A stretch of DNA of 64,000 nucleotides from Streptantibioticus cattleyicolor NRRL 8057 = DSM 46488 (lineage in GTDB: Bacteria; Actinomycetota; Actinomycetes; Streptomycetales; Streptomycetaceae): contig NC_017586.1 in assembly GCF_000240165.1 (NCBI RefSeq), positions 4,216,001-4,280,000 on the forward strand. The letters are read 5' to 3'. Below, piece after piece: positions 1 through 64,000 of the stretch (positions are counted from its first letter, which is position 1; each line of letters begins with the position of its first letter). The notes beneath the pieces are model-generated. The model was given only the letters and a program-made list of their open reading frames with translations. It had not been told where the DNA came from and searched no databases. The position numbers were made by a program, and so were the translations under genes.

Positions 1-195
1 CTTTGGGAGGCGTTCGCGGAGTCTCTGGCTGCCGTATGCCGGCCGAAGGCTTCTGCCCCACCGGAGGCTCATGACGCGGTTGTCGATGGCGAGATCGGTG
101 CGGAGGTCGCCACCGTCCAGGAAGTCAGCTACGAGCGCATCCTCCGTAGCGAGGAGATCGATGTCGAGCATTTGTCTCCGCCGTTGCCGCGCTAG
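1..195 (+). CDS. 3' end of an unidentified protein (partial)
   Basis: Frame 1 is open from the window edge to a TAG at 193-195 and gives 64 C-terminal residues with a normal protein composition, acidic in the second half (DGEIGAEV, RSEEIDVEHL). The other forward readings here are arginine- and serine-rich, which is typical of shadows. I do not recognise the family and no conserved motif is visible. The gene starts outside the window, and no hairpin directly follows the stop. That it is coding is inferred from composition alone. Confidence 0.45.
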   Translation, partial: LWEAFAESLAAVCRPKASAPPEAHDAVVDGEIGAEVATVQEVSYERILRSEEIDVEHLSPPLPR

Positions 196-453
196 TCATG
201 AGCTGGGCGGCTGGCGGACTTCCTGTCGTGAGCGGGATCTTGTCTCGTCTCTGTTCGATGAGCCAGTCCGCAGGGAGTCCGCGGGACGGTCGTAATCACC
301 CGTCGGAGACCAACGCAATCAACGGAGAAGGTGCTGGTCAGAGCCCTGGGTAGGGCTCCGCCGCAGGTCAGGGTCAGGCTGCAGACGTTCCGGTTCAACG
401 TGTGAGCGGGTGAAACAACGCCACGTTGCTGAGGTGGCAAACAGGCAGATCAG

Positions 454-485
454 AAGGGGCCGGACTCGCAGGAGTCCGGCCCCTT
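454..485. terminator. Stem-loop terminator after the toxin-antitoxin operon
   Basis: A perfect 14-bp inverted repeat (454-467 and 472-485, arms reading AAGGGGCCGGACTC and its complement) has a 4-nt loop. It lies 17 nt beyond the stop codon of the minus-strand RelE-like gene. It can end transcription of that operon and of anything arriving from the left. The 260 bp between the upstream partial gene and this hairpin holds no convincing ORF. Confidence 0.7.
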
Positions 486-502
486 CCCGATGTCCAGACT
501 GC

Positions 503-766
503 TCAGGCGCCGTAGACGGTTGAGCGATGCCCGACATGCACGACCCACACCACCAGCTCACCATTGTCGATCGTGTAGATCACGCGGTAGTCGCCGACCC
601 GTAGGCGGCGCCGGTCGGGCTGGGAGACGAGAGCAGTGGTGTTGAATCCCAGCGGGTCGCTCTCCAGCTCGGTCAGCTTGGCCAGAATGCGGAGAGCCAT
701 GTCGCGCGGGACCTTGCGGAGTTCGGCCTGAGCCTCGGGTCGGAAGACGGTGCGGTACTCACTCAC
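503..766 (-). CDS. RelE/ParE-family toxin
   Basis: An 87-residue basic protein of the RelE/ParE fold. It has the family pattern of an N-terminal R..A...L and K...L helix pair, then a strand block rich in arginine (RRRLRVGDYRVIY) and a C-terminal HVGHR segment; in RelE toxins such basic residues contact mRNA on the ribosome. Length is normal (85-95 aa). It starts at GTG 766, overlapping the 3' end of the upstream antitoxin gene by 8 nt, so the two are translationally coupled. A stem-loop follows the stop. The module is probably a type II toxin-antitoxin system regulated by its own antitoxin. Whether the toxin cleaves mRNA (RelE) or poisons gyrase (ParE) cannot be told from sequence alone; RelE is favoured by the GDYR.IY motif. 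Confidence 0.85.
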   Translation of the reverse strand: MSEYRTVFRPEAQAELRKVPRDMALRILAKLTELESDPLGFNTTALVSQPDRRRLRVGDYRVIYTIDNGELVVWVVHVGHRSTVYGA

Positions 767-1028
767 TGCGCGCCAGCGTCTCCCTCATGATGTCCTCGAT
801 CGGGACGCCGGGTGTCGGGTTGGCCATGCGCTCATCGATGATTCGGTTGATCTCGCGCTCTTCCCACTCCTGGTACTTCCGGAGCACTTCGATGGACACC
901 ACGGCAGCCACCTGCTTGCCTCGGCGCGTGATCACCGTGGGCACGTCGTCGCGGTCAGCCCGCTCCACGACCTCGGCGAGGTGTGCCCGGACATCGCGGA
1001 TGGACTCCATGGGCAGCGGTTGTGTCAT
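759..1028 (-). CDS. Phd/YefM-family antitoxin
   Basis: An 89-residue protein with the Phd/YefM DNA-binding fold: an N-terminal SIRDVRAHLAEVVERA helix-strand block, then VPTVITRRGKQVAAVVSIE, the typical strand pair of the family, and an acidic C-terminal helix that would wrap the toxin. The start MTQPLPMESIRDVRAH at 1028 is preferred because homologues start close to this point; an in-frame ATG at 1064 would add 12 unconserved residues. The order antitoxin-toxin with overlapping ends is the normal type II layout. Antitoxins of this family bind their own promoter, probably in 1030-1150. Confidence 0.85.
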   Translation of the reverse strand: MTQPLPMESIRDVRAHLAEVVERADRDDVPTVITRRGKQVAAVVSIEVLRKYQEWEEREINRIIDERMANPTPGVPIEDIMRETLARSE

Positions 1029-1163
1029 GCGCTCAAGAGTACCGGGTGTCTCAGGTGTACACAACGGTTGTTGTCGCGCTCCGAGGCGCGGGGTGGGCCG
1101 GCCCCGTGCTGTTGGGCTGGCGCAGCGCGAGCGTCACCCGGTAAAGACGCCTCACTGACAGCA

Positions 1164-1191
1164 ATGTTGCTAACATTGACGTTAGTAACAT
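1164..1191. promoter_or_regulatory. Inverted repeat upstream of the DUF234 ATPase
   Basis: ATGTTGCTAAC (1164-1174) is mirrored by GTTAGTAACAT (1181-1191) with one mismatch and a 6-nt spacer. The site is strikingly AT-rich against its surroundings and lies 19 nt before the ATG of the ATPase gene. Its size and symmetry fit a dimeric TetR- or MarR-type repressor site. No such regulator gene is adjacent, so the binding protein is unknown. Confidence 0.5.
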
Positions 1192-1209
1192 CGGCAGAGG
1201 TTGGTAGGC

Positions 1210-2628
1210 ATGGTGGACTTCGTAGGCCGTCGGCAGGAGCTGGCGACGCTGGAGCGAGAGCTGCGGAAGGTCGCGGCAGGGGTTGGCGGGGAGCGGCCCG
1301 GTCGGTGCGTGATGTTGCGCGGGCGGCGGCGGGTGGGCAAGTCGCGACTGGTCGAGCGGTTCGCGGAGCGCTCCGGGGCCCCGTTCCTGTTCTATGCGGC
1401 GACCGGTGCGTCCCCCAGGGATGATCTGGCGCGGCTGGCGCGGGACGCTCAGGCGTCCACGCTGCCGTTGGCGGGGCTGGTGGCCGCCGCGCGGCCGGAG
1501 AGTTGGGATGCCGCGTTCGATGTGCTGGCCGCGGCGCTGCCTGCCGACCGGGCGAGCGTGCTGGTCATCGATGAGGTGCCGTACCTGATGGATGACGCCG
1601 GCGCCTTTGAGGGGATGCTGCAGCGGGCCTGGGACCGGGTGCTGGAGACCAAGCCGGTGCTGCTGGTCCTCATCGGCTCCGATCTGTCGATGATGGAGGC
1701 GCTGAACAGTTACGGGAGACCCTTCCATCAGCGCGGCCGGGAGATGGTGCTGGGACCACTCAACCCCGCCGAGGTGGGCAGGATGCTCGGGCTCGATCCG
1801 GCGGAAGCCTTCGATGCCGCGCTGGTGACTGGCGGGTTGCCGCTGATCTGCGCCGAGTGGCCGCGCGGCGCGGGGTTGTGGGACTTCCTCGGTGAGGCGT
1901 TGAGTGATCCGGTCTCGGCCCTGCTCGTGTCGGCCGAGCGCTCGCTGGCCGCCGAATTCCCGCCGCAGGCCCAGGCGCGTAGGGTGCTGGCGGCCATCGG
2001 CAGTGGCGAGCGGACCTTCACCAACATCGCCCGTGCGGCCGGCGGAATCGGGGCCACGCCACTGCAGCGAGCGCTGGAGTTGCTCATCGACAAGCGGATC
2101 GTCGCCGCGGAGCTGCCCGTGTCGCTGCGTCCGTCCAAGGACCGCCGCTACCGGGTGTCGGATCCCTACCTGCGTTTCTGGCTGCACCTGCTCGGACCGT
2201 CCATGGAGGAGATCGAGCGAGGGCGGGGCGATCTGACCCTGGCGCGTATCAGGGAGAACTGGACCAGCTGGCGCGGCCGGGCGATCGAGCCGCTCATCCG
2301 CGAGGCGCTTGCCCGGATACTGCCCGACGACCGGCTCCCCGCAGCCCCTGCGGTGGGCGGCTACTGGACCCGCACCAACGACGTCGAGATCGACATCGTC
2401 GGGGCGGACCGCGCCCCCGTCGCCAAGGAACTGCTCTTCGTCGGCTCCATCAAGTGGCTGGAGCAGTCCCCCTTCGACCGGCACGACCTGGCCGCTCTCC
2501 ATCGCCACCGGGCCGCTCTCGCCGACGGACCCGTTCCGGTCGTGGCGGTGTCGCGGAGCGGCGTGGACGCTCCGGGCCTTGATGCCGCATACGGCCCCGG
2601 CGATTTGCTCACCGCCTGGCCGTTGTGA
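1210..2628 (+). CDS. AAA ATPase with C-terminal DUF234 (nuclease-like) domain
   Basis: A 472-residue protein of the archaeal-ATPase/DUF234 group. A Walker A motif GRRRVGKSRL lies at about residues 38-47, a Walker B VLVIDEVPYL near 117-126, a winged-helix middle segment follows, and the C-terminal DUF234-type region contains EIDIVG (about 393) and GSIKW (about 411). That strand pair resembles the restriction-endonuclease-like core usually seen as E-x-D...E-x-K; here the second acidic residue is replaced by serine, so nuclease activity may be lost. ATG 1210 is chosen over TTG 1201 because an AGAGG stands upstream. The gene stands alone between a toxin-antitoxin module and an IS element. Function is unknown; such ATPases are often linked to mobile or defence loci in archaea and bacteria. 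Confidence 0.8.
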   Translation: MVDFVGRRQELATLERELRKVAAGVGGERPGRCVMLRGRRRVGKSRLVERFAERSGAPFLFYAATGASPRDDLARLARDAQASTLPLAGLVAAARPESWDAAFDVLAAALPADRASVLVIDEVPYLMDDAGAFEGMLQRAWDRVLETKPVLLVLIGSDLSMMEALNSYGRPFHQRGREMVLGPLNPAEVGRMLGLDPAEAFDAALVTGGLPLICAEWPRGAGLWDFLGEALSDPVSALLVSAERSLAAEFPPQAQARRVLAAIGSGERTFTNIARAAGGIGATPLQRALELLIDKRIVAAELPVSLRPSKDRRYRVSDPYLRFWLHLLGPSMEEIERGRGDLTLARIRENWTSWRGRAIEPLIREALARILPDDRLPAAPAVGGYWTRTNDVEIDIVGADRAPVAKELLFVGSIKWLEQSPFDRHDLAALHRHRAALADGPVPVVAVSRSGVDAPGLDAAYGPGDLLTAWPL

Positions 2629-2663
2629 GTGGCGGGGGCGCGGGATGGCCACGTCACCCTCTG

Positions 2664-2689
2664 AGCTTGACTCTGTCGGGGATCTTGGT
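2664..2689 (+). repeat. Left terminal inverted repeat of the IS1182-family element
   Basis: The arm begins AGCTTGACTCTGTCGGGG and is repeated exactly, in inverse orientation, at 4472-4497. It marks the left boundary of the element; the first bases outside it are CTG. Confidence 0.85.
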
Positions 2690-2766
2690 GTTCGGCTGCG
2701 GGTGATCATGGTGGTGCGCCAGTCTCGCGGGTGCATGATGATCGCGAGATGTCCGAGGAGTGCGAG

Positions 2767-4461
2767 ATGTCGGTCCGTCCCCGTCCGGGTGCCGAGGTCC
2801 CGGATTTGACAGCGAGGATGGCGCGGGCCAGCAACCCCGTTGGTACGACGGCGATGTGGGTGCGTGACCGTCTCGACGGCCTGTGGCGGGACGAGGACTT
2901 CGCCGACTGGTACCCGCGCGACGGCAGGCCCGGGCTGTCGCCGGCCCAGTTGGCCACGGTGAGCGTGCTGCAGTTCGTGCTGGGCCTGTCCGACCGCGAT
3001 GCCGCCGAGGCCGTGCGCTGCCGCATCGACTTCAAATACGCCCTTGGCCTCGAACTGGACGACCCCGGCTTCCACCACAGCGTGCTGACCGACTTCCGCG
3101 ACCGCCTGCTCCAGGACGGCCGGGCGGACCGCCTCCTCGACCTCGCCCTGGCACGACTGAAAGGGGCTGGCCTGGTCCGAGAGCGCACCACCCAGCGCAC
3201 GGACTCCACCCACGTCCTGGCCACCGTCCGCGACCTGACCCGCCTCGAACTGGTCACCGAGGCCGTGCGCGCGGCCCTGGAAGAACTCGCCCGCACCGCC
3301 GACCACGCGCTGGACGGCCTGGTCGGCGAGGACTGGGGCCGCCGCTACGGCCGACCGGTGCGCCTGGGCAAGAACCCCACCCGGCCCAAGACCCGGATCA
3401 ACACCACCGGCGACGACGCCCGCCGCCTGCTCGAACACCTCGGCCGCAACCACCCCTCCCTGCTCGGCAGGCCCCAAGTCCAGGTCCTGCGGCAGATCCT
3501 GGTGCAGAACTACTACTGGGACCCCGTCGGGCGCCTGCGCTGGCGCGACGATGACGACGCCAGCGGCCTGCCGCCCTCGGCCCAGCGGATCGTCTCGCCC
3601 TACGACCCGACGGCCCGCTACGCACGCCGCGGGCAGGTCACCCGCTGGACGGGGTTCCTCGCCCATGTGACCGAGACCTGCTCCGACGACGGACCCAATG
3701 TGATCACTGACGTGGCCACTATGCCGGCGACCAGCGCCGACACCGAGGTCCTGCCCGGCATCCACAGCCGGCTGGAGCGGCGGAGCCTGCTGCCCGACGA
3801 GCATCTGGTCGACGGCGGCTACACCTCCCTGCCCCACCTGGAACAGGCCCAGCGTGGACACCGTGTCACCGTCGTCGGGCCACTGCCGGGCAACCCCACC
3901 CGCCAGCACCGCCGCGGCGAGGGCTTCGCCCGCGACGACTTCCGGATCGACTTCGACCGCAAGGAGGTCACCTGCCCGCAGGGCCAGGTCAGCGCCGGCT
4001 GGCACGGCCCCTACCCGACCTCCTCACCGACCGCCGCTCCACTGATCATCGCCCGCTTCACCAAGAGCCAGTGCCAGCCCTGCCCGGTCCGGGCCAAGTG
4101 CACCAGTTCCCGCGACGCCCACCGCTCCGTGGGCTTCCCTCCGCGCGAGCTGCTCGAACTGCAGTTGCGCAACCGCGCCGACCAGCAGGATCCGGCCTGG
4201 CACAAGCGATATGCGGTCCGCTCCGGAATCGAGGGCACCATCTGCGAGTTCGCCCACGGCCATGGCATGCGCCACTGCCGCTACCGCGGGCAGGCCAAGG
4301 CACACCTACAGCACGTACTCACCGCCATCGCCGTCAACGTCGAACGCCTCAGCAAGCAGGCCCCCGGCGAAAGCGCGCCCCCACGACCGCCGACAGCCTT
4401 CCAGGACCACCTCGACCAGCAAGGCATCCCGCGCCTACGTTCCTGGCGAGCCGTCAGCTGA
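2767..4461 (+). CDS. IS1182-family transposase (DDE type)
   Basis: A 564-residue DDE transposase. The N-terminal region ([20 protein letters not shown], then a helical block with [11 protein letters not shown]) is the DUF772-type domain that starts this family. The RTDSTHV segment carries the first catalytic Asp, LVDGGY the second, and the C-terminal [10 protein letters not shown] the Glu within a (Y)RSGIEG box. A C-x2-C...C cluster ([10 protein letters not shown]) lies between, as in other IS1182 members. ATG 2767 is chosen because GAGGAG stands 6 nt upstream; in-frame ATGs at 2749 and 2731 lack a good ribosome site. The protein inserts the element by cut-and-paste or replicative transposition. 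No frameshift is seen. Confidence 0.9.
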
Positions 4462-4471
4462 GAGGACGGCA

Positions 4472-4497
4472 ACCAAGATCCCCGACAGAGTCAAGCT
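4472..4497 (-). repeat. Right terminal inverted repeat of the IS1182-family element
   Basis: Exact reverse complement of the left repeat at 2664-2689. It begins 10 bp after the transposase stop codon. Confidence 0.85.
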
Positions 4498-4585
4498 GAG
4501 TACTCGTACGGATACCCACCGCCACCATACCCGCTAAGCTGCTGAGCCGCCTGACACGGACAAGCGACAAAGGGGGCACGGGGTC

Positions 4586-4939
4586 ATGGGTGGGGGGACG
4601 GATCGGTGGGCGGCGCTGGCGGGGGCGGGGGCGGCGGATCTGAGGGTGGTGGACGCGGGGTTGCGGGCCGCGTCGCGGGTGGCGGAGGAGTTGGGGCAGG
4701 GGACGGCGCACGCGCGGGAGAGGCTGGCGGAGGCGCATCGAGGGGTGGCCGCGGCGGCCGAGGGGTTCGCGTTCGTCGCCGCCCTCGGCGAGGCGCACCG
4801 GTCCTGGCACGACCGCCTCGGCAGGATCCGTGACGACTGCCACGACATCGCCGGCCGCATCAGCGCCACCGCCGACGCCCACACGCACAACGACGCCGCC
4901 ACCGCCTCCTCGTTCGGCGCCGGCGTGGCGGGGCGGTGA
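4586..4939 (+). CDS. Small helical WXG100-like protein
   Basis: A 117-residue, almost entirely alpha-helical, alanine-rich protein with one central Trp (SWHDRL) between two long helices, resembling ESX/WXG100-type or T7SS-target proteins of actinobacteria. The strict WxG turn is absent, so the assignment is by shape only. It starts at ATG 4586 behind a G-rich ribosome site. The next gene begins 8-11 nt after its stop. In Streptomyces, proteins of this kind often precede a DUF1023 alpha/beta hydrolase, as here, suggesting the two act together at the envelope or are co-secreted. Substrate and partner are unknown. Confidence 0.65.
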   Translation: MGGGTDRWAALAGAGAADLRVVDAGLRAASRVAEELGQGTAHARERLAEAHRGVAAAAEGFAFVAALGEAHRSWHDRLGRIRDDCHDIAGRISATADAHTHNDAATASSFGAGVAGR

Positions 4940-4949
4940 GCCGCGCGTG

Positions 4950-6752
4950 GTGACGAGGCAGCAGCTCCAGCGGCTCCGGCTCGCCGAGCTGACCACCGCC
5001 GCCGACGGCTGGGGCGCGCTGATGGGCGCGATGGACGCCGCCCGTACGCGGACGGACCACGGCATCGCCGCACCGGTCAGGGCGGAGCAGAAGGGAGAGG
5101 CCGCCGACGCCATGGCCGCCCGGCTCGACCGGCTTGGCCGCAACTACCAGTACGTGTACCAGGAGAGCGGCTACCTGCGGTCGATCCTCGCCGCGCTGGC
5201 CGACGAACTGGCGCCGTACCAGCGGGCGTTGAACGCCGCGCTGGACGAGGCACACGAGGCCGGCTTCACCGTCGGCGACGACGGCAGCGTCAGCTATCCC
5301 GCGGCCACCACACCGGCCCCCGGTTCCAGCGGCGCCGGCACTGCGCGCGGCGGCGACCTCCAGGCGCCCTACCTTCCCGGCCACACCCCGCAGGACCAGC
5401 TCAACCCCAACCGCGCCAAGGCCCAGGAGATCGCCGACCGCATCGCCGGCGCCGTCCGCGCCGCCACCGAGACCGACGAACGCTACGCCCGCCTGCTGAC
5501 CAAGGTCACCGCCCAGCCCGACTACGCCGTCACCGACGCCACCTGGGCCGATGTCGCCGCCGACGCCACCGCCACCCGCGCCCTCACCGCCCGCGCCCTC
5601 CACCTCGACGCCATCCCCTCCACCAACGACCCGAAGGCCAACGCCCAGTGGTGGAACGACCTCGGCCCCGAACGACAGCAGGAATACCTCGCCCTGTACC
5701 CCGACCGCATCGGCGCCCTGGACGGCCTCCCGGCGGCGGTACGGGACCGGGCGAACCGGGTGGTGCTGGCGGAACAGCGCGGACTCGTCGAGCAACAGCT
5801 CGCCGAACTCGGCCCGTTGGGCCCGGAACCGCCCTTCGGCGACCCGCGTATCCCCGCCACGACGGCCGCCTGGCGCCACTGGGAGGAACGCCGGAAGGCC
5901 CGCGAACCACTGGAGGGCCGGCTCAAGGGCATGCAGGCGTTGCAGGACCGGTTGGATGCGGGCGACCGCGGCGAGAGCGCCGACGCGTATCTGCTGCTTT
6001 TCGACCTGAAAGGCAACGGGCACTCCGCGGTCTCCTTCGGAAATCCGGACGCGGCGGACAACGTGGTGACCTACGTTCCGGGCACGGGGAGCAAGCTGAG
6101 CGACATCGATGGTCACCTGAAGCGCGCCGCTGATCTCCAGAACGCGGCTCAGCGGGCGGACCCCCAGAGGAGAACGGCGTCGATCGTGTGGCAGGGGTAC
6201 GACGCTCCGCAGGGCGTTTTCAGTGATGCCATGGAGGCGAAATTCGCCGATTCGGCGGCTCCCTCCCTCGACCGTTTCCTGGGTGGCGTGCGCGTCGCTC
6301 ACGAGGACGCGCCGTTCACCTCCACCTTGCTGGGGCACAGTTACGGCACGCTGGTGGCGGGGAAGGCGATGACGGTGGAGTCGACGCCGCCGGTGGATCA
6401 GGTGATCTTCGTGGCGAGTCCGGGGGTGGGTGTCGATCACGCCCGTGACCTGGGCCTGCCGCCGGAGAAGGTCTGGTCGGCCACCGCTCGGAACGACCTG
6501 ATCAACCTCGCGCCTCCGGACCCCGGACCGTTGGCTCCGCTCAACCCGAACGCGTACGCTCGCTGGTTCGACGACCACAGCATTCTCTACGGCAACGACC
6601 CGACGTCCAGCGCTTTCGGCGGACGGATTTTCCAGGTTCCGCCCGGAAAAGCCCCGGGAAGCGATGGGTTCATGCCCGCGCATTCCCAATACTGGGAGGG
6701 TGATTCCCTGCAGAGTCTCGCACGCATCGTCACCAAGGGGAAGCCCAACTGA
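4950..6752 (+). CDS. DUF1023-type alpha/beta hydrolase
   Basis: A 600-residue protein. The first ~280 residues are helical (WXG100-like coiled region, then a PTNDP..ANAQWWN..G block typical of this family). The C-terminal ~250 residues are an alpha/beta hydrolase of the DUF1023/Abhydrolase_8 type: YVPGTGSKL loop, IVWQGYDAPQ, and the nucleophile elbow GHSYGT with its Ser. Further on are a FVASPGVGV strand, an ARNDLINL segment likely to hold the acid, and a terminal region with AHSQYW that may supply the His. The start is taken as GTG 4950 (or 4947), just after the previous stop; an earlier ATG at 4830 would give a Thr/Pro-rich extension inside the previous gene. The stop overlaps the next ATG. 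The natural substrate is unknown; lipase, esterase or effector roles are possible. Confidence 0.8.
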   Translation: MTRQQLQRLRLAELTTAADGWGALMGAMDAARTRTDHGIAAPVRAEQKGEAADAMAARLDRLGRNYQYVYQESGYLRSILAALADELAPYQRALNAALDEAHEAGFTVGDDGSVSYPAATTPAPGSSGAGTARGGDLQAPYLPGHTPQDQLNPNRAKAQEIADRIAGAVRAATETDERYARLLTKVTAQPDYAVTDATWADVAADATATRALTARALHLDAIPSTNDPKANAQWWNDLGPERQQEYLALYPDRIGALDGLPAAVRDRANRVVLAEQRGLVEQQLAELGPLGPEPPFGDPRIPATTAAWRHWEERRKAREPLEGRLKGMQALQDRLDAGDRGESADAYLLLFDLKGNGHSAVSFGNPDAADNVVTYVPGTGSKLSDIDGHLKRAADLQNAAQRADPQRRTASIVWQGYDAPQGVFSDAMEAKFADSAAPSLDRFLGGVRVAHEDAPFTSTLLGHSYGTLVAGKAMTVESTPPVDQVIFVASPGVGVDHARDLGLPPEKVWSATARNDLINLAPPDPGPLAPLNPNAYARWFDDHSILYGNDPTSSAFGGRIFQVPPGKAPGSDGFMPAHSQYWEGDSLQSLARIVTKGKPN

Positions 6753-7636
6753 TGGCTCGTTTCGCGAAGGCAGCCGCGGTCGTCTGCTTGATATTGCTCG
6801 TGGGTTCGTGCGGCGTCATCTCCGGGAAGAACGAGAAGAATCTGAAGATGAACGAGAAACAGGCGGCGGCACGTGCTGAGGAAATCGTGCTTCAGGCCGT
6901 CGAGGGTATGCGTCCGAAGCCGCGCCTGGAACCGCAGATGTCCATGACCGGAAAATGCCTGGACCCCATGGACGGCGGTTCCGAGGACCGGGTGCAGGTC
7001 GAGCGTTCCTACTGGCTCAAGGACGTTCCCGGATCCGTCGCTGCCGACCTGGTCAAACAGGCGCGGGACGCGTGGGTCGCGCACGGATACAAGGTGCAGA
7101 ATGAGCGGGAATGGGACGAACCGTTCCCCGCTGTCAACATGCGAACGGTTCCCGACGACTTCTGGATGAGCGCCGAGGCCGGTCCGTTGCACAAGACCGG
7201 GCGGGACGGTCTGGCGTCGATCACCGTGACCTCGCCGTGCTTCTGGCCGGAGCCGTCCCCTGGTGCTTCCGCCCGGTCGGCCGCCGCCCGCAGGCATGAC
7301 GTGCTGGACTGCTCCAGCCGCGTCTACGACGCCCTGCGGGCCACCGCCGTCTCCCGGGGGGAGGACGTCCTCCAGGAACGGCCCGATCCCGACCGGCCCG
7401 GCACCCTCGTGCACCACGCCTGGCAGGTGGACCGGGTGTGCCTGCCCGAACCCGGCTCGGCCGTGCCGCGCGTCGCCGGCGCGCTTCGCGATCTCGCCTT
7501 CCAGGTCCGCACTCTCGGCCCCGACCCGGCCGCCCCCTCCGGCCTCCTCGCCCGGCACCCGCAACGGGGCCTGGCGGTAAGGGCGTTGTGGAGCGGCGAC
7601 CGCCAGGTGCTGAAGGTCGGCGTGACCGGCGCGTAA
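6752..7636 (+). CDS. Predicted lipoprotein with unusual C-terminal extension
   Basis: A 294-residue protein starting with a signal peptide and lipobox (LLVGSC; lipidated Cys at about 20), so it is membrane-anchored on the outside. Residues 30-165 form one domain ending in SITVTSPCFW. The remaining 120 residues (from about DVLDCSSRVYDAL) are Arg/Pro/Ala-rich, with a VDRVCLPEPG motif, and look like a second, unrelated unit. Its ATG overlaps the TGA of the DUF1023 hydrolase (ATGA-type coupling), so the three genes from 4586 form one operon. No function can be named. The tail may be a genuine fusion or the product of a frameshift past a normal stop near residue 170. Confidence 0.7.
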   Translation: MARFAKAAAVVCLILLVGSCGVISGKNEKNLKMNEKQAAARAEEIVLQAVEGMRPKPRLEPQMSMTGKCLDPMDGGSEDRVQVERSYWLKDVPGSVAADLVKQARDAWVAHGYKVQNEREWDEPFPAVNMRTVPDDFWMSAEAGPLHKTGRDGLASITVTSPCFWPEPSPGASARSAAARRHDVLDCSSRVYDALRATAVSRGEDVLQERPDPDRPGTLVHHAWQVDRVCLPEPGSAVPRVAGALRDLAFQVRTLGPDPAAPSGLLARHPQRGLAVRALWSGDRQVLKVGVTGA

Positions 7637-7647
7637 CCGCGTGCCGG

Positions 7648-9078
7648 CTACTCCGCCAACTCGTCCTCCGGCACCGTGATCACCCAATGCGTCCTGGCCC
7701 GGGGGCGCAGGTAGGCGAGCCAGTAGAGGGCGGCGACGGCGGTGATGGCGGCGGTGATGAGGAGGTCGCGGGTGGTCTGCTGGGTGAGGACCCAGATGAG
7801 GGCGACGAGGAGGAGGGCGGGGAGGACGGGCCACAGCGGCATGCGCCAGACGCCGGCGCGTTGCTTGTGGGGGCCGCGGCGGGCGGCGAGGGCGGCCAGG
7901 GCGACGAAGGCGTAGAGCGCGGCGACGGCGACGCCGGTGACGCCGTTGAGGGTGTCCACCGGGACGAAGCAGAGCACGGCGCCGGGGACGCCCACCGCGA
8001 GGGTGGCGATCCACGGGGAGCCGAAGCGCTTGCTGAGGTTGCCGAAGGCGCGGTTGACCGGGGTGGGCCAGGCGGCGTCCCGGGCGGAGGCGTAGAGCAC
8101 GCGGGAGTTCTGGATCACCATCACGATGGCGGCGTTGATGATGGCCAGCGCGATGCACAGGCTGATGAAGGTGCCGACGCCGGAGTTGCTCCACTTCTGC
8201 ACCATGCCGGCGATGTCCCCGGCCGCCAGGGTGTCGAGGTCCGGGGCGCCCAGGGTGATGGCGACCACCGGGACGAGGACGACCGCGGCGCCGATGCCCA
8301 GCGTCCACAGCACCGTACGGGAGACGGTGCGCCGCGGGTTCTCCATCTCCTCCGACAGGTACACCGCGGTGGAGAAGCCCTGCAGGATGAAGAGCGCGGC
8401 GGCGAGTCCGGTGACGATCACGCCGCCGGTGACCGCGGTGGAGGCGCCGTGCGGGCCGGCCATCACCGGGTGGATCAGCACCGAGGCGGAGCGGTGGGCG
8501 TGGCCGAAGCCGAGCCCGGCGACGACCGCGGAGGCCACCACCTCCAGGACGAGGAAGACGCCGGTGATCCACGCGTTGGCGCGCAGGTCGAGCAGGCCCA
8601 TCACGGTGGCCAGCAGCATCACCGAGGCGCCCATCACCTTGGGGTCCACATGGACGACGGGGGCCAGGTAGTCGGCGGTGCCCAGCGCGATGATGGGCGG
8701 CACGATCATGACGACGATCAGCGCCTGGACGAAGACCAGCCACCCGGAGAACCGGCCCGTGAGCGTGGCGACCATGGCGTACTCGCCGCCCGCGCTCGGG
8801 ATCAGGGTGCCCAGCTCCGAGTAGCAGAACGCCACCGCCACGCAGATGACCACGGCGATCACCAGGGTGAGCGCGGTGCCGGTGCCCAGCGAGGCGAACG
8901 AGCCGGGGACGATGACGAAGAGGGAGGACGCCGGGGTCAGGCAGGACAGGGTGAGCAGGGTGCCGCCGACCACGCCGATGGAGCGGGTCAGCTTCCGGGG
9001 CTGGTCGCCCGGCGTGGTGATGAAGGGCGCGACGGCGTCGGTGCCCGCGTCGTCGGCCGGGCGCAGCATCTCGGTCAT
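7648..9078 (-). CDS. APC-superfamily amino-acid permease
   Basis: A 476-residue integral membrane protein with about 12 hydrophobic segments. The N-terminal GGTLLTLSCLTPASSLFV replaces the usual GxGxG helix-break of APC transporters, and the amphipathic YLSEEMENPRRTVSRTV loop is diagnostic of the superfamily (conserved E.(R/K)NPRR). It probably imports an amino acid or polyamine with protons. It converges on the lipoprotein gene with only 11 nt between stops and no hairpin. Upstream it faces the GntR regulator across 450 bp, which suggests that regulator may control it. Substrate cannot be inferred. Confidence 0.85.
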   Translation of the reverse strand: MTEMLRPADDAGTDAVAPFITTPGDQPRKLTRSIGVVGGTLLTLSCLTPASSLFVIVPGSFASLGTGTALTLVIAVVICVAVAFCYSELGTLIPSAGGEYAMVATLTGRFSGWLVFVQALIVVMIVPPIIALGTADYLAPVVHVDPKVMGASVMLLATVMGLLDLRANAWITGVFLVLEVVASAVVAGLGFGHAHRSASVLIHPVMAGPHGASTAVTGGVIVTGLAAALFILQGFSTAVYLSEEMENPRRTVSRTVLWTLGIGAAVVLVPVVAITLGAPDLDTLAAGDIAGMVQKWSNSGVGTFISLCIALAIINAAIVMVIQNSRVLYASARDAAWPTPVNRAFGNLSKRFGSPWIATLAVGVPGAVLCFVPVDTLNGVTGVAVAALYAFVALAALAARRGPHKQRAGVWRMPLWPVLPALLLVALIWVLTQQTTRDLLITAAITAVAALYWLAYLRPRARTHWVITVPEDELAE

Positions 9079-9532
9079 GGGCGTCCCAATCGGGCATCGG
9101 AAAGGGTGCGTGGGGGAGCGCTATCGCCTCCGTAAGGCTGGCCTGGGAATGTGCTCTTCCGCTCCCGGGAGGACATGAGACAGCCGCCGTTAAGAACACG
9201 TCAACCCCCATCTCACAACGGAATCCGTCGTCTTCACGGTGATCCGCAACCGATACTGAGGTCCGGTCCGGCGTCGACTGCCAGGAGCGGCAGGCCACCG
9301 GGAGTCCCGGCCCGGCGCTGCGGATCGCGCTGCGGACACCGGCCGAGCGCCCGGATTTTTTCCGCCGCCGGTCAGCGAGGCCGGTCCGGGGCCCCCGCGT
9401 CGTGGGGCTGGTGGGGCGGTGGAACGCTGCTGAGGCGCTGGATGCGTTGAGTGATCCCATGGCCCAGGCTTGCGGCCGGACACGATGAGTTGCCAAGCTG
9501 TTGCAGCCGGTCAACGCCCAGTGGAGGGTCAC
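9079..9532. other. Divergent intergenic region, APC permease / GntR regulator
   Basis: About 450 bp without a convincing gene; ORFs on either strand are Arg/Pro/Ser-rich. It must hold both divergent promoters. A relatively AT-rich stretch around 9190-9255 is the likeliest promoter zone for the minus-strand permease. The GntR gene has a clear GGAGGG ribosome site at 9523-9528. Confidence 0.4.
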
Positions 9533-10285
9533 GTGCCTTTTGGTGAGCAGCCCGCGTACCTCCGGGTCGCCGACGACCTCCGGAGCAAGATCCTCGACGG
9601 CGTGCTCGCCCCGCACACCCGGCTGCCCTCACAAGCACGTATCCGCCGCGACTACGGCGTCTCGGACACCGTGGCGCTGGAGGCCCGCAAGGTCCTGATG
9701 GCCGAGGGGTTCGTGGAGGGGCGCTCCGGCTCCGGCACCTACGTCAAGGAACGGCCCCGCCCGCGGCGCGTCTCCCGCTCCGGCTACCGCCCCGGGTACG
9801 GGGCCAGCACCTTCCGCCAGGAGCAGGCGGACGAGAACGTCAAGGGCACCTGGGAGGCGGTCTCCACCCAGGAGGGCGCCAGCGCCGCGGTGGCCGCCCG
9901 GCTGCGGATCGAACCCGGCGACCGGGTCATGCGCACCCGCTACCTGTTCCGCACCGAGGGTGAGCCCGCCATGCTCTCCACCTCCTGGGAGCCGCTCGCC
10001 ATCACCGGCCGCACCCCGGTCATGCTCCCCGAGGAAGGGCCGCTCGGCGGCAAGGGCGTCGTCGAGCGGATGGCCGCGATCGACATCGTGGTCGACAACG
10101 TGGTCGAGGAGGTCTCCGCCCGCCCCGGCCTCGCCACCGAGACCGGCGAACTCGGCGGCGTCCCCGGCCACGCCGTCCTCGTCGTCTCCCGCACCTTCTA
10201 CGCCTCCGGCCGGCCGGTGGAGACCGCCGACGTGGTGATCCCGGCCGAACGCTTCCGCGTCGCCTACCACCTCCCGGTGAAGTGA
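9533..10285 (+). CDS. GntR-family regulator with UTRA domain
   Basis: A 250-residue repressor. Residues 8-75 are the GntR winged helix (AYLRVADDLRSKI, then SQARIRRDYGVSDTVALEARKVL and a GSGTYV wing). Residues 95-248 are a UTRA effector domain (RYLFRTEGEPAMLSTSWEP). GTG 9533 is chosen because GGAGGG lies 4 nt upstream and the family begins with PxGEQPAYLRVADDLR; a longer start at 9470 adds unrelated residues. The gene lies between two APC permeases, one divergent and one downstream, so it plausibly senses their substrate or a sugar/amino-acid metabolite. UTRA domains bind small ligands, but the ligand here is unknown. Confidence 0.88.
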   Translation: MPFGEQPAYLRVADDLRSKILDGVLAPHTRLPSQARIRRDYGVSDTVALEARKVLMAEGFVEGRSGSGTYVKERPRPRRVSRSGYRPGYGASTFRQEQADENVKGTWEAVSTQEGASAAVAARLRIEPGDRVMRTRYLFRTEGEPAMLSTSWEPLAITGRTPVMLPEEGPLGGKGVVERMAAIDIVVDNVVEEVSARPGLATETGELGGVPGHAVLVVSRTFYASGRPVETADVVIPAERFRVAYHLPVK

Positions 10286-10725
10286 CCCCGCCCGGACGGT
10301 AGGAGGGCGCCCGACGTCCGTGCGCGCCCGGCCCCGTACCGTCCGCTCCCGCGCGCCCCGGCCCGTTCCCGCGGTGGCTGCTCGGGCAGTCCCGTACGTC
10401 CTTCCGGGCGGTTCCGGTGGTCCGTGGGCCGGGCCTGACGGACAGCGCCGCCGGGGCGGGCGGGAAGTGGCGGCCAGCCGCGATCCGCCGCGCGGCGGTG
10501 GAAGCCGCCCGTCGGCACCCCGGATCGGCGGGGTGCGGGCCCGCCCGCCGGGGCCCCGGGGAGCCGCCGGGCCGCCGGGACAGGCCCGCGCGGCGGGGAT
10601 TTGGCCGCCCGGCCTCCGGTGTTGTAAGAATCACAGATCTCCGATTATCGGAACTGGATCTCGGTTTTCCCTTACGATGCCGGAGTTTGTGCAAGGCGAC
10701 GGGGAAAGAAAGGGGAACCAACGTT
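10286..10725 (+). promoter_or_regulatory. Leader region of the second APC permease, with a palindrome
   Basis: 440 bp without a credible gene. The first 330 bp are very G+C-rich. An AT-richer island at 10620-10680 contains a perfect 13-bp palindrome TCCGATTATCGGA (10640-10652) that overlaps a possible -10 element. AGGGGA at 10711-10716 serves the TTG start at 10726. The palindrome could be an operator for the upstream GntR protein, although GntR/UTRA sites more often contain GT-N-TA-N-AC. Confidence 0.45.
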
Positions 10726-12351
10726 TTGTCGGGTTCCAACTACCGCCGGTCACTCGGCACCGTCTCGCTGACGGCCGTCGGCCTCGGATCGATCATCGGC
10801 TCCGGCTGGCTCTTCGGTGCCGCCAAGGCGTCCCATCTGGCCGGCCCCGCCGCCGTGCTGGCCTGGGTGATCGGTGCCGTCGTCGCGCTGACCATTGCCC
10901 TGACCTACACCGAGCTGGGCTCGATGTTCCCCAAGGCCGGCGGCATGGTCCGCTACGGCCAGTACTCGCACGGCTCGCTCGCCGGCTACCTGGCCGCCTG
11001 GGCCAACTGGATCGCCATCGTCTCGGTGATCCCCGGTGAGGCCACCGCCTCCGTGCAGTACATGAGCTCCTGGAAGTGGGCCTGGGCGCAGGGCCTCTAC
11101 AACGGCAAGGAGCTGACCGGCTCCGGCGTCGCCCTCGCCAGCGTGCTGCTGATCATCTACTTCGTGCTCAACTGGTTCGCGATCACGCTCTTCGCCAAGA
11201 CCAACACCGCGATCACCGTCTTCAAGATCGTGGTGCCCACGCTGACCGCCGCCACCTTGATGCTGGCGCACTTCGACACCCACAACCTGCACAGCGCGGG
11301 CGGCTTCGCCCCGCACGGCTGGAACGCGGTGTTCAACGCGGTCGCGGTCTCCGGCATCGTGTGGGCGTACAACGGCTTCCAGTCGCCGCTGAACATGGCG
11401 GCCGAGGCGCGCAACCCGCGCCGTTCGCTGCCCAAGGCGGTCATCAGCTCGATCCTCATCGCGCTGGTGATCTACGTGGCGCTGCAGATCGCCTTCCTGA
11501 TGGCGGTGCCCTCGCAGGATCTGGCCAAGCACGGCTGGTCCGGGCTGACCTTCAACTCCCCGCTGGCCGACCTGGCCATCGCCTGGGGTGTCAACTGGCT
11601 GGCCATCCTGCTCTACGCGGACGCCTTCATCTCGCCCTCCGGCACCGGCATGATCTACGCGGCCACCACCTCCCGCATGATCCACGGCGTCCAGGAGAAC
11701 GGCCACCTGCCGGGCATCTTCGGCAAGGTCGACCCCAAGACCGGCGTGCCGCGCCCGGCGCTGCTGCTCAACCTGGTGGTCGCCTTCATCTTCCTGGCCG
11801 TCTTCCGCGGCTGGGGCTCGCTGGCCGAGATCGTCTCGGTGGCCACGGTGATCTCCTACATCACCGGCCCGGTGGCCGTGATGTCGCTGCGCCGGGTCGC
11901 CCCGGACCTGCCGCGTCCGGTGATGCTCAAAGCGATGCCGGTGATCGCGCCGCTGGCCATGGTCTTCGGTTCGCTGGTGCTCTACTGGGCCAAGTGGCCG
12001 CTGACCGGCAAGGTCATCCTGATCATGGCGATCGGTCTGCCGGTGTGGGCCTGGTACGAGCTGCGCAAGCCGTGGGCCGAGCTCAAGCCGCACCTGAAGG
12101 CCGGCGTGTGGATGGTGGCCTACCTGTTCGTGATGGCCTTCACCTCCTTCGTCGGCAGCACCCAGTACGGCGGTCGCGGCTGGCTGCCGGAGGGCTGGGA
12201 CCTGCTGGTGGTCGTGGTGATCGGCCTGGTCTTCTACTTCTGGGGCGTCCGCAGCGCCTGGGTGAACCCGTCGCTGACGCAGGCCCGCGCCGAGGCCGAG
12301 GCCGCGGCGGCTGCCGCCGACGGCGACACCGCCGTCGCCACCTCCGCCTGA
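10726..12351 (+). CDS. APC-family amino-acid:proton symporter
   Basis: A 541-residue membrane transporter. The helix-1 break GLGSIIGSGWLFGA is the canonical APC substrate-binding motif; AAEARNPRRSLPKAV is the conserved amphipathic loop; about 12-13 transmembrane segments follow, ending in a hydrophilic Ala/Glu tail. The TTG at 10726 gives the N-terminus LSGSNYRRSLGTVSLTAVG; the open frame upstream is Arg/Gly-rich and rejected. Length and C-terminal architecture resemble aspartate-proton symporters of the YveA group, an inference only. It is followed by a strong terminator, so it is probably monocistronic under its own leader. Confidence 0.88.
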   Translation: MSGSNYRRSLGTVSLTAVGLGSIIGSGWLFGAAKASHLAGPAAVLAWVIGAVVALTIALTYTELGSMFPKAGGMVRYGQYSHGSLAGYLAAWANWIAIVSVIPGEATASVQYMSSWKWAWAQGLYNGKELTGSGVALASVLLIIYFVLNWFAITLFAKTNTAITVFKIVVPTLTAATLMLAHFDTHNLHSAGGFAPHGWNAVFNAVAVSGIVWAYNGFQSPLNMAAEARNPRRSLPKAVISSILIALVIYVALQIAFLMAVPSQDLAKHGWSGLTFNSPLADLAIAWGVNWLAILLYADAFISPSGTGMIYAATTSRMIHGVQENGHLPGIFGKVDPKTGVPRPALLLNLVVAFIFLAVFRGWGSLAEIVSVATVISYITGPVAVMSLRRVAPDLPRPVMLKAMPVIAPLAMVFGSLVLYWAKWPLTGKVILIMAIGLPVWAWYELRKPWAELKPHLKAGVWMVAYLFVMAFTSFVGSTQYGGRGWLPEGWDLLVVVVIGLVFYFWGVRSAWVNPSLTQARAEAEAAAAAADGDTAVATSA

Positions 12352-12371
12352 CGGCCGGTACGAGTCCACCA

Positions 12372-12416
12372 CCGGTGGCCCGGGTCCTGTACGGACCCGG
12401 GCCACCGGCTTTTCCG
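12372..12416 (+). terminator. Rho-independent terminator after the APC permease
   Basis: A perfect 16-bp stem (12372-12387 with 12393-12408, arm CCGGTGGCCCGGGTCC) and 5-nt loop, followed by CTTTTCC, 20 nt after the permease stop. It has the classic form for plus-strand termination. Confidence 0.9.
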
Positions 12417-12545
12417 CGTGCGGAGTGCGCCCGGTGTGCGCCCGGTGGACGTTCGCGGCGTGAACCGTTCGCTCCGGGCGAGCGGATCATCACGATTCGT
12501 GTGCGGCCGGTTCCCCCGTACGGGGAGCGGCGTAGGCTCCGGCAT

Positions 12546-12992
12546 ATGCGGATCGCCGTTTCCTCGGACATGGATGAACCGGTCGCCCGGGTGCTCGTCT
12601 ACGAGCTGCGCAAGCGCGGCCACGACGGCGACGGCCACGGGGCGCTGCGTGGCGCGGGCCCCGAGGGCGCCGGCCGGCCGGACTGGGCCTGGTCCGCCGA
12701 GTCCGCCGCCCGTGAGGTCGCCGAGGGCCGCGCCGATTCCGCCGTCGTCTGCCGCTGGACGGGCACCGGGAACAAGGTGCCAGGCGTCCGCGCCGCCCTG
12801 TGCGCCGACGCCCGCACCGCCGAGGGCGCCCGCCGGTGGAACGACGCCAACGTCCTGGCGCAGAGCCTGCGGCTGACCTCCGAGCCGCTGCTCAAGGAGA
12901 TCCTCGACGTCTGGTTCGCCGCCGTGCCCGACCCCGACGCCCGGACCGCCGCCAACCTCGCCCACCTGCGCGAACTGGACGGTGACGCCTGA
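12546..12992 (+). CDS. RpiB/LacA/LacB-family sugar-phosphate isomerase homologue
   Basis: A 148-residue protein with the RpiB fold: N-terminal MRIAVSSDMDEP, the central active-site loop and NKVPGVRAALC, then ARRWNDANVLAQSLR, all recognisable RpiB blocks. Canonical enzymes have ICGTGIG with the catalytic Cys directly before GTG. Here the sequence is VVCRWTGTGNKVPG, so the Cys is separated by three residues and the loop is altered; catalytic competence is doubtful or specificity has changed. The stop overlaps the start of the next small gene (ATGA), implying one mRNA. It sits downstream of a terminator and so needs its own promoter in 12420-12545. Confidence 0.8.
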   Translation: MRIAVSSDMDEPVARVLVYELRKRGHDGDGHGALRGAGPEGAGRPDWAWSAESAAREVAEGRADSAVVCRWTGTGNKVPGVRAALCADARTAEGARRWNDANVLAQSLRLTSEPLLKEILDVWFAAVPDPDARTAANLAHLRELDGDA

Positions 12993-13162
12993 TGGAGGAA
13001 CTGCGCTGGGCCGTCATACGCCAGGACGACCACGGCAACCGCTACCGCGTCGGCCGCTACGCCACCCGTGAGGAGGCCGAACGCATCACCGCCCGCTTCG
13101 CCCCCCGAGGCGGCGGCGACCACTACCTGATCGAGCCGATAGACCCCCGCCAAGCGACCTGA
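12992..13162 (+). CDS. SPOR-like small protein
   Basis: A 56-residue protein starting MEELRWAVIRQDDHGN with ATG overlapping the previous stop, and ending ...IEPIDPRQAT. The pattern W.VI..D..GN.Y.VG.Y.TREEAE...ARF...GG..HYLIE is that of very short SPOR-domain-like proteins common in Streptomyces. Regular SPOR domains bind denuded peptidoglycan glycan at the septum, but this one lacks any membrane anchor or signal, so it is likely cytosolic. Translational coupling to the RpiB-like gene suggests a joint, unknown role. Confidence 0.7.
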   Translation: MEELRWAVIRQDDHGNRYRVGRYATREEAERITARFAPRGGGDHYLIEPIDPRQAT

Positions 13163-13576
13163 CCCGAGGCGGTCCCGGTTCCCCGGCGCGCTCGGGCCGT
13201 GCGCTCGGGGGTTTTGCCTGGTTCCGCGGCGTGTGGTGCGCGTCCGCCATGTGGTCGGTCGTCGGGGGATGTGGCTGGGCCCGGTCGCCGGGTGCCGTTC
13301 CCGGTGCGCCCGTGGCGCGGGCCGGGCTCGCCCGTCGGTTTTCCGCCCGCCCCGTGGCGTGCGGCGCCCCCACCTGCTGATCCGCCGCGTGGCGGGCCCG
13401 TTCCCCGGTGCGCCGGTGTCGGCATCCGGGCCTCGCCCGTCGGCGTTCCGCCCGCCCCGCGACGCGCGCACCCGTGCCCAGCCACGCCCCGCGGCGCCCC
13501 CGCCTCCCCACCCGCCCGCGGGCGGGTCCCGTTCCCCGGTGCGTCCGGGCCCGGGGCGGCGCCTAGGGTGGCCGGC
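13163..13576. repeat. GC-rich gap with degenerate tandem repeat units
   Basis: About 410 bp with no supportable gene. It contains three copies of CCGTTCCC(C)GGTGCG near 13295, 13398 and 13529. The first two lie in longer related blocks that also share CTCGCCCGTCGG and TTCCGCCCGCCCCG. A short perfect palindrome CCGCCCGCGGGCGG lies at 13511-13524. Open frames through it are Arg/Pro-rich and look non-coding. The repeats look like decayed tandem duplication; the Nudix gene's promoter must lie at the right end. Confidence 0.5.
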
Positions 13577-13972
13577 ATGACGATGACGCGTGTGGTGGTG
13601 GGGGCGGCCGTGGTGCGGGGCGGGAGGTTGCTGGCGGCACGGCGGAGTGCGCCGGCGGAGTTGGCGGGGCGGTGGGAGTTGCCCGGGGGGAAGGTGGAGG
13701 CGGGGGAGACGCCGCGGCAGGCGCTCGTGCGGGAGTTGCGGGAGGAGCTGGGGGTCGAGGCGGAGCCGCTGGCGCGGGTGCCGGGGGAGTGGCCGGTGGG
13801 TTCCGGACTGGTGCTGCGGGTGTGGACCGCCCGGCTGCTCTCCGGCGAGCCGACCGCCCTGGAGGACCACGACCGGCTGTGCTGGGTCACCCCCCAGGAG
13901 GCCGGCGCGCTGGACTGGCTCGACCAGGACCGTCCCGCCGTCGACCACGTGGTGCGGGAGCTGTCCGGCTGA
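13577..13972 (+). CDS. Nudix (MutT-type) hydrolase
   Basis: A 131-residue single-domain Nudix enzyme. The Nudix box runs from GGKVEAGET through REL and REELGV at about residues 38-60, with all Mg-binding glutamates. The N-terminal [19 protein letters not shown] strand and the WELPGGK context match the MutT/NUDT group that removes oxidised nucleotides (8-oxo-dGTP) or CTP. Length is typical. ATG 13577 is used; a second ATG at 13583 is possible. It stands alone before the PP2C genes. Confidence 0.9.
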
Positions 13973-14084
13973 CCCGGGGCGCCCGGACGGAGCAGCGCGG
14001 CGCGAGCGCGGGCGGATGGCGCACCGATCATGGGGGTAGGGGCAGTCCGCCCCGGTTCGACCGAGTCCTCGGGAGGTGCGCCGG

Positions 14085-16613
14085 ATGAGCACCGCACCCG
14101 AGGGCTCCCCGGCCTCCGAGGACGGGCCGCAGTGGGTGCCGGACAACCGGACGCCGACCGGCGGGCTGCTGGACACCCTGCGGGTCGGCGTCGTCATGCT
14201 GGACACCCGCGGCCGGGTGGTGCTGTGGTCCCCGTTCGCCGAGGAGATGCTCGGCTGGGCCGGCGAGCACATCGTGGGGCGCCGGATGGACACCGTCATC
14301 AGCCCGTGGAACGTCGGCGCCGGAGGACGCCGTTCCCGCCGGGTCCCCGGCCCCGGCCCGGCCGAGCAGGTGCTGGCCGAGCTGCTGCGCACCGGACGCT
14401 GGGCCGGGGTGCTGCCGCTGCGCCACCGCGACGGCCACGTGGTCCGCTCCGACGTCCGCGCCTCCCTGCTGGTGGACGGCGACGGACGCCCGTTCATCCT
14501 GGTCTCCCTCGCCGAGACCCGGCTGCTGCGCACCCTCGAACGCGATCTGGCCATCTCCGACGCCGTCTTCGACACCTCCGCGCTGGGCATCGCGGTCTTC
14601 GACACCGACCTGCGCTTCGTGCGCGTCAACGAGGCGTTGGCCAGGATGAACGCCCGGCCGCGCGAGGACCACATCGGCCGCACCGTCGAGGAGCTGTTCC
14701 CCGGCCCCACCGGGGTGGAGCTGGCCCGGGTGCAGCGCGAGGTGCTGGCCACCGGCCGCACCGCGGTCGACCGGCTCAACGAGGCGCCGCCGGGCGCCAC
14801 CGGCTTCCGTTCCGCCTCCTACGCCCGGGTCACCGACCGGGGCGGCCGGGTGCTCGGCATCTCCTGCGTCGTCATGGACGTCACCGACCGCTTCCTCGCC
14901 TCCGAGAAGGTGGAACGGGCCCGGGTCCGGCTCGCCGTGCTCAACGACGTCGGCGGGGTGCTGGCGGAGATGATGGACGTCGACCACCGGGCCCGCGCCC
15001 TCGCCGAGGCGCTGGTGCCGGGGTTCTGCGACTACGCGGGGATGCTGGTGGTGGAGGACATCGCGGACGGCGGCGAACTCCCCCGGCAGCCGCTGCCGCC
15101 CGGCACCGATCTGGTCATCCTCGGGGTGGCCACCGCGCCCGGCCAGGAACGGGTGGGCGCGCTGCTGCGGCAGGGCGGCCGGCTGAGCTTCCCGGAGGGG
15201 TCACCCCTGTCGGACGTGCTGGCCGGCGGCCCGGCCTGGTTCGCCGAGAGCCCCGAGGACCTGCGGGCCGGTGCCGAGGTACGGGTGCTCGACCGGCGCA
15301 TCGCCGCCGCGCTGGAACTGGGCGTCGGCTCGCTGCTGGCGGTGCCGCTGCGGGCCCGGGAGGAGGTGCTGGGGCTGCTGGTGGTGGGGCGTTCCGCCGA
15401 CCGCCAGCCGTTCGACCGGGACGACCTCTCGCTCGCCCACGAACTCGCCGGACGGGCCGGCGGCGCGCTCGACAACGCCCGGCTCTACGCCCGGCAGCGG
15501 GAGGACGCCCTGATGCTCCAGCGCAGCCTGCTCCCGCAGTCCCTGCCCGACCTGCCCGGCGTCCAGATCGCCTACCGCTACCTGCCCGGGAGCACCGGCT
15601 CGGCGGCCGGCGGCGACTGGTTCGACGTGGTGCCGCTGGCCGGCGGCCGGGTCGCCTTCGTGGTCGGCGACGTGATGGGCCACGAACTGCGCGCCGCCGC
15701 CACCATGGGCCGGCTGCGCACCGCCGTCCGCACCCTCGCCGCGCTCGACCTGGCCCCCGACGAACTGCTGCGCCGGGTCAACGACATCTCCGACGACTTC
15801 GCGGCCGGCCCCGACGAGCCGATGATGGCCACCTGCGTCTACTGCGTCTACGACCCCTCCACCCACACCTGCGTCCTGGCCAAGGCCGGGCACCTGCCGC
15901 CGCTGCTGATCGCCACCGGGGTCACCGGCGAGCACACCGTGCGCCCGGTGGAGCTGCCCTCCGGGGCGCCGATCGGGGTGGGCGGCGTGGAGTTCGAGTC
16001 CGTCGAGGTGCCGGTGGCGGACGGCGCCGTGCTGGTCCTCTACACCGACGGCCTGGTGGAACACCGCGGCGAGGACATCGGCCACGGCCTGGACCGCCTC
16101 GTCGAGGTGCTGCGGCACCCCTTCGACTCGCTGGAGGACGCCTGCGACGCGGTCCTCGACGAGCTGGTGACCGACCGTGAGCTGGACGACGTGGCGCTGC
16201 TGATGACCCGGCTCGGCGCGCTGCCGGAGGGCAGTTCGGCCTCCTGGGTCTTCCCCGCCGAGGCGGGCGCGGTGCGCCAGGCCCGGGCCCGGGTGCGGGA
16301 CACCCTGGCCGCCTGGCGGTTGAACGCCCTGTGCGACGAGACCGTACTCCTGGTCAGTGAGCTGGTCACCAACTCGCTGCGGTACGCGCACGGGCCGATC
16401 GGGGTGCGCATGGTCCGCGGGCCGTCGCTGCTGGTGGAGGTCTCCGACCCGCTGCCGGATCCGCCCCGCGCCCGCACCGCCTCGCACGACGACGAGGGAG
16501 GCCGCGGGATGCAACTGGTGGCCCGGGCGTCGCGGCGCTGGGGCACCCGGCAGGGTCCGCTGGGCAAGACGGTGTGGTTCGAACTGGCACTCCCGGGTAG
16601 CGGATCCGGTTGA
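14085..16613 (+). CDS. PAS-PAS-GAF-SpoIIE (PP2C) phosphatase with HATPase domain
   Basis: An 842-residue multidomain regulator. Two PAS domains occupy about 20-150 and 155-275 (ISDAVFDTSALGIAVFDTDL starts the second), a GAF domain about 285-470, a SpoIIE-type PP2C phosphatase about 480-705 (AGGDWFD near 509, VGDVMGHE, YTDGLVE near 652, DDVALL), and a C-terminal HATPase_c about 720-840 (VSELVTNSLRYA with the ATP-binding Asn near 760, GGRGMQLV). All four metal-binding aspartates are present; GHE replaces the usual GHG after GDVM. Such proteins dephosphorylate anti-anti-sigma factors and may also act as anti-sigma kinases, probably in response to a PAS/GAF ligand. ATG 14085 follows GGGAGG at 8 nt. 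A paralogue follows 250 bp downstream. Confidence 0.9.
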   Translation: MSTAPEGSPASEDGPQWVPDNRTPTGGLLDTLRVGVVMLDTRGRVVLWSPFAEEMLGWAGEHIVGRRMDTVISPWNVGAGGRRSRRVPGPGPAEQVLAELLRTGRWAGVLPLRHRDGHVVRSDVRASLLVDGDGRPFILVSLAETRLLRTLERDLAISDAVFDTSALGIAVFDTDLRFVRVNEALARMNARPREDHIGRTVEELFPGPTGVELARVQREVLATGRTAVDRLNEAPPGATGFRSASYARVTDRGGRVLGISCVVMDVTDRFLASEKVERARVRLAVLNDVGGVLAEMMDVDHRARALAEALVPGFCDYAGMLVVEDIADGGELPRQPLPPGTDLVILGVATAPGQERVGALLRQGGRLSFPEGSPLSDVLAGGPAWFAESPEDLRAGAEVRVLDRRIAAALELGVGSLLAVPLRAREEVLGLLVVGRSADRQPFDRDDLSLAHELAGRAGGALDNARLYARQREDALMLQRSLLPQSLPDLPGVQIAYRYLPGSTGSAAGGDWFDVVPLAGGRVAFVVGDVMGHELRAAATMGRLRTAVRTLAALDLAPDELLRRVNDISDDFAAGPDEPMMATCVYCVYDPSTHTCVLAKAGHLPPLLIATGVTGEHTVRPVELPSGAPIGVGGVEFESVEVPVADGAVLVLYTDGLVEHRGEDIGHGLDRLVEVLRHPFDSLEDACDAVLDELVTDRELDDVALLMTRLGALPEGSSASWVFPAEAGAVRQARARVRDTLAAWRLNALCDETVLLVSELVTNSLRYAHGPIGVRMVRGPSLLVEVSDPLPDPPRARTASHDDEGGRGMQLVARASRRWGTRQGPLGKTVWFELALPGSGSG

Positions 16614-16768
16614 GGCCGAGATGATGCTGTGATCGACAAGACCATGTCGTTGGAGGTGGGCATGCCCAATACTGCGAATGTGCTGAATACTCGGACCGGG
16701 TCGGTCCGGGTGCCTCGGGTCCTGTAGTTTCCCGGGGGGAGACCCCGGACCCACGAACTGGAGGGGTC

Positions 16769-16870
16769 GTGCGCTGCATACGCTTGAGCGGGTCGCACTC
16801 CGCCGTGCCCCGGGGCGGGGGCCGGTTCCGCCACTCGCGGACCGGGCGGACAGGGGCGGTACATGGCTGA
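16769..16870 (+). CDS. Possible leader ORF overlapping the second PP2C start
   Basis: A GTG at 16769 sits 4 nt after GGAGG and opens a 33-residue frame beginning MRCIRLSGSHSAVP. Its TGA (16868-16870) lies inside the start region of the next gene (ATG 16863). Translation of the short frame would bring ribosomes over that start, so it could couple or attenuate expression. It is Arg/Gly-rich with no known motif. A second short frame (16629-16727, 32 aa, MIDKTMSLEV...) lies upstream. Neither is certain to be translated. Confidence 0.3.
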   Translation: MRCIRLSGSHSAVPRGGGRFRHSRTGRTGAVHG

Positions 16871-19154
16871 GCCGCTCTACCCGGACGACGCCGCGGCCGG
16901 TGCCCCCGGCGGGCCCCGCCCGGAGCCCGCGGACCGGCCCGACCACCCCCGCCGGTCGGTGATGAACGCCGACCCCGACCGGTGGGACGCCGGGGAGCAG
17001 GTCTCCCTCGCCGCCTTCGAAGCGCTCTTCCGCCACTCCCCGATGGGCCTCTTCCTGGCCGGCCCCGATCTGAGGCTGCTGCGGGTCAACGAGCGCTTCG
17101 CCCGGGTGTACGGGCGCCCCGCCGAGGAGTACCCGGGGCGCGCCCCGCACGACTTCCTCGCCCGCGTCGAGGCCGACCGCCTCACCGCCGCCCTGCGCCA
17201 GGTGCTCACCACCGGCGAACCCGTCACCGACATGCAGGTCGTCGGCACCAGCCCGGCCGTCACCGGACGCCGCCGCTGGGCCATCTCCCTGTACCGGCTG
17301 CTCGCCGGGAACGGCCGGCCGATCGGCGTGGCCGGGGTCGCCACCGATGTGACGACCCGTCAGCGCGCGGAACGCGAAGCCGCGCACACCCGCCGCGACC
17401 TCGACCTGCTCAACGAGGCCGGCGCGCGCATCGGCAACTCCCTGGACCTGGAGACCACCGCCCGCCAACTCCTCGACGTGGCCGTGCCGCACTTCTGCGA
17501 CCTGGCCGCCGTCGACCTCTACCAGGCGCTGCTCACCGGCGACGAGGACCCGGCGGCCAACCCCGACGGCAGCGCCGAGATGCGCCGGGTCGCCGGGGCC
17601 AGCGCGGTCTCCGGCGCCCCCGACACCCCCGAGCGGGTGCTCGGCGAGAACGCGGTCGCCATCGGCGCCGTCCACCGCTACCCGTTCAACTCCACCGCGG
17701 CCAAGGCGCTGCGCACCGCCCGGGTGCAGACCATGGGCACCCGCGAGCGGGACCAGCCCGAGCCGGACGGCGAGCGCCCGGCCGCCCCCACCGGGGTGGT
17801 CCACTCCACCCTGGTGGTGCCGATGGTCGCCCGCGACACCGTGCTCGGCCTGGTGCACTTCTCCCGCGCCAAGGGGAGCGAGCCCTTCGGCGAACGGGAC
17901 ATCGCGCTCGCCGCGGAACTCGCCGCCCGCGCCGCCGTCTGCATCGACAACGCCCGCCTCTACCGCCGCGAGCACGAGCGCGCCCTGCTGCTCCAGCGCA
18001 GCCTGCTGCCGCCCGGCAACCCCGAGGCCGCCGGGCTCGACATCGCCTGCCGCTACCTGCCCGGCAGCACCGCCGCCGAGGTCGGCGGCGACTGGTTCGA
18101 CGTCATCGAACTCCCCGGCCACCGCACCGCGCTGGTCGTCGGCGACGTGATGGGACGAGGGCTGCGCGCCGCCGCCGCCATGGGCGAACTGCGCACCGCC
18201 GTGCGCACGTTGGCGCTGCTCGACCTCGAACCGGCCGACGTGCTCAGCCAGTTGGACGAGATCGCCCGCGGCCTGTCCGGCCCCACCGCGGGGTCGCGGC
18301 GGGTCAAGGACCGCGACGACCCCGACCTGGCCGAGGTCTACCTCGCCACCTGCGTCTACGCGGTCTACGACGCCGTCACCCGGCGCTGCACCATCGCCAA
18401 CGCCGGCCATCTGCCGCCCGTCCTGCTCCAGCCCGGCGACCCGGCGCTGATGCTGGACGTGCCGCCGGGGATGCCGCTGGGGGTGGGCGGCGAGCCGTTC
18501 GAGGAGGTGGAGATCGAGCTGCCGGACGGCGCGCTGCTCGCGCTCTACACCGACGGCCTGGTCGAATCCCGGCACCACCCGCTCGACCAGGGGCTGGAGG
18601 CGCTGCGGGACGCGCTGGACGAGGTGCCGCTGCCGCTGGAGGACACCTGCGACCACGTACTGGCGAGCCTGCACACCCAGCACGGCGAGGACGACGTGGC
18701 GCTGCTGATGGCCCGGGTACGGGCGCTGCCCGCGGACGCGGTCGGCGACTGGACGCTGCCGCCGCAGGGCCAGTCGGTGGCCCAGGCCCGCGAACTGGCC
18801 CGCGGCCGGCTGCTCGCCTGGGGCCTGGAGGACCTGCTGGACACCACCGAGCTGCTGGTCAGCGAGTTGGTCACCAACGCGCTGCGGCACGGCAAGGGCG
18901 ACATACGGCTGCGCCTGCTGCTCGACCGCACGCTGGTGTGCGAGGTGTGGGACGCCGACCTCGTCCAGCCGCGCCGACGCCGCGCCCGCGACACCGACGA
19001 GGGCGGCCGGGGGCTGCAACTGGTCAGCCTGCTCAGCCAGAGCTGGGGCAGCAGACGCACCCCGTACGGCAAGACCGTCTGGTTCGAACTGGCCCTGCCG
19101 GACGGGGAGGCCAAGGCACCCGACCTGGCCGAGGCGCTGCTCAGCATGTTCTGA
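16863..19154 (+). CDS. PAS-GAF-SpoIIE (PP2C) phosphatase with HATPase domain
   Basis: A 763-residue paralogue of the preceding phosphatase with one PAS domain (about 45-165, HSPMGLFLAGPDLRLLRVN), one GAF domain (about 180-370), a SpoIIE/PP2C domain (about 390-610; GGDWFD near 408, VGDVMGRGLRAA, YTDGLVE near 562, DDVALLM) and a C-terminal HATPase_c (about 630-755; VSELVTNALRHG with Asn near 669, GGRGLQLV). All catalytic aspartates are conserved. ATG 16863 has AGGGG upstream; a later ATG at 16962 is possible, as the first 33 residues are Pro/Ala-rich. It converges with sdhB, stop to stop, with 6 nt between. It is likely an anti-sigma/anti-anti-sigma switch component; partners are not in this window. 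Confidence 0.9.
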   Translation: MAEPLYPDDAAAGAPGGPRPEPADRPDHPRRSVMNADPDRWDAGEQVSLAAFEALFRHSPMGLFLAGPDLRLLRVNERFARVYGRPAEEYPGRAPHDFLARVEADRLTAALRQVLTTGEPVTDMQVVGTSPAVTGRRRWAISLYRLLAGNGRPIGVAGVATDVTTRQRAEREAAHTRRDLDLLNEAGARIGNSLDLETTARQLLDVAVPHFCDLAAVDLYQALLTGDEDPAANPDGSAEMRRVAGASAVSGAPDTPERVLGENAVAIGAVHRYPFNSTAAKALRTARVQTMGTRERDQPEPDGERPAAPTGVVHSTLVVPMVARDTVLGLVHFSRAKGSEPFGERDIALAAELAARAAVCIDNARLYRREHERALLLQRSLLPPGNPEAAGLDIACRYLPGSTAAEVGGDWFDVIELPGHRTALVVGDVMGRGLRAAAAMGELRTAVRTLALLDLEPADVLSQLDEIARGLSGPTAGSRRVKDRDDPDLAEVYLATCVYAVYDAVTRRCTIANAGHLPPVLLQPGDPALMLDVPPGMPLGVGGEPFEEVEIELPDGALLALYTDGLVESRHHPLDQGLEALRDALDEVPLPLEDTCDHVLASLHTQHGEDDVALLMARVRALPADAVGDWTLPPQGQSVAQARELARGRLLAWGLEDLLDTTELLVSELVTNALRHGKGDIRLRLLLDRTLVCEVWDADLVQPRRRRARDTDEGGRGLQLVSLLSQSWGSRRTPYGKTVWFELALPDGEAKAPDLAEALLSMF

Positions 19155-19160
19155 GGCGCC

Positions 19161-19985
19161 TCACCGGCGGCGCCGGATCACCGAGCCGAGCCACACCAGC
19201 GGGTCGTACTTGCGGTCCGCGACCCGTTCCTTCAGCGGGATCAGGGCGTTGTCGGTGATCCGGATGTTCTCCGGGCACACGTCGGTGCAGCACTTGGTGA
19301 TGTTGCAGTAGCCCAGGCCGTGGTCGTCCTGGGCGGTGGCCCTGCGGTCGAGCCCGGTGGCGGCGGCGGAGTCCAGCGGGTGCATGTCCAGTTCGGCGAC
19401 GCGCATCAGGAACCGGGGCCCGGCGAACGCCGCCTTGTTCTCCTCGTGGTCGCGGACCACATGGCAGGTGTTCTGGCACAGGAAGCACTCGATGCACTTG
19501 CGGAACTCCTGCGAACGCCCCACGTCCTCCTGGCTCATCCGGTACTCCCCGGGGGCGAGCCCGGCGGGCGGGACGAAGGAGGGGATCTCGCGGGCCTTGG
19601 CGTAGTTGAACGACACGTCGGTGACCAGGTCGCGCACGACCGGGAAGGTACGCATCGGGGTGATGGTGACCGTCTCGTCCTCGGCGAAGACCGACATCCG
19701 GGTCATGCACATCAGCCGGGGGCGCCCGTTGATCTCCGCGCTGCACGAACCGCACTTGCCCGCCTTGCAGTTCCAGCGCACCGCCAGGTCGTGGGCCTGG
19801 GTGGCCTGGAGCCGGTGGACGACGTCGAGCACCACCTCGCCCTCGTTGACCTCCACCTGGTACTCCTGGAGCGACCCGCCGCCGGCGTCGCCGCGCCAGA
19901 CGCGGAACCGGCCGGTGTAGGTGCCGGTGCCGGTCGCCGGGGCCCGGGAGCCGGACGCGGAGGGCCGGGAAGGCGCGGTGGTCAT
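19161..19985 (-). CDS. sdhB: Succinate dehydrogenase/fumarate reductase iron-sulfur subunit
   Basis: A 274-residue electron-transfer subunit. The N-terminal ferredoxin-like domain has C73, C78, C81 and C93 for the [2Fe-2S] cluster (CKAGKCGSC...LMC). The C-terminal domain has CIECFLCQNTC and CNITKCCTDVCPE, which bind the [4Fe-4S] and [3Fe-4S] clusters. It passes electrons between the flavoprotein and the membrane subunit. ATG 19985 overlaps the TGA of sdhA by one base, so the subunits are co-translated. The order C-A-B marks the three-subunit, cytochrome b558-type enzyme. Direction (succinate oxidation or fumarate reduction) cannot be settled from sequence. Confidence 0.93.
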   Translation of the reverse strand: MTTAPSRPSASGSRAPATGTGTYTGRFRVWRGDAGGGSLQEYQVEVNEGEVVLDVVHRLQATQAHDLAVRWNCKAGKCGSCSAEINGRPRLMCMTRMSVFAEDETVTITPMRTFPVVRDLVTDVSFNYAKAREIPSFVPPAGLAPGEYRMSQEDVGRSQEFRKCIECFLCQNTCHVVRDHEENKAAFAGPRFLMRVAELDMHPLDSAAATGLDRRATAQDDHGLGYCNITKCCTDVCPENIRITDNALIPLKERVADRKYDPLVWLGSVIRRRR

Positions 19986-21922
19986 CAGGCGAGCTCCTCG
20001 TCGGTGAGGTACTTCAGCAGTTCGTCCTTCTCGAACAGGGCCAGCAGATCGGGGCGGATCGGCGGCATGTCGCGGCGGGTGAGCCGGATCTGGCCCACCA
20101 GCGGATCGGCCGCCGCCAACTCGCCCGTGGGATCGGCCAGTTGGCACACCAGGTTGGACCTGCGCCAGCGGCGGTCCATCTCCGGGTAGTCGTCCCGGGT
20201 GTGGCCGCCGCGGGACTCGGTGCGCTCCAGCGCGGCCCGGGCCACGCACTCGCTGACCAGCAGCATGTTGCGCAGGTCCAGCGCCAGGTGCCAGCCGGGG
20301 TTGAACTGGCGGTGCCCCTCCACCCCGACGCTGCGCGACCGGGTCCGCAGCGCCGCCAGCCGGTGCAGCGCCTCCCGCATCTCCGCGTCCCGGCGGATGA
20401 TCCCCACCAGGTCGTTCATGGTCTGCTGCAACTCCTGGTGGAGCGCGTACGGGTTCTCCGGACGACCCCCCGCGTCACCGGCCTGCGCCTCGGCGCTGAA
20501 CGGGCGCAGCGCCTCCGCCGCCGCCAGGTCGATCTGCTCGTCGGTGACCCGGGGGCGTTGCCCGGTGGTGAGCGCGGCGGCGTACCGGGCCGCGTGCAGC
20601 CCCGCGCGGCGGCCGAAGACCAGCAGGTCGGACAGGGAGTTGCCGCCGAGCCGGTTGGAGCCGTGCATCCCGCCGGCCACCTCGCCGGCCGCGAAGAGCC
20701 CGGGGACGGCGGTGGCCGCCGCGGTGTCCGGGTCCACGTCCACCCCGCCCATCACGTAGTGGCAGGTGGGGCCGACCTCCATCGGCTCGGCGGTGATGTC
20801 GACGTCGGCCAGCTCCTTGAACTGGTGGTACATCGACGGCAGCCGGCGTTTGATCTCCTCGGCCGGCATCCGGCTGGAGACGTCCAGGAAGACGCCGCCG
20901 TGCGGTGAGCCGCGGCCCGCCTTCACCTCGGCGTTGATGGCCCGGGCGACCTCGTCGCGGGGGAGCAGCTCGGGCGGGCGGCGGTGGCGCTCCGGGTCGG
21001 TGTACCAGCCGTCCGCCTCTTCCTCGCTCTGCGCGTACTTCTCCTTGAAGACGTCCGGGACGTACCCGAACATGAACCGCTTCCCCTCGGAGTTGCGCAG
21101 CACCCCGCCGTCACCGCGGACCGACTCGGTGACCAGGATTCCCTTGACCGACAGCGGCCAGACCATGCCGGTGGGGTGGAACTGCACGAACTCCATGTTG
21201 ATCAGCGGCGCCCCGGCCAGCAGCGCCAGCGCGTGGCCGTCCCCGGTGTACTCCCAGGAGTTGGAGGTCACCTTGAACGACTTGCCGATGCCGCCGGTGG
21301 CCAGCACCACCGCGGGGGCCTCGATCAGGAAGAAGCGCCCGCTCTCCCGGACGTAACCGAAGACCCCGGCGACCTTCTCGCCGTCCTTGACGATCCGGGT
21401 GACCGTGCACTCCTGGAAGACCTTCAGCCGGGCCTCGTAGTCGCCGGTGGCGCGGTGGTCCTCCTGCTGGAGGGAGACCACCTTCTGCTGGAGGGTGCGG
21501 ATCAGCTCCAGGCCGGTGCGGTCGCCGACGTGGGCCAGGCGCGGGTATTCGTGGCCGCCGAAGTTGCGCTGCGAGATGCGGCCGTCCGGCGTGCGGTCGA
21601 ACAACGCGCCCCAGGTCTCCAGCTCCCAGACCCGGTCGGGGGCCTCCTGGGCGTGGAGTTCGGCCATCCGCCAGTGGTTGAGGAACTTGCCGCCGCGCAT
21701 GGTGTCGCGGAAGTGGACCCGCCAGTCGTCGTGCGGGTTGGCGTTGCCCATGCTGGCCGCGATGCCGCCCTCGGCCATCACGGTGTGCGCCTTGCCGAAG
21801 AGCGACTTGCAGATCACGGCGGTGCGCAGGCCCTGTTCCCGGGCCTCGACGGCGGCCCGCAACCCGGCCCCGCCCGCGCCGACCACCACCACGTCGTAGG
21901 TGTGACGTTCGACTTGCGTCAT
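19985..21922 (-). CDS. sdhA: Succinate dehydrogenase/fumarate reductase flavoprotein
   Basis: A 645-residue FAD subunit. A Rossmann dinucleotide motif GAGGAG lies at 15-20, and the covalent-FAD site KAHTVMAEGGIAA has the attachment His at about 46. FHPTGM and the GGMHGSNRLGGNSL active-site/FAD block are conserved. Together with the downstream iron-sulfur and upstream cytochrome subunits it forms the membrane-bound dehydrogenase at the cytoplasmic face. The gene starts at ATG 21922, 19 nt after the cytochrome-subunit stop. This set is probably a second, divergent complex beside a housekeeping sdhCDAB elsewhere, which is usual in streptomycetes. Confidence 0.93.
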   Translation of the reverse strand: MTQVERHTYDVVVVGAGGAGLRAAVEAREQGLRTAVICKSLFGKAHTVMAEGGIAASMGNANPHDDWRVHFRDTMRGGKFLNHWRMAELHAQEAPDRVWELETWGALFDRTPDGRISQRNFGGHEYPRLAHVGDRTGLELIRTLQQKVVSLQQEDHRATGDYEARLKVFQECTVTRIVKDGEKVAGVFGYVRESGRFFLIEAPAVVLATGGIGKSFKVTSNSWEYTGDGHALALLAGAPLINMEFVQFHPTGMVWPLSVKGILVTESVRGDGGVLRNSEGKRFMFGYVPDVFKEKYAQSEEEADGWYTDPERHRRPPELLPRDEVARAINAEVKAGRGSPHGGVFLDVSSRMPAEEIKRRLPSMYHQFKELADVDITAEPMEVGPTCHYVMGGVDVDPDTAAATAVPGLFAAGEVAGGMHGSNRLGGNSLSDLLVFGRRAGLHAARYAAALTTGQRPRVTDEQIDLAAAEALRPFSAEAQAGDAGGRPENPYALHQELQQTMNDLVGIIRRDAEMREALHRLAALRTRSRSVGVEGHRQFNPGWHLALDLRNMLLVSECVARAALERTESRGGHTRDDYPEMDRRWRRSNLVCQLADPTGELAAADPLVGQIRLTRRDMPPIRPDLLALFEKDELLKYLTDEELA

Positions 21923-21941
21923 GCTGAGGCCGCATCCCCTT

Positions 21942-22772
21942 CTAGAAGAACCTCGGGTCGGCGAAGGTGCCGCCGGCCACCAGATAGACGTAGAAATCGG
22001 CGACCGCCACGCTCACCAGCGACGCCCAGGCCAGCGCCATGTGGTGGGCGTTGAGGCGGCTGACCGCCGTCCACATCCGGTAGCGCACCGGATGCTTGGA
22101 GAAGGTGCGCAGCCGGCCGCCGACGATGTGCCGGCACGAGTGGCACGAGAGGGTGTACGCCCAGATCAGCGCGATGTTGGCGAGCAGCACCAGGGTGCCA
22201 AGGCCCATGTGCCCCCAGGCGCCGCCCGGGTCCCGGAAGGCGAGCACCGCGTCGTAGGTGAGCACCCCGGCCACCAGCACCGCGAAGTAGAAGAAGTAGC
22301 GGTGGAGGTTCTGCAGGATCAGCGGCAGCCGGGTCTCGCCGGTGTACTTGGCGTGCGGTTCGGCCACCGCGCAGGCGGGCGGCGAGGCCCAGAACCCGCG
22401 GTAGTACGCCTTGCGGTAGTAGTAGCAGGTCAGCCGGAAGCCCAGCGGGAAGATCAGCACGATCAGGGCCGGCGAGATGGACCACCACGGCCCGAACAGC
22501 GGCCAGTCGGCGCCGCCCTTCATGGGCACGCAGTCGTGGGCCAGGCACGGCGAGTAGAACGGCGAGACGTAGGGCGCCGCGTAGTAGTCGGCGCCGGCGA
22601 AGGCGCGCCAGGTGGAGTAGGCGACGAACGCCGTCAGCGCCGCGACCGTGGCGGCCGGGGCCAGCCACCACCGGTCGGTACGCAGATGGCGGCCCGGGAC
22701 GGCGGCGCGCCCGGGGGCGTGGACACCGCCGCCCGGGCCGGGGGACGGTTGGGAGGACTCGATGGTGGCCAA
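21942..22772 (-). CDS. sdhC: Succinate dehydrogenase cytochrome b subunit (b558 type)
   Basis: A 276-residue membrane subunit with about five transmembrane helices and several conserved histidines for haem (e.g. LQNLHRYFFYFAVL, NAHHMALAW). It anchors the flavoprotein and iron-sulfur subunits and reacts with menaquinone. A TTG start at 22772 is chosen since GGAG lies 5 nt upstream and the following residues ATIESSQPSPG lead into the first helix; longer frames upstream are Arg/Pro-rich. Unusual cysteines occur in the loops (SPCLAHDC and LSCHSCRHIVGG). It is the first gene of the operon; its promoter should lie in 22773-22852 or further upstream. Confidence 0.85.
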   Translation of the reverse strand: MATIESSQPSPGPGGGVHAPGRAAVPGRHLRTDRWWLAPAATVAALTAFVAYSTWRAFAGADYYAAPYVSPFYSPCLAHDCVPMKGGADWPLFGPWWSISPALIVLIFPLGFRLTCYYYRKAYYRGFWASPPACAVAEPHAKYTGETRLPLILQNLHRYFFYFAVLVAGVLTYDAVLAFRDPGGAWGHMGLGTLVLLANIALIWAYTLSCHSCRHIVGGRLRTFSKHPVRYRMWTAVSRLNAHHMALAWASLVSVAVADFYVYLVAGGTFADPRFF

Positions 22773-22852
22773 GGGGACTCCGTGGGCGGTCGGGGGGCGG
22801 TCCGTTTCCCGGGGCAGGCCCCGGGCGGCACGCCGGCCGGGGCCGACGGAGG

Positions 22853-23164
22853 TCAGGGTGCGCGCCGGTCCCGGGCGCCCAGCCCCTCCTCCTCGGCGTC
22901 CACCCACAGCGAGCGGTCGTAGGGGGCGTCCGGCACGGTGATCATGGTGTCCACGGCCGGGTCGGCGGCGCGGCCGGCGGTGCCGGAGCGGCCGGCCGGG
23001 GCCGATTCGCCCAGCAGCGCCAGGTCCTCGCGCAGGTGGGCCGCGTCGGAGCGGACCCGCCGCATGTCGAGGCTGGGGCCGACGTGGGATTCGAGCGAGG
23101 CCAGGCAGCGGTCGAGTTCGTCGAGCCGCCGTCGGGTCGCCGTCAGTTCGTCCTGGAGAGACAT
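22853..23164 (-). CDS. Small coiled-coil protein of unknown function
   Basis: A 103-residue protein with an N-terminal heptad-like coiled coil (about 1-50, LTATRRRLDELDRCLASLESHVG) and a flexible acidic C-terminus. A textbook GGAGGTG site precedes ATG 23164 by 8 nt, so it is real despite its size. It lies upstream of, and in the same direction as, the sdhCAB operon with an 80-bp gap, so co-transcription is possible. No enzyme motif is seen; I do not recognise the family. Confidence 0.7.
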   Translation of the reverse strand: MSLQDELTATRRRLDELDRCLASLESHVGPSLDMRRVRSDAAHLREDLALLGESAPAGRSGTAGRAADPAVDTMITVPDAPYDRSLWVDAEEEGLGARDRRAP

Positions 23165-23558
23165 GGCTTAGGCACCTCCGCGGGGGCGTGCGGGTGGCGA
23201 CAGTCGCGCCCAGAGAGTGTTGCGCGTCACATGTGCGTTTGGGAAGAGAGTAGCCCGGATCCGGACGCATTGGCCGGTTCCGGGCGCGCTGCCTGCGGTG
23301 ACGCGCGCCCCCGGGGCCCATGGGGCGCCCGGGACGGCGCGCGGTGGGGTACGGAGGCGGGCGCGGCGCGCCGCGTCGGCCGGGCGGGTGGCCCGGTGGC
23401 GGCAACCGGGTGGCGCGGCGCCCGGTGACCGACGTGTCGCCGCCGGGCACGCGAGGGGGTCACCTTCAGTAGATGCGATAAGCCGCAAATACCGCGATCA
23501 GTGCAGATCCCCGGCCGATGCGCAGCGCAGGCGGGGGCAGTTCCGGAGGCTGGTTCCC
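23165..23558. other. Divergent intergenic region
   Basis: About 390 bp between the minus-strand coiled-coil gene and the plus-strand binding protein. Frames through it are Arg/Gly/Ala-rich and not credible. A mildly AT-rich stretch at 23460-23500 (AGTAGATGCGATAAGCCGC) is the likeliest promoter area for the binding-protein gene. No clear repeats are seen. Confidence 0.35.
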
Positions 23559-25727
23559 TTGCACCCCACCCCTGACCCGGCGCCGTACGCCGCGACCGGC
23601 CCCGGGCTGCCGCCGCCCCCGCGCACCCGACGGGCCGGTACGCCCGAGGACCGGGCGCCCCGTTCACGCGCCCCGTTCCGCCGCGCGCCCCGCGTCCGCC
23701 TCCAGCGCCGGCCGCGCGCCCTCGCCACGGCCGCCGCCGGGGCCTGCGCCCTGCTGCCCGCGCTGGCCGGCTGCAACCCGCCCACCGGCGCCCCCGACCG
23801 CACCCCGGCCGCCGTCGACATCGCCACCGTCCCGCGCTCCTCGGTACGCGACGGCGGCACGCTGCGCTGGGCGGTGGACGCGCTGCCGGCCACCCTCAAC
23901 ACCTTCCAGGCCGCCGCCGACGCCCAGACCACCCAGGTCGCCACCGCCGTACTGCCCACGCTGTTCACCGTCGACGGCCACGGCCGGCCGCAGCGCGACC
24001 CCGACTACCTGCTCTCCGCCGACGTCGTCCAGCGCACCCCGCAGCAGGTCGTGGTCTACAAGCTCAACCCCAAGGCGGTCTGGAGCGACGGCCGCCCCGT
24101 CGGCGCCGACGACTTCGCCGCCCAGTGGCGGGCGCTCAACGGCGACGACGCCTCCTACTGGAGCGCCCACAACGACGGCTACGACCGGATCGCCGCCGTC
24201 ACCCGGGGCGCCGACGCCCACCAGGTGAAGGTCACCTTCCAGCGCCCCTACGCCGCCTGGCAGTCGCTGTTCACCCCGCTGTACCCCGCCTCGGTCACCG
24301 GCAGCCCCGAGGCGTTCAACACCCGCTCCCGCGACCGGCTGCCGGTCAGCGGCGGCCCGTTCCGCCTGGCCCGTACGGGGGGTGGGGAGCACGGCGTCAC
24401 CCTGGTCCGCAACGAACGCTGGTGGGGCGCCCCGGCCAAGCTCGACCGGCTGGTGCTGGTCGCCGTCGACCGCGACCGGCGGGTCGCCGCGCTCTCCGCG
24501 GGCCGCGCCGACGTCGCCGAGGTCGACCCCGCCGCCCTGCCCGAGGTGGTCAAGGACCGCTCGCTCACCGTGCACCGGGCGCCCGAGGCCGGGTACACCC
24601 AGCTCACCCTCAACGGCGGCAGCGGGCCGCTCGCCGACGAACGGGTCCGCCGCGCCATCGCCCGGGCCATCGACCGGCAGGCCCTCGCCGACCTGGTGCT
24701 GCGCCCCGCCGGACTGCCCGCCCGGCCGCTCGGCAACCACTTCGTCATGGCCTCGCAGACCGGCTACCAGGACAACAGCGCGGCCATCGGCAAGCCCGAC
24801 GTGAAGTCCGCCCAGGCGCTCCTCGGCGACGCCGGATGGCAGCCCGGCAAGGCCGCCGCCGCGGCCTCCGCGGCGGCCAAGGCGGCCCCCGGCCCCCGCC
24901 GCCCCTCCGGCCCGCCCGGCGGCGACGAGGACACCGCCGCCGGCTCCCGGCGCGACGCCGAACGGCTGGCCGGCCGGGACGCCGTCGTCGAGCCCGACGC
25001 GGTCCGCACCGACCGCGCCGGCCACCCGCTGGCCCTGCGGTTCGTGCTCCCCGCCGACGACCCGACGCTGCTGAGGGTGGGCGACCGGATCGCCCACATG
25101 CTGGCCGGGATCGGGGTACGCACCCGGATCGACCGCGTCGACGGCGAGGGGTTCTTCAAGGACCACGTCGCGGCCGGCGACTTCGACCTGGCGCTGTACT
25201 CCTGGCCGGGCAGCGCCTACCCGGTCAACGACGCGCGGCCGGTCTACGCCAAGCCGGTGCCCGGCGCCGACGGGTCGCTCACCGTCCAGCAGAACTACGC
25301 CCGGGTCGGCACCGACCAGATCGACCACCTGCTCGACCAGGCCGGCGCCGAGCTCGACCCTGTCAAGGCCCGCTCGCTGGCCCGCCGCGCCGACGCCCGG
25401 CTGTGGGCGGTGGCCGGCTCCCTCCCGCTCTACCAGCGGCCCCAGCTGGTGGTGGAGAACAAGGCGGTCGCCAACGCCGGCGCCTTCGGCTTCGCCACCC
25501 CGCGCTACCAGGACATCGGCTTCCGCAAGGGCGTCCCGCTGCACGCCGCGGGCGGCCCCTCCGGCGCCCCGTCCGGCACCCCGGAACCCGGCGCCGGCCC
25601 CGAACCCGAGGGCGCCGCCGACCAGGCCCCCGGCGACTTTGCCCGGCACGGCGGCCACCCCGCCTCCGGCCGCCCCCACGGCCATCCGCACGGCCACCGC
25701 CACCCGCTGCGCCACCAGGGCGAGTGA
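23559..25727 (+). CDS. ABC-type solute-binding lipoprotein (family 5)
   Basis: About 722 residues. It is a family-5 extracellular binding protein (oligopeptide/nickel type): [13 protein letters not shown] start of the domain, [36 protein letters not shown], and [21 protein letters not shown] lipobox LPALAGC sits unusually far in, behind a ~65-residue Arg/Pro-rich N-terminus; the start TTG 23559 is chosen because GGAGG lies 9 nt upstream, but a later start is possible. An Ala/Pro/Gly-rich insert (about 430-470) and a His-rich C-terminal tail ([12 protein letters not shown]) are also odd. No permease or ATPase genes adjoin it, so it may serve another importer, such as those at 31-43 kb. Confidence 0.8.
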
Positions 25728-25879
25728 CCAGGGCAACACCGCAGTTCACGGCCGGGGCCCGGCTCGGCGCCCCGGCCCCGTACCATGGAGGCAGGCCGTG
25801 GCGTGACTGAGCCCGGCAGGTGAGCGCGCGTCGCCCAGGAACGCGCCGCCGTCCATGAATCCGGGAGAAGCGCCGCAGT

Positions 25880-27784
25880 ATGCCCACGCGCCACGACATC
25901 CGTAACGTAGCCATCGTCGCCCACGTCGACCACGGCAAGACGACCATCGTCGATGCCATGCTCAAGCAGGCCGGCGCCTTCGCCGCCCACCAGCTCGACA
26001 CCGTCGACGACCGGGTCATGGACTCCAACGACCTGGAGCGCGAGAAGGGCATCACGATCCTCGCCAAGAACACGGCGGTGAAGTACCACCCCAAGGGCGG
26101 CGGCGAGCCGATCACCATCAACATCATCGACACCCCCGGCCACGCCGACTTCGGCGGTGAGGTCGAGCGCGGTCTGTCCATGGTCGACGGCGTCGTGCTG
26201 CTGGTGGACGCCTCCGAGGGCCCGCTGCCGCAGACCCGTTTCGTGCTGCGCAAGGCGCTCGCCAAGCGGATGCCGGTCATCCTGTGCATCAACAAGACCG
26301 ACCGCCCCGACTCGCGCATCGACGAGGTCGTCAACGAGACCTACGACCTCTTCCTCGACCTCGACGCCGACGAGGACCAGATCGAGTTCCCCATCGTCTA
26401 CGCCTGCGGCCGGGACGGCATCGCCTCGCTGACCAAGCCGGAGGACGGCACCGTCCCCGCCGACTCCACCAGCCTGGAGCCGTTCTTCTCCACCATCCTG
26501 GAGCACATCCCGGCCCCGGTGTACGAGGAGGACGCGCCGCTCCAGGCGCACGTCACCAACCTCGACGCCGACAACTTCCTCGGCCGCATCGCGCTGCTCC
26601 GCGTCGAGCAGGGCGAGCTGCGCAAGGGGCAGACCGTCGCCTGGATCAAGCGTGACGGCTCGGTCCAGAACGTCCGCATCAGCGAGCTGATGATGACCGA
26701 GGCGCTCACCCGCAAGCCCGCCGAGAAGGCCGGCCCGGGCGACATCTGCGCCGTCGCGGGCATCCCGGACATCATGATCGGCGAGACGCTGGCCGACCCG
26801 GAGAACCCGGTCGCCCTGCCGCTGATCACCGTGGACGAGCCGGCCATCTCGATGACCATCGGCACCAACACCTCGCCGCTGGTCGGCCGGGGCGCCAGCG
26901 GCAAGGGCGCCGACAACAAGGCCGCGGTCAAGGACCGCAAGGTCACCGCCCGCCAGGTCAAGGACCGCCTCGACCGCGAGCTGATCGGCAACGTCTCGCT
27001 GCGCGTGCTGGACACCGACCGCCCGGACGCCTGGGAGGTCCAGGGCCGCGGCGAGCTGGCGCTGGCCATCCTGGTGGAGACCATGCGCCGCGAGGGCTAC
27101 GAGCTGACCGTCGGCAAGCCGCAGGTGGTCACCCGGGAGATCGACGGCAAGGTGCACGAGCCCGTCGAGCGCCTCACCATCGACGTCCCCGAGGAGCACA
27201 TGGGCGCCGTCACCCAGCTGATGGGCGTCCGCAAGGGCCGCATGGACAACATGTCCAACCACGGCTCCGGCTGGGTGCGCATGGAGTTCGTCGTCCCCTC
27301 CCGCGGTCTGATCGGCTTCCGTACCGAGTTCCTGACCCAGACCCGCGGCACCGGCATCGCCCACTCCATCCACGAGGGCCACGAGCCCTGGTTCGGCCAG
27401 CTGACCACCCGCAACAACGGCTCCCTGGTCGCCGACCGGGCCGGCGTGGTCACCGCGTTCGCCATGACCAACCTCCAGGAACGCGGCGTGCTCTTCGTCG
27501 AGCCGGGCACCGAGGTGTACGAGGGCATGATCGTCGGGGAGAACTCCCGCTCCGACGACATGGACGTCAACATCACCAAGGAGAAGAAGCTCACCAACAT
27601 GCGGTCGTCCACGGCCGATGTGACCGAGTCGATCGTGCCGCCGCGCAAGCTGTCGCTGGAGCAGTCCCTGGAGTTCTGCCGCGACGACGAGTGCGTCGAG
27701 GTCACCCCGGAGACGGTGCGCATCCGCAAGGTCGTCCTGGACCAGAAGGAGCGTGGGCGCGCCGCCGCCCGCGCCAAGCGGTGA
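25880..27784 (+). CDS. typA: Translational GTPase TypA/BipA
   Basis: A 634-residue ribosome-binding GTPase. G1 [10 protein letters not shown]2 region EREKGITI, G3 [14 protein letters not shown] and G4 NKTD are all present. The EF-G-like domains and the family-specific C-terminal domain follow ([25 protein letters not shown], ending in an [10 protein letters not shown] tail). TypA acts on the ribosome in stress adaptation and 50S assembly. ATG 25880 begins the conserved [12 protein letters not shown]. It is probably transcribed alone from the 150-bp gap upstream and ended by the strong terminator downstream. Confidence 0.96.
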
Positions 27785-27810
27785 CGCTGCGCTCGGCCTG
27801 AGCCGTGTTC

Positions 27811-27860
27811 CGCCCCGACGGGGGCGCCCTTCATGAAGGGGCGCCCCGTCGGGCGTTTTT
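27811..27860 (+). terminator. Rho-independent terminator of typA
   Basis: A near-perfect 20-bp stem (27811-27831 with 27836-27855, one bulge) with a CATG loop is followed directly by TTTTT at 27856-27860, 27 nt after the typA stop. It also faces the 3' end of the minus-strand HATPase gene. Confidence 0.9.
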
Positions 27861-27937
27861 CGAGCCGGTGAGATCCGGCAGGCCGCCGTGGGCGAGCCGA
27901 CGCAGGAACGGGGCGGCGTTCGCGCCGTGCGACCGCG

Positions 27938-28354
27938 TCAATCCCGCGCCCCCGCCATCCGGAACCACACCGACTTCCCGTCGCCGCCGTACGTCCGCAC
28001 CCCCCAGGCATCCGCACACGCCGCCACCAACGGCAGCCCCCGCCCCGACTCCGCGAGCCCGTCCCCGTGGCGTTCGGCCACCCCTCGCAGGGGCCCGGTG
28101 TCGAAGACGTGCACCTCCAACTGGTGCGGCACCCAGTCCATCGCCACGTACACGTCCGCCGTGCTGTACCGGTACGCGTTGGTGACCACCTCCGACAGCA
28201 GCAACTCCGCGGTGTCCGTGAGGCGTTCGAGGCGCGCCGTCCCGAGCACGCACCGGATCGTCGCCCGTGCCACCCGCACCGCCCGCGGGTCGTGCGGGAT
28301 GTACAGGCCGTACGACCAGGATTCGGGGAGGGGTTCGTGGTGATCGGGTGGCAT
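27938..28354 (-). CDS. HATPase_c_2 ATP-binding protein (anti-sigma-like, AbaA type)
   Basis: A 138-residue single-domain protein of the SpoIIAB/RsbW-type histidine-kinase ATPase fold. The N box LLLSEVVTNAYRYS and G-box ESGRGLPLVAACADAWGV are clear. The start ATG 28354 begins MPPDHHEPLPESWSYGLYIP. Such proteins bind ATP and often inhibit sigma factors. It diverges from an XRE-DUF5753 gene followed by DUF397; these three families make up the whiJ/abaA-like cassettes of Streptomyces, which influence development and antibiotic production in S. coelicolor. A specific target cannot be named. Confidence 0.88.
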   Translation of the reverse strand: MPPDHHEPLPESWSYGLYIPHDPRAVRVARATIRCVLGTARLERLTDTAELLLSEVVTNAYRYSTADVYVAMDWVPHQLEVHVFDTGPLRGVAERHGDGLAESGRGLPLVAACADAWGVRTYGGDGKSVWFRMAGARD

Positions 28355-28377
28355 GGCGGCCTCCGGCTGCGCTAGAG

Positions 28378-28405
28378 CGTTATGTGACTGGCGCCATACG
28401 TAACG
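28378..28405. promoter_or_regulatory. Inverted repeat between the divergent HATPase and XRE genes
   Basis: CGTTATGT (28378-28385) and ACGTAACG (28398-28405) form an inverted repeat with one mismatch and a 12-nt spacer, in an AT-rich 134-bp gap shared by divergent promoters. TATATGTAC follows at 28421-28429. It is a reasonable operator for the adjacent XRE-type regulator; that it is bound is inference. Confidence 0.45.
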
Positions 28406-28488
28406 GAGCGCGCTGCTCTGTATATGTACAACCTCTTTGGATGAACGAGGAGTTGTGGCACACTGCACGCTCACTGGGAGGGTGATGC

Positions 28489-29373
28489 ATGGGGCTGAGG
28501 GTGAATCCCACGTACCGGCAACGCAGGTTCGGGGCCGAGGTTCGGCGACTGAGGGAACGTGCAGGTATGTCGGTCGCCGAGGCGGCAGCACTGATGGGGA
28601 TGCGGCAGCCGCACCTGAGCAACGCCGAGGCGGCTCGAACCGGTCTTTCGCCGGATCGAGTCCGATTGCTGGCTACGACAGTAGGTGGCATAAGTACCAC
28701 GTACATTGAGGCGTTGATCGAACTGGGTCAGAGCTCCGGCAAGGGCTGGTGGAGTACGTACCGTGGCCTGCTGGACGATCCCCACCTCGACTTGGCGGAG
28801 TTGGAGTCAGGCGCCACCGGGCTCGACAACTATGAGCCCATGTTCATCCCCGGACTGTTGCAGACTCGTGGCTATGCGGAAGCCATCTACCGGGACGGCT
28901 ACGCCAACCTCTCCGAGGAAGACAAGGAGGCGGCTGTCCGGTTTCGGATCGATCGACAGGACGTGCTCAGGAGTGAGGCTCCGCCGGAATTCCACGCCAT
29001 CGTCCACGAAGCTGCGCTTCACCTGGGGCTGCGGGACCGGACGGTCATGCGCGACCAGTTGATCCACCTGATCGAGGTGTCCAGGCTGCCCAACGTGACG
29101 ATCCAGGTGCTTCCCTTCGAGGGGCGTGTTGGGTTCGGGTCCGGCTTCATGGTGATCAGGCCGATTGTCCCCGAGCTGGCGACGGCGGTGGTGTCCCATA
29201 TCGAGCGGGATCTGTACCTGGAGGGGACGCAGGCGGTCGGCAAGTACCAGGGCTGGTTCGGTAAGTTGAGCGAACAAGCGCTGCCGCCGATCGACGCGAG
29301 CGTTCCGCCGGATGCCCGCCTCGGAAAGAACTCACTCGGGCTGGTGCAGCGGCTCCTGTACCCGTTGCTCTAG
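28489..29373 (+). CDS. XRE-family regulator with DUF5753 domain (WhiJ-like)
   Basis: A 294-residue protein. The N-terminal helix-turn-helix (about 12-70: RRLRERAGMSVAEAAALMGMRQPHLSNAE) is XRE type. The rest is DUF5753, recognised by YEPMFIPGLLQTRGYAEA, HLIEVSRLPNVTIQVLPF and a C-terminal SHIERDLYLEG block. Base composition is lower in G+C than its neighbours, suggesting horizontal history. ATG 28489 is preceded by GGGAGG. The gene is followed 10 nt later by DUF397 and is divergent from an HATPase gene, so the three form a WhiJ/DUF397/AbaA-like unit. It probably represses its own operon until relieved by the DUF397 partner, by analogy with whiJ. Confidence 0.9.
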   Translation: MGLRVNPTYRQRRFGAEVRRLRERAGMSVAEAAALMGMRQPHLSNAEAARTGLSPDRVRLLATTVGGISTTYIEALIELGQSSGKGWWSTYRGLLDDPHLDLAELESGATGLDNYEPMFIPGLLQTRGYAEAIYRDGYANLSEEDKEAAVRFRIDRQDVLRSEAPPEFHAIVHEAALHLGLRDRTVMRDQLIHLIEVSRLPNVTIQVLPFEGRVGFGSGFMVIRPIVPELATAVVSHIERDLYLEGTQAVGKYQGWFGKLSEQALPPIDASVPPDARLGKNSLGLVQRLLYPLL

Positions 29374-29383
29374 GAAGGTACCC

Positions 29384-29587
29384 ATGTCGCAGCTCGTGTG
29401 GCAGAAGTCGAGCTTCAGCGAAGCAGGCGCGACGAACTGCCTCGAAGTCGCCTCCTCCACCCCCGACACCACCCACCTCCGCGAGAGCGACGACCCCCAC
29501 ACCGTCCTCACGACCACCCCTGCGGGGCTGGGGGCGTTGATACGGGCGATCAAGGCGGGGGCCTACGACGACGGCATCGGCACATGA
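29384..29587 (+). CDS. DUF397 small protein
   Basis: A 67-residue DUF397 protein with the family signatures WQKSSFSEAGATNCLEVA and LRESDDPHTVLTTTPAGLGALI (homologues read R.S..P..VL.....W..FL). ATG 29384 follows the XRE stop by 10 nt with GGAAGG upstream. DUF397 proteins almost always follow an XRE-DUF5753 gene and are thought to bind or antagonise it. The C-terminal half diverges, lacking the usual Trp. Confidence 0.88.
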   Translation: MSQLVWQKSSFSEAGATNCLEVASSTPDTTHLRESDDPHTVLTTTPAGLGALIRAIKAGAYDDGIGT

Positions 29588-29683
29588 CCGCCGTGCTGGA
29601 TGCCGGGCGCTCCGCGAGCACGCAGCGGTGGACATAGACTCCGGAGCGCGAGGAATGTCAGTGGAGCCGAGGGGTGAGGACGC

Positions 29684-30043
29684 ATGAGCAGCCAGCCGGT
29701 GACCAAGGGTGATGGCCCGCTGATTCCCATGCCTGAGCTGGATGCGGAATCCCTGCGTGCCGCCGTGGAAATGATCGTTCCGATGCGCCGGCCGGAGTTC
29801 GACCGGCACATGGCACGCGCCATGCACCAGGCAAGGGATACCGAGAGCTTGGATCCGCTACGCCTGTTTTCGCTGCACTGGGGCATGATCATCGCTATCG
29901 AACGATGGCCGGAACGGGCTGCCAGACTCAGGGAGTGCGAGCGCATCGCCGCTGAAGCCACCGACGAAGAACGGATGCGCGAAGCGCTCGCGGAGATCAG
30001 GGGAATTCTGGATGCAGCCGAGCGCGAGGCTAGGCGTCGGTGA
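29684..30043 (+). CDS. DUF6247-like protein, putative antitoxin partner
   Basis: A 119-residue, mostly helical, charged protein starting MSSQPVTKGDGPLIPMPELD. The LDPLRLFSLHWGMIIAIERWPERAARL block resembles the DUF6247-type proteins of streptomycetes, a recognition by eye only. Its stop codon overlaps the GTG start of the next small gene, so the pair is translationally coupled. Size, order and overlap are those of an antitoxin-toxin pair. No DNA-binding motif is obvious. Confidence 0.6.
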   Translation: MSSQPVTKGDGPLIPMPELDAESLRAAVEMIVPMRRPEFDRHMARAMHQARDTESLDPLRLFSLHWGMIIAIERWPERAARLRECERIAAEATDEERMREALAEIRGILDAAEREARRR

Positions 30044-30288
30044 GTGATAGCTGGACCTGGGAGTACGACCCGGGACGCGAGAATGTGGTGGGTGGCCTCC
30101 CACCCCATGTGGTGGCTGCCGTTGAGCACGCGGCCAGTCAGTTGACGGAACTCGGGCGGGACGCCCATGAGGTGGGCACCGGAGGGCGTTTGCGTGTGGT
30201 GCCGGTCGACGCCGGAGCCATGGTGTGGTTCCTCCCGGTGGAGACGCAGCGCCTGATCGTCATCGTTCGCGTGGTGTGGGCGGGCTGA
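30040..30288 (+). CDS. Small RelE-like putative toxin
   Basis: An 82-residue protein beginning MSDSWTWEYDPGRENVVGGLPP at GTG 30040. The VVAAVEHAASQLTEL helix followed by strands LRVVPVDAGAMVWFLPVE and LIVIVRVVWAG imitates the helix-plus-beta-sheet layout of RelE-like toxins, but the usual basic catalytic residues are sparse. It overlaps the upstream gene and is convergent with the PGRP amidase (7 nt between stops). Toxin identity is inference from layout. Confidence 0.5.
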   Translation: MSDSWTWEYDPGRENVVGGLPPHVVAAVEHAASQLTELGRDAHEVGTGGRLRVVPVDAGAMVWFLPVETQRLIVIVRVVWAG

Positions 30289-30295
30289 CGCCCCC

Positions 30296-31162
30296 CTACC
30301 TCCGCCCCCGGCGTTTGAACGCCACGTCCGCCGGGGCGGCCGGCCCCGGTTCCGGCGGCCGGGGACGGCCCTGGAGGCGGGCGGCTCGCTCGCGGATCGC
30401 CGGGAGGGCGGCGTAGAGCGCTTCGCCGGGGCACAGGGTGCAGAAGGCGTCGCGGTGGCCGGAGACGGCCGGGAAGACGTGCCGGGTCCCGGCCCGGAAG
30501 CGGCTGGCGTCGTTGGTGGAGGTCAGTTCGGCGGTGCCGCGCGGATCGACCCCGTACCGGCCCAGCTTCCACGCGGCGATGGCGGCGATGGCGTCCACCA
30601 CCGGCCACGGCACCGGCTCCCCCGTCCGGTAGGTGCCGATGGCGGCGATGCCGACCGTCTCGTGGTTGAAGCCCAGGGTGTGGGCGCCGACCACCGGGCG
30701 GTCGACGCCGCCGTGCCGGCCCTCGTAGATGGTGCCGTTCCGGTCGACCAGGAAGTTGTAGCCGATGTCGTCCCAGTCGCGGCCGTCGTGGTGGTCGCCG
30801 TAGATGCCGCGGATGATGGCGGGGACGTCGGTGTGGCGGTAGCCGTTGCCGCCGTCGGTGTGGTGGATGAAGACCGCGCGGACCCCGCGGGTGTACTGCG
30901 CGGGCGGCGGAGGCGGCCGGCCGTCGGTCTGCCACTGGGCCCGCGGCACTATCGGCGGGGGCGGGGCGTACCACCCGACGGCCGGCGCGGCGGCGGCCAC
31001 GGTACGGGCCGACACCCCGGCGGCGGTCGGCGGGAGCGGCGCCGGGCGCACCGGAGGCGGGGCGGGACGGCGCCCGGGGCCGGTCGCGGCGAGGGCACCG
31101 CAGGCCGTCACCGCGGCGGCCTGGCTTATGCGCCGGAGCAGCCGGCGGCGGTCCATCTCCAT
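30296..31162 (-). CDS. Exported N-acetylmuramoyl-L-alanine amidase (PGRP/Amidase_2)
   Basis: A 288-residue secreted protein. A Tat-type signal (RRRLLRRISQAAAVTACGALAA) precedes a Pro/Ala linker (about 30-70). The PGRP domain (about 75-260) has FIHHTDGG with the first Zn-binding His, YNFLVDRNGTIYEGR, GFNHETVGIAAIG, and a C-terminal VSGHRD...T.CPG motif holding the second His and Cys. It should cleave the amide between MurNAc and L-Ala. ATG 31162 or the nearby 31156 are both possible; frames further upstream have no signal character. The divergent neighbour is a peptide-binding lipoprotein, hinting at recycling of wall or environmental peptides. Confidence 0.88.
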   Translation of the reverse strand: MEMDRRRLLRRISQAAAVTACGALAATGPGRRPAPPPVRPAPLPPTAAGVSARTVAAAAPAVGWYAPPPPIVPRAQWQTDGRPPPPPAQYTRGVRAVFIHHTDGGNGYRHTDVPAIIRGIYGDHHDGRDWDDIGYNFLVDRNGTIYEGRHGGVDRPVVGAHTLGFNHETVGIAAIGTYRTGEPVPWPVVDAIAAIAAWKLGRYGVDPRGTAELTSTNDASRFRAGTRHVFPAVSGHRDAFCTLCPGEALYAALPAIRERAARLQGRPRPPEPGPAAPADVAFKRRGRR

Positions 31163-31226
31163 GGCGCCGACGCTAGGAGCACCGCGCCCGGCGCGCATGC
31201 CACGGCCGCCACCCGGACCGCCATCC

Positions 31227-31240
31227 GGGGCAATTGCCCC
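31227..31240. promoter_or_regulatory. Perfect 14-bp palindrome between amidase and importer operon
   Basis: GGGGCAATTGCCCC is a perfect palindrome in the 170-bp gap between the divergent PGRP amidase and peptide-binding genes. Around it are TTACGTCGGGGATACGAC and GTGTTATCAAAGGG, the only AT-rich stretches and likely promoters. It could be a shared operator. Confidence 0.4.
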
Positions 31241-31331
31241 CGCACAGGACGTTACGTCGGGGATACGACAGCAACGCGGTGTTATCAAAGGGTTTGCGTC
31301 ATGATCCGGGACGGCTCCGAGGAGGCACCCG

Positions 31332-32963
31332 ATGCGGCAACCCAGGCGGCGGGGCGTCGGGCCGGCGGTGTGCGTCCTCGGGGCGGTCGCGCTGGCCACC
31401 GGCTGCGGGGGCGGCGGTGACGACGGCGGCGGCCCGGGCGGCATCGTCCGCGCCTCCTGGGGGGACCCCCAGCACCCGCTGGAGCCGGCCAACACCAACG
31501 AGGTGCAGGGCGGCAAGGTCCTCGACATGCTCTTCCGGGGCCTGAAGAAGTACGACCCGAAGACCGGCGCCGCGCGCGACTGGGTCGCCGACTCCGTCAC
31601 CAGCGCCGACCAGCAGACCTTCACCGTCAAGCTCAAACGCGGCTGGACGTTCTCCAACGGCGAGCCGGTCACCGCGCACTCCTTCACCGACGCCTGGAAC
31701 TACGCCGCGCTGGTCACCAACAAGCAGCTCAACGCCCCGTTCTTCGCCTACATCGACGGCTACGACAAGGTGCACCCGGCCTCCGGCGTCCCCACCGCCC
31801 GGACCATGTCGGGGCTGACCGTCAAGGACGACACCACGTTCACCGTCCGGCTCAGCCAGAAGTTCTCCACCTGGCCGGACATCCTGGGGTACGCGGCGTT
31901 CTACCCGCTGCCCACCCTGTTCTTCCGCGACCACGACGCCTGGCTGCGCAAACCCGTCGGCGACGGGCCCTACACCGTCAACTCCTACACCCGCGGCTCG
32001 GTGATGAAGCTGCGCCGCTGGGACGGGTACCCCGGGCCCGACAAGGCCCGCAACGGCGGGGTCGACCTGCGGGTCTACACCGACAACAACACCGCCTACA
32101 CCGACCTCCAGGCCGGCAACGTCGACCTGGTCGACGACATCCCGGTCACCCAGCTGAAGAACGTCAAGCGCGACCTGGGCTCCCGTTACCTCAACCAGCC
32201 GGCCGGCGTCATCCAGACCATCGCCTTCCCGATGTACGACCCGAGGTGGGGCGGCGCCACCATGGACAAGGTCCGCCGCGGCATCTCCATGGCGATCGAC
32301 CGCGCCTCCATCGCCGAGCACATCTTCCACGGCACCCGCACCCCGGCCACCGACTGGACCTCCCCGGTCCTGGGCGCCAAGGGCGGCTACACCAAGGGCC
32401 TCTGCGGCGACGCGTGCACCTACGACCCGGCCCGGGCGAGGCAACTGGTGCGCGAGGGCGGCGGGTTGCCCGGCGGGCAGGTACGCATCAGCTACAACGC
32501 CGACACCGGATCCCACAAGGAATGGGTGGACGCGATCTGCAACAGCGTCAACAACGCGCTCGGCAACGACCACGCCTGCGTGGGCAGCCCGGTCGGCACC
32601 TTCGCCGACTTCCGCAACCGGATCAGCGGCAAGTCGATGACCCAGCCGTTCCGGGCCGGCTGGCAGATGGACTACCCGCTCATCCAGGACTTCCTCCAGC
32701 CGCTGTACTACACCGGCGGCTCCTCCAACGACACCCACTTCTCCAACGCCGACTTCGACAAGGACGTCGACCGGGCCAACGCCGAGTCCGACCCGGCGGC
32801 GGCCGTCGCCCGCTTCCAGGACGCCGAACGCATCCTCGCCCGGCAGATGCCCGCGATCCCGCTGTGGTACCAGAACGGCAACGCCGGCTACACCTCCCGG
32901 CTGTCCAACGTGGCCCTCAACCAGTTCAGCGTGCCCGTCTACGACCAGCTCACCCTCGGCTGA
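31332..32963 (+). CDS. Peptide ABC transporter substrate-binding lipoprotein
   Basis: A 543-residue family-5 binding protein. The signal peptide ends in a lipobox (ALATGC), then a Gly/Asp linker. The domain shows SWGDPQHPLEPANTNE, FTVKLKRGWTFSNGEPVTAHSF, a central MDKVRRGISMAIDR, and a C-terminal AERILARQMPAIPLWY. It is first in a five-gene plus-strand operon (binding protein, two permeases, two ATPases), so it delivers oligopeptides to that complex. ATG 31332 has GAGGAGG upstream. The order differs from the facing bldK-like set, so it is a distinct importer. Confidence 0.92.
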   Translation: MRQPRRRGVGPAVCVLGAVALATGCGGGGDDGGGPGGIVRASWGDPQHPLEPANTNEVQGGKVLDMLFRGLKKYDPKTGAARDWVADSVTSADQQTFTVKLKRGWTFSNGEPVTAHSFTDAWNYAALVTNKQLNAPFFAYIDGYDKVHPASGVPTARTMSGLTVKDDTTFTVRLSQKFSTWPDILGYAAFYPLPTLFFRDHDAWLRKPVGDGPYTVNSYTRGSVMKLRRWDGYPGPDKARNGGVDLRVYTDNNTAYTDLQAGNVDLVDDIPVTQLKNVKRDLGSRYLNQPAGVIQTIAFPMYDPRWGGATMDKVRRGISMAIDRASIAEHIFHGTRTPATDWTSPVLGAKGGYTKGLCGDACTYDPARARQLVREGGGLPGGQVRISYNADTGSHKEWVDAICNSVNNALGNDHACVGSPVGTFADFRNRISGKSMTQPFRAGWQMDYPLIQDFLQPLYYTGGSSNDTHFSNADFDKDVDRANAESDPAAAVARFQDAERILARQMPAIPLWYQNGNAGYTSRLSNVALNQFSVPVYDQLTLG

Positions 32964-32993
32964 CCCCCGCCACCGCTACCCCGGAGCCCGCCC

Positions 32994-33909
32994 ATGGGAC
33001 GTTACGTGATCCGGCGTCTGCTCCAGATGATCCCGGTCTTCGTCGGCAGCACGCTGCTGATCTTCTTCATGGTCTACGCGCTCGGCGACCCGGTGGCCGC
33101 GCTCTTCGGCGACCGGGCGCCGGACCCGGCCACCGCCGCCCAGATCCGCAAGGACCTCTACCTCGACCACCCGCTGTGGCAGCAGTACCTGCACTACATG
33201 GGGCAGATCTTCCGGGGCGACTTCGGCACCGCCTTCACCGGCCAGCCGGTGCTGGAGCTGATGGCGTCGGCCTGGCCGCTGACCATCCGGCTGACGATCA
33301 TCGCGGTGGTCGCCGAGACCGCCGTCGGCGTCGTCCTCGGGGTGGCCGCCGGGATGCGCCGGGGCCGCCCGCTCGACACCGGGGTGCTGGTCTTCACCCT
33401 GGTGGTCGTCTCCGTCCCCACCTTCGTCAGCGGCTACGTGCTCCAGTACCTGTTCGGCGTCGACTGGGGCGTGGTCAACCCGTCGGTGTCGCTGGAGGCC
33501 CCGCTGGACGAGATGATCCTGCCCGGCGTCGTCCTCGCCCTGGTCTCGCTGGCCTACGTCACCCGGCTGACCCGTACCTCGCTGGCCGAGAACACCCGCG
33601 CCGACTACGTACGCACCGCCATCGCCAAGGGGCTGCCCCGGCGCCGGGTCATCTGGCGCCACCTGCTGCGCAACTCGCTGATCCCGGTGGTCACCTTCAT
33701 CGGCACCGACATCGGGGCGCTGATGGGCGGCGCCATCGTCACCGAGCGCATCTTCAACGTGCACGGCGTCGGCTACCAGCTCTACCAGGGCATCCTGCGG
33801 CAGAACTCACCCACTGTGGTCGGCTTCGTGACCATCCTGGTCATCGTCTTCCTGGTGGCCAACCTGCTGGTCGACCTGATCTACGCGGTGCTCGACCCGA
33901 GGATCCGCT

Positions 33910-33917
<8 letters not shown>
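32994..33917 (+). CDS. Peptide ABC transporter permease (DppB type)
   Basis: A 307-residue permease with six transmembrane helices. The N-terminal GRYVIRRLLQMIPVFVGSTLLIFF and the cytoplasmic EAA loop (YVRTAIAKGLPRRRVIWRH) are typical of DppB/OppB. It forms the pore with the next gene product, whose start overlaps its end by 8 nt. ATG 32994 lies 30 nt after the binding-protein stop. Length is normal for the family. Confidence 0.93.
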
Positions 33918-34914
<997 letters not shown>

Positions 34915-34925
34915 GGAGACGCCCG

Positions 34926-35909
34926 TTGAGCACCCTGCTGGACGTACGCGATCTGCACGTGGAGTTCCGCACCCGGGACGGCGTCGCCAAGGCCGTCAAC
35001 GGGGTGAGCTACACCGTCCACGCCGGCGAGACCCTGGCGGTGCTCGGCGAGTCGGGCTCCGGCAAGTCGGTGACCGCCCAGGCGATCATGGGCATCCTGG
35101 ACTCTCCGCCCGGCCGGGTCACCGGCGGCGAGATCCTCTTCCGCGGCACCGACCTGCTCACCATGGGCCGGCCGGAACGGCGCAGGGTACGCGGCGACCG
35201 GATGGCGATGATCTTCCAGGACGCGCTCTCCGCCCTCAACCCGGTGCTCACCGTCGGCCGGCAGCTCGCCGAGATGTTCACCGTCCACCGCGGCATGTCC
35301 CGCAAGGACGCCCTGGGCAAGGCGGTCGAGCTGATGGAACGGGTCCGCATCCCGGCCGCCCGGCAGCGGGCCGGGGACTACCCGCACCAGTTCTCCGGCG
35401 GCATGCGGCAACGCATCATGATCGCCATGGCGATGGCGCTCGGCCCCGAACTGATCATCGCCGACGAGCCGACCACCGCCCTCGACGTCACCGTCCAGGC
35501 CCAGGTGATGGAGCTGCTCGCCGAGCTCCAGCGCGAACTGCGGATGGGCCTGATCCTCATCACCCACGACCTCGGGGTGGTCGCCGACGTCGCCGACACC
35601 ATCGCGGTGATGTACGCGGGCCGGATCGTGGAGCACGCCCCGGTGCACGAGATCTACCGGCGCCCGGCCCACCCGTACACCAAGGGGCTGCTGGAGTCGA
35701 TCCCACGGCTGGACCGCAAGGGGCGCGAGCTGTACGCGATCAAGGGGCTGCCGCCCAGCCTGCTCGCGGTGCCGTCCGGCTGCGCCTTCCACCCGCGCTG
35801 CCCGCTGGCCCGCCCGGTGTGCGCCACCGACGAGCCGCCGCTGTACCAGGTGGGGCCGGGCCGGGGGAGCGCCTGCCACTTCTGGAAGGAGTGCCTGGGT
35901 GAGCGGTGA
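34926..35909 (+). CDS. Peptide ABC transporter ATPase (DppD type)
   Basis: A 327-residue ATPase: Walker [10 protein letters not shown] loop [12 protein letters not shown], signature FSGGMRQR, Walker [13 protein letters not shown], switch His ITHDLG, and the C-terminal oligopeptide-transporter extension [17 protein letters not shown] with its cysteine cluster. TTG 34926 is chosen with GAGGA 8 nt upstream; it is 11 nt after the permease stop. It powers import together with the next ATPase, whose GTG start overlaps its end by 11 nt. Confidence 0.93.
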
Positions 35910-36957
35910 GCCGATCCTGCGGGTGCGGGGCCTGGTCAAGCACTTCCCGCTGACCCGCGGCATCCTGTTCAAACGGCAGATCGGCGCGGTCAAGGCGGTG
36001 GACGGCGTCGACTTCGAACTGCGCCCGGGGGAGACCCTGGGCATCGTGGGCGAGTCCGGCTGCGGCAAGTCCACCGTGGCCCGGCTGGTGATGAACCTGG
36101 AGAAGCCCACGGCCGGGGAGGTCCGCTACCGGGGGCAGGACATCACCCGGCTGACCGGACGCGACCTGAAGGCGGTGCGCCGCGACATCCAGATGGTCTT
36201 CCAGGACCCGTACACCTCGCTCAACCCCCGCATGACCGTGGGCGACATCGTCGGCGAGCCCTTCGCCATCCACCCCGAGGCGGCGCCCCGGGGCGAGCGG
36301 CGCCGCCGGGTCCAGGAACTGCTGGAGGTCGTCGGACTGAGCCCCGAGTACGTCAACCGCTACCCGCACCAGTTCTCCGGCGGCCAGCGGCAGCGCATCG
36401 GCATCGCCCGCGGCCTCGCCCTCAACCCGCGCGTCATCATCTGCGACGAGCCGGTCTCCGCCCTCGACGTCTCCGTCCAGGCCCAGGTGGTCAACCTGAT
36501 GGAGCGGCTGCAACGGGAGTTCGGCCTGAGCTACGTCTTCATCGCGCACGACCTGTCGGTGGTGCGCCACATCTCCGACCGGGTGGCCGTGATGTACCTG
36601 GGGCGGATCGTGGAGACCGGGGACGAGGAGCAGATCTACGAGCACCCCACGCACCCGTACACCCAGGCGCTGCTCTCCGCGGTGCCGGTGCCCGATCCGG
36701 ACGCGCGCCAGGGGCGGGGCCGGATCATCCTCCACGGCGACGTGCCCTCACCGGCCGCGGTGCCCTCCGGCTGCCGCTTCCGCACCCGCTGCTGGAAGGC
36801 GCGGGAGAAGTGCGCCCGCGAGGTGCCCCCGCTCGCCGTCCCCGGGACCTTCCACGGCACCGGCTCCCCGGCCGAGCACCCCAGCGCCTGCCACTTCGCC
36901 GAGGAGGCACGGCCCGACCCCGAGCGCCCGCAACAGCCGAGCCGCCCGCGGCCGTGA
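35899..36957 (+). CDS. Peptide ABC transporter ATPase (DppF type)
   Basis: A 352-residue ATPase: [21 protein letters not shown] start typical of OppF/DppF, Walker [10 protein letters not shown], signature FSGGQRQR, Walker [19 protein letters not shown] switch, and the Cys-rich C-terminal [20 protein letters not shown] 35899 lies inside the end of the preceding ATPase gene. It is the last gene of the operon; a bidirectional hairpin overlaps its final codons. Confidence 0.93.
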
Positions 36958-36974
36958 CGGCACGCGGGCGGCTC
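36939..36974. terminator. Bidirectional terminator between convergent peptide importers
   Basis: A perfect 12-bp inverted repeat (36939-36950, GAGCCGCCCGCG, with 36963-36974) and a 12-nt loop that itself contains GCCG/CGGC. The left arm lies within the last codons of the plus-strand dppF-like gene; the right arm is 16 nt beyond the stop of the minus-strand bldKE-like gene. It lacks a T-tract, as is common in Streptomyces. Confidence 0.7.
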
Positions 36975-36989
36975 GGGGCAAGCGGCGGC

Positions 36990-38102
36990 TCACTCGGCGG
37001 CGGCGCCGCCCTCCTCCAGCGCGGCCAGCGCCGGGTCGAGGACGACGTCCTCGGTGCGCGCGGTGACCGACGGCTCCTCCGGGAAGTGGCAGGCCGTCAG
37101 GTGTCCCGCTTCGCTGCCGGAGATCTGCACCAGCGGCGGCGCCTCGGCGGCGCACTTGTCCTGCGCCTTCCAGCACCGGGTGCGGAACCGGCAGCCGGAC
37201 GGCGGGTTGATCGGCGACGGGACGTCACCGGCGAGCCGGATCCGCTCCCGCTCGTCGTCCGGGTCGGCCTCCGGCGCCGCCGACAGCAGCGCGTGGGTGT
37301 ACGGGTGCCGGGGGCGCTGATAGATCTCGTCCCGGGTGCCGATCTCCACGATCTTGCCCAGGTACATCACCGCCACCCGCTGCGAGAAGTGACGCACGAT
37401 CGCCAGGTCGTGGGCGATGAACAGGAACGCGATGCCCATCTCCCGCTGGAGTTCCTGGAGCAGGTTGACCACCTGCGCCTGGATGGAGACGTCCAGCGCC
37501 GAGACCGGCTCGTCGGCCACGATCAGCTTGGGCTCCAGGGCGAGCGCCCGGGCCACCCCGATGCGCTGCCGCTGGCCGCCGGAGAACTCGTGCGGGAAGC
37601 GGTTGTAGTGCTCGGGGTTGAGACCCACCGTCTCCAGCAGCTCGCGGACCTTCTTCTCCCGGCCGCCGGGCGGGTTGATCCCGTTGATCTCCATCGGCCC
37701 GGAGATGATGTTGCCGACCGTCTGCCGCGGGTTGAGCGAGGCGTACGGGTCCTGGAAGATCATCTGGATCTCGGAGCGGACCGGGGCCAGCTCCTTGCGG
37801 TTGGCGTGCGAGATGTCCTGGCCGCGGTAGGAGATCTTGCCGGCCGTCGGCTCGTACAGCCGGGTCACCAGCCGGCCGGTGGTCGACTTGCCGCAGCCGG
37901 ACTCGCCCACCAGACCCAGCGACTCGCCCGGGTGCACGGTGAAGTTGACGTCGTCCACCGCCTGCACCGCGCCCACCTGCCGCTTGAACAGGAAGCCGTC
38001 CATCACCGGGAAGTGCTTGGTGAGGCCGGAGACCTCCAGCAGCGGCTCGCCGGAACGCTGTTCGGGCACCGGCTTGTCCAGGGTCGTCTGGTTGTCGCTC
38101 AT
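36990..38102 (-). CDS. bldKE: Oligopeptide ABC transporter ATPase (BldKE-like)
   Basis: A 370-residue OppF-type ATPase: FLFKRQVGAVQAVDDV, Walker [11 protein letters not shown] loop MIFQDPYASLNP, signature FSGGQRQR, Walker [20 protein letters not shown] switch, and a C-terminal [17 protein letters not shown]...ACHF cysteine cluster. It is the fifth and last gene of the minus-strand importer. The gene order (permease, binding protein, permease, ATPase, ATPase) is that of the S. coelicolor bldK operon, the basis for the symbol. There the importer takes up an extracellular peptide needed for aerial mycelium. Confidence 0.85.
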   Translation of the reverse strand: MSDNQTTLDKPVPEQRSGEPLLEVSGLTKHFPVMDGFLFKRQVGAVQAVDDVNFTVHPGESLGLVGESGCGKSTTGRLVTRLYEPTAGKISYRGQDISHANRKELAPVRSEIQMIFQDPYASLNPRQTVGNIISGPMEINGINPPGGREKKVRELLETVGLNPEHYNRFPHEFSGGQRQRIGVARALALEPKLIVADEPVSALDVSIQAQVVNLLQELQREMGIAFLFIAHDLAIVRHFSQRVAVMYLGKIVEIGTRDEIYQRPRHPYTHALLSAAPEADPDDERERIRLAGDVPSPINPPSGCRFRTRCWKAQDKCAAEAPPLVQISGSEAGHLTACHFPEEPSVTARTEDVVLDPALAALEEGGAAAE

Positions 38103-38122
38103 CGGTCTTTCCTCGACTCCTG

Positions 38123-39202
<1,080 letters not shown>

Positions 39203-39269
39203 TTGAGGGGTCTCCTCGGATGCGGTGCGTGGAGCGGCTTTGCGAACGGTTCGGGCACGGGCCGGCCGG

Positions 39270-40247
39270 TCATGCGAGCCGGATCCGCGGGTCGATGAAG
39301 GCGTAGCTGGCGTCGATGATCACGTTGAAGATCACGATGGAGGTGGCCGAGAAGAGCATCACGCCCATCTCCAGCGGCAGGTCGGTGCCGAGCACCGCCT
39401 GCACCGCCAGCTGGCCGATGCCGTGCAGACCGAAGGTGGACTCGGTGATGATCGCGCCACCGAAGACCGAACCGAGGTCGATGCCGAAGATGGTGATGAT
39501 CGGGCCCATGGCGCCGCGCAGCGCGTACCGGAAGAAGACGTATCGAGAGCCCATGCCCTTCGCCCGCGCGGTGCGGACGTGCTCCTCCTGGAGCTGCTCG
39601 ACCATCAGCGACCGGGTCTGCCGGCTGTAGTTCGACCAGAAGATGACCGACATCACCAGCGCCGGAAGCAGCATGCCGGTGATCGAACCGACCGGGTCGC
39701 CCGACCAGTTGACGTCCTGGCCGTGCGGCAGCCAGCCGAGGGTGTCGGCGAAGAGGTAGATGGCGATCGGGCCGATGAAGTAGATCTGCACCGACTGGCC
39801 GGTCAGCGAGATCGCGCTGGCCACCTTGTCGAAGACGCCGCCCTGCTTGGCGGCGGAGATCAGGCCCAGGCCGACACCGATGATCAGGAAGATCGCGGCA
39901 CCCATGACGGCCAGCGTCAGGGTGTCGGGGTAGCGGTCCTTGATGATGTCCCACACCGGCTGCTGGCTGGCGAAGGAGAAGCCCAGGCAGGGCGCCGAGC
40001 AGTGACCGGAGGTCATGTCACGGCCGGCGAAGATGCCCACCATGTAGTGCCAGTACTGCTCCCAGATCGGCTGATCCAGGCCCATGTTGTGGCGGATCAG
40101 CGACAACTGGGTCGGGGTGCAGACCTTGCCGCACGACAGGCGTGCCGGGTCGGAGGGCAGGGCGAAGAAGAGGAAGTAGGTGACGGCACTGATCAGGATC
40201 AGGATGACGATGGCGCCGAGCACCCGGCGAACAAGGAAACGGAGCAT
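39270..40247 (-). CDS. bldKC: Oligopeptide ABC transporter permease (BldKC-like)
   Basis: A 325-residue OppB-type permease with six helices: LRFLVRRVLGAIVILILISAV at the N-terminus, a periplasmic loop with paired cysteines (LSCGKVCTPTQLSLI and GHCSAPCLG), and the EAA loop HVRTARAKGMGSRYVFFRY. ATG 40247 is preferred since the helix-1 core follows directly; a start at 40289 adds 14 polar residues. The extra extracellular cysteines could form disulfides. A strong stem-loop separates it from the binding-protein gene upstream. Confidence 0.87.
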   Translation of the reverse strand: MLRFLVRRVLGAIVILILISAVTYFLFFALPSDPARLSCGKVCTPTQLSLIRHNMGLDQPIWEQYWHYMVGIFAGRDMTSGHCSAPCLGFSFASQQPVWDIIKDRYPDTLTLAVMGAAIFLIIGVGLGLISAAKQGGVFDKVASAISLTGQSVQIYFIGPIAIYLFADTLGWLPHGQDVNWSGDPVGSITGMLLPALVMSVIFWSNYSRQTRSLMVEQLQEEHVRTARAKGMGSRYVFFRYALRGAMGPIITIFGIDLGSVFGGAIITESTFGLHGIGQLAVQAVLGTDLPLEMGVMLFSATSIVIFNVIIDASYAFIDPRIRLA

Positions 40248-40323
40248 GGACGGGCTCTTCCGTGGATGCGCCGTCGGCGTCGGCGGCACTGGTAGGGGGA
40301 GCGGTCGGGCGGCCGGTCCGCGG

Positions 40324-40358
40324 GGTCGGCCCCGCCCGGGTCAGGGGCGGGGCCGACC
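40324..40358 (-). terminator. Intercistronic stem-loop between bldKB- and bldKC-like genes
   Basis: A perfect 14-bp stem (40324-40337, GGTCGGCCCCGCCC, with 40345-40358) and 7-nt loop, 24 nt after the binding-protein stop. No T-run follows in the direction of transcription. Placement between a binding protein and its permease suggests partial termination or 3'-end protection, which would give more binding protein than pore, as in other importer operons. Confidence 0.7.
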
Positions 40359-40381
40359 GGCGGAGCCGGGGTGGGGCGGGG

Positions 40382-42152
40382 TTACTTCACGAAGATGGTG
40401 TTGGCGTTGATGACGCCGATCTCCTGGTTGAAGGTGACACCACCCAGACCCGAGCCGTACAGCTGGAAGAACTTGTCGTAGGCGAAGGGCACCGCCGGAA
40501 CGTCGTTCTGCATGATGGTGTCGGACAGCTTCTGCCACTCGGCCTGCTGCGACTTCAGGTCCGGGATCGCGTTGATGCGGTCGATCTCCGAGTTGACCTT
40601 CGGGTCGTTGAGGAACGAGTAGTTCTCCTGGCCGTCACCGATGAGCCGACCGTCCATGATCGGCTGGATGGCGGTGGAGCCGTTGGGCCAGTCGGCCGCC
40701 CAGCCGGTGCGGTACATGTCGTACTCGTTGTTGACCTTGCCGATCAGGGTGTACGCGGCGGTGGCGTCGATCGGCTGGAGCTGGAGGTCGATGCCGGCCT
40801 TGGAGAAGGCGTTCTTCAGCGTGTTGGCGAAGTTCGACCACTTCGGGGTGTTGGCGTAGGCGATGGTGAGCTTGAGCGGGGTGGTGACCCCGGCCTCCTT
40901 CAGCAGCTCCTTGGCCTTCTCCGGGTCACCGGCCGGCTTCTTCAGCTTGTCGAACGGGTCGAAGTCGCGGGAGCCGGTGATGGTCGGGGACATCAGGCTG
41001 GTCGCCATGTCGCCCTGGGCCGACCCACCGGTGGCCTGCTGGGCGGCGGCCATCGGGAAGGCGTACATGATCGCCTTGCGGACCCGGACGTCCTTCACAC
41101 GCTTGGTGTTGATGTTCAGCATGTCGACGAACGGCTGGTACTGGTTGATGATCCGCGACTTGTACTTGGAGTCGCCCAGGATCGTCGTCATCTGGCTCGG
41201 GTCGGCCGACTGCGACAGCGAGGTCGCGTACTTGTCGTTGCCGGACCCGGCCATCAGGCGCTGGGTCAGGCCCGGGTTGGGGATGTTGACCGAGATCGAC
41301 CACTTGTCCGGATACTGCTGCCGGATCGGGTCGGTCTTCGGGTCCCAGTTGGTGTTGCGGACCAGCGTCAGCGACTTGCCCGGCTTGTAGTCCTCGATCT
41401 TGTACGGACCGGTGGAGACCGGGTGCAGGTCGTACTTCTGCTGGGTGTCCTTGGCCTTCGGGATCGGTGAGACGTCCGGCATCGCCATCGCGTAGGGCGC
41501 GTCGGCGTGCGGGTCCTTGAAGTGGAAGACGATGGTCTTGCTGTCCGGCGTCGCGACCAGCGAGTCCGGCAGGTCCTTGCCGTCGAACGGGCCCGAGTAG
41601 GTCTTCTGGTACGAGGTGCCCGACATCCAGATCTGGACGTAGGAGGCGCCCTCGGTCTCCCAGGGGGCGTAGGTGCGCTCGATGCCGTACTTGATGTCCT
41701 GCGCGGTGACGGGGGAGCCGTCCTCGTACTTCAGGCCGTCCTTGAGGTGGTACGTCCAGGTCTTGCCGCCGTCGGACATCTGGCCGGTGTCGGTGGCCAG
41801 GTCGCCGACGAGCTTCATGTCGCCGGTCTTGGGGTCGATCTTGTAGCCGGTCAGCGTGCGGGCGTAGAGGGTGGATATCGCCTGCTGGTTGCTGACGTAC
41901 AGGTGACCCGGGTCCAGGTGGTTGAAGTCGGTCTGCTCCAGGTCGTAGACCGTGCCGCCCTTCTTGGCGCCGGGGACGTCGGCGGCCGGGCCCTGGGAGT
42001 CGGCCGCGGTGCCCAGCGTGACCTTCTGCACCTTCGGCTTGGCGGTGTCGGCCAGCTGGCCGCCACCGCCCCCGCCCGCCGCCGCTGCACGCGCTGAGGG
42101 ACAGCGCACCCACCGCCACGACGGCGGCGTAATGAGCCTTACGCATTCTCAT
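40382..42152 (-). CDS. bldKB: Oligopeptide-binding lipoprotein (BldKB-like), frame broken after lipobox
   Basis: The signal peptide MRMRKAHYAAVVAVGALSL with lipobox LSAC is read from 42152 in one frame. The mature family-5 binding domain (QLADTAKPKVQKVTLG onward, WTYHLKDGLKYEDGSPVT, KAIMYAFPMAAAQ, to the stop at 40382) is in another frame, about 575 residues. The switch lies in the G-rich run at 42060-42083, just after the Cys, where one base too many is present. Removing one G gives an unbroken lipoprotein, C-S-(G)n-QLAD. Without correction only a start near 42109 is available for the domain, giving no signal peptide. It is therefore a sequencing error, a phase-variable tract or a real mutation. 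Gene order and family identify it as the BldKB-like component. Confidence 0.8.
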
Positions 42153-42231
42153 GGATTCCTGCCTGTCACTGATCTACGACTTGCCTTGGGAAGTCGGCCT
42201 GCCCGGGACCCGGTGCCGGCCACTTGGACAC

Positions 42232-43254
42232 TCAGCGGATGGTCTTGGGATCGAGAGCGTCCCGGACCGAGTCCCCGAGCAGGTTGAAGGCGATGACAAA
42301 CAGGGCCATCGCGATGCCGGGGAAGAACATGAAGGTGATGTCGGACTGGTAGAAGTTGGCGGCCTTCTGGAACATCAGGCCCCAGTCCGGCGTCGGGTCC
42401 TGCATGCCGACGCCGAGGTACGACAGACCCGCCTCGGCGGTGACGTTGACCGGCAGCAGCAGGGTGGCCTGCACCAGGATGGTGCTCCACACGTTGGGCA
42501 GCACCTCCTTGCGGATGATCCGCCAGGTCGAGGCGCCGCTCAACTTGGCGGCCTCGATGTACTCGCGTTCCCGCAGGGAGAGCACCTGGGCGCGGACCAG
42601 ACGGCCCATGGACATCCAGCCCAGCGCGAACTGCACCAGCACCAGCGCGGTGAACCGGATGAAGGTCGACTCCTGGGCGCCGGGACGCACGAAGATCGCC
42701 GCGATGACCGGCGCGAAGGCGATGAAGAACAGCTGCTGCGGGAAGGACATCATCAGGTCGGAGAAGCGGCCGGCGAAGTAGTCGGTCCGGCCGCCCATGT
42801 ACCCCTGGATCAGACCGACGAGCACACCCGCGACCACCGACAGGATGGTTACGCACAGCGCGACCCCCAGCGAGGTGCGGATGCCGTAGACCAGCAGCGC
42901 GAAGATGTCGCGGCCCAGCTGGGGCTCGATGCCGAACCAGTGGCTGCCGTCGATGCCGCCGTTGGGCTTGATCGGGTAGCCGTAGGAGTTCAGCAGGCCG
43001 TCGTCCTGCCCGTAGAACTTGTACGGGCTCTTGCCGGTGAGCCCGGTGATCACCGGGGCGAAGATCGCGACCAGGAGGAAGACGCCCACGATGCAGGCGC
43101 AGATGATGCCGGTCTTGTCGCGCTTGAAGCGCGCCCAGGCCAGCTGCCGGGGTGAGCGGCCGACGAGCTCTGGGGCGGCCGGGGAGCCGGCGTTCGCCGG
43201 GGCCTCCTCAGGGGCCGGCTCGGGCTCGGTAGCTGCCTGAGTAGGACTGGTCAT
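42232..43254 (-). CDS. bldKA: Oligopeptide ABC transporter permease (BldKA-like)
   Basis: A 340-residue OppC-type permease, first gene of the operon. A ~40-residue Pro/Glu-rich cytoplasmic tail precedes LAWARFKRDKTGIICACIVGVFLLVA. A periplasmic block with HWFGIEPQLGRDIFALLVYGIRTSLG and an EAA loop (EYIEAAKLSGASTWRIIRKE) follow. ATG 43254 is taken because MTSPTQAATEP is a typical N-terminus and GGA lies upstream; an earlier start at 43272 is possible. The 480-bp upstream gap should hold the operon promoter. The binding-protein gene begins 79 nt downstream. Confidence 0.87.
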   Translation of the reverse strand: MTSPTQAATEPEPAPEEAPANAGSPAAPELVGRSPRQLAWARFKRDKTGIICACIVGVFLLVAIFAPVITGLTGKSPYKFYGQDDGLLNSYGYPIKPNGGIDGSHWFGIEPQLGRDIFALLVYGIRTSLGVALCVTILSVVAGVLVGLIQGYMGGRTDYFAGRFSDLMMSFPQQLFFIAFAPVIAAIFVRPGAQESTFIRFTALVLVQFALGWMSMGRLVRAQVLSLREREYIEAAKLSGASTWRIIRKEVLPNVWSTILVQATLLLPVNVTAEAGLSYLGVGMQDPTPDWGLMFQKAANFYQSDITFMFFPGIAMALFVIAFNLLGDSVRDALDPKTIR

Positions 43255-43413
43255 TACGTTTCCATCCCGCACCGTGGGTCAGACGCGGCGAATGCCGCGG
43301 GTTGAGCGGACTTTCGCAATGTATTCAGCGTTTAGTCAAGAGGTTGCGGCCTGAAGAAGGGCCGATCAGCCGCATCTTGAGCGAAGGTTTGGCGGATTGC
43401 TGCACATACGTGC

Positions 43414-43443
43414 TTGACAGGTCCACAACGAATCGGGCATACT
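43414..43443 (+). promoter_or_regulatory. Consensus-like promoter pointing away from bldKA
   Basis: TTGACA (43414-43419) and CATACT (43438-43443) with an 18-nt spacer match the vegetative sigma (HrdB) pattern closely. The direction is plus, opposite to both flanking genes, with no coding gene downstream before a hairpin at 43552-43583. It may start a short non-coding RNA of about 130 nt. Just beyond it is TGTCTCAAACAGACA, an interrupted palindrome. Confidence 0.5.
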
Positions 43444-43551
43444 GTCTCAAACAGACACCAAATGCGTTTACATGCTGGCAACTTGTCCGCAGCATCACCG
43501 ATATACGGACGCCGCACGCTGAACAACGTACGGCCGTGCGGGTGCCGTAGG

Positions 43552-43583
43552 CCGACCGGGGTGATCCGTTTCGCCCCGGTCGG
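43552..43583. terminator. Stem-loop in the bldKA / S9 peptidase gap
   Basis: A perfect 10-bp stem CCGACCGGGG (43552-43561) with its complement at 43574-43583 and a 12-nt loop. It could end a plus-strand transcript from the promoter at 43414, or act on read-through from the minus-strand peptidase. Confidence 0.55.
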
Positions 43584-43612
43584 TCCACCGCCCTTCGCCT
43601 GCCCCGGCGGCC

Positions 43613-43675
43613 CCCCGAATTCCCGGCGGCTGGTGACACCACCCGCAGTGGTGGCCTATTATCAAGAATTCGGGG
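43613..43675. terminator. Nested stem-loop after the S9 peptidase
   Basis: An outer 10-bp stem CCCCGAATTC (43613-43622) with GAATTCGGGG (43666-43675) encloses an inner CACCAC/GTGGTG hairpin (43637-43653). It begins 62 nt beyond the peptidase stop (minus strand). It probably acts as terminator or 3'-end stabiliser. Confidence 0.5.
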
Positions 43676-43737
43676 TTGCCTTGGGCTTGCTTGCTTCGGC
43701 TCCGCTTCCGTTGTGCGAAGCGCGCTTTCCGGAACGG

Positions 43738-45879
43738 TTACGAGATGGCCAGCGCGCGCCGGAGGAAGTCGACCTGGAGCAGCAGCAGGTTCTCCGCCAC
43801 CTGCTCCTGCGGCGTGATGTGGGTCACCCCCGACAGCGGCAGCACCTCGTGCGCACGCCCCGCCGCCAGCAAAGCGGAGGACAGCCGCAGGGTGTGGGCG
43901 GCCACCACGTTGTCGTCGGCGAGCCCGTGCACGACCATCAGCGGCCGGGCCGGTTCCGCGGAATACGTCAGACCGGCGTCGGTCACCAGGGAGTTGGCCG
44001 CGTACCCCGCCGCCTCCTTCGCCGGGTCGCCCAGGTACCGCTCGGTGTAGTGGGTGTCGTACAGCCGCCAGTCGGTGGGCGGCGCCCCCGCGATGCCCGC
44101 GTGGAAGACGTCCGGGCGGCGCAGCACCGCCAACGCCGCCAGGTAACCCCCGTACGACCAGCCCCGGATCGCCACCCGGTCCAGGTCCAGCGGGAAGTCG
44201 CCGGCCAGCGCCCGTACCGCGGCCACCTGGTCGTCCAGGGTGACCCCGGCGAAGTCCCCGGCCACCGACTTCTCCCAGCCCGGCGAGTGCCCCGGGGTGC
44301 CCCGGCCGTCCGCGACCACCACCGCGAACCCCTGGTCCGCGAACCACTGCGAGGTCAGATGGGCGTTGTGGGCGGCGACCACCCGCTGGCCGTGCGGACC
44401 GCCGTACGGGTCGAGCAGCACCGGCAGCAGGCCGTCGCCCTCCCGGTAGCCGGCCGGCAGCAGCACCGCCGCCGGGATCCGCCGCTCGCCCGCCTCGGTG
44501 AGCACCGGGCGCGCGGTGAGCACCGGCCGCTGCGCGAACGAGGTGACCACCAGCGGATCCGCGCCCTCCCGCAGCACCCGGCAGACCGCGCCGGGCTCCT
44601 CCAGGGTGGCCGAGACGAGCACCGTCAACCCGCCGCCTCGCACCGCGGAGTGAACCCCGGGCACCTCGGACACCCGGGTCACCCCCCGCTCGCCGACCCG
44701 GTAGACGTGGATCTCGCCGGTCTCCGGCGCCTCGGCCAGCGGGCCGGCCGACGCCGTCACCAGCACGTCGGACCCGTCCACGTCGAGCACGGAGCGCACG
44801 TGCAGCCGGGCGTCGGTCAGCCGCCGGTCGCCGGCGACCAGCACCCGGGCCCCGCCGCCGTCCGCCCCGCCCTCGGCGACGTCGGCGATCCGCAGCAGCC
44901 GCCCGTCCGGCGTCCAGCACGGCACCCCGTCGAACAGCTCCAGCCACACCGGGTCCCGCTCCTCGTGGACCACCTCGGTGCGCCCGGTGTCCGGGTCCAC
45001 CGACAGATACAGCTGTGAACGCTGGTCACGTGCCTGTACGAGAAGAAGGGGTGCGCCCGCCGCCGACCAGTGCACCCGCGCCAGGTACGGATGGGCCGCC
45101 CGGTCCCAGGAGACCTCGGTCCGCGTACCGTCCAGGGCGATCAGGAAGAGGGTGACCTCGGCGTTGGGGGTGCCCGCCGCCGGGTAGGCCACCTCGGCCG
45201 GCTCGCGGTCCGGGTTGGCCGGGTCCGCGATCCACCACCGGCGCACCGGGGCCTCGTCCACCCGGGCGGCCAGCAGCCGGTCGCTCTCCGGCGACCACCA
45301 GAACCCGCGCGAGCGGCTCATCTCCTCCGCCGCGACGAACTCCGCGAGCCCCCAGGTCACCCCGTCCCGCTCCGGCTCGGCGAGCACCCGGTCACCGGTG
45401 CCGTCCGCGCCGACCACCCGCAGCGCGCCGTCGGCCACATAGGCGACCAGCCGGCCGTCCGGCGACGGACGCGGGTCCAACACCGGCCCCGGAACGGGGA
45501 GTTCCCGCGTCGTACCGGCCCGCAGCTCCGCGGTGAACAGCCGCCCGGAAAGGGCGAAGGCGGCCAGCTCCACCGCCCCGTCCACCGCGTACCCGACCAC
45601 CCCGGCCGACCCCTCGCGGCTGCGCTCCCGGCGCGCCCGCTCCTCGGCGGTCAACTCCTCCTCGGCACCGGAGAGCAGGGCCCGCGCGTCGGCCGCGAGC
45701 CGTTCGGCACCGGAGGCGGCGTCGAGCACCCACAGCGAGTTGGACCGGTCGGTGCCGGCCGCCGAACGCAGGAAGACCACGCGTTCCCCGTCCGGGGAGG
45801 CGGTGAACGTACGCGGCGCGCCGAGCGTGAACCGCTGGGTCACGGCATGCTGGCGCGGGAAGGAGAGGTGATCGTTCAT
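43738..45879 (-). CDS. S9-family peptidase (dipeptidyl-peptidase IV-like)
   Basis: A 713-residue cytosolic serine peptidase. The N-terminal ~450 residues are a WD40-like/beta-propeller domain ([32 protein letters not shown]), and the C-terminal ~260 an alpha/beta hydrolase: [11 protein letters not shown], the nucleophile motif [14 protein letters not shown] with the acid, and SGVTHIT with the His. [15 protein letters not shown] carries the EE motif that in DPP-IV-type enzymes docks the peptide N-terminus. ATG 45879 begins [20 protein letters not shown], and no signal peptide is seen. Next to the bldK-like importer it may digest imported di- or oligopeptides. Confidence 0.9.
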
Positions 45880-46168
45880 GGCCGAAGAGTAGGGCCACCA
45901 CGCCCGCCGCGGAGCCGGATCGCCGCGGTGATCCGGGTGTGCCCGGCCGCCCCGGCCCGTCCGGCCTCCCCGGCGCCACCGCGGTCGCGGTGTGTACGGC
46001 GACGGCCGGTGCGTACAAGCGTGCGCCCCGCGTGCTTCCATGCACCGAGGTATGCGGACTCACGGAAAGTTATGATCAGTTGCCGAGGGTTCCCTCGCCG
46101 CGAGGCGCAGGGAGAGCAAGAACGAGTTGGCGATGTCCCCGACCGCGCGTCCCTGGAGGTGAGCCGCT

Positions 46169-46363
46169 GTGGCACTCTCGATTTCGGCGGTGGTGCTGCT
46201 GCTGATCATCGTGCTGCTGCTGGTGCGGAAGTCCGGGCTCAAGATCGGGCACGCCATCGTCTGCGCGCTGCTCGGCTTCTACCTCGCCAGCTCCTCCATC
46301 GGCCCCACCATCCACCAGCTGACCACCAACGTGGCGGGGATGATCGGCAACTTCAAGTTCTGA
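46169..46363 (+). CDS. Small two-helix membrane protein
   Basis: A 64-residue protein beginning [23 protein letters not shown], a strong transmembrane helix, then a second moderately hydrophobic helix ([18 protein letters not shown]) and a short polar tail. The GTG start at 46169 follows GGAGG by about 9 nt. The upstream 290 bp contains TATGAT at 46071-46076 (good -10) and a CGAGGG-TT-CCCTCG hairpin at about 46083-46096, so it probably has its own promoter. It is conserved in style with small Streptomyces membrane proteins; function unknown. Confidence 0.75.
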
Positions 46364-46434
46364 GCGCGGCCTGTTCGGCCTGCCGGGGCGGGCCGCACGA
46401 CGGGTCCGTCCCGGCCGGTAATACGCTGCCGGGT

Positions 46435-47337
46435 ATGACCGAACCGCCCGTCCTGCCCGGCGACCCCGTCCGACGCCTGCTGCTGGTGCACGCGCACCCG
46501 GACGACGAGTCGATCAACAACGGCGCGACCATGGCCAAGTACGCCGCCGAGGGCGCCCGGGTCACCCTGGTGACCTGCACCCTGGGCGAGGAGGGCGAGG
46601 TCGTCCCGGCCGAGCTGGCCCACCTCGCCGCCGACCGGGACGACGCGCTCGGCCCCTACCGCACCGGCGAACTCGCCGCCGCCATGGCCGAACTGGGCGT
46701 CACCGACCACCGCTTCCTCGGCGGCCCGGGACGCTACCGCGACTCCGGCATGATGGGCGCCCCGCAGAACGACCGCCCCGGCGCCTTCTGGCGGGCCGAC
46801 GTGGACGAGGCCGCCGCCCACCTGGTCGCCGTCGTCCGCGAGGTACGCCCCCAGGTGCTGGTCACCTACGACCCCGACGGCGGCTACGGCCACCCCGACC
46901 ACATCCAGGCCCACCGGGTCGCCACCCGCGCCGCCGAACTCGCCGCCGACCCCGCCTTCCGCCCCGGCCTCGGCGCCGCCCACCGCATCGCCCGCACCTA
47001 CTGGAACTGCGTGCCGGCGACCGCCGCCGAGGACGCCTTCGCCGAACTGCGCGCCGCCGCGCACGCGCTGCCGTTCCCCGGCGTCGCCGCCCTCGACGAC
47101 GTCCCCGGCGTGGTCCCCGACGGCCGGGCCGCGGTGGCGGTCGACGGCACGGCGTACGCCGGACGCAAGGCCGCGGCGATGCGCGCCCACGCCACCCAGA
47201 TCACCGTGCACGGCGGGTACTTCGCGCTCTCCAACGGGCTGGGCCAGCCGCTGTTCACCACCGAGTGGTACCGCACCCCGGACGGCTCGGCGCCCGACCG
47301 GCCGGCCGGCGACCTGTTCGCGGGGGTGGAGCTGTGA
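46435..47337 (+). CDS. mshB: GlcNAc-Ins deacetylase MshB (mycothiol synthesis)
   Basis: A 300-residue LmbE-type zinc deacetylase. AHPDDE at about residues 20-25 gives the His and Asp zinc ligands and the catalytic Asp; GHPDH (near 162) gives the third ligand. [10 protein letters not shown] and [18 protein letters not shown] are MshB signatures, distinguishing it from the conjugate amidase Mca. It deacetylates GlcNAc-inositol, the second committed step to mycothiol, the actinobacterial thiol buffer. ATG 46435 begins [25 protein letters not shown]. The stop overlaps the next gene (GTGA). Confidence 0.93.
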
Positions 47338-47741
47338 GCGCCGCGGACAGCGGGACCCGGCCGCCCCGGGGCCCTCTGGCCGGGGTGCCGCTGGCGCTGG
47401 TGTACGTGGGGCTGGGGCTGCTCGGGGTGCTGGTGGCGGTGGCCGGTTCGCTGGTGCAGGGCGGCTGGTTCCCCGGCGGCCTCGTCCTCGCGCTGGCGGG
47501 CAGCGCCGGCCTCTTCCACGGCGGCGGGCGGCTCACCGGCAACCGGCTCGGCTCGGCGGTCCCCACCGTGCTGTGGTTCCTCACCGTGATGTACCTCAGC
47601 GTCACCCGGCCCGAGGGCGACTTCATGTTCACCGCGGGCGCCGGACCCTACGTCTACCTGCTGGGCGGCATGGCGATCGGAGTGATCTGCGCCACGCTGC
47701 CGCACCGCACGCCCCCGCCCGGCGGGCCCGGCCGGCGCTGA
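47334..47741 (+). CDS. DUF6113-like integral membrane protein
   Basis: A 135-residue protein with about four transmembrane segments ([65 protein letters not shown]). GTG 47334 overlaps the mshB stop, so the two are co-translated; the linkage with mshB is common in Streptomyces. No transport or enzyme motif is seen. The DUF6113 label is from memory of this neighbourhood. Confidence 0.75.
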
Positions 47742-48012
47742 GCCCGCCGCCGCGCGCGGTCCGCCGGCGCCGTCCGCGCCCGCCGCGCGCGACCCGGCCG
47801 GCGGCACATCCGCCGAGGTCGTCCCCGGTCGCGGGGGCGGAACGGGGGTTGGCCCGCCGCCGACCGGCGCTTGTGTGACGTTCCGACGGGCTGACGTTCC
47901 GTCCGGTCGCCGGGTACGGGGCCCCGCCTGACGTCGGCCAGTATGGTGGTGCGCGCCGGCGAGCCGCCCGCGAATGGCCGTGCGGTGGCGAAGCTAACCG
48001 GGAGAACCTGCT
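47742..48012 (+). promoter_or_regulatory. Upstream region with direct repeats before the PG_binding_4-like gene
   Basis: 270 bp without a gene. TGACGTTCCG occurs twice as direct repeats (47876-47885 and 47892-47901, 16 bp apart), followed by a related TGACGTCGG at about 47930. The spacing is one and a half helical turns. GGGAG before the TTG at 48013 is the ribosome site. The repeats are a candidate activator or repressor site. Confidence 0.4.
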
Positions 48013-50091
48013 TTGAGCCGTGAAACTGACAGTTCGTCCTCAGGACCCCAGGGTCGCGGCGGCGCCGCGTACCCGTCCGGGACACCGCCGTACGGAACGG
48101 GCCAGTATCCGTCGCAGCGCCCGCAGGAGGAGCCGCTGACCGGCGGGTCCGCGGAGGCCGCGGCCGAGGAGCGCAAGACCGAGACGACGCTGACCACCCG
48201 GATCCGGATCAACATCCCCGGCTCCCGGCCGATCCCGCCGGTGGTCGTGCGTACCCCGGTGGGCGAGGAGGAGGCCGCATCCGGTGCCGCCGGGCGGGAC
48301 GAGAACGGCGGCGGCCACGCCAGGACGGCCGACGGGGCGCCCGGCGCCGCGTCGGCGCGGGTACCGGGCGCCGCGACGACCCTCCAGGGCGCGGCCGGTG
48401 AGCCGTCTCCCGGCGCCGCGGCGACCGGCGGTACGGCCACCGGCGGCGGCGCCCCGGGCGGCGAGAAGAAGACCAGCGACTGGTTCGCGCCGCGCAAGCC
48501 GGTGGCGACGCCGGGCGCGGGCGGCCCCGGCACCGGTGCCACGGGGACCGCGGGCCCGGTGGTGCAGGCCGCCCCGGCCGCGCCGCGTACCGGCGACCCG
48601 TTCGGCGCCCCGGCGGCGCCCGGCGCCTCGGTGCCGCGCCAGCCGGAGGTCCCGTACTTCGGCGGCGGCGCCCCGGCTGGTCCGGCGGTGCCGGAACCGG
48701 ACGCCGGTGCCGTGCCGCCGGCGGGGAGCGTGCCGTTCCCCGGCGGTCCGCAGGCCCCGGGCGCCCCCGGCACCGGCTTCGACGGCGCCGTGGGCGGTGC
48801 GGTGCCGCAGGCCCCGGCCGGGCCGACGACGGGACCGGTGACGGGCACCATGCGCACGCCGGCCGCCGCCGGACCGGTGACCGGCGTGGACGCGCCCGCC
48901 GGGGGCCCCGGCGGCGCCAAGGGCAAGGGCCGCACCGGCAGCGGCCTGCGCGGCGGCTCGCCCAGCGCGGTCGGGGACACCCTGGTCGGCGGCATCCCGG
49001 CGGTTCCGGCCGCCGACGACAAGCCCGCGCCGCAGTTCACCGCGCCCCGGCCGCCGGAGGGCGGCAGGACGGCGTCCGCGCAGCCCGGCAAGACCGCCCC
49101 GAGCGGCGGCACCCCCGCCAAGGCGGCCAAGGGCGGCAAGGGGCGCAACAAGCTGGCGCTGGCCGGCGGCGGCGTCCTGGTGCTCGCCGCGGTGGCCTAC
49201 GGCGCCGGGCTGCTGATGGACCACGCCGACGTACCCAACGGCACCGTGGTCCTCGGCACCGACATCGGCGGCAAGACCAAGGAGGACGCGCTCAAGGCGC
49301 TCGACCCGGCGGTCGGCAGCCGGGCCACCGCGCCGCTGCGGATCCGCGTCGGCGACCAGGACAAGGAGCTCAAGCCGGCCCTCGCCGGGCTCGCCGTGGA
49401 CCCGCAGGAGACGGTGCGGCGGCTGGCCCACCGCGACTACAACCCGGTCTCCGTGGTCCGTTCGCTCTTCGGCGGCACCCGCCAGGCGCAGCCCGCGGTC
49501 ACCGTCGACCAGGAGAAGCTGCGCAGCCAGGTGCAGACGCTGACGGCGGGCACGGGCACGGGTGGCGGCGCCGACGGCATGGTGAAGTTCGTGGCCGGCA
49601 AGCCCGTCGTGGTGCCCGGCACCCCGCACCAGGCGGTGGACCTCGCCGCCGCGGTGCGCACGATCACCGACGCCTACGAACACCGGGTGACCACCGGGTC
49701 CGACGCCCCGGTGGTGCTGCCGGTCACCACGCAGCAGTCCAAGGTCACCAAGGAGGCGCTCGACAAGGCCGTCCGGGAGATCGGCGCCCCGGCCATGTCC
49801 GGCCGCGTCGTCGTGGTGGCCGGGACCCGGTCGGTGCCGTTCAGCCCGGAGAAGTCGCTGAGCAAGATCCTGACCATCGTCCCGGCCGGGGACAGCGGCC
49901 AGCTCACCCTCCACATCGACCTGGCGGTCCTGAAGGACCTGTACGGCACCGCCTTCGACGGCGTGCTGCTGGAACGCGGCACCGGTGCCCGCACGCCGGT
50001 CACCCCGCAGGACGTGGCCTCGGCGATGATGGCGCAGCTGGGCCGCACGGCCGCGGTGAAGACCGCGGTCATCCCCAACGTGGCCCCCTGA
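48013..50091 (+). CDS. Membrane-anchored protein with peptidoglycan-binding (PG_binding_4-like) region
   Basis: A 692-residue protein. The first ~375 residues are low-complexity Gly/Ala/Pro/Thr-rich and likely disordered in the cytoplasm. One transmembrane helix follows (KLALAGGGVLVLAAVAYGAGLLM, about 380-400), then a ~290-residue extracellular part (VPNGTVVLGTDIGGKTKEDALKAL, RAPLRIRVG-like strand, a PG_binding_4-like fold twice repeated in outline). Homologues of this region precede YkuD or VanW domains; neither is present here. TTG 48013 fits the GGGAG site. It probably tethers to or senses the cell wall. The Gly-rich leader is unusually long. Confidence 0.72.
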   Translation: MSRETDSSSSGPQGRGGAAYPSGTPPYGTGQYPSQRPQEEPLTGGSAEAAAEERKTETTLTTRIRINIPGSRPIPPVVVRTPVGEEEAASGAAGRDENGGGHARTADGAPGAASARVPGAATTLQGAAGEPSPGAAATGGTATGGGAPGGEKKTSDWFAPRKPVATPGAGGPGTGATGTAGPVVQAAPAAPRTGDPFGAPAAPGASVPRQPEVPYFGGGAPAGPAVPEPDAGAVPPAGSVPFPGGPQAPGAPGTGFDGAVGGAVPQAPAGPTTGPVTGTMRTPAAAGPVTGVDAPAGGPGGAKGKGRTGSGLRGGSPSAVGDTLVGGIPAVPAADDKPAPQFTAPRPPEGGRTASAQPGKTAPSGGTPAKAAKGGKGRNKLALAGGGVLVLAAVAYGAGLLMDHADVPNGTVVLGTDIGGKTKEDALKALDPAVGSRATAPLRIRVGDQDKELKPALAGLAVDPQETVRRLAHRDYNPVSVVRSLFGGTRQAQPAVTVDQEKLRSQVQTLTAGTGTGGGADGMVKFVAGKPVVVPGTPHQAVDLAAAVRTITDAYEHRVTTGSDAPVVLPVTTQQSKVTKEALDKAVREIGAPAMSGRVVVVAGTRSVPFSPEKSLSKILTIVPAGDSGQLTLHIDLAVLKDLYGTAFDGVLLERGTGARTPVTPQDVASAMMAQLGRTAAVKTAVIPNVAP

Positions 50092-50144
50092 CCGGCGGCT
50101 CCACGCTGTCGCACCGCCCCGGGGGCCGCCGCCCCGGGGGCGGT

Positions 50145-50174
50145 TGTCATGGGGGCACCCATGACATCTGTCAT
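50145..50174. promoter_or_regulatory. Nested TGTCAT inverted repeats before the ABC/two-component operon
   Basis: TGTCATGGG (50145-50153) pairs with CCCATGACA (50158-50166). The same ATGACA also pairs with TGTCAT at 50169-50174. Three half-sites of alternating orientation therefore stand 61-90 bp before the ABC ATPase start. This is a natural array for a dimeric LuxR/NarL-type response regulator, and one is encoded at the end of the operon. Confidence 0.6.
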
Positions 50175-50234
50175 CCGCAGGTCACGACGGGGGACACTGC
50201 CGCGCCCCGCCCGCCGCACGGCAAGCTGGTCACC

Positions 50235-51206
50235 ATGAGCGTTACAGCCGCACCGACGACATCGCGCCGGGAGCCGACGGGGGCACCCGCCGTCAGCTTC
50301 ACCGATGTGACCAAGAGCTACGGCCAGGTCAAGGCCGTGGACCGCATCAACCTCACGCTGCACCCCGGGGAGACCGTGGCCCTGCTCGGGCCCAACGGCG
50401 CCGGCAAGTCCTCCACCCTGGACCTGCTGCTCGGGCTGCGCCGCCCCGACTCCGGCAGCGTCGAGGTCTTCGGCGGCACCCCGGCCCGGGCAATAGCCAA
50501 GGGCCAGGTCGGCGCGATGCTGCAGAGCGGCGGCCTCATGGAGGACGTCAAGGTCCGCGAGCTGGTCAAGCTCGCCTGCGACCTGCACCCCCGGGCCTAC
50601 CCGGTCCAGCAGGTCCTGGAGAACGCCGGGATCACCGAGATCGCCGACCGCATGGTCAACAAGCTCTCCGGCGGTCAGGAGCAGCGCGTCCGCTTCGCCC
50701 TGGCCACCGCCGGCGCCAACGACCTGATCATCCTCGACGAGCCCACCACCGGCATGGACGTCACCGTCCGCCAGGCGTTCTGGGCCACCATGCGCCGCCA
50801 GGCCGAGCAGGGGCGCACGGTGCTCTTCGCCACCCACTACCTGGAGGAGGCCGACGCGATCGCCGACCGGGTGATCGTGCTCCACCGCGGCCGGGTCCTC
50901 GCCGACGGCTCCGCGGCCGAGATCAAGGCCAAGGCCGGCGCCCGCCGCATCGTCTTCGACCTCGACGGCCGCATTGACGAGACGGCCCTGCGCGGCCTGC
51001 CGTTCCTGACCGCGCTCACCGTCAGCGGCCAGACCGTCCGCATCCAGTCCACCGACGCCGACGCCACCACCCACGCGCTCTACGGGCTCGGGCTCTACCC
51101 GCGCAACCTGGAGGTCTCCGGGCTCGGCCTGGAGCAGGCGTTCATAGCGATCACCACCGCGTCCGACGCCACGACGGCCGCGACCGCCGAGGAGACGGCC
51201 CGATGA
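50235..51206 (+). CDS. ABC transporter ATPase (DrrA-like exporter)
   Basis: A 323-residue ATPase: Walker A GPNGAGKSS, signature LSGGQEQR, Walker B LIILDEPTTGMD, switch His ATHYLEEAD, and a C-terminal ~90-residue extension usual for DrrA-type exporters. ATG 50235 starts a Thr/Pro-rich leader. Its stop overlaps the permease start (ATGA), and the pair is followed by a histidine kinase and response regulator, so the four genes likely form one self-regulated export system for a drug, lipid or peptide. Confidence 0.92.
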   Translation: MSVTAAPTTSRREPTGAPAVSFTDVTKSYGQVKAVDRINLTLHPGETVALLGPNGAGKSSTLDLLLGLRRPDSGSVEVFGGTPARAIAKGQVGAMLQSGGLMEDVKVRELVKLACDLHPRAYPVQQVLENAGITEIADRMVNKLSGGQEQRVRFALATAGANDLIILDEPTTGMDVTVRQAFWATMRRQAEQGRTVLFATHYLEEADAIADRVIVLHRGRVLADGSAAEIKAKAGARRIVFDLDGRIDETALRGLPFLTALTVSGQTVRIQSTDADATTHALYGLGLYPRNLEVSGLGLEQAFIAITTASDATTAATAEETAR

Positions 51207-51955
51207 ACACCCTGGCATCCCGATCCCTGATCAAGCTGGAGATCACCCGCACGTTGCGCAACAAGCGCTTCATGTTCTTCTCGGTGATCTACCCGGCTGG
51301 CCTCTTCCTGCTGATCTCCGGCTCCGCCGGCAGCCAGAAGATCGGCGACACCGGCCTTTCCATGCAGCTGTACTTCATGGTCTCCATGGCCTCCTTCGGC
51401 GTGCTCACCGCCGTCCTGATGGGCAACAGCGAGCGCATCTCCAAGGAACGGGAGAAGGGCTGGGTGCGCCAGCTGCGGCTGACCGCGCTCCCCGGCCACG
51501 GCTACGTGCTCGCCAAGATCGCCTCGGCGGCCACCGTCACCCTGCCGGCGATCGTGGTAGTCGAGCTGGTCGCGGCGATATTCAAGGGCGTCCGGCTGGA
51601 GGCGTGGCAGTGGATAGCGCTCTCCGTCGCCATCTGGGCCGGCTCGCTGGTCTTCGCCGCACTCGGGGTGGCCATCGGCTACCTGGTCAACGGTGACGCG
51701 GTCCGCCCGGTCACCATGCTGATCTACTTCGGGCTGTCGATCCTCGGCGGGCTGTGGATGCCCGCCACGGTCTTCCCGCAGTGGCTCCAGAACATCGCCA
51801 AGTGGCTGCCGACCTCCGCCTACGCCGCGCTCGGCCACGCCATCGAGGCCGGCGGCGCCCCCCACGCCCGCGACCTTGCGGTGCTCGTCGGCTACCTCGT
51901 GGTCTTCGGCGGTGGGGCAGCATGGTTGTACCGGAAGGACAGCCTCAAGGCGTGA
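51203..51955 (+). CDS. ABC-2 type permease (DrrB-like)
   Basis: A 250-residue permease with six hydrophobic segments: LIKLEITRTLRNKRFMFFSVIYPAGLFLLISG, MVSMASFGVLTAVLMG, KIASAATVTLPAIVVVELVA and others, with the central ERISKEREKGWVRQLRLT loop and a C-terminal WMPATVFPQWLQNIAKWLPTSA typical of ABC-2 exporters. ATG 51203 overlaps the ATPase stop. Substrate is unknown. Confidence 0.9.
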   Translation: MNTLASRSLIKLEITRTLRNKRFMFFSVIYPAGLFLLISGSAGSQKIGDTGLSMQLYFMVSMASFGVLTAVLMGNSERISKEREKGWVRQLRLTALPGHGYVLAKIASAATVTLPAIVVVELVAAIFKGVRLEAWQWIALSVAIWAGSLVFAALGVAIGYLVNGDAVRPVTMLIYFGLSILGGLWMPATVFPQWLQNIAKWLPTSAYAALGHAIEAGGAPHARDLAVLVGYLVVFGGGAAWLYRKDSLKA

Positions 51956-51997
51956 CCCGAAGGGCGGACGCGACCGGAAGGCGGTGAGGTGGACGGG

Positions 51998-53227
51998 ATG
52001 AGTGTGGACGAGTGCGACGGCGAGCCGGAGGGCGGCCCGGAGATCGGGATCGGCAAGCCCCCGGAGAACGCCCGGGAGCTGCTGATCAAGCTCTGCTGGA
52101 CCGGGGCCTACATGCTCTACATGGCCTCCGCCGTCGGCAACCTCGTCGCCGTCCGCCACTCCACCCCGGGGCTGGTGTTCGGCTGGCTGGGGCTGGCCGC
52201 CTTCGTCGGCCCCTATCTGTACCTGGTGCTGACGCGCAAGGGGCGCCGCGGCTTCCAGCTCTGGCAGGGGGCCCTGCTGGTCTGGCTCTACGCGCTGGCG
52301 ACCGGGCTCACCTTCGCCTACGGGTCCGACTGGCTGGTGCTGCTGATCTACGTCGCGATCGCCTCGGGCGCGGTGCTGCCGGTCCGCAAGGCCCTGTGGG
52401 CGGTGCCGGGGGTGGCGTTGTCGCTGCTGGGGGTGGGGTTGCTGGTCCACGGCAACGAGGTGATGCTCGCCGGGGAGTTCTTCCCCGCGCTGCTCGGAGG
52501 GGCCGCGATGTTCGGGGTGGTGCAGATGCGGCGCACCATGCGGGAGCTGCGGGAGGCCCGGGCGACGGTGGCCCGGCTGGCGGCCACCGAGGAACGGCTG
52601 CGGCTCGCCCGTGACCTGCACGACCTGCTCGGCCACTCGCTCTCCCTGATCACCTTGAAGAGCGAGCTGGCCGGCCGGATGCTCCCGGACCGCCCGGACG
52701 ACGCCGCCAAGCAGGTCGCCGACATCGAGCAGGTCAGCCGGCAGGCGCTGGTGGACGTCCGGGAAGCGGTCAGCGGCTTCCGCCGGCCCACCCTCGGGGT
52801 GGAGCTGGCCGGCGCCCGCACCGCGCTGCGCACCGCGGGCGTCGAGGCGTCCATCGCCCCCTCGCTCGACCGGTCGGCGCACCAGCGTCCCCCCGGGCTC
52901 GGCCCGGAGGAGGAGGGCGCGCTCGCCTGGGCGCTGCGTGAGGCGGTCACCAACATCGTGCGCCACAGCGGGGCCGGCCACTGCGAACTGCTGCTGGACG
53001 AGGTCTGGGAGGCCGACGAGACGCGTTACCTGCGGCTGGAGATATCGGACGACGGCCGCGGTCCCGGCCGCGCCCACCACGCCGGCAACGGACTGGGCGG
53101 CCTGGAGGAACGCCTCGCGCTCTCCGGCGGCCGGCTGCGCACCGGCCCCTCCCGCACCGCAGGGTTCTGCCTCCAGGCGTACGTACCGCTGCGCCCGGCC
53201 CCGGCCGCCGTGGCCGTCGCCTCCTAG
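51998..53227 (+). CDS. NarL-type sensor histidine kinase (HisKA_3)
   Basis: A 409-residue kinase. An N-terminal membrane sensor of about 4-5 helices (residues 30-190) contains no large external domain, so it may sense the membrane itself, as DesK does. HisKA_3 has the phospho-accepting H208 in RDLHDLLGHSLSLITLK. The HATPase domain shows REAVTNIVRHSGAGH and DDGRGPG, GNGLGGLEERL. ATG 51998 with GAGG 8 nt upstream is preferred over GTG 51989. It is paired with the LuxR-type regulator 70 bp downstream and probably controls the ABC exporter. Confidence 0.9.
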   Translation: MSVDECDGEPEGGPEIGIGKPPENARELLIKLCWTGAYMLYMASAVGNLVAVRHSTPGLVFGWLGLAAFVGPYLYLVLTRKGRRGFQLWQGALLVWLYALATGLTFAYGSDWLVLLIYVAIASGAVLPVRKALWAVPGVALSLLGVGLLVHGNEVMLAGEFFPALLGGAAMFGVVQMRRTMRELREARATVARLAATEERLRLARDLHDLLGHSLSLITLKSELAGRMLPDRPDDAAKQVADIEQVSRQALVDVREAVSGFRRPTLGVELAGARTALRTAGVEASIAPSLDRSAHQRPPGLGPEEEGALAWALREAVTNIVRHSGAGHCELLLDEVWEADETRYLRLEISDDGRGPGRAHHAGNGLGGLEERLALSGGRLRTGPSRTAGFCLQAYVPLRPAPAAVAVAS

Positions 53228-53236
53228 TGACGCGGG

Positions 53237-53257
53237 TTTTCCACAGGGTTTTCCACA
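53237..53257 (+). repeat. Two tandem TTTTCCACA motifs
   Basis: TTTTCCACA is found at 53237-53245 and again at 53249-53257, as part of a 12-bp tandem repeat (GGGTTTTCCACA). Each differs by one base from the DnaA-box consensus TTATCCACA. They lie in the 70-bp gap between the kinase and its regulator gene. Confidence 0.5.
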
Positions 53258-53297
53258 GGGCCGAAAGGATCATGGAGCAGGTCGCTACCCTGCACGC

Positions 53298-53936
53298 ATG
53301 AACGACCTCCAGGGCGAGCAGCCCGCCGTCACGATCCGCGTACTCCTCGCCGAGGACCAGTCGATGGTCCGCGAGGCGCTGGCCACGTTGCTGGGCCTGG
53401 AGGCCGACATCGACGTGGTTGCCCAAGTGGCGCGCGGTGACGAGGTGGTGGCGGCGGCCCGGGAGCACGCGGTGGACGTGGCCCTGCTCGACATAGAGAT
53501 GCCGGGGATGACCGGGATCGACGCGGCGACGCTGCTGCGCAAGGAGCTTCCCGGGGTCAAGGTGGTCATCGTCACCACCTTCGGCCGCCCCGGATATCTG
53601 CGCCGCGCGATGGAGCAGGGCGCCGACGCCTTCCTGGTCAAGGACGCCCCCGCGGCCCAACTCGCCGACGCGGTACGCCGGGTGCTCGCCGGCGAGAAGG
53701 TGATCGACCCCACGCTGGCGGCGCTGGCGCTCTCCGAAGGGGCCGATCCGCTCACCGGACGCGAACGGGAGGTGCTGCGGGCGGCTGCCGACGGGTCGGT
53801 CAACGCCGAGATCGCCAAGGCGCTCCACCTGTCCGAGGGCACGGTGCGCAACTACCTGTCCACCGCGATCCAGAAGACCGGCGCGCGCAACCGTTCCGAG
53901 GCGGTGCGCATCGCCCGGGAGAAGGGGTGGCTGTGA
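53298..53936 (+). CDS. LuxR/NarL-family response regulator
   Basis: A 212-residue regulator. The receiver domain (about 10-130) has the acidic pair in LLAEDQSMVREAL, phospho-accepting D65 (LLDIEMPG) and the conserved Lys in FLVKDAPA. The LuxR helix-turn-helix (about 148-205) reads LTGREREVLRAAADGSVNAEIAKALHLSEGTVRNYL. ATG 53298 is clear. It is cognate to the upstream kinase. By analogy with DesR it should bind symmetrical sites ahead of the operon, the TGTCAT repeats being good candidates. Confidence 0.93.
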   Translation: MNDLQGEQPAVTIRVLLAEDQSMVREALATLLGLEADIDVVAQVARGDEVVAAAREHAVDVALLDIEMPGMTGIDAATLLRKELPGVKVVIVTTFGRPGYLRRAMEQGADAFLVKDAPAAQLADAVRRVLAGEKVIDPTLAALALSEGADPLTGREREVLRAAADGSVNAEIAKALHLSEGTVRNYLSTAIQKTGARNRSEAVRIAREKGWL

Positions 53937-53964
53937 CCCTCGTGCCCGGGGCTGAGGGGGCACG

Positions 53965-54813
53965 TCAGTTGAGCAGGGCGCGGGCCGCCCGGGCCTGGTG
54001 GCGCATGGATTCGGCGGCGCCGGGGTCGAGTTCGGCCAGCAGGTCGGCGTAGCGGTCGAGTTCGGCGGCGCCGGTGAGGAAGTCGCCGCGTTCGACGAGG
54101 AGTTGGGCGCGTTCGGCGCGCAGCCGGGCCGGATGGCGGGGGAGCAGCAGCGACAGGTCCACCGCCCACAGCTGGACGGCGCTGTGCTCGGGGCGGGCGG
54201 CGGCCCAGGCCCGGATGTTGCCCAGCACGCGGGCGATGACGTCCAGCGGATCGGCCGGGGCCAGCATGTCCGGGGTGGGCGGTCCCCCGGTGGCGCCGGC
54301 CACCAGCGTCTCGACGTCCTGCCCGGTCAGCTCCCGGCCGCCGCTGAACGGGTCGGCGAGCACATGGCGCCCCCGGGGATCGCCGACGCCCACCACGAAG
54401 TGGCCGGGGAGCGCCACCCCGTACACCGGGGCGCCCACCCGGCGGCCGACCTCGATCCACACCACCGACAGCAGGATCGGCAGCCCGTGTCCGCGCCGCA
54501 GCACCTGGTGGAGCAGGGAGGACTCCAGCCGCCGGTAGTCCGCCGGGTCGCCGCGGAAGCCGCAGCGGGTGCCCAGCGCGTCGGCGAGCGCCTCGGCCCA
54601 GGCGGACGGGGTGGCGGCGGCGCGGGGCGGCGGGGTGACCACGGCGGCCAGCCGGTCGAGTGCGTCCAGCGCGGCGGCGAGCCCGTCCTCGTCCAGCGCC
54701 GGGTCGGCCTCGGCGCCCACCAGCAGGCACAGCAGCGCCAGGTCCGGCCGCTCCCCCCGGACCTCCCGGGCGAACCGCTGCCGCCTGCGGGTGATGTCGT
54801 CCATCGCAACCAT
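53965..54813 (-). CDS. SirB1-type transglutaminase-like/TPR protein
   Basis: About 282 residues. The ALGTRCGFRGDPADYRRLESSLLHQVLRRGHGLPILLSVVWIEVGRR block and VYGVALPGHFVVGV are the SirB1_N transglutaminase-like fold. Its catalytic Cys position is not present (LPILLS instead of P.tLa), suggesting a non-catalytic member. The C-terminal ~90 residues are TPR-like (LRAERAQLLVERGDFLTGAAEL). It starts 9 nt after the GNAT gene stop (GTG 54819 or ATG 54813), so the two are cotranscribed. Function is unknown; the family is linked to transcriptional or biosynthetic control in other bacteria. Confidence 0.8.
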   Translation of the reverse strand: MVAMDDITRRRQRFAREVRGERPDLALLCLLVGAEADPALDEDGLAAALDALDRLAAVVTPPPRAAATPSAWAEALADALGTRCGFRGDPADYRRLESSLLHQVLRRGHGLPILLSVVWIEVGRRVGAPVYGVALPGHFVVGVGDPRGRHVLADPFSGGRELTGQDVETLVAGATGGPPTPDMLAPADPLDVIARVLGNIRAWAAARPEHSAVQLWAVDLSLLLPRHPARLRAERAQLLVERGDFLTGAAELDRYADLLAELDPGAAESMRHQARAARALLN

Positions 54814-54822
54814 GGCCACCGC

Positions 54823-55878
54823 TCAGTCGGTCGTGCTCCGCGGCGCGCGCCGGTAGTGGTAGTGGTGGTGGGGGCCGAAGCCCATCCGTTCGTAGAGCGC
54901 CCGCGCGCTGCCATTGTCCTCCTCGACCTGGAGGTAGGCGCCCCGGGCGCCCTCGGCCACCGCGCGCCGCGCCAGCGCCGCCATCACCGCGGTGGCCAGC
55001 CCCTGGCGGCGCAGCGCCGGGTCGACCTCCACGGCGGCGAACCCGGCCCACACCCCGTCCACCACGCACCGCCCGATGGCGGCCGGTGGCTCGCCCGGTT
55101 CGCCCGGCACGGTGGCGAACCACACCGACGGTCCGCCGCGCAGCACCGCGAGCGCGGTGCCGACGGCGGTGCCGGTGCGCCGGTAGCGGCGCAGCCAGGC
55201 GTCGTCCGGTTCCCGGGCGGTCACCACGCGTTCGGCGCCGGGGGCGTCGGCGACCGGGTCGAGCGGCGCGGTGAGCAGCAGCGTGGCCCCCTCACGCGTC
55301 CAGCCCCGGTCGTCCAGCGCCGCCGCCAGCCGTTCGTCACCGTCCGGCGAACCGGTGGCGACCTGCACGTAGGGGACGAGGCCGCGGGCGCCGTACCACC
55401 CGGTGACCCGCTCCAGCGCGGCGTCCAGCGGCAGCCCGGGATCGCCCAGCGGCAGAACGGAGTTGGCCCGCCGGGTGAAGCCGCGCGGCCCGGCGGGGTC
55501 GCCCGGCGCGGCGGGCACCACGGCGGCGCGCAGCGTCCAGCCGCCGAGCCGCTCGCTCTCCGGCGCCGGCCATCCCCGGGCGGCCACGGTCTGGAGTTCT
55601 CGGACCCCGGCGGCGGGCGCGGCCGGACCGCGGCGGACGGCCGGGGCGCCGGGCACGGCCTTCCCGGCGACCAGCGAGGATTCCGTGATGCGGACGACCT
55701 CGCCGGTCCGGCGTGTGATCATCAGCACACCGCCCGACCAGGATGTGAGAACGCCAACGGTGTCGCTGAACACCGGGCGCCCCTGGACGATCTCCGCTAC
55801 CCTCCGCACGGAAACACGTTTTCCCAAGTCAGCGGGGGTGATTCGGATGTCCAGGCGTCCTCCGCCGGCGAATTCCAC
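54823..55878 (-). CDS. GNAT-family N-acetyltransferase with N-terminal accessory domain
   Basis: A 351-residue protein. Residues ~5-80 form a small SH3-like beta domain (RLDIRITPADLGKRVSVRR, VFSDTVGVLTSWSGGVLMITRRTGEVVRI). Residues ~230-345 are a GNAT domain with the acetyl-CoA motif RRQGLATAVMAALARRA and the terminal LQVEEDNGSARALYERMGFG. GTG 55878 is chosen because the conserved domain follows at once; the open frame further upstream is poor. It faces fdxA across a ~140-bp gap with divergent promoters. The acceptor substrate is unknown. Confidence 0.85.
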   Translation of the reverse strand: MEFAGGGRLDIRITPADLGKRVSVRRVAEIVQGRPVFSDTVGVLTSWSGGVLMITRRTGEVVRITESSLVAGKAVPGAPAVRRGPAAPAAGVRELQTVAARGWPAPESERLGGWTLRAAVVPAAPGDPAGPRGFTRRANSVLPLGDPGLPLDAALERVTGWYGARGLVPYVQVATGSPDGDERLAAALDDRGWTREGATLLLTAPLDPVADAPGAERVVTAREPDDAWLRRYRRTGTAVGTALAVLRGGPSVWFATVPGEPGEPPAAIGRCVVDGVWAGFAAVEVDPALRRQGLATAVMAALARRAVAEGARGAYLQVEEDNGSARALYERMGFGPHHHYHYRRAPRSTTD

Positions 55879-56016
55879 AGTTCGGCCGCCCCTCTTGTTC
55901 GTCTGCTGCCCGGAACCGGAGATACTAGAGGCGGGCATCGACGACGCCGCGCTCCCGCGCGCCACGCGGCGGAGCCGCATACCGGTCCGCCGGCCCTATC
56001 AAGGAGGAACGACAGC

Positions 56017-56337
56017 GTGACCTACGTCATCGCGCAGCCTTGTGTCGACGTCAAGGACAAGGCATGCATCGAGGAGTGCCCCGTCGACTGCATCTACGAG
56101 GGCCAGCGGTCCTTGTACATCCACCCGGACGAGTGTGTCGACTGCGGGGCCTGTGAGCCGGTCTGCCCGGTCGAGGCGATCTTCTACGAGGACGACACCC
56201 CGGAGGAGTGGAAGGACTACTACAAGGCGAACGTCGAGTTCTTCGACGAGCTCGGCTCGCCCGGTGGTGCCTCGAAGCTGGGTCTGATCGAGCGCGACCA
56301 CCCGTTCATCGCGGCCCTGCCGCCGCAGAACGGCTGA
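56017..56337 (+). CDS. fdxA: Seven-iron ferredoxin FdxA
   Basis: A 106-residue 7Fe ferredoxin. Cys9, 17, 21 (and 25) in CVDVKDKACIEECPVDC and Cys40, 43, 46, 50 in CVDCGACEPVC bind the [3Fe-4S] and [4Fe-4S] clusters. The C-terminal EWKDYYKANVEFFDELGSPG extension is usual in mycobacterial/streptomycete FdxA. GTG 56017 has AAGGAGG upstream. It transfers electrons to cytochromes P450 or other redox enzymes. Its position next to dapC is a conserved actinobacterial linkage. Confidence 0.95.
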   Translation: MTYVIAQPCVDVKDKACIEECPVDCIYEGQRSLYIHPDECVDCGACEPVCPVEAIFYEDDTPEEWKDYYKANVEFFDELGSPGGASKLGLIERDHPFIAALPPQNG

Positions 56338-56404
56338 CGGCCGCGACGGCCGACGGCCGTGGAACGGTTGACATACGACCAGCCATAGCGATCACCGCGG
56401 CGGT

Positions 56405-56435
56405 CCCGTCCGGCGACGTCGACGTGCCGGACGGG
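56405..56435 (+). promoter_or_regulatory. Stem-loop in the fdxA-dapC gap
   Basis: CCCGTCCGGC (56405-56414) pairs perfectly with 56426-56435, with an 11-nt loop holding ACGTCGACGT. A TTGACA at 56368-56373 lies just upstream and could be the -35 of a dapC promoter. The hairpin may be an fdxA terminator or part of a dapC leader; there is no T-run. Confidence 0.45.
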
Positions 56436-56486
56436 GCCGCCGTCGGCGTTGCGCGACAGAAGTTGCACGAGAGAAAGCGAGCACCC

Positions 56487-57587
56487 GTGCCGCGCGTTTC
56501 CGACCGGCTCCCGGTCTTCCCGTGGGACCGCCTGGAGCCCTACAAGACCGCCGCCGCGGCGCACCCGGACGGGATCGTCGACCTGTCGGTCGGCACCCCG
56601 GTCGACCCGGTCCCCGAGGTGGTCCGGCAGGCGCTGGCCGCCGCCGCGGACAGCCCCGGTTACCCGCCGACCTACGGCACCCCCGAGCTGCGCGAGTCGA
56701 TCGCCGGCTGGCTGGCGCGCCGGCACGCGGTGGCCGCCGACCCGGCGCACGTGCTGCCGCTGGTCGGCTCCAAGGAGCTGGTGGGCTGGCTGCCGCTGCT
56801 GCTCGGCCTCGACGCCGGTGACCAGGTCGCCTACCCGCGGCTGGCCTACCCGACGTACGAGGTCGGGGCGCTGATGGCGCGCGCGGAGCCGGTGACCTAC
56901 GACGACCCCGTCACCGACCTGGACCCGGCGCGGGTCAAGCTGGTCTGGCTCAACACCCCGTCCAACCCGACCGGACGCACGCTCGGCGCGGACGAACTGC
57001 GCCGGATCGTCGGCTGGGCGCGGGAGCACGGGATCGTGGTGGTCTCCGACGAGTGCTACATCGAGCTGGGCTGGGAGACCGAGCCGGTCTCGGTGCTCCA
57101 CCCGGACGTGTGCGGCGGCGGCCACACCGGGCTGATCGCGGTCCACTCGCTCTCCAAGCGCTCCAACTGCGCCGGTTACCGGGGGGCGTTCCTCGCCGGT
57201 GACCCGGAGCTCGTCGGTGAGCTGCTGGGGGTGCGCAAGCACCTCGGGATGATCGTGCCGGCGCCGGTGCAGGCCGCGATGATCGCCGCCCTGGACGACC
57301 AGGCGCACGCCGACGAGCAGTACGCCCGCTACGCCCGGCGGCGCGCCGCGCTGCGCACCGCCTTCGAGGGCGCCGGGTTCCGGATCGAGCACAGCGAGGC
57401 CAGCCTCTACCTGTGGGCCACCCGCGACGAACCCTGCTGGGACACCGTGGGCGACCTGTCCAAGCGCGGCATCCTGGTCGCGCCGGGCGACTTCTACGGC
57501 CCCGAGGGCGGGCGCTTCGTGCGGATCGCGTTCACCGCGACCGACGAGCGGGTGGAGGCCGCGGTACGCCGCCTGGCCGGCGCGTGA
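56487..57587 (+). CDS. dapC: N-succinyldiaminopimelate aminotransferase DapC
   Basis: A 366-residue class-I PLP aminotransferase. The Schiff-base Lys lies in HSLSKRSNCAGYRGAF; PTYGTPELRESIAGW, LNTPSNPTGR and VSDECYIELGWE are the family blocks that bind PLP and substrate. RVSDRLPVFPWDRLEPYK is the DapC N-terminus after GTG 56487. It makes N-succinyl-LL-DAP in the lysine/peptidoglycan branch. dapE, the next enzyme of that route, lies 2 kb downstream, separated by two minus-strand genes. A strong hairpin follows. Confidence 0.92.
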   Translation: MPRVSDRLPVFPWDRLEPYKTAAAAHPDGIVDLSVGTPVDPVPEVVRQALAAAADSPGYPPTYGTPELRESIAGWLARRHAVAADPAHVLPLVGSKELVGWLPLLLGLDAGDQVAYPRLAYPTYEVGALMARAEPVTYDDPVTDLDPARVKLVWLNTPSNPTGRTLGADELRRIVGWAREHGIVVVSDECYIELGWETEPVSVLHPDVCGGGHTGLIAVHSLSKRSNCAGYRGAFLAGDPELVGELLGVRKHLGMIVPAPVQAAMIAALDDQAHADEQYARYARRRAALRTAFEGAGFRIEHSEASLYLWATRDEPCWDTVGDLSKRGILVAPGDFYGPEGGRFVRIAFTATDERVEAAVRRLAGA

Positions 57588-57605
57588 CGCCACCCGGCAA
57601 CCGGT

Positions 57606-57644
57606 GAGGGGGCCCGGAGAACGCGGTGTTCTCCGGGCCCCCTC
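57606..57644. terminator. Bidirectional terminator dapC / secreted protein
   Basis: A perfect 17-bp stem (57606-57622 and 57628-57644, arm GAGGGGGCCCGGAGAAC) with a 5-nt loop, 18 nt after dapC and 38 nt after the minus-strand secreted-protein stop. Confidence 0.9.
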
Positions 57645-57682
57645 ATCCGTCGCGGTGCCGGACCGGGTCAGGACGCGGCGGG

Positions 57683-58144
57683 TCAGCCGAGACCCAGGCC
57701 GTGCGTGGCGGAGCCGCCGGACAGGTGGCCGACGTTCTCGGCCAGGTTGCCGACCGGGAGCTGGTCGGCGGCGGGGAGGCCGTGGCCGAGCGAGCGGGTG
57801 CTCTTGCCGGCGGCGCTGCCCACCGAGTGGCCGGCGTCGCCGACGACCTTCTCGGCGGCGGGGATCGCGGTCTTCCCGGTGGCGCCGACGACCTTCTCCG
57901 CGGCGGGCAGACCGCTCTTGACCACGCTGCTGCCGGTCTGGCTCGCCAGGTCGGCGGTGCTGTGCGCGGCGCCGTCCACCGTGTGGGCGGCACCGGTGGC
58001 GGTGTCCGGGCTGGTCAGCCCGCCAAGGCCGGAGTGGGGCAGCTCGACGGCCGACGCCGAGGAGGCGCCCATGCCGACCACGGGGGCGGCAGCGGCGACC
58101 AGCAGGGCGGCCCGGGCGATCCGGCGCTTGAGGGGGAGGGACAT
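57683..58144 (-). CDS. Small secreted protein of unknown function
   Basis: A 153-residue protein with a clear Sec signal peptide (RRIARAALLVAAAAPVVGMGASSASA, cleavage near residue 32). The mature part is low in hydrophobicity, rich in Gly/Ala/His, and contains two copies of PAAEKVVG followed by A or D. AAGGAG lies 4 nt before ATG 58144. Upstream, 58270-58350 is very AT-rich for this genome, an obvious promoter region. It probably ends up in the wall or medium. The family is not recognised. Confidence 0.75.
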   Translation of the reverse strand: MSLPLKRRIARAALLVAAAAPVVGMGASSASAVELPHSGLGGLTSPDTATGAAHTVDGAAHSTADLASQTGSSVVKSGLPAAEKVVGATGKTAIPAAEKVVGDAGHSVGSAAGKSTRSLGHGLPAADQLPVGNLAENVGHLSGGSATHGLGLG

Positions 58145-58589
58145 GATGCTCCTTCTGCGGAGAGACAGAACGGGTGGTGCCCGGCGGGGCGGGACCGTTG
58201 GTGCCCCGCGGCTTTCCGGACGCGAGGTGTCCGGCGGGCGGACGTCGTGACTACCGCGTGACCCGCCGTAAAGTTGCGGTCGCAGAAGGTAAAGACTTTG
58301 CAATGCGTCGCATAATATCTTTTCGGGAGAATAGGGCATTAGGAACGCTTCGCAGCGGCCTGCCGAAACGTCACACCCCTTGCCTGCCAAGGCCGTCAGC
58401 GTCCTGCGGCCACCTCGGGGACGAGCGCCCCGCACCGCCCGGGAAGCCCCCGCCGACCACCCCCAGGGATGAACCCCCGCACTCCTGCCCGGACCGCTGC
58501 GCTTACCGCCCGCGACCGCCCACCGGCGCGTTGGGGCACCGCGGACCGGCGGCGAGCCGTCACGCGCTCGCCGCCGGCGCGGGCGGGGT
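58145..58589. other. Intergenic region with AT-rich island
   Basis: 445 bp between two minus-strand genes. 58255-58350 is markedly AT-rich; on the minus strand TATTAT at about 58310-58315 gives a possible -10 for the secreted-protein gene. GTAAAG occurs twice (near 58269 and 58289). The remainder, 58380-58589, is GC-rich with no gene, hairpin or repeat that I can support. Confidence 0.4.
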
Positions 58590-59552
58590 TCAGCCCGTCA
58601 CGGTGATCGCCACGTCCCCGTAGCGCGCGACGGAGACCGGGGCGGAGGTCCACCCCCGGCCCGAGTCGGCGGCCCGCCAGCGGCGCCCGCGGTAGTCCAC
58701 CTGGGCGATCCGCAGCTCCGGGGCGTGCGCCACCGCCCACTGGGCCAGCACCCAGCCGTGCGCCGCCGGGTCCTTGACGGCCGGGCCGGCCACGGCGTCC
58801 CCGGGCACCACCACCACGCGCCCGTCCCGTGCCCCGTCCCACGCCCCGGGCGGCGACCCGTCGGCCGGCACCGCCACCGGGCCGCCGCCGTCCGCCAGCA
58901 CCCCGGCGCCGAACTCCCGCGCCAGCCGCTGCCGTACCGCCGCCGCGTCGCCCCTGCGGGGCCGGGACAGCACCGTGCAGCTGAGCGCCGGCGCCCGCCC
59001 CGACAGCGCCGCCGCCAGCAGCGCGGCGTCCGCCTCGTGCCGGGCGTACGCCCGCGGATAACCGCTGCGCTGCACCCGCTGCGCGGCCACCGTCAACGGC
59101 AGCCGCGAGTAGCCGGGGATCCGCACCAGCTGGTCGAAGAACTCGTTGGCGGAGTACACCGGATCGGCGATCTGCTCGGCGGTACCCCAGCCCTGCGAGG
59201 GGCGTTGCTGGAACAGCCCGAGCGAATCGCGGTCGCCGCCGCCCATGTTGCGCAGCTTCGACTCCTGCATCGCGGTGGCCAGGGCTATGGTCAGCGCCCG
59301 TTCGGGAAGGTCGCGCGAGGCCGCGACCGCCCCGATCGTCGCCGCGTTGGCCGCCTGCTGCTGCCGCAGGTCCAGCCGCCCGCCGCCGCCGCGCACCGTG
59401 CACACCGTGGCCGGCCCGGCCGTCACCGCCCGGAACGTCACGTATCCGGCCACCGCCGCACACGCCAGCAACGCCGCGCCGTACCGCACCCGGCGCCGCC
59501 GCCGGGGCATGGAACAGGTGCCCGCACCGGGCCGCAGTGATCGCTGGGACAC
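58590..59552 (-). CDS. Exported lysozyme-like protein
   Basis: A 320-residue protein with an N-terminal membrane anchor (RYGAALLACAAVAGYVTFRA, about 23-42) and an external domain. ALTIALATAMQESKLRNMGGGDRDSLGLFQQRPSQGWG is the lysozyme/transglycosylase core, with Glu in QESKL as the likely catalytic acid; SANEFFDQLVRIPGY and QRSGYPRAYARHE follow. The C-terminal ~140 residues (about 180-320) form a second unknown domain. It likely trims or binds peptidoglycan. Databases sometimes label Streptomyces relatives as heavy-metal transporters, which the sequence does not support. Confidence 0.78.
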   Translation of the reverse strand: MSQRSLRPGAGTCSMPRRRRRVRYGAALLACAAVAGYVTFRAVTAGPATVCTVRGGGGRLDLRQQQAANAATIGAVAASRDLPERALTIALATAMQESKLRNMGGGDRDSLGLFQQRPSQGWGTAEQIADPVYSANEFFDQLVRIPGYSRLPLTVAAQRVQRSGYPRAYARHEADAALLAAALSGRAPALSCTVLSRPRRGDAAAVRQRLAREFGAGVLADGGGPVAVPADGSPPGAWDGARDGRVVVVPGDAVAGPAVKDPAAHGWVLAQWAVAHAPELRIAQVDYRGRRWRAADSGRGWTSAPVSVARYGDVAITVTG

Positions 59553-59680
59553 GCGTCACACGGTACTAGCCGCACCCGGCCGGCCACGGCGCGTGCCACC
59601 CCCGCGTCACCGGCACCGGCACCGTCACCGGCGGCGTTCGGCTCGGCGGGGCTCGCGGCGGCGCGGGTAAGGTCGCCCGC

Positions 59681-60748
59681 ATGAGCATCCCCGTACTCGA
59701 TCTCAGCCAGGACGCGGTGGGCGTGACCGCGCAGCTCGTCGACATCCCCTCGGTCAGCCGCGACGAGCAGGTGCTCGCGGACGCCGTGGAACAGGCGTTG
59801 CGCGCCCTGCCACACCTGACCGTGGAACGGGACGGGAACGCGGTGGTGGCCCGCACCGCGCTCGGGCGCGCCGAACGCGTGGTGCTCGCCGGCCACCTGG
59901 ACACCGTGCCGGTCGCCGGCAACCTGCCGTCCCGGCTGACCGACGGCGTGCTGCACGGCTGCGGCACCTCCGACATGAAGTCCGGGGTCGCCGTCCAGCT
60001 CCGGCTGGCCGCCACCGTGCCCGCCCCCAACCGCGACCTGACCTTCGTCTTCTACGACGCCGAGGAGATCGCCGCGGAGTTCAACGGGCTGAAGCGGCTC
60101 GCCGAACACCGTCCCGAATGGCTCGCCGGCGACTTCGCGGTGCTGCTGGAGCCCACCTCCGCCCAGGTCGAAGGGGGCTGCCAGGGCACCATGCGGGTAC
60201 GGGTGGAGACCACCGGCCGGCGCGCCCACTCCGCGCGCAGCTGGCTCGGCGAGAACGCCATCCACGCCGCCGCCCCCGTCCTCGCCCGGCTCGCCGCCTA
60301 CACCCCGCGCCAGGTCGAGATCGACGGGCTCACCTACCGCGAGGGGCTCAACGCGGTGCTGATCGAGGGCGGCCACGCGGGCAACGTCATCCCGGACGCC
60401 TGCGCGGTCACCGTCAACTACCGCTTCGCGCCGGACCGCGGCGAGCGGGAGGCGCTCGCCCACGTCCGGGAGGTCTTCGACGGCTTCACCGTGGTGCTCA
60501 CCGACTCCGCCCCCGGCGCGCTGCCCGGACTGAGCCACCCGGCCGCCGCCGCCTTCACCGCCGCGGTGGGCGGCGAACCCGCCGCCAAGGCCGGCTGGAC
60601 CGACGTGGCCCGCTTCGCCGCGCTCGGCATCCCGGCCGTCAACTACGGCCCCGGCGACCCGAAGCTGGCCCACACCCGCGAGGAGCACGTGCGCACCGCC
60701 GACGTCCTGGCCTGCGAGGAACGGCTGCGTCGCTGGCTCACCGGCTGA
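59681..60748 (+). CDS. dapE: Succinyl-diaminopimelate desuccinylase DapE
   Basis: A 355-residue M20 metallohydrolase. The metal ligands are visible in [38 protein letters not shown] and the C-terminal THTREEHV-like [23 protein letters not shown] is the dimer/lid domain. It cleaves N-succinyl-LL-DAP to LL-DAP, for wall cross-links and lysine. ATG 59681 is close to a GTAAGG site. It lies 64 nt before the LOG-family gene, in the same direction. Confidence 0.93.
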
Positions 60749-60812
60749 GCCGGGCGGGTACGTACGCTGCAAGAGTGCCCCGTGACCCACCCGGGGCGGA
60801 AGGGAGCGATCC

Positions 60813-61715
60813 GTGGGACACACCGACCCCGAGGAGCCGACCGGGCAGCACCCCGCCGATCACCCGCGGCGGCCATCACGCACCCGCGCGGAACCGGACG
60901 CGGAACCCAGGTGCAGCCCCGCGCAGGAGGCGTCGGCCGCCGCCAACGCCGCCGCCGAGGCCACCCCGGGCGCCACGCACCCAGCCGGCCGGGCCTGGCC
61001 GGAACGCCACCTCGGCCCGGTGGTGCGCCGCCGGGGCCAGGTGCTGGCCGGCACCACCGACCAGCGGCTGCTGGACACCAAGGGGCCCACGGACTGGCTG
61101 CACGAGGACCCGTGGCGGGTGATGCGGATCCAGTCGGAGTTCGTCGAGGGCTTCGGCGCCCTGTCCGAACTGGGCCCGGCCATCAGCGTGTTCGGCTCCG
61201 CCCGCACCCCGGCCGGCTCGCCCGAGTACGAGGCGGGGGTACGCATCGGCCGGGCGCTGGCCGAGGCCGGCTTCGCGGTGATCACCGGCGGCGGACCGGG
61301 CGCGATGGAGGCGGCCAACAAGGGCGCGGGCGAGGCCGGCGGGGTCTCGGTGGGGCTCGGCATCGAGCTCCCCTTCGAGCAGGGCCTCAACCCCTACGTC
61401 GACATCGGCATCAACTTCCGGTACTTCTTCGTCCGCAAGACGATGTTCGTCAAGTACGCGCAGGGGTTCGTGGTGCTGCCCGGCGGCTTCGGGACGATGG
61501 ACGAGCTCTTCGAGGCGCTGACGCTGGTGCAGACCAAGAAGGTCACTCGGTTCCCCATCGTCCTGTTCGGCGGCGACTACTGGCGCGGACTGGTGGACTG
61601 GGTGCGCACCGCCGTGGTCGGCCAGGGCAAGGCGTCCGCGGTCGACCTGGAGCTGTTCCACCTCACCGACGACGTGGACGAGGCGATCGCCCTGGTCACC
61701 AAGGAGACCTCCTGA
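60813..61715 (+). CDS. LOG-family protein (TIGR00730; putative nucleotide phosphoribohydrolase)
   Basis: A 300-residue Rossmann-fold protein. GGGPGAMEAANKGA and the signature PGGFGTMDELFEALT (PGGxGTxxE) are complete. Such proteins cleave ribose-5'-phosphate from nucleotides, including cytokinin precursors, although roles in bacteria are unsettled. The first ~65 residues are an Arg/Pro/Ala-rich extension not needed for the fold. GTG 60813 follows AAGGGAG. It lies next to dapE, as in mycobacteria. Confidence 0.9.
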   Translation: MGHTDPEEPTGQHPADHPRRPSRTRAEPDAEPRCSPAQEASAAANAAAEATPGATHPAGRAWPERHLGPVVRRRGQVLAGTTDQRLLDTKGPTDWLHEDPWRVMRIQSEFVEGFGALSELGPAISVFGSARTPAGSPEYEAGVRIGRALAEAGFAVITGGGPGAMEAANKGAGEAGGVSVGLGIELPFEQGLNPYVDIGINFRYFFVRKTMFVKYAQGFVVLPGGFGTMDELFEALTLVQTKKVTRFPIVLFGGDYWRGLVDWVRTAVVGQGKASAVDLELFHLTDDVDEAIALVTKETS

Positions 61716-61731
61716 CCGGGTGAGCGGTGGC

Positions 61732-62592
61732 TCAGGCCAGCCCCCTGCGGGCCACCGCGGGGGGCCGGTGGCCGGCGATGGAGGCCACCATGTCGAGCAC
61801 CTGCCGGGTCTCGGCGACCTCGTGCACCCGGTAGACCCGGGCCCCCAGCCACGCCGAGACCGCGGTGGTGGCCAGCGTGCCCAGCAGCCGCTCCTTGACC
61901 GGGCGGTCCAGCGTCTCGCCGACGAAGTCCTTGTTGGACAAGGACACCAGCACCGGCCAGCCGGTGCCCACCATCTCGCCGAGCCGCCGGGTCGCCTCCA
62001 GCGAGTGCCGGGTGTTCTTGCCGAAGTCGTGCCCCGGGTCGATCAGGATGGCGTCCCGCGGCACCCCCAGTTCGGCCGCCCGCTGCGCCAGGCCCAGCGT
62101 CACCCGCAGGATGTCGGCCATCACGTCCTCGTACCCCACCCGGTGCGGGCGGGTCCGCGGCTCGGCGCCGCCGGCGTGGGTGCACACCAGCCCCACCCGG
62201 TGCCGGGCGGCGACCTCGGCGAGGTGCGGATCGACCCCGCCCCAGGCGTCGTTGAGCAGGTCGGCGCCGACCGCGCAGACCGCCTCGCCGACCTCGTGGC
62301 GCCAGGTGTCCACGCTGATCACCACGTCCGGGTGGCGCTCGCGGACCTCGGCGACGAAGGGCACGATCCGGCGGATCTCCTCCTCGGTGGTGACCTCCTC
62401 GCCGGGTCCGGCCTTCACCCCGCCGATGTCGATGATGGCGGCCCCCTCGGCGACCGCCCGGTCGACCCGGGCCAGCGCCGCCTCGTCGGCGAAGGTGGCA
62501 CCTTGGTCGTAGAAGGAGTCCGGGGTACGGTTCACGATCGCCATGATCACCGGCTCGTGATCGCCGAATTCGCGCTTGCCCAGCCGCAGCAT
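61732..62592 (-). CDS. folP: Dihydropteroate synthase homologue, FolP2 type
   Basis: A 286-residue TIM barrel of the DHPS family. MAIVNRTPDSFYDQGATF, SVDTWRHEV, LLNDAWGG and IDPGHDFGKNTRHSLE are aligned family motifs. However, the pABA/pterin-binding GGESTRPG of true DHPS reads IDIGGVKAGPG. This altered loop is that of the FolP2 paralogue found beside dapE, LOG and tag in mycobacteria, and M. leprae FolP2 was reported to lack DHPS activity. It converges with the LOG gene. The real function is unresolved. Confidence 0.85.
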   Translation of the reverse strand: MLRLGKREFGDHEPVIMAIVNRTPDSFYDQGATFADEAALARVDRAVAEGAAIIDIGGVKAGPGEEVTTEEEIRRIVPFVAEVRERHPDVVISVDTWRHEVGEAVCAVGADLLNDAWGGVDPHLAEVAARHRVGLVCTHAGGAEPRTRPHRVGYEDVMADILRVTLGLAQRAAELGVPRDAILIDPGHDFGKNTRHSLEATRRLGEMVGTGWPVLVSLSNKDFVGETLDRPVKERLLGTLATTAVSAWLGARVYRVHEVAETRQVLDMVASIAGHRPPAVARRGLA

Positions 62593-62737
62593 GCTGTTTC
62601 CGTCCTCCTCGTGTCCTGTCGGCGACCTTAGCGTCTACGCCGCCGGGGCCCGGACACCGCGATCCCGCGCCGGGCGGGGCATGGCACGATCGTGACCGAC
62701 AGCAGCCCCACCACAGGTCCGGACCCGGGAGATCGTC

Positions 62738-63157
62738 TTGTTCTGGTTCATGCTCATCGCGCTGGTCGCGGTGGTCGCCGCGGTCGCCCTCGCGGTGCTC
62801 GGCGACGGCGGGACGCTGCCGGAGACCGAACCCGACCTGGCCGCGGGGGCGTTGCCGGCCGACCGGCCCACCGCCCGCGCCGACCTGGAGGAGCTGCGCC
62901 TGCCGGTGGCGCTGCGCGGCTACCGGATGACAGAGGTGGACGACGTGCTCGACCGGCTCGGCGCCGAACTGGCCGAACGGGACGCGCGCATCGCGGAGTT
63001 GGAGGCCGCGCTGGCCGGGGCGCACGACGCCGCGCTGGGCGGCCGGGCGCTCGGCGAGGGGCATCCGCCCGCCCCGGAACCCGGCGGTCCGCCGGGCGCG
63101 CCGGACGCGGGCGCCGGTGACCACCCGGCCGGCGGCGAGGAGGGGCGCCATGAGTGA
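62738..63157 (+). CDS. Small membrane protein with DivIVA-like motif
   Basis: A 139-residue protein: one N-terminal helix (FWFMLIALVAVVAAVALAVLG), then a cytoplasmic part with LRGYRMTEVDDVLDRLGAELAERDARIAELEAAL, a DivIVA-type membrane-curvature motif (GY...EVDDVLD) followed by a coiled coil, and a Pro/Gly-rich tail. TTG 62738 has GGGAG 6 nt upstream; ATG 62750 is the alternative. Related DivIVA-domain proteins lie beside tag in mycobacteria. It may take part in polar growth. Its end overlaps the tag start by 8 nt. Confidence 0.82.
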   Translation: MFWFMLIALVAVVAAVALAVLGDGGTLPETEPDLAAGALPADRPTARADLEELRLPVALRGYRMTEVDDVLDRLGAELAERDARIAELEAALAGAHDAALGGRALGEGHPPAPEPGGPPGAPDAGAGDHPAGGEEGRHE

Positions 63158-63791
63158 GCCGGTACGCCCGCCCCGCCCGGTCGCCCCGGTCACCGGCGCC
63201 GACGGCCTGGCCCGCTGCCCGTGGGGCATGGAGGGCGACGGGTACCAGGACTACCGCGACTACCACGACACCGAGTGGGGACGCCCGGTCCACGGCGACG
63301 ACGCGCTCTACGAGCGGGTCTGCCTGGAGGCGTTCCAGTCCGGGCTGTCGTGGCTGACGATCCTGCGCCGCCGGGAGGGGTTCCGGCGGGCCTTCGCCGG
63401 GTTCCGGATCGAGGCGGTCGCCGGCTTCACCGAGGCCGACCGGGAACGGCTGCTGGCCGACCCCGGCATCATCCGCAACCGCGCCAAGATCGACGCGGCC
63501 ATCGCCAACGCCCGGGCGGCGCTGGCGCTGGCCGAGTCGTACCAGGGCGGGCTGGACGCGCTGATCTGGTCCTACGCGCCCGACCCGGCGGGGCGGCCGG
63601 TGCCGGATACGCTCGCCGACGTGCCCGCGGTCACCCCCGAGTCCACCGCGCTCGCCAAGGACCTCAAGAAGCGCGGCTTCCGCTTCGTCGGCCCCACCAC
63701 CGCCTACGCGCTGATGCAGGCGTGCGGCCTGGTCGACGACCACCTCGCCGGGTGCCACGTCCGGCGGGCGGCGGCTCAGCGGCCGGTGTAG
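63150..63791 (+). CDS. tag: DNA-3-methyladenine glycosylase I
   Basis: A 213-residue base-excision repair enzyme. CPWGMEGDGYQDYRDYHDTEWGRPVHGDD and EAFQSGLSWLTILRRREGFRRAF are family hallmarks. Zinc-snap residues appear as the N-terminal CPW Cys, YHD His and the C-terminal DDHLAGCH His/Cys. It removes 3-methyladenine from alkylated DNA. ATG 63150 overlaps the DivIVA-like gene, so the two are coupled. Its last 16 nt overlap the convergent enoyl-CoA hydratase. Confidence 0.93.
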   Translation: MSEPVRPPRPVAPVTGADGLARCPWGMEGDGYQDYRDYHDTEWGRPVHGDDALYERVCLEAFQSGLSWLTILRRREGFRRAFAGFRIEAVAGFTEADRERLLADPGIIRNRAKIDAAIANARAALALAESYQGGLDALIWSYAPDPAGRPVPDTLADVPAVTPESTALAKDLKKRGFRFVGPTTAYALMQACGLVDDHLAGCHVRRAAAQRPV

Positions 63792-64000
63792 CGCGGCTTC
63801 TCCTTCTTCAGGAAGGCGTCCACCGCGATCCGGTGGTCGGCGGAGGTGCCGGCGCGCTCCTGGAGTTCGTCCTCCTTGGCCAGCGTCTCGATCAGCGAGT
63901 GGCCGGCGCCGTAGGCCAGCGACTCCTTGAGCGCCGCGTAGGCGACGGTGGGCCCCTCGGCGAGCCGCCGGGCCACCGCGCGGGCCGCCTCGGACAGTTC
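63776..64000 (-). CDS. Enoyl-CoA hydratase/isomerase family protein (3' part)
   Basis: The last ~74 residues of a crotonase-family protein running off the right edge: RRLAEGPTVAYAALKESLAYG, then ETLAKEDELQERAGTSADHRIAVDAFLKKEKPRYTGR, the usual C-terminal helices with the F..KR.P.F.G ending. The catalytic oxyanion-hole region lies outside the window, so exact activity cannot be judged. It is convergent with tag and overlaps it by 16 nt at the 3' ends. Confidence 0.88.
   Translation of the reverse strand, partial: ELSEAARAVARRLAEGPTVAYAALKESLAYGAGHSLIETLAKEDELQERAGTSADHRIAVDAFLKKEKPRYTGR

Follow-up and report, generated by a model that had tools for sequence, protein, structure and literature searches.

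A one-base frame break in a bldKB-type lipoprotein gene of Streptantibioticus cattleyicolor, most likely an assembly indel

The 64,000-nucleotide stretch of the Streptantibioticus cattleyicolor genome analysed here (the window) carries a peptide-binding lipoprotein gene whose signal peptide and mature domain are assembled in separate reading frames. The break is correctly read, and sequence comparisons suggest that the gene is an ordinary bldKB-type gene, the split being most likely an assembly indel and otherwise an ordinary recent mutation.

On the minus strand, the ATG at 42152 opens MRMRKAHYAAVVAVGALSLSAC, a classical lipoprotein signal with the lipobox LSAC, which is followed by SGGGRGRWRPAG... 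Past AGC GGCGGCGGGCGGGGGCGGTGGCGG CCAG, the signal-peptide frame runs into a GC-rich nonsense stretch. The frame of the mature domain (QLADTAKPKVQ...NTIFVK, then stop), one off from that of the signal, is open from the GTG at 42109 to its end at 40382 and reads AAAAGGGGGGQLAD over the same bases. The switch falls within AGC GGCGGCGGGCGGGGGCGGTGGCGG CCAG (42086-42056), in a run of GGC/GGG glycine codons (42083-42060), and the genome assembly and the window have the same letters. Translation bore out the preliminary description, which had placed an LSAC lipoprotein signal at 42152, the mature domain (to 40382) one frame away and the shift in the glycine-codon run at 42060-42083. The split gene comprises the following features:

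42157-42168, minus strand: conserved leader TGACAGGCAGGA with ribosome-binding site, identical in 8 of 8 aligned sequences
42087-42152, minus strand: signal peptide MRMRKAHYAAVVAVGALSLSAC with LSAC, lipid Cys codon at 42089-42087; read directly, with an in-frame counterpart in the closest relatives
42060-42083, minus strand: glycine-codon run GGCGGCGGGCGGGGGCGGTGGCGG, site of the frame change, net +1 (or -2); GGG at 42077-42075, longest homopolymer G5 at 42073-42069
40382-42109, minus strand: mature peptide-binding domain, open frame; the earliest start codon available to this frame is GTG 42109, an unlikely start
40655-41815, minus strand: SBP_bac_5 domain (PF00496, E 4.5e-64), residues 90-476 of translated 42082-40385

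Taking out one base at ~42078-42074, for example one G of GGG 42077-42075, yields one continuous lipoprotein of 589 aa whose linker is all glycine, with eight glycines. The earlier proposal that deleting a single G restores the lipoprotein therefore holds at this triplet; at the G5 run (42073-42069) the frame is likewise restored, but an Arg enters the linker. Adding two bases also restores the frame and gives a linker of 75 nt, the length found in the two closest relatives. As judged from the letters, the break is a net +1 or -2, and the two are indistinguishable. Conservation of the leader TGACAGGCAGGA with its ribosome-binding site favours ATG 42152 as the true start.

The product of the split gene belongs to the SBP_bac_5 family by Pfam, and the best PDB match of its domain is 2wok, the clavulanic acid oligopeptide-binding protein (E 2.6e-69). 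The four other genes of the operon are full length and undamaged:

42232-43272, minus strand: OppC-type permease in the BldKA position (PF00528 and PF12911; syntenic)
39270-40289, minus strand: OppB-type permease in the BldKC position (PF19300 and PF00528; syntenic)
38123-39202, minus strand: oligopeptide ABC ATPase in the BldKD position (PF00005 and PF08352, oligo_HPY; syntenic)
36990-38102, minus strand: oligopeptide ABC ATPase in the BldKE position (PF00005 and PF08352, oligo_HPY; syntenic)

This permease-SBP-permease-ATPase-ATPase order is conserved in all ten relatives compared and in the relative G012, and in most of these an S9 peptidase gene, mshB and a second Opp operon lie near the locus. 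BldKA-E of S. coelicolor (SCO5112-SCO5116, with BldKB being SCO5113) measure 343, 600, 325, 353 and 381 aa (PMC10090380), and the operon here encodes proteins of 346, 589, 339, 359 and 370 aa in the same order, where 589 is the frame-restored lipoprotein. Since order and sizes match, the split gene is probably the lipoprotein gene of a bldK locus, in agreement with the BldKB-like identity first suggested for it, and a role in peptide import in this organism is predicted from family and locus. The likeness to S. coelicolor BldK lies in gene order, similar protein sizes and an SBP_bac_5 lipoprotein, and the locus is conserved in relatives, mostly near mshB and the S9 peptidase gene. By contrast with S. 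coelicolor BldKB, the assembled gene here has its signal and domain in separate frames, and the residue that appears to match the critical Lys425, in a stretch derived from the primers in PMC11303876, is Glu here and in the homologous locus L012, and Ala in L013. With Glu at this position, a function equal to that of BldKB should therefore not be assumed.

Beside the bldK-type operon lies a convergent second Opp-type operon (31332-36957, plus strand) with an SBP gene at 31332-32963, two permease genes and two ATPase genes; several relatives have two copies of it. A paralogous operon of the order SBP-permease-permease-ATPase-ATPase is located outside the window, ~48 kb off, at C2:4306525-4310916, and encodes an SBP of 36-37% identity. 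This operon is a possible back-up transporter.

Homologous loci (n = 83) were checked for the relation between signal and domain, a few rows being one gene present in two collections. A signal peptide was detectable in 73, and in all 73 it shares one frame with the domain; the window's own locus alone is out of frame. In L015 and L024 the filter scores no signal, although both are in frame by eye, and L043 is also in frame. In Streptantibioticus ferralitis and two other genomes, which are the closest relatives at 72-73% identity, the corresponding signal peptide is in frame, with linkers such as SSGGGGGAGGGTADVAKP. The spacing between the lipid Cys and the GTAADS-type motif is 66 to 99 nt and a multiple of three in 29 of the 29 measurable rows; here it is 73. 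These alignments indicate that the linker is free in length and constrained in frame: because the linkers of relatives differ by whole codons and 73 of 73 are in frame, the break stands as a singleton. A broken lipoprotein gene would have been called into question if the homologues lacked a lipobox and began in frame at some other start; these loci were checked for that pattern, and it does not hold. The remainder of the split gene is open for 565 codons past the break and aligns over its full length at 72%, with no further decay past the single lesion in either the gene or the operon. A search for another strain of the species gave none, the genus being represented by one genome.

A 664-kb region around the window was then compared with G012 by frameshift-aware alignment. 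A first survey returned dozens of candidates, and sites were then filtered by their codon-position substitutions and by stops; by alignment, most first-survey candidates were conserved non-coding leaders or antisense frames. Two passing sites were left uncounted: 4280603 falls upstream of where an enoyl-CoA hydratase-like gene begins, and 3773242, in this genome, is just ahead of a start codon. Intragenic breaks in this genome numbered 2 in 355 conserved genes (133,343 aligned residues), and the reverse comparison gave none in 301 genes of G012. The second break, at C2:4145572, lies in the run CCCCCGACTCCCCCACCCCCGCCCCGCC of an amino-acid deaminase-like gene, outside the window and ~70.4 kb before its first base. 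Relative G081, which has very long contigs, gave four passing sites in 75 genes; sites on its contig C2, for example 5227529, 5260249, 5283777 and 5142830, form a pattern as in an error-rich long-read assembly. With four sites in 75 genes of G081, the survey evidently picks up breaks of this kind, and the assembly of the window is clean by comparison.

Each of the two breaks has a G or C run of at least five no more than 8 nt away; such settings make up 5.2% of the sequence, and the chance that 2 of 2 breaks would fall in them is ~0.003. Slippage, in the cell or in sequencing, is their likely cause. Scaled up from two events per ~400 kb of coding sequence, the whole genome would have a few dozen, an approximate figure given n = 2. 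Elsewhere in the genome, the 23S rRNA at C2:3615416-3618536 is shorter by 2 nt than the other five copies (six in total; a weak indel comparison), and this shorter copy may be natural.

We consider it probable that the break is a one-base consensus error, made in base calling or assembly. The bldKB-type gene would then be intact in the living organism, the indel having been introduced into the consensus at the G-rich glycine-codon run, and the extra base would presumably be absent from the chromosome. The cell would make a normal lipoprotein of ~589 aa, which would deliver peptides to its neighbouring genes' product, the bldK-type ABC transporter. An error is favoured because all 73 homologues are in frame with linker steps of three only, because the 565 later codons and the four operon genes are undamaged, and because the 2 broken genes in 355 both have their breaks beside G/C runs. 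Also counted in its favour is that the assembly consists of two large contigs, as from long reads, and the event has the features of an assembly indel: a single base at a G/C-rich run, a singleton, and a gene otherwise intact. PacBio-only Streptomyces assemblies show 70-335 differences from their short-read-corrected versions, mostly homopolymer single bases (PMC6923854); the case here shares with them a single-base G/C-run difference that breaks an otherwise intact gene, although such breaks are few in this assembly. For homology-confirmed singleton frameshifts, sequencing errors are expected over true indels (GeneTack, PMC3711429), and our break, present in one genome with homology on both sides, resembles that category, in which error and recent mutation are inseparable in one case.

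Two points count against an assembly error. Slippage in vivo prefers the same contexts as slips in sequencing, and errors appear to be rare here, given 2 broken genes in 355 and an assembly completeness of 100%, against four in 75 for G081. A true recent one-base frameshift, by which the sequenced strain lost the exported BldKB-like lipoprotein, thus keeps considerable weight for a reading that we regard as unlikely, because the assembly breaks few genes and cellular slippage prefers the same places. The otherwise good quality of the assembly and the occurrence of GC-rich-run slippage in cells are consistent with it, and the related operon ~48 kb away (SBP 36% identical) could make the loss tolerable. 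A mutant strain of this kind may form aerial hyphae late or stay bald, unless its paralogous transporter at C2:4306k substitutes. Set against a mutation, S. coelicolor becomes bald when bldKB is lost (PMC11303876), and such a loss would normally be selected against. The additional decay expected of a pseudogene is also lacking: with one lesion only and no second in gene or operon, the loss would need to be very recent.

The preliminary description had offered an assembly error, a true mutation and a G tract whose variable length turns peptide sensing on and off; the error now appears most likely and the mutation possible, while the switch finds no support. Slippage in the glycine-codon tract would, in that proposal, make the BldK-type peptide receptor, and hence the decision to form aerial hyphae, alternate between on and off from colony to colony. 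The break does lie in a G-rich repeat near the start of a surface protein, and one G-tract switch is known in Streptomyces: pglX of S. coelicolor, with an eight-G run and a switching frequency of 10^-2 to 10^-4 (PMC4365076). The two share a G-rich coding tract whose length sets the frame, but in pglX the eight G are consecutive and switching has been measured, whereas the tract here is interrupted and reaches at most five G, a length that is commonplace (1488 G/C runs of five in the 664 kb, one per ~450 bp). Slippage-driven phase-variable genes are recognized by long homopolymers or tandem tracts, seven or more in PMC3711429; the longest homopolymer here is G5. Comparison of tract length in relatives, as had been suggested, gave G runs of 2-5 in orthologues with no conserved tract, a long G run in none, whole-codon variation of the linker and 0 of 73 homologues out of frame, which, as far as relatives can show, makes a switch very improbable. 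We give still less credence to the idea that translation copes with the break, by programmed +1 frameshifting or by a start in the domain's own frame such as GTG 42109. That frame is indeed open from GTG 42109, but a start there would give MRCPSARAAAAGG..., an extracellular binding protein without a signal peptide, and the conserved leader TGACAGGCAGGA precedes ATG 42152 instead. The homologues are single-frame and need no recoding, nor is the break, a singleton, conserved among them.

One base in a GC-rich run can thus make a developmental receptor look dead, and the glycine-rich linkers of lipoproteins should be checked wherever bld genes are scored as present or absent in such assemblies. 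A real mutation would make the strain a natural test case for whether aerial growth beyond S. coelicolor requires BldK-type import.

In 42000-43400 no promoter-like or terminator-like sites were found. The leader TGACAGGCAGGA and some of the gap that follows the permease gene keep every letter down to ~60% protein identity, a conservation (42157-42168 and upstream, minus strand) that exceeds the needs of a ribosome-binding site.
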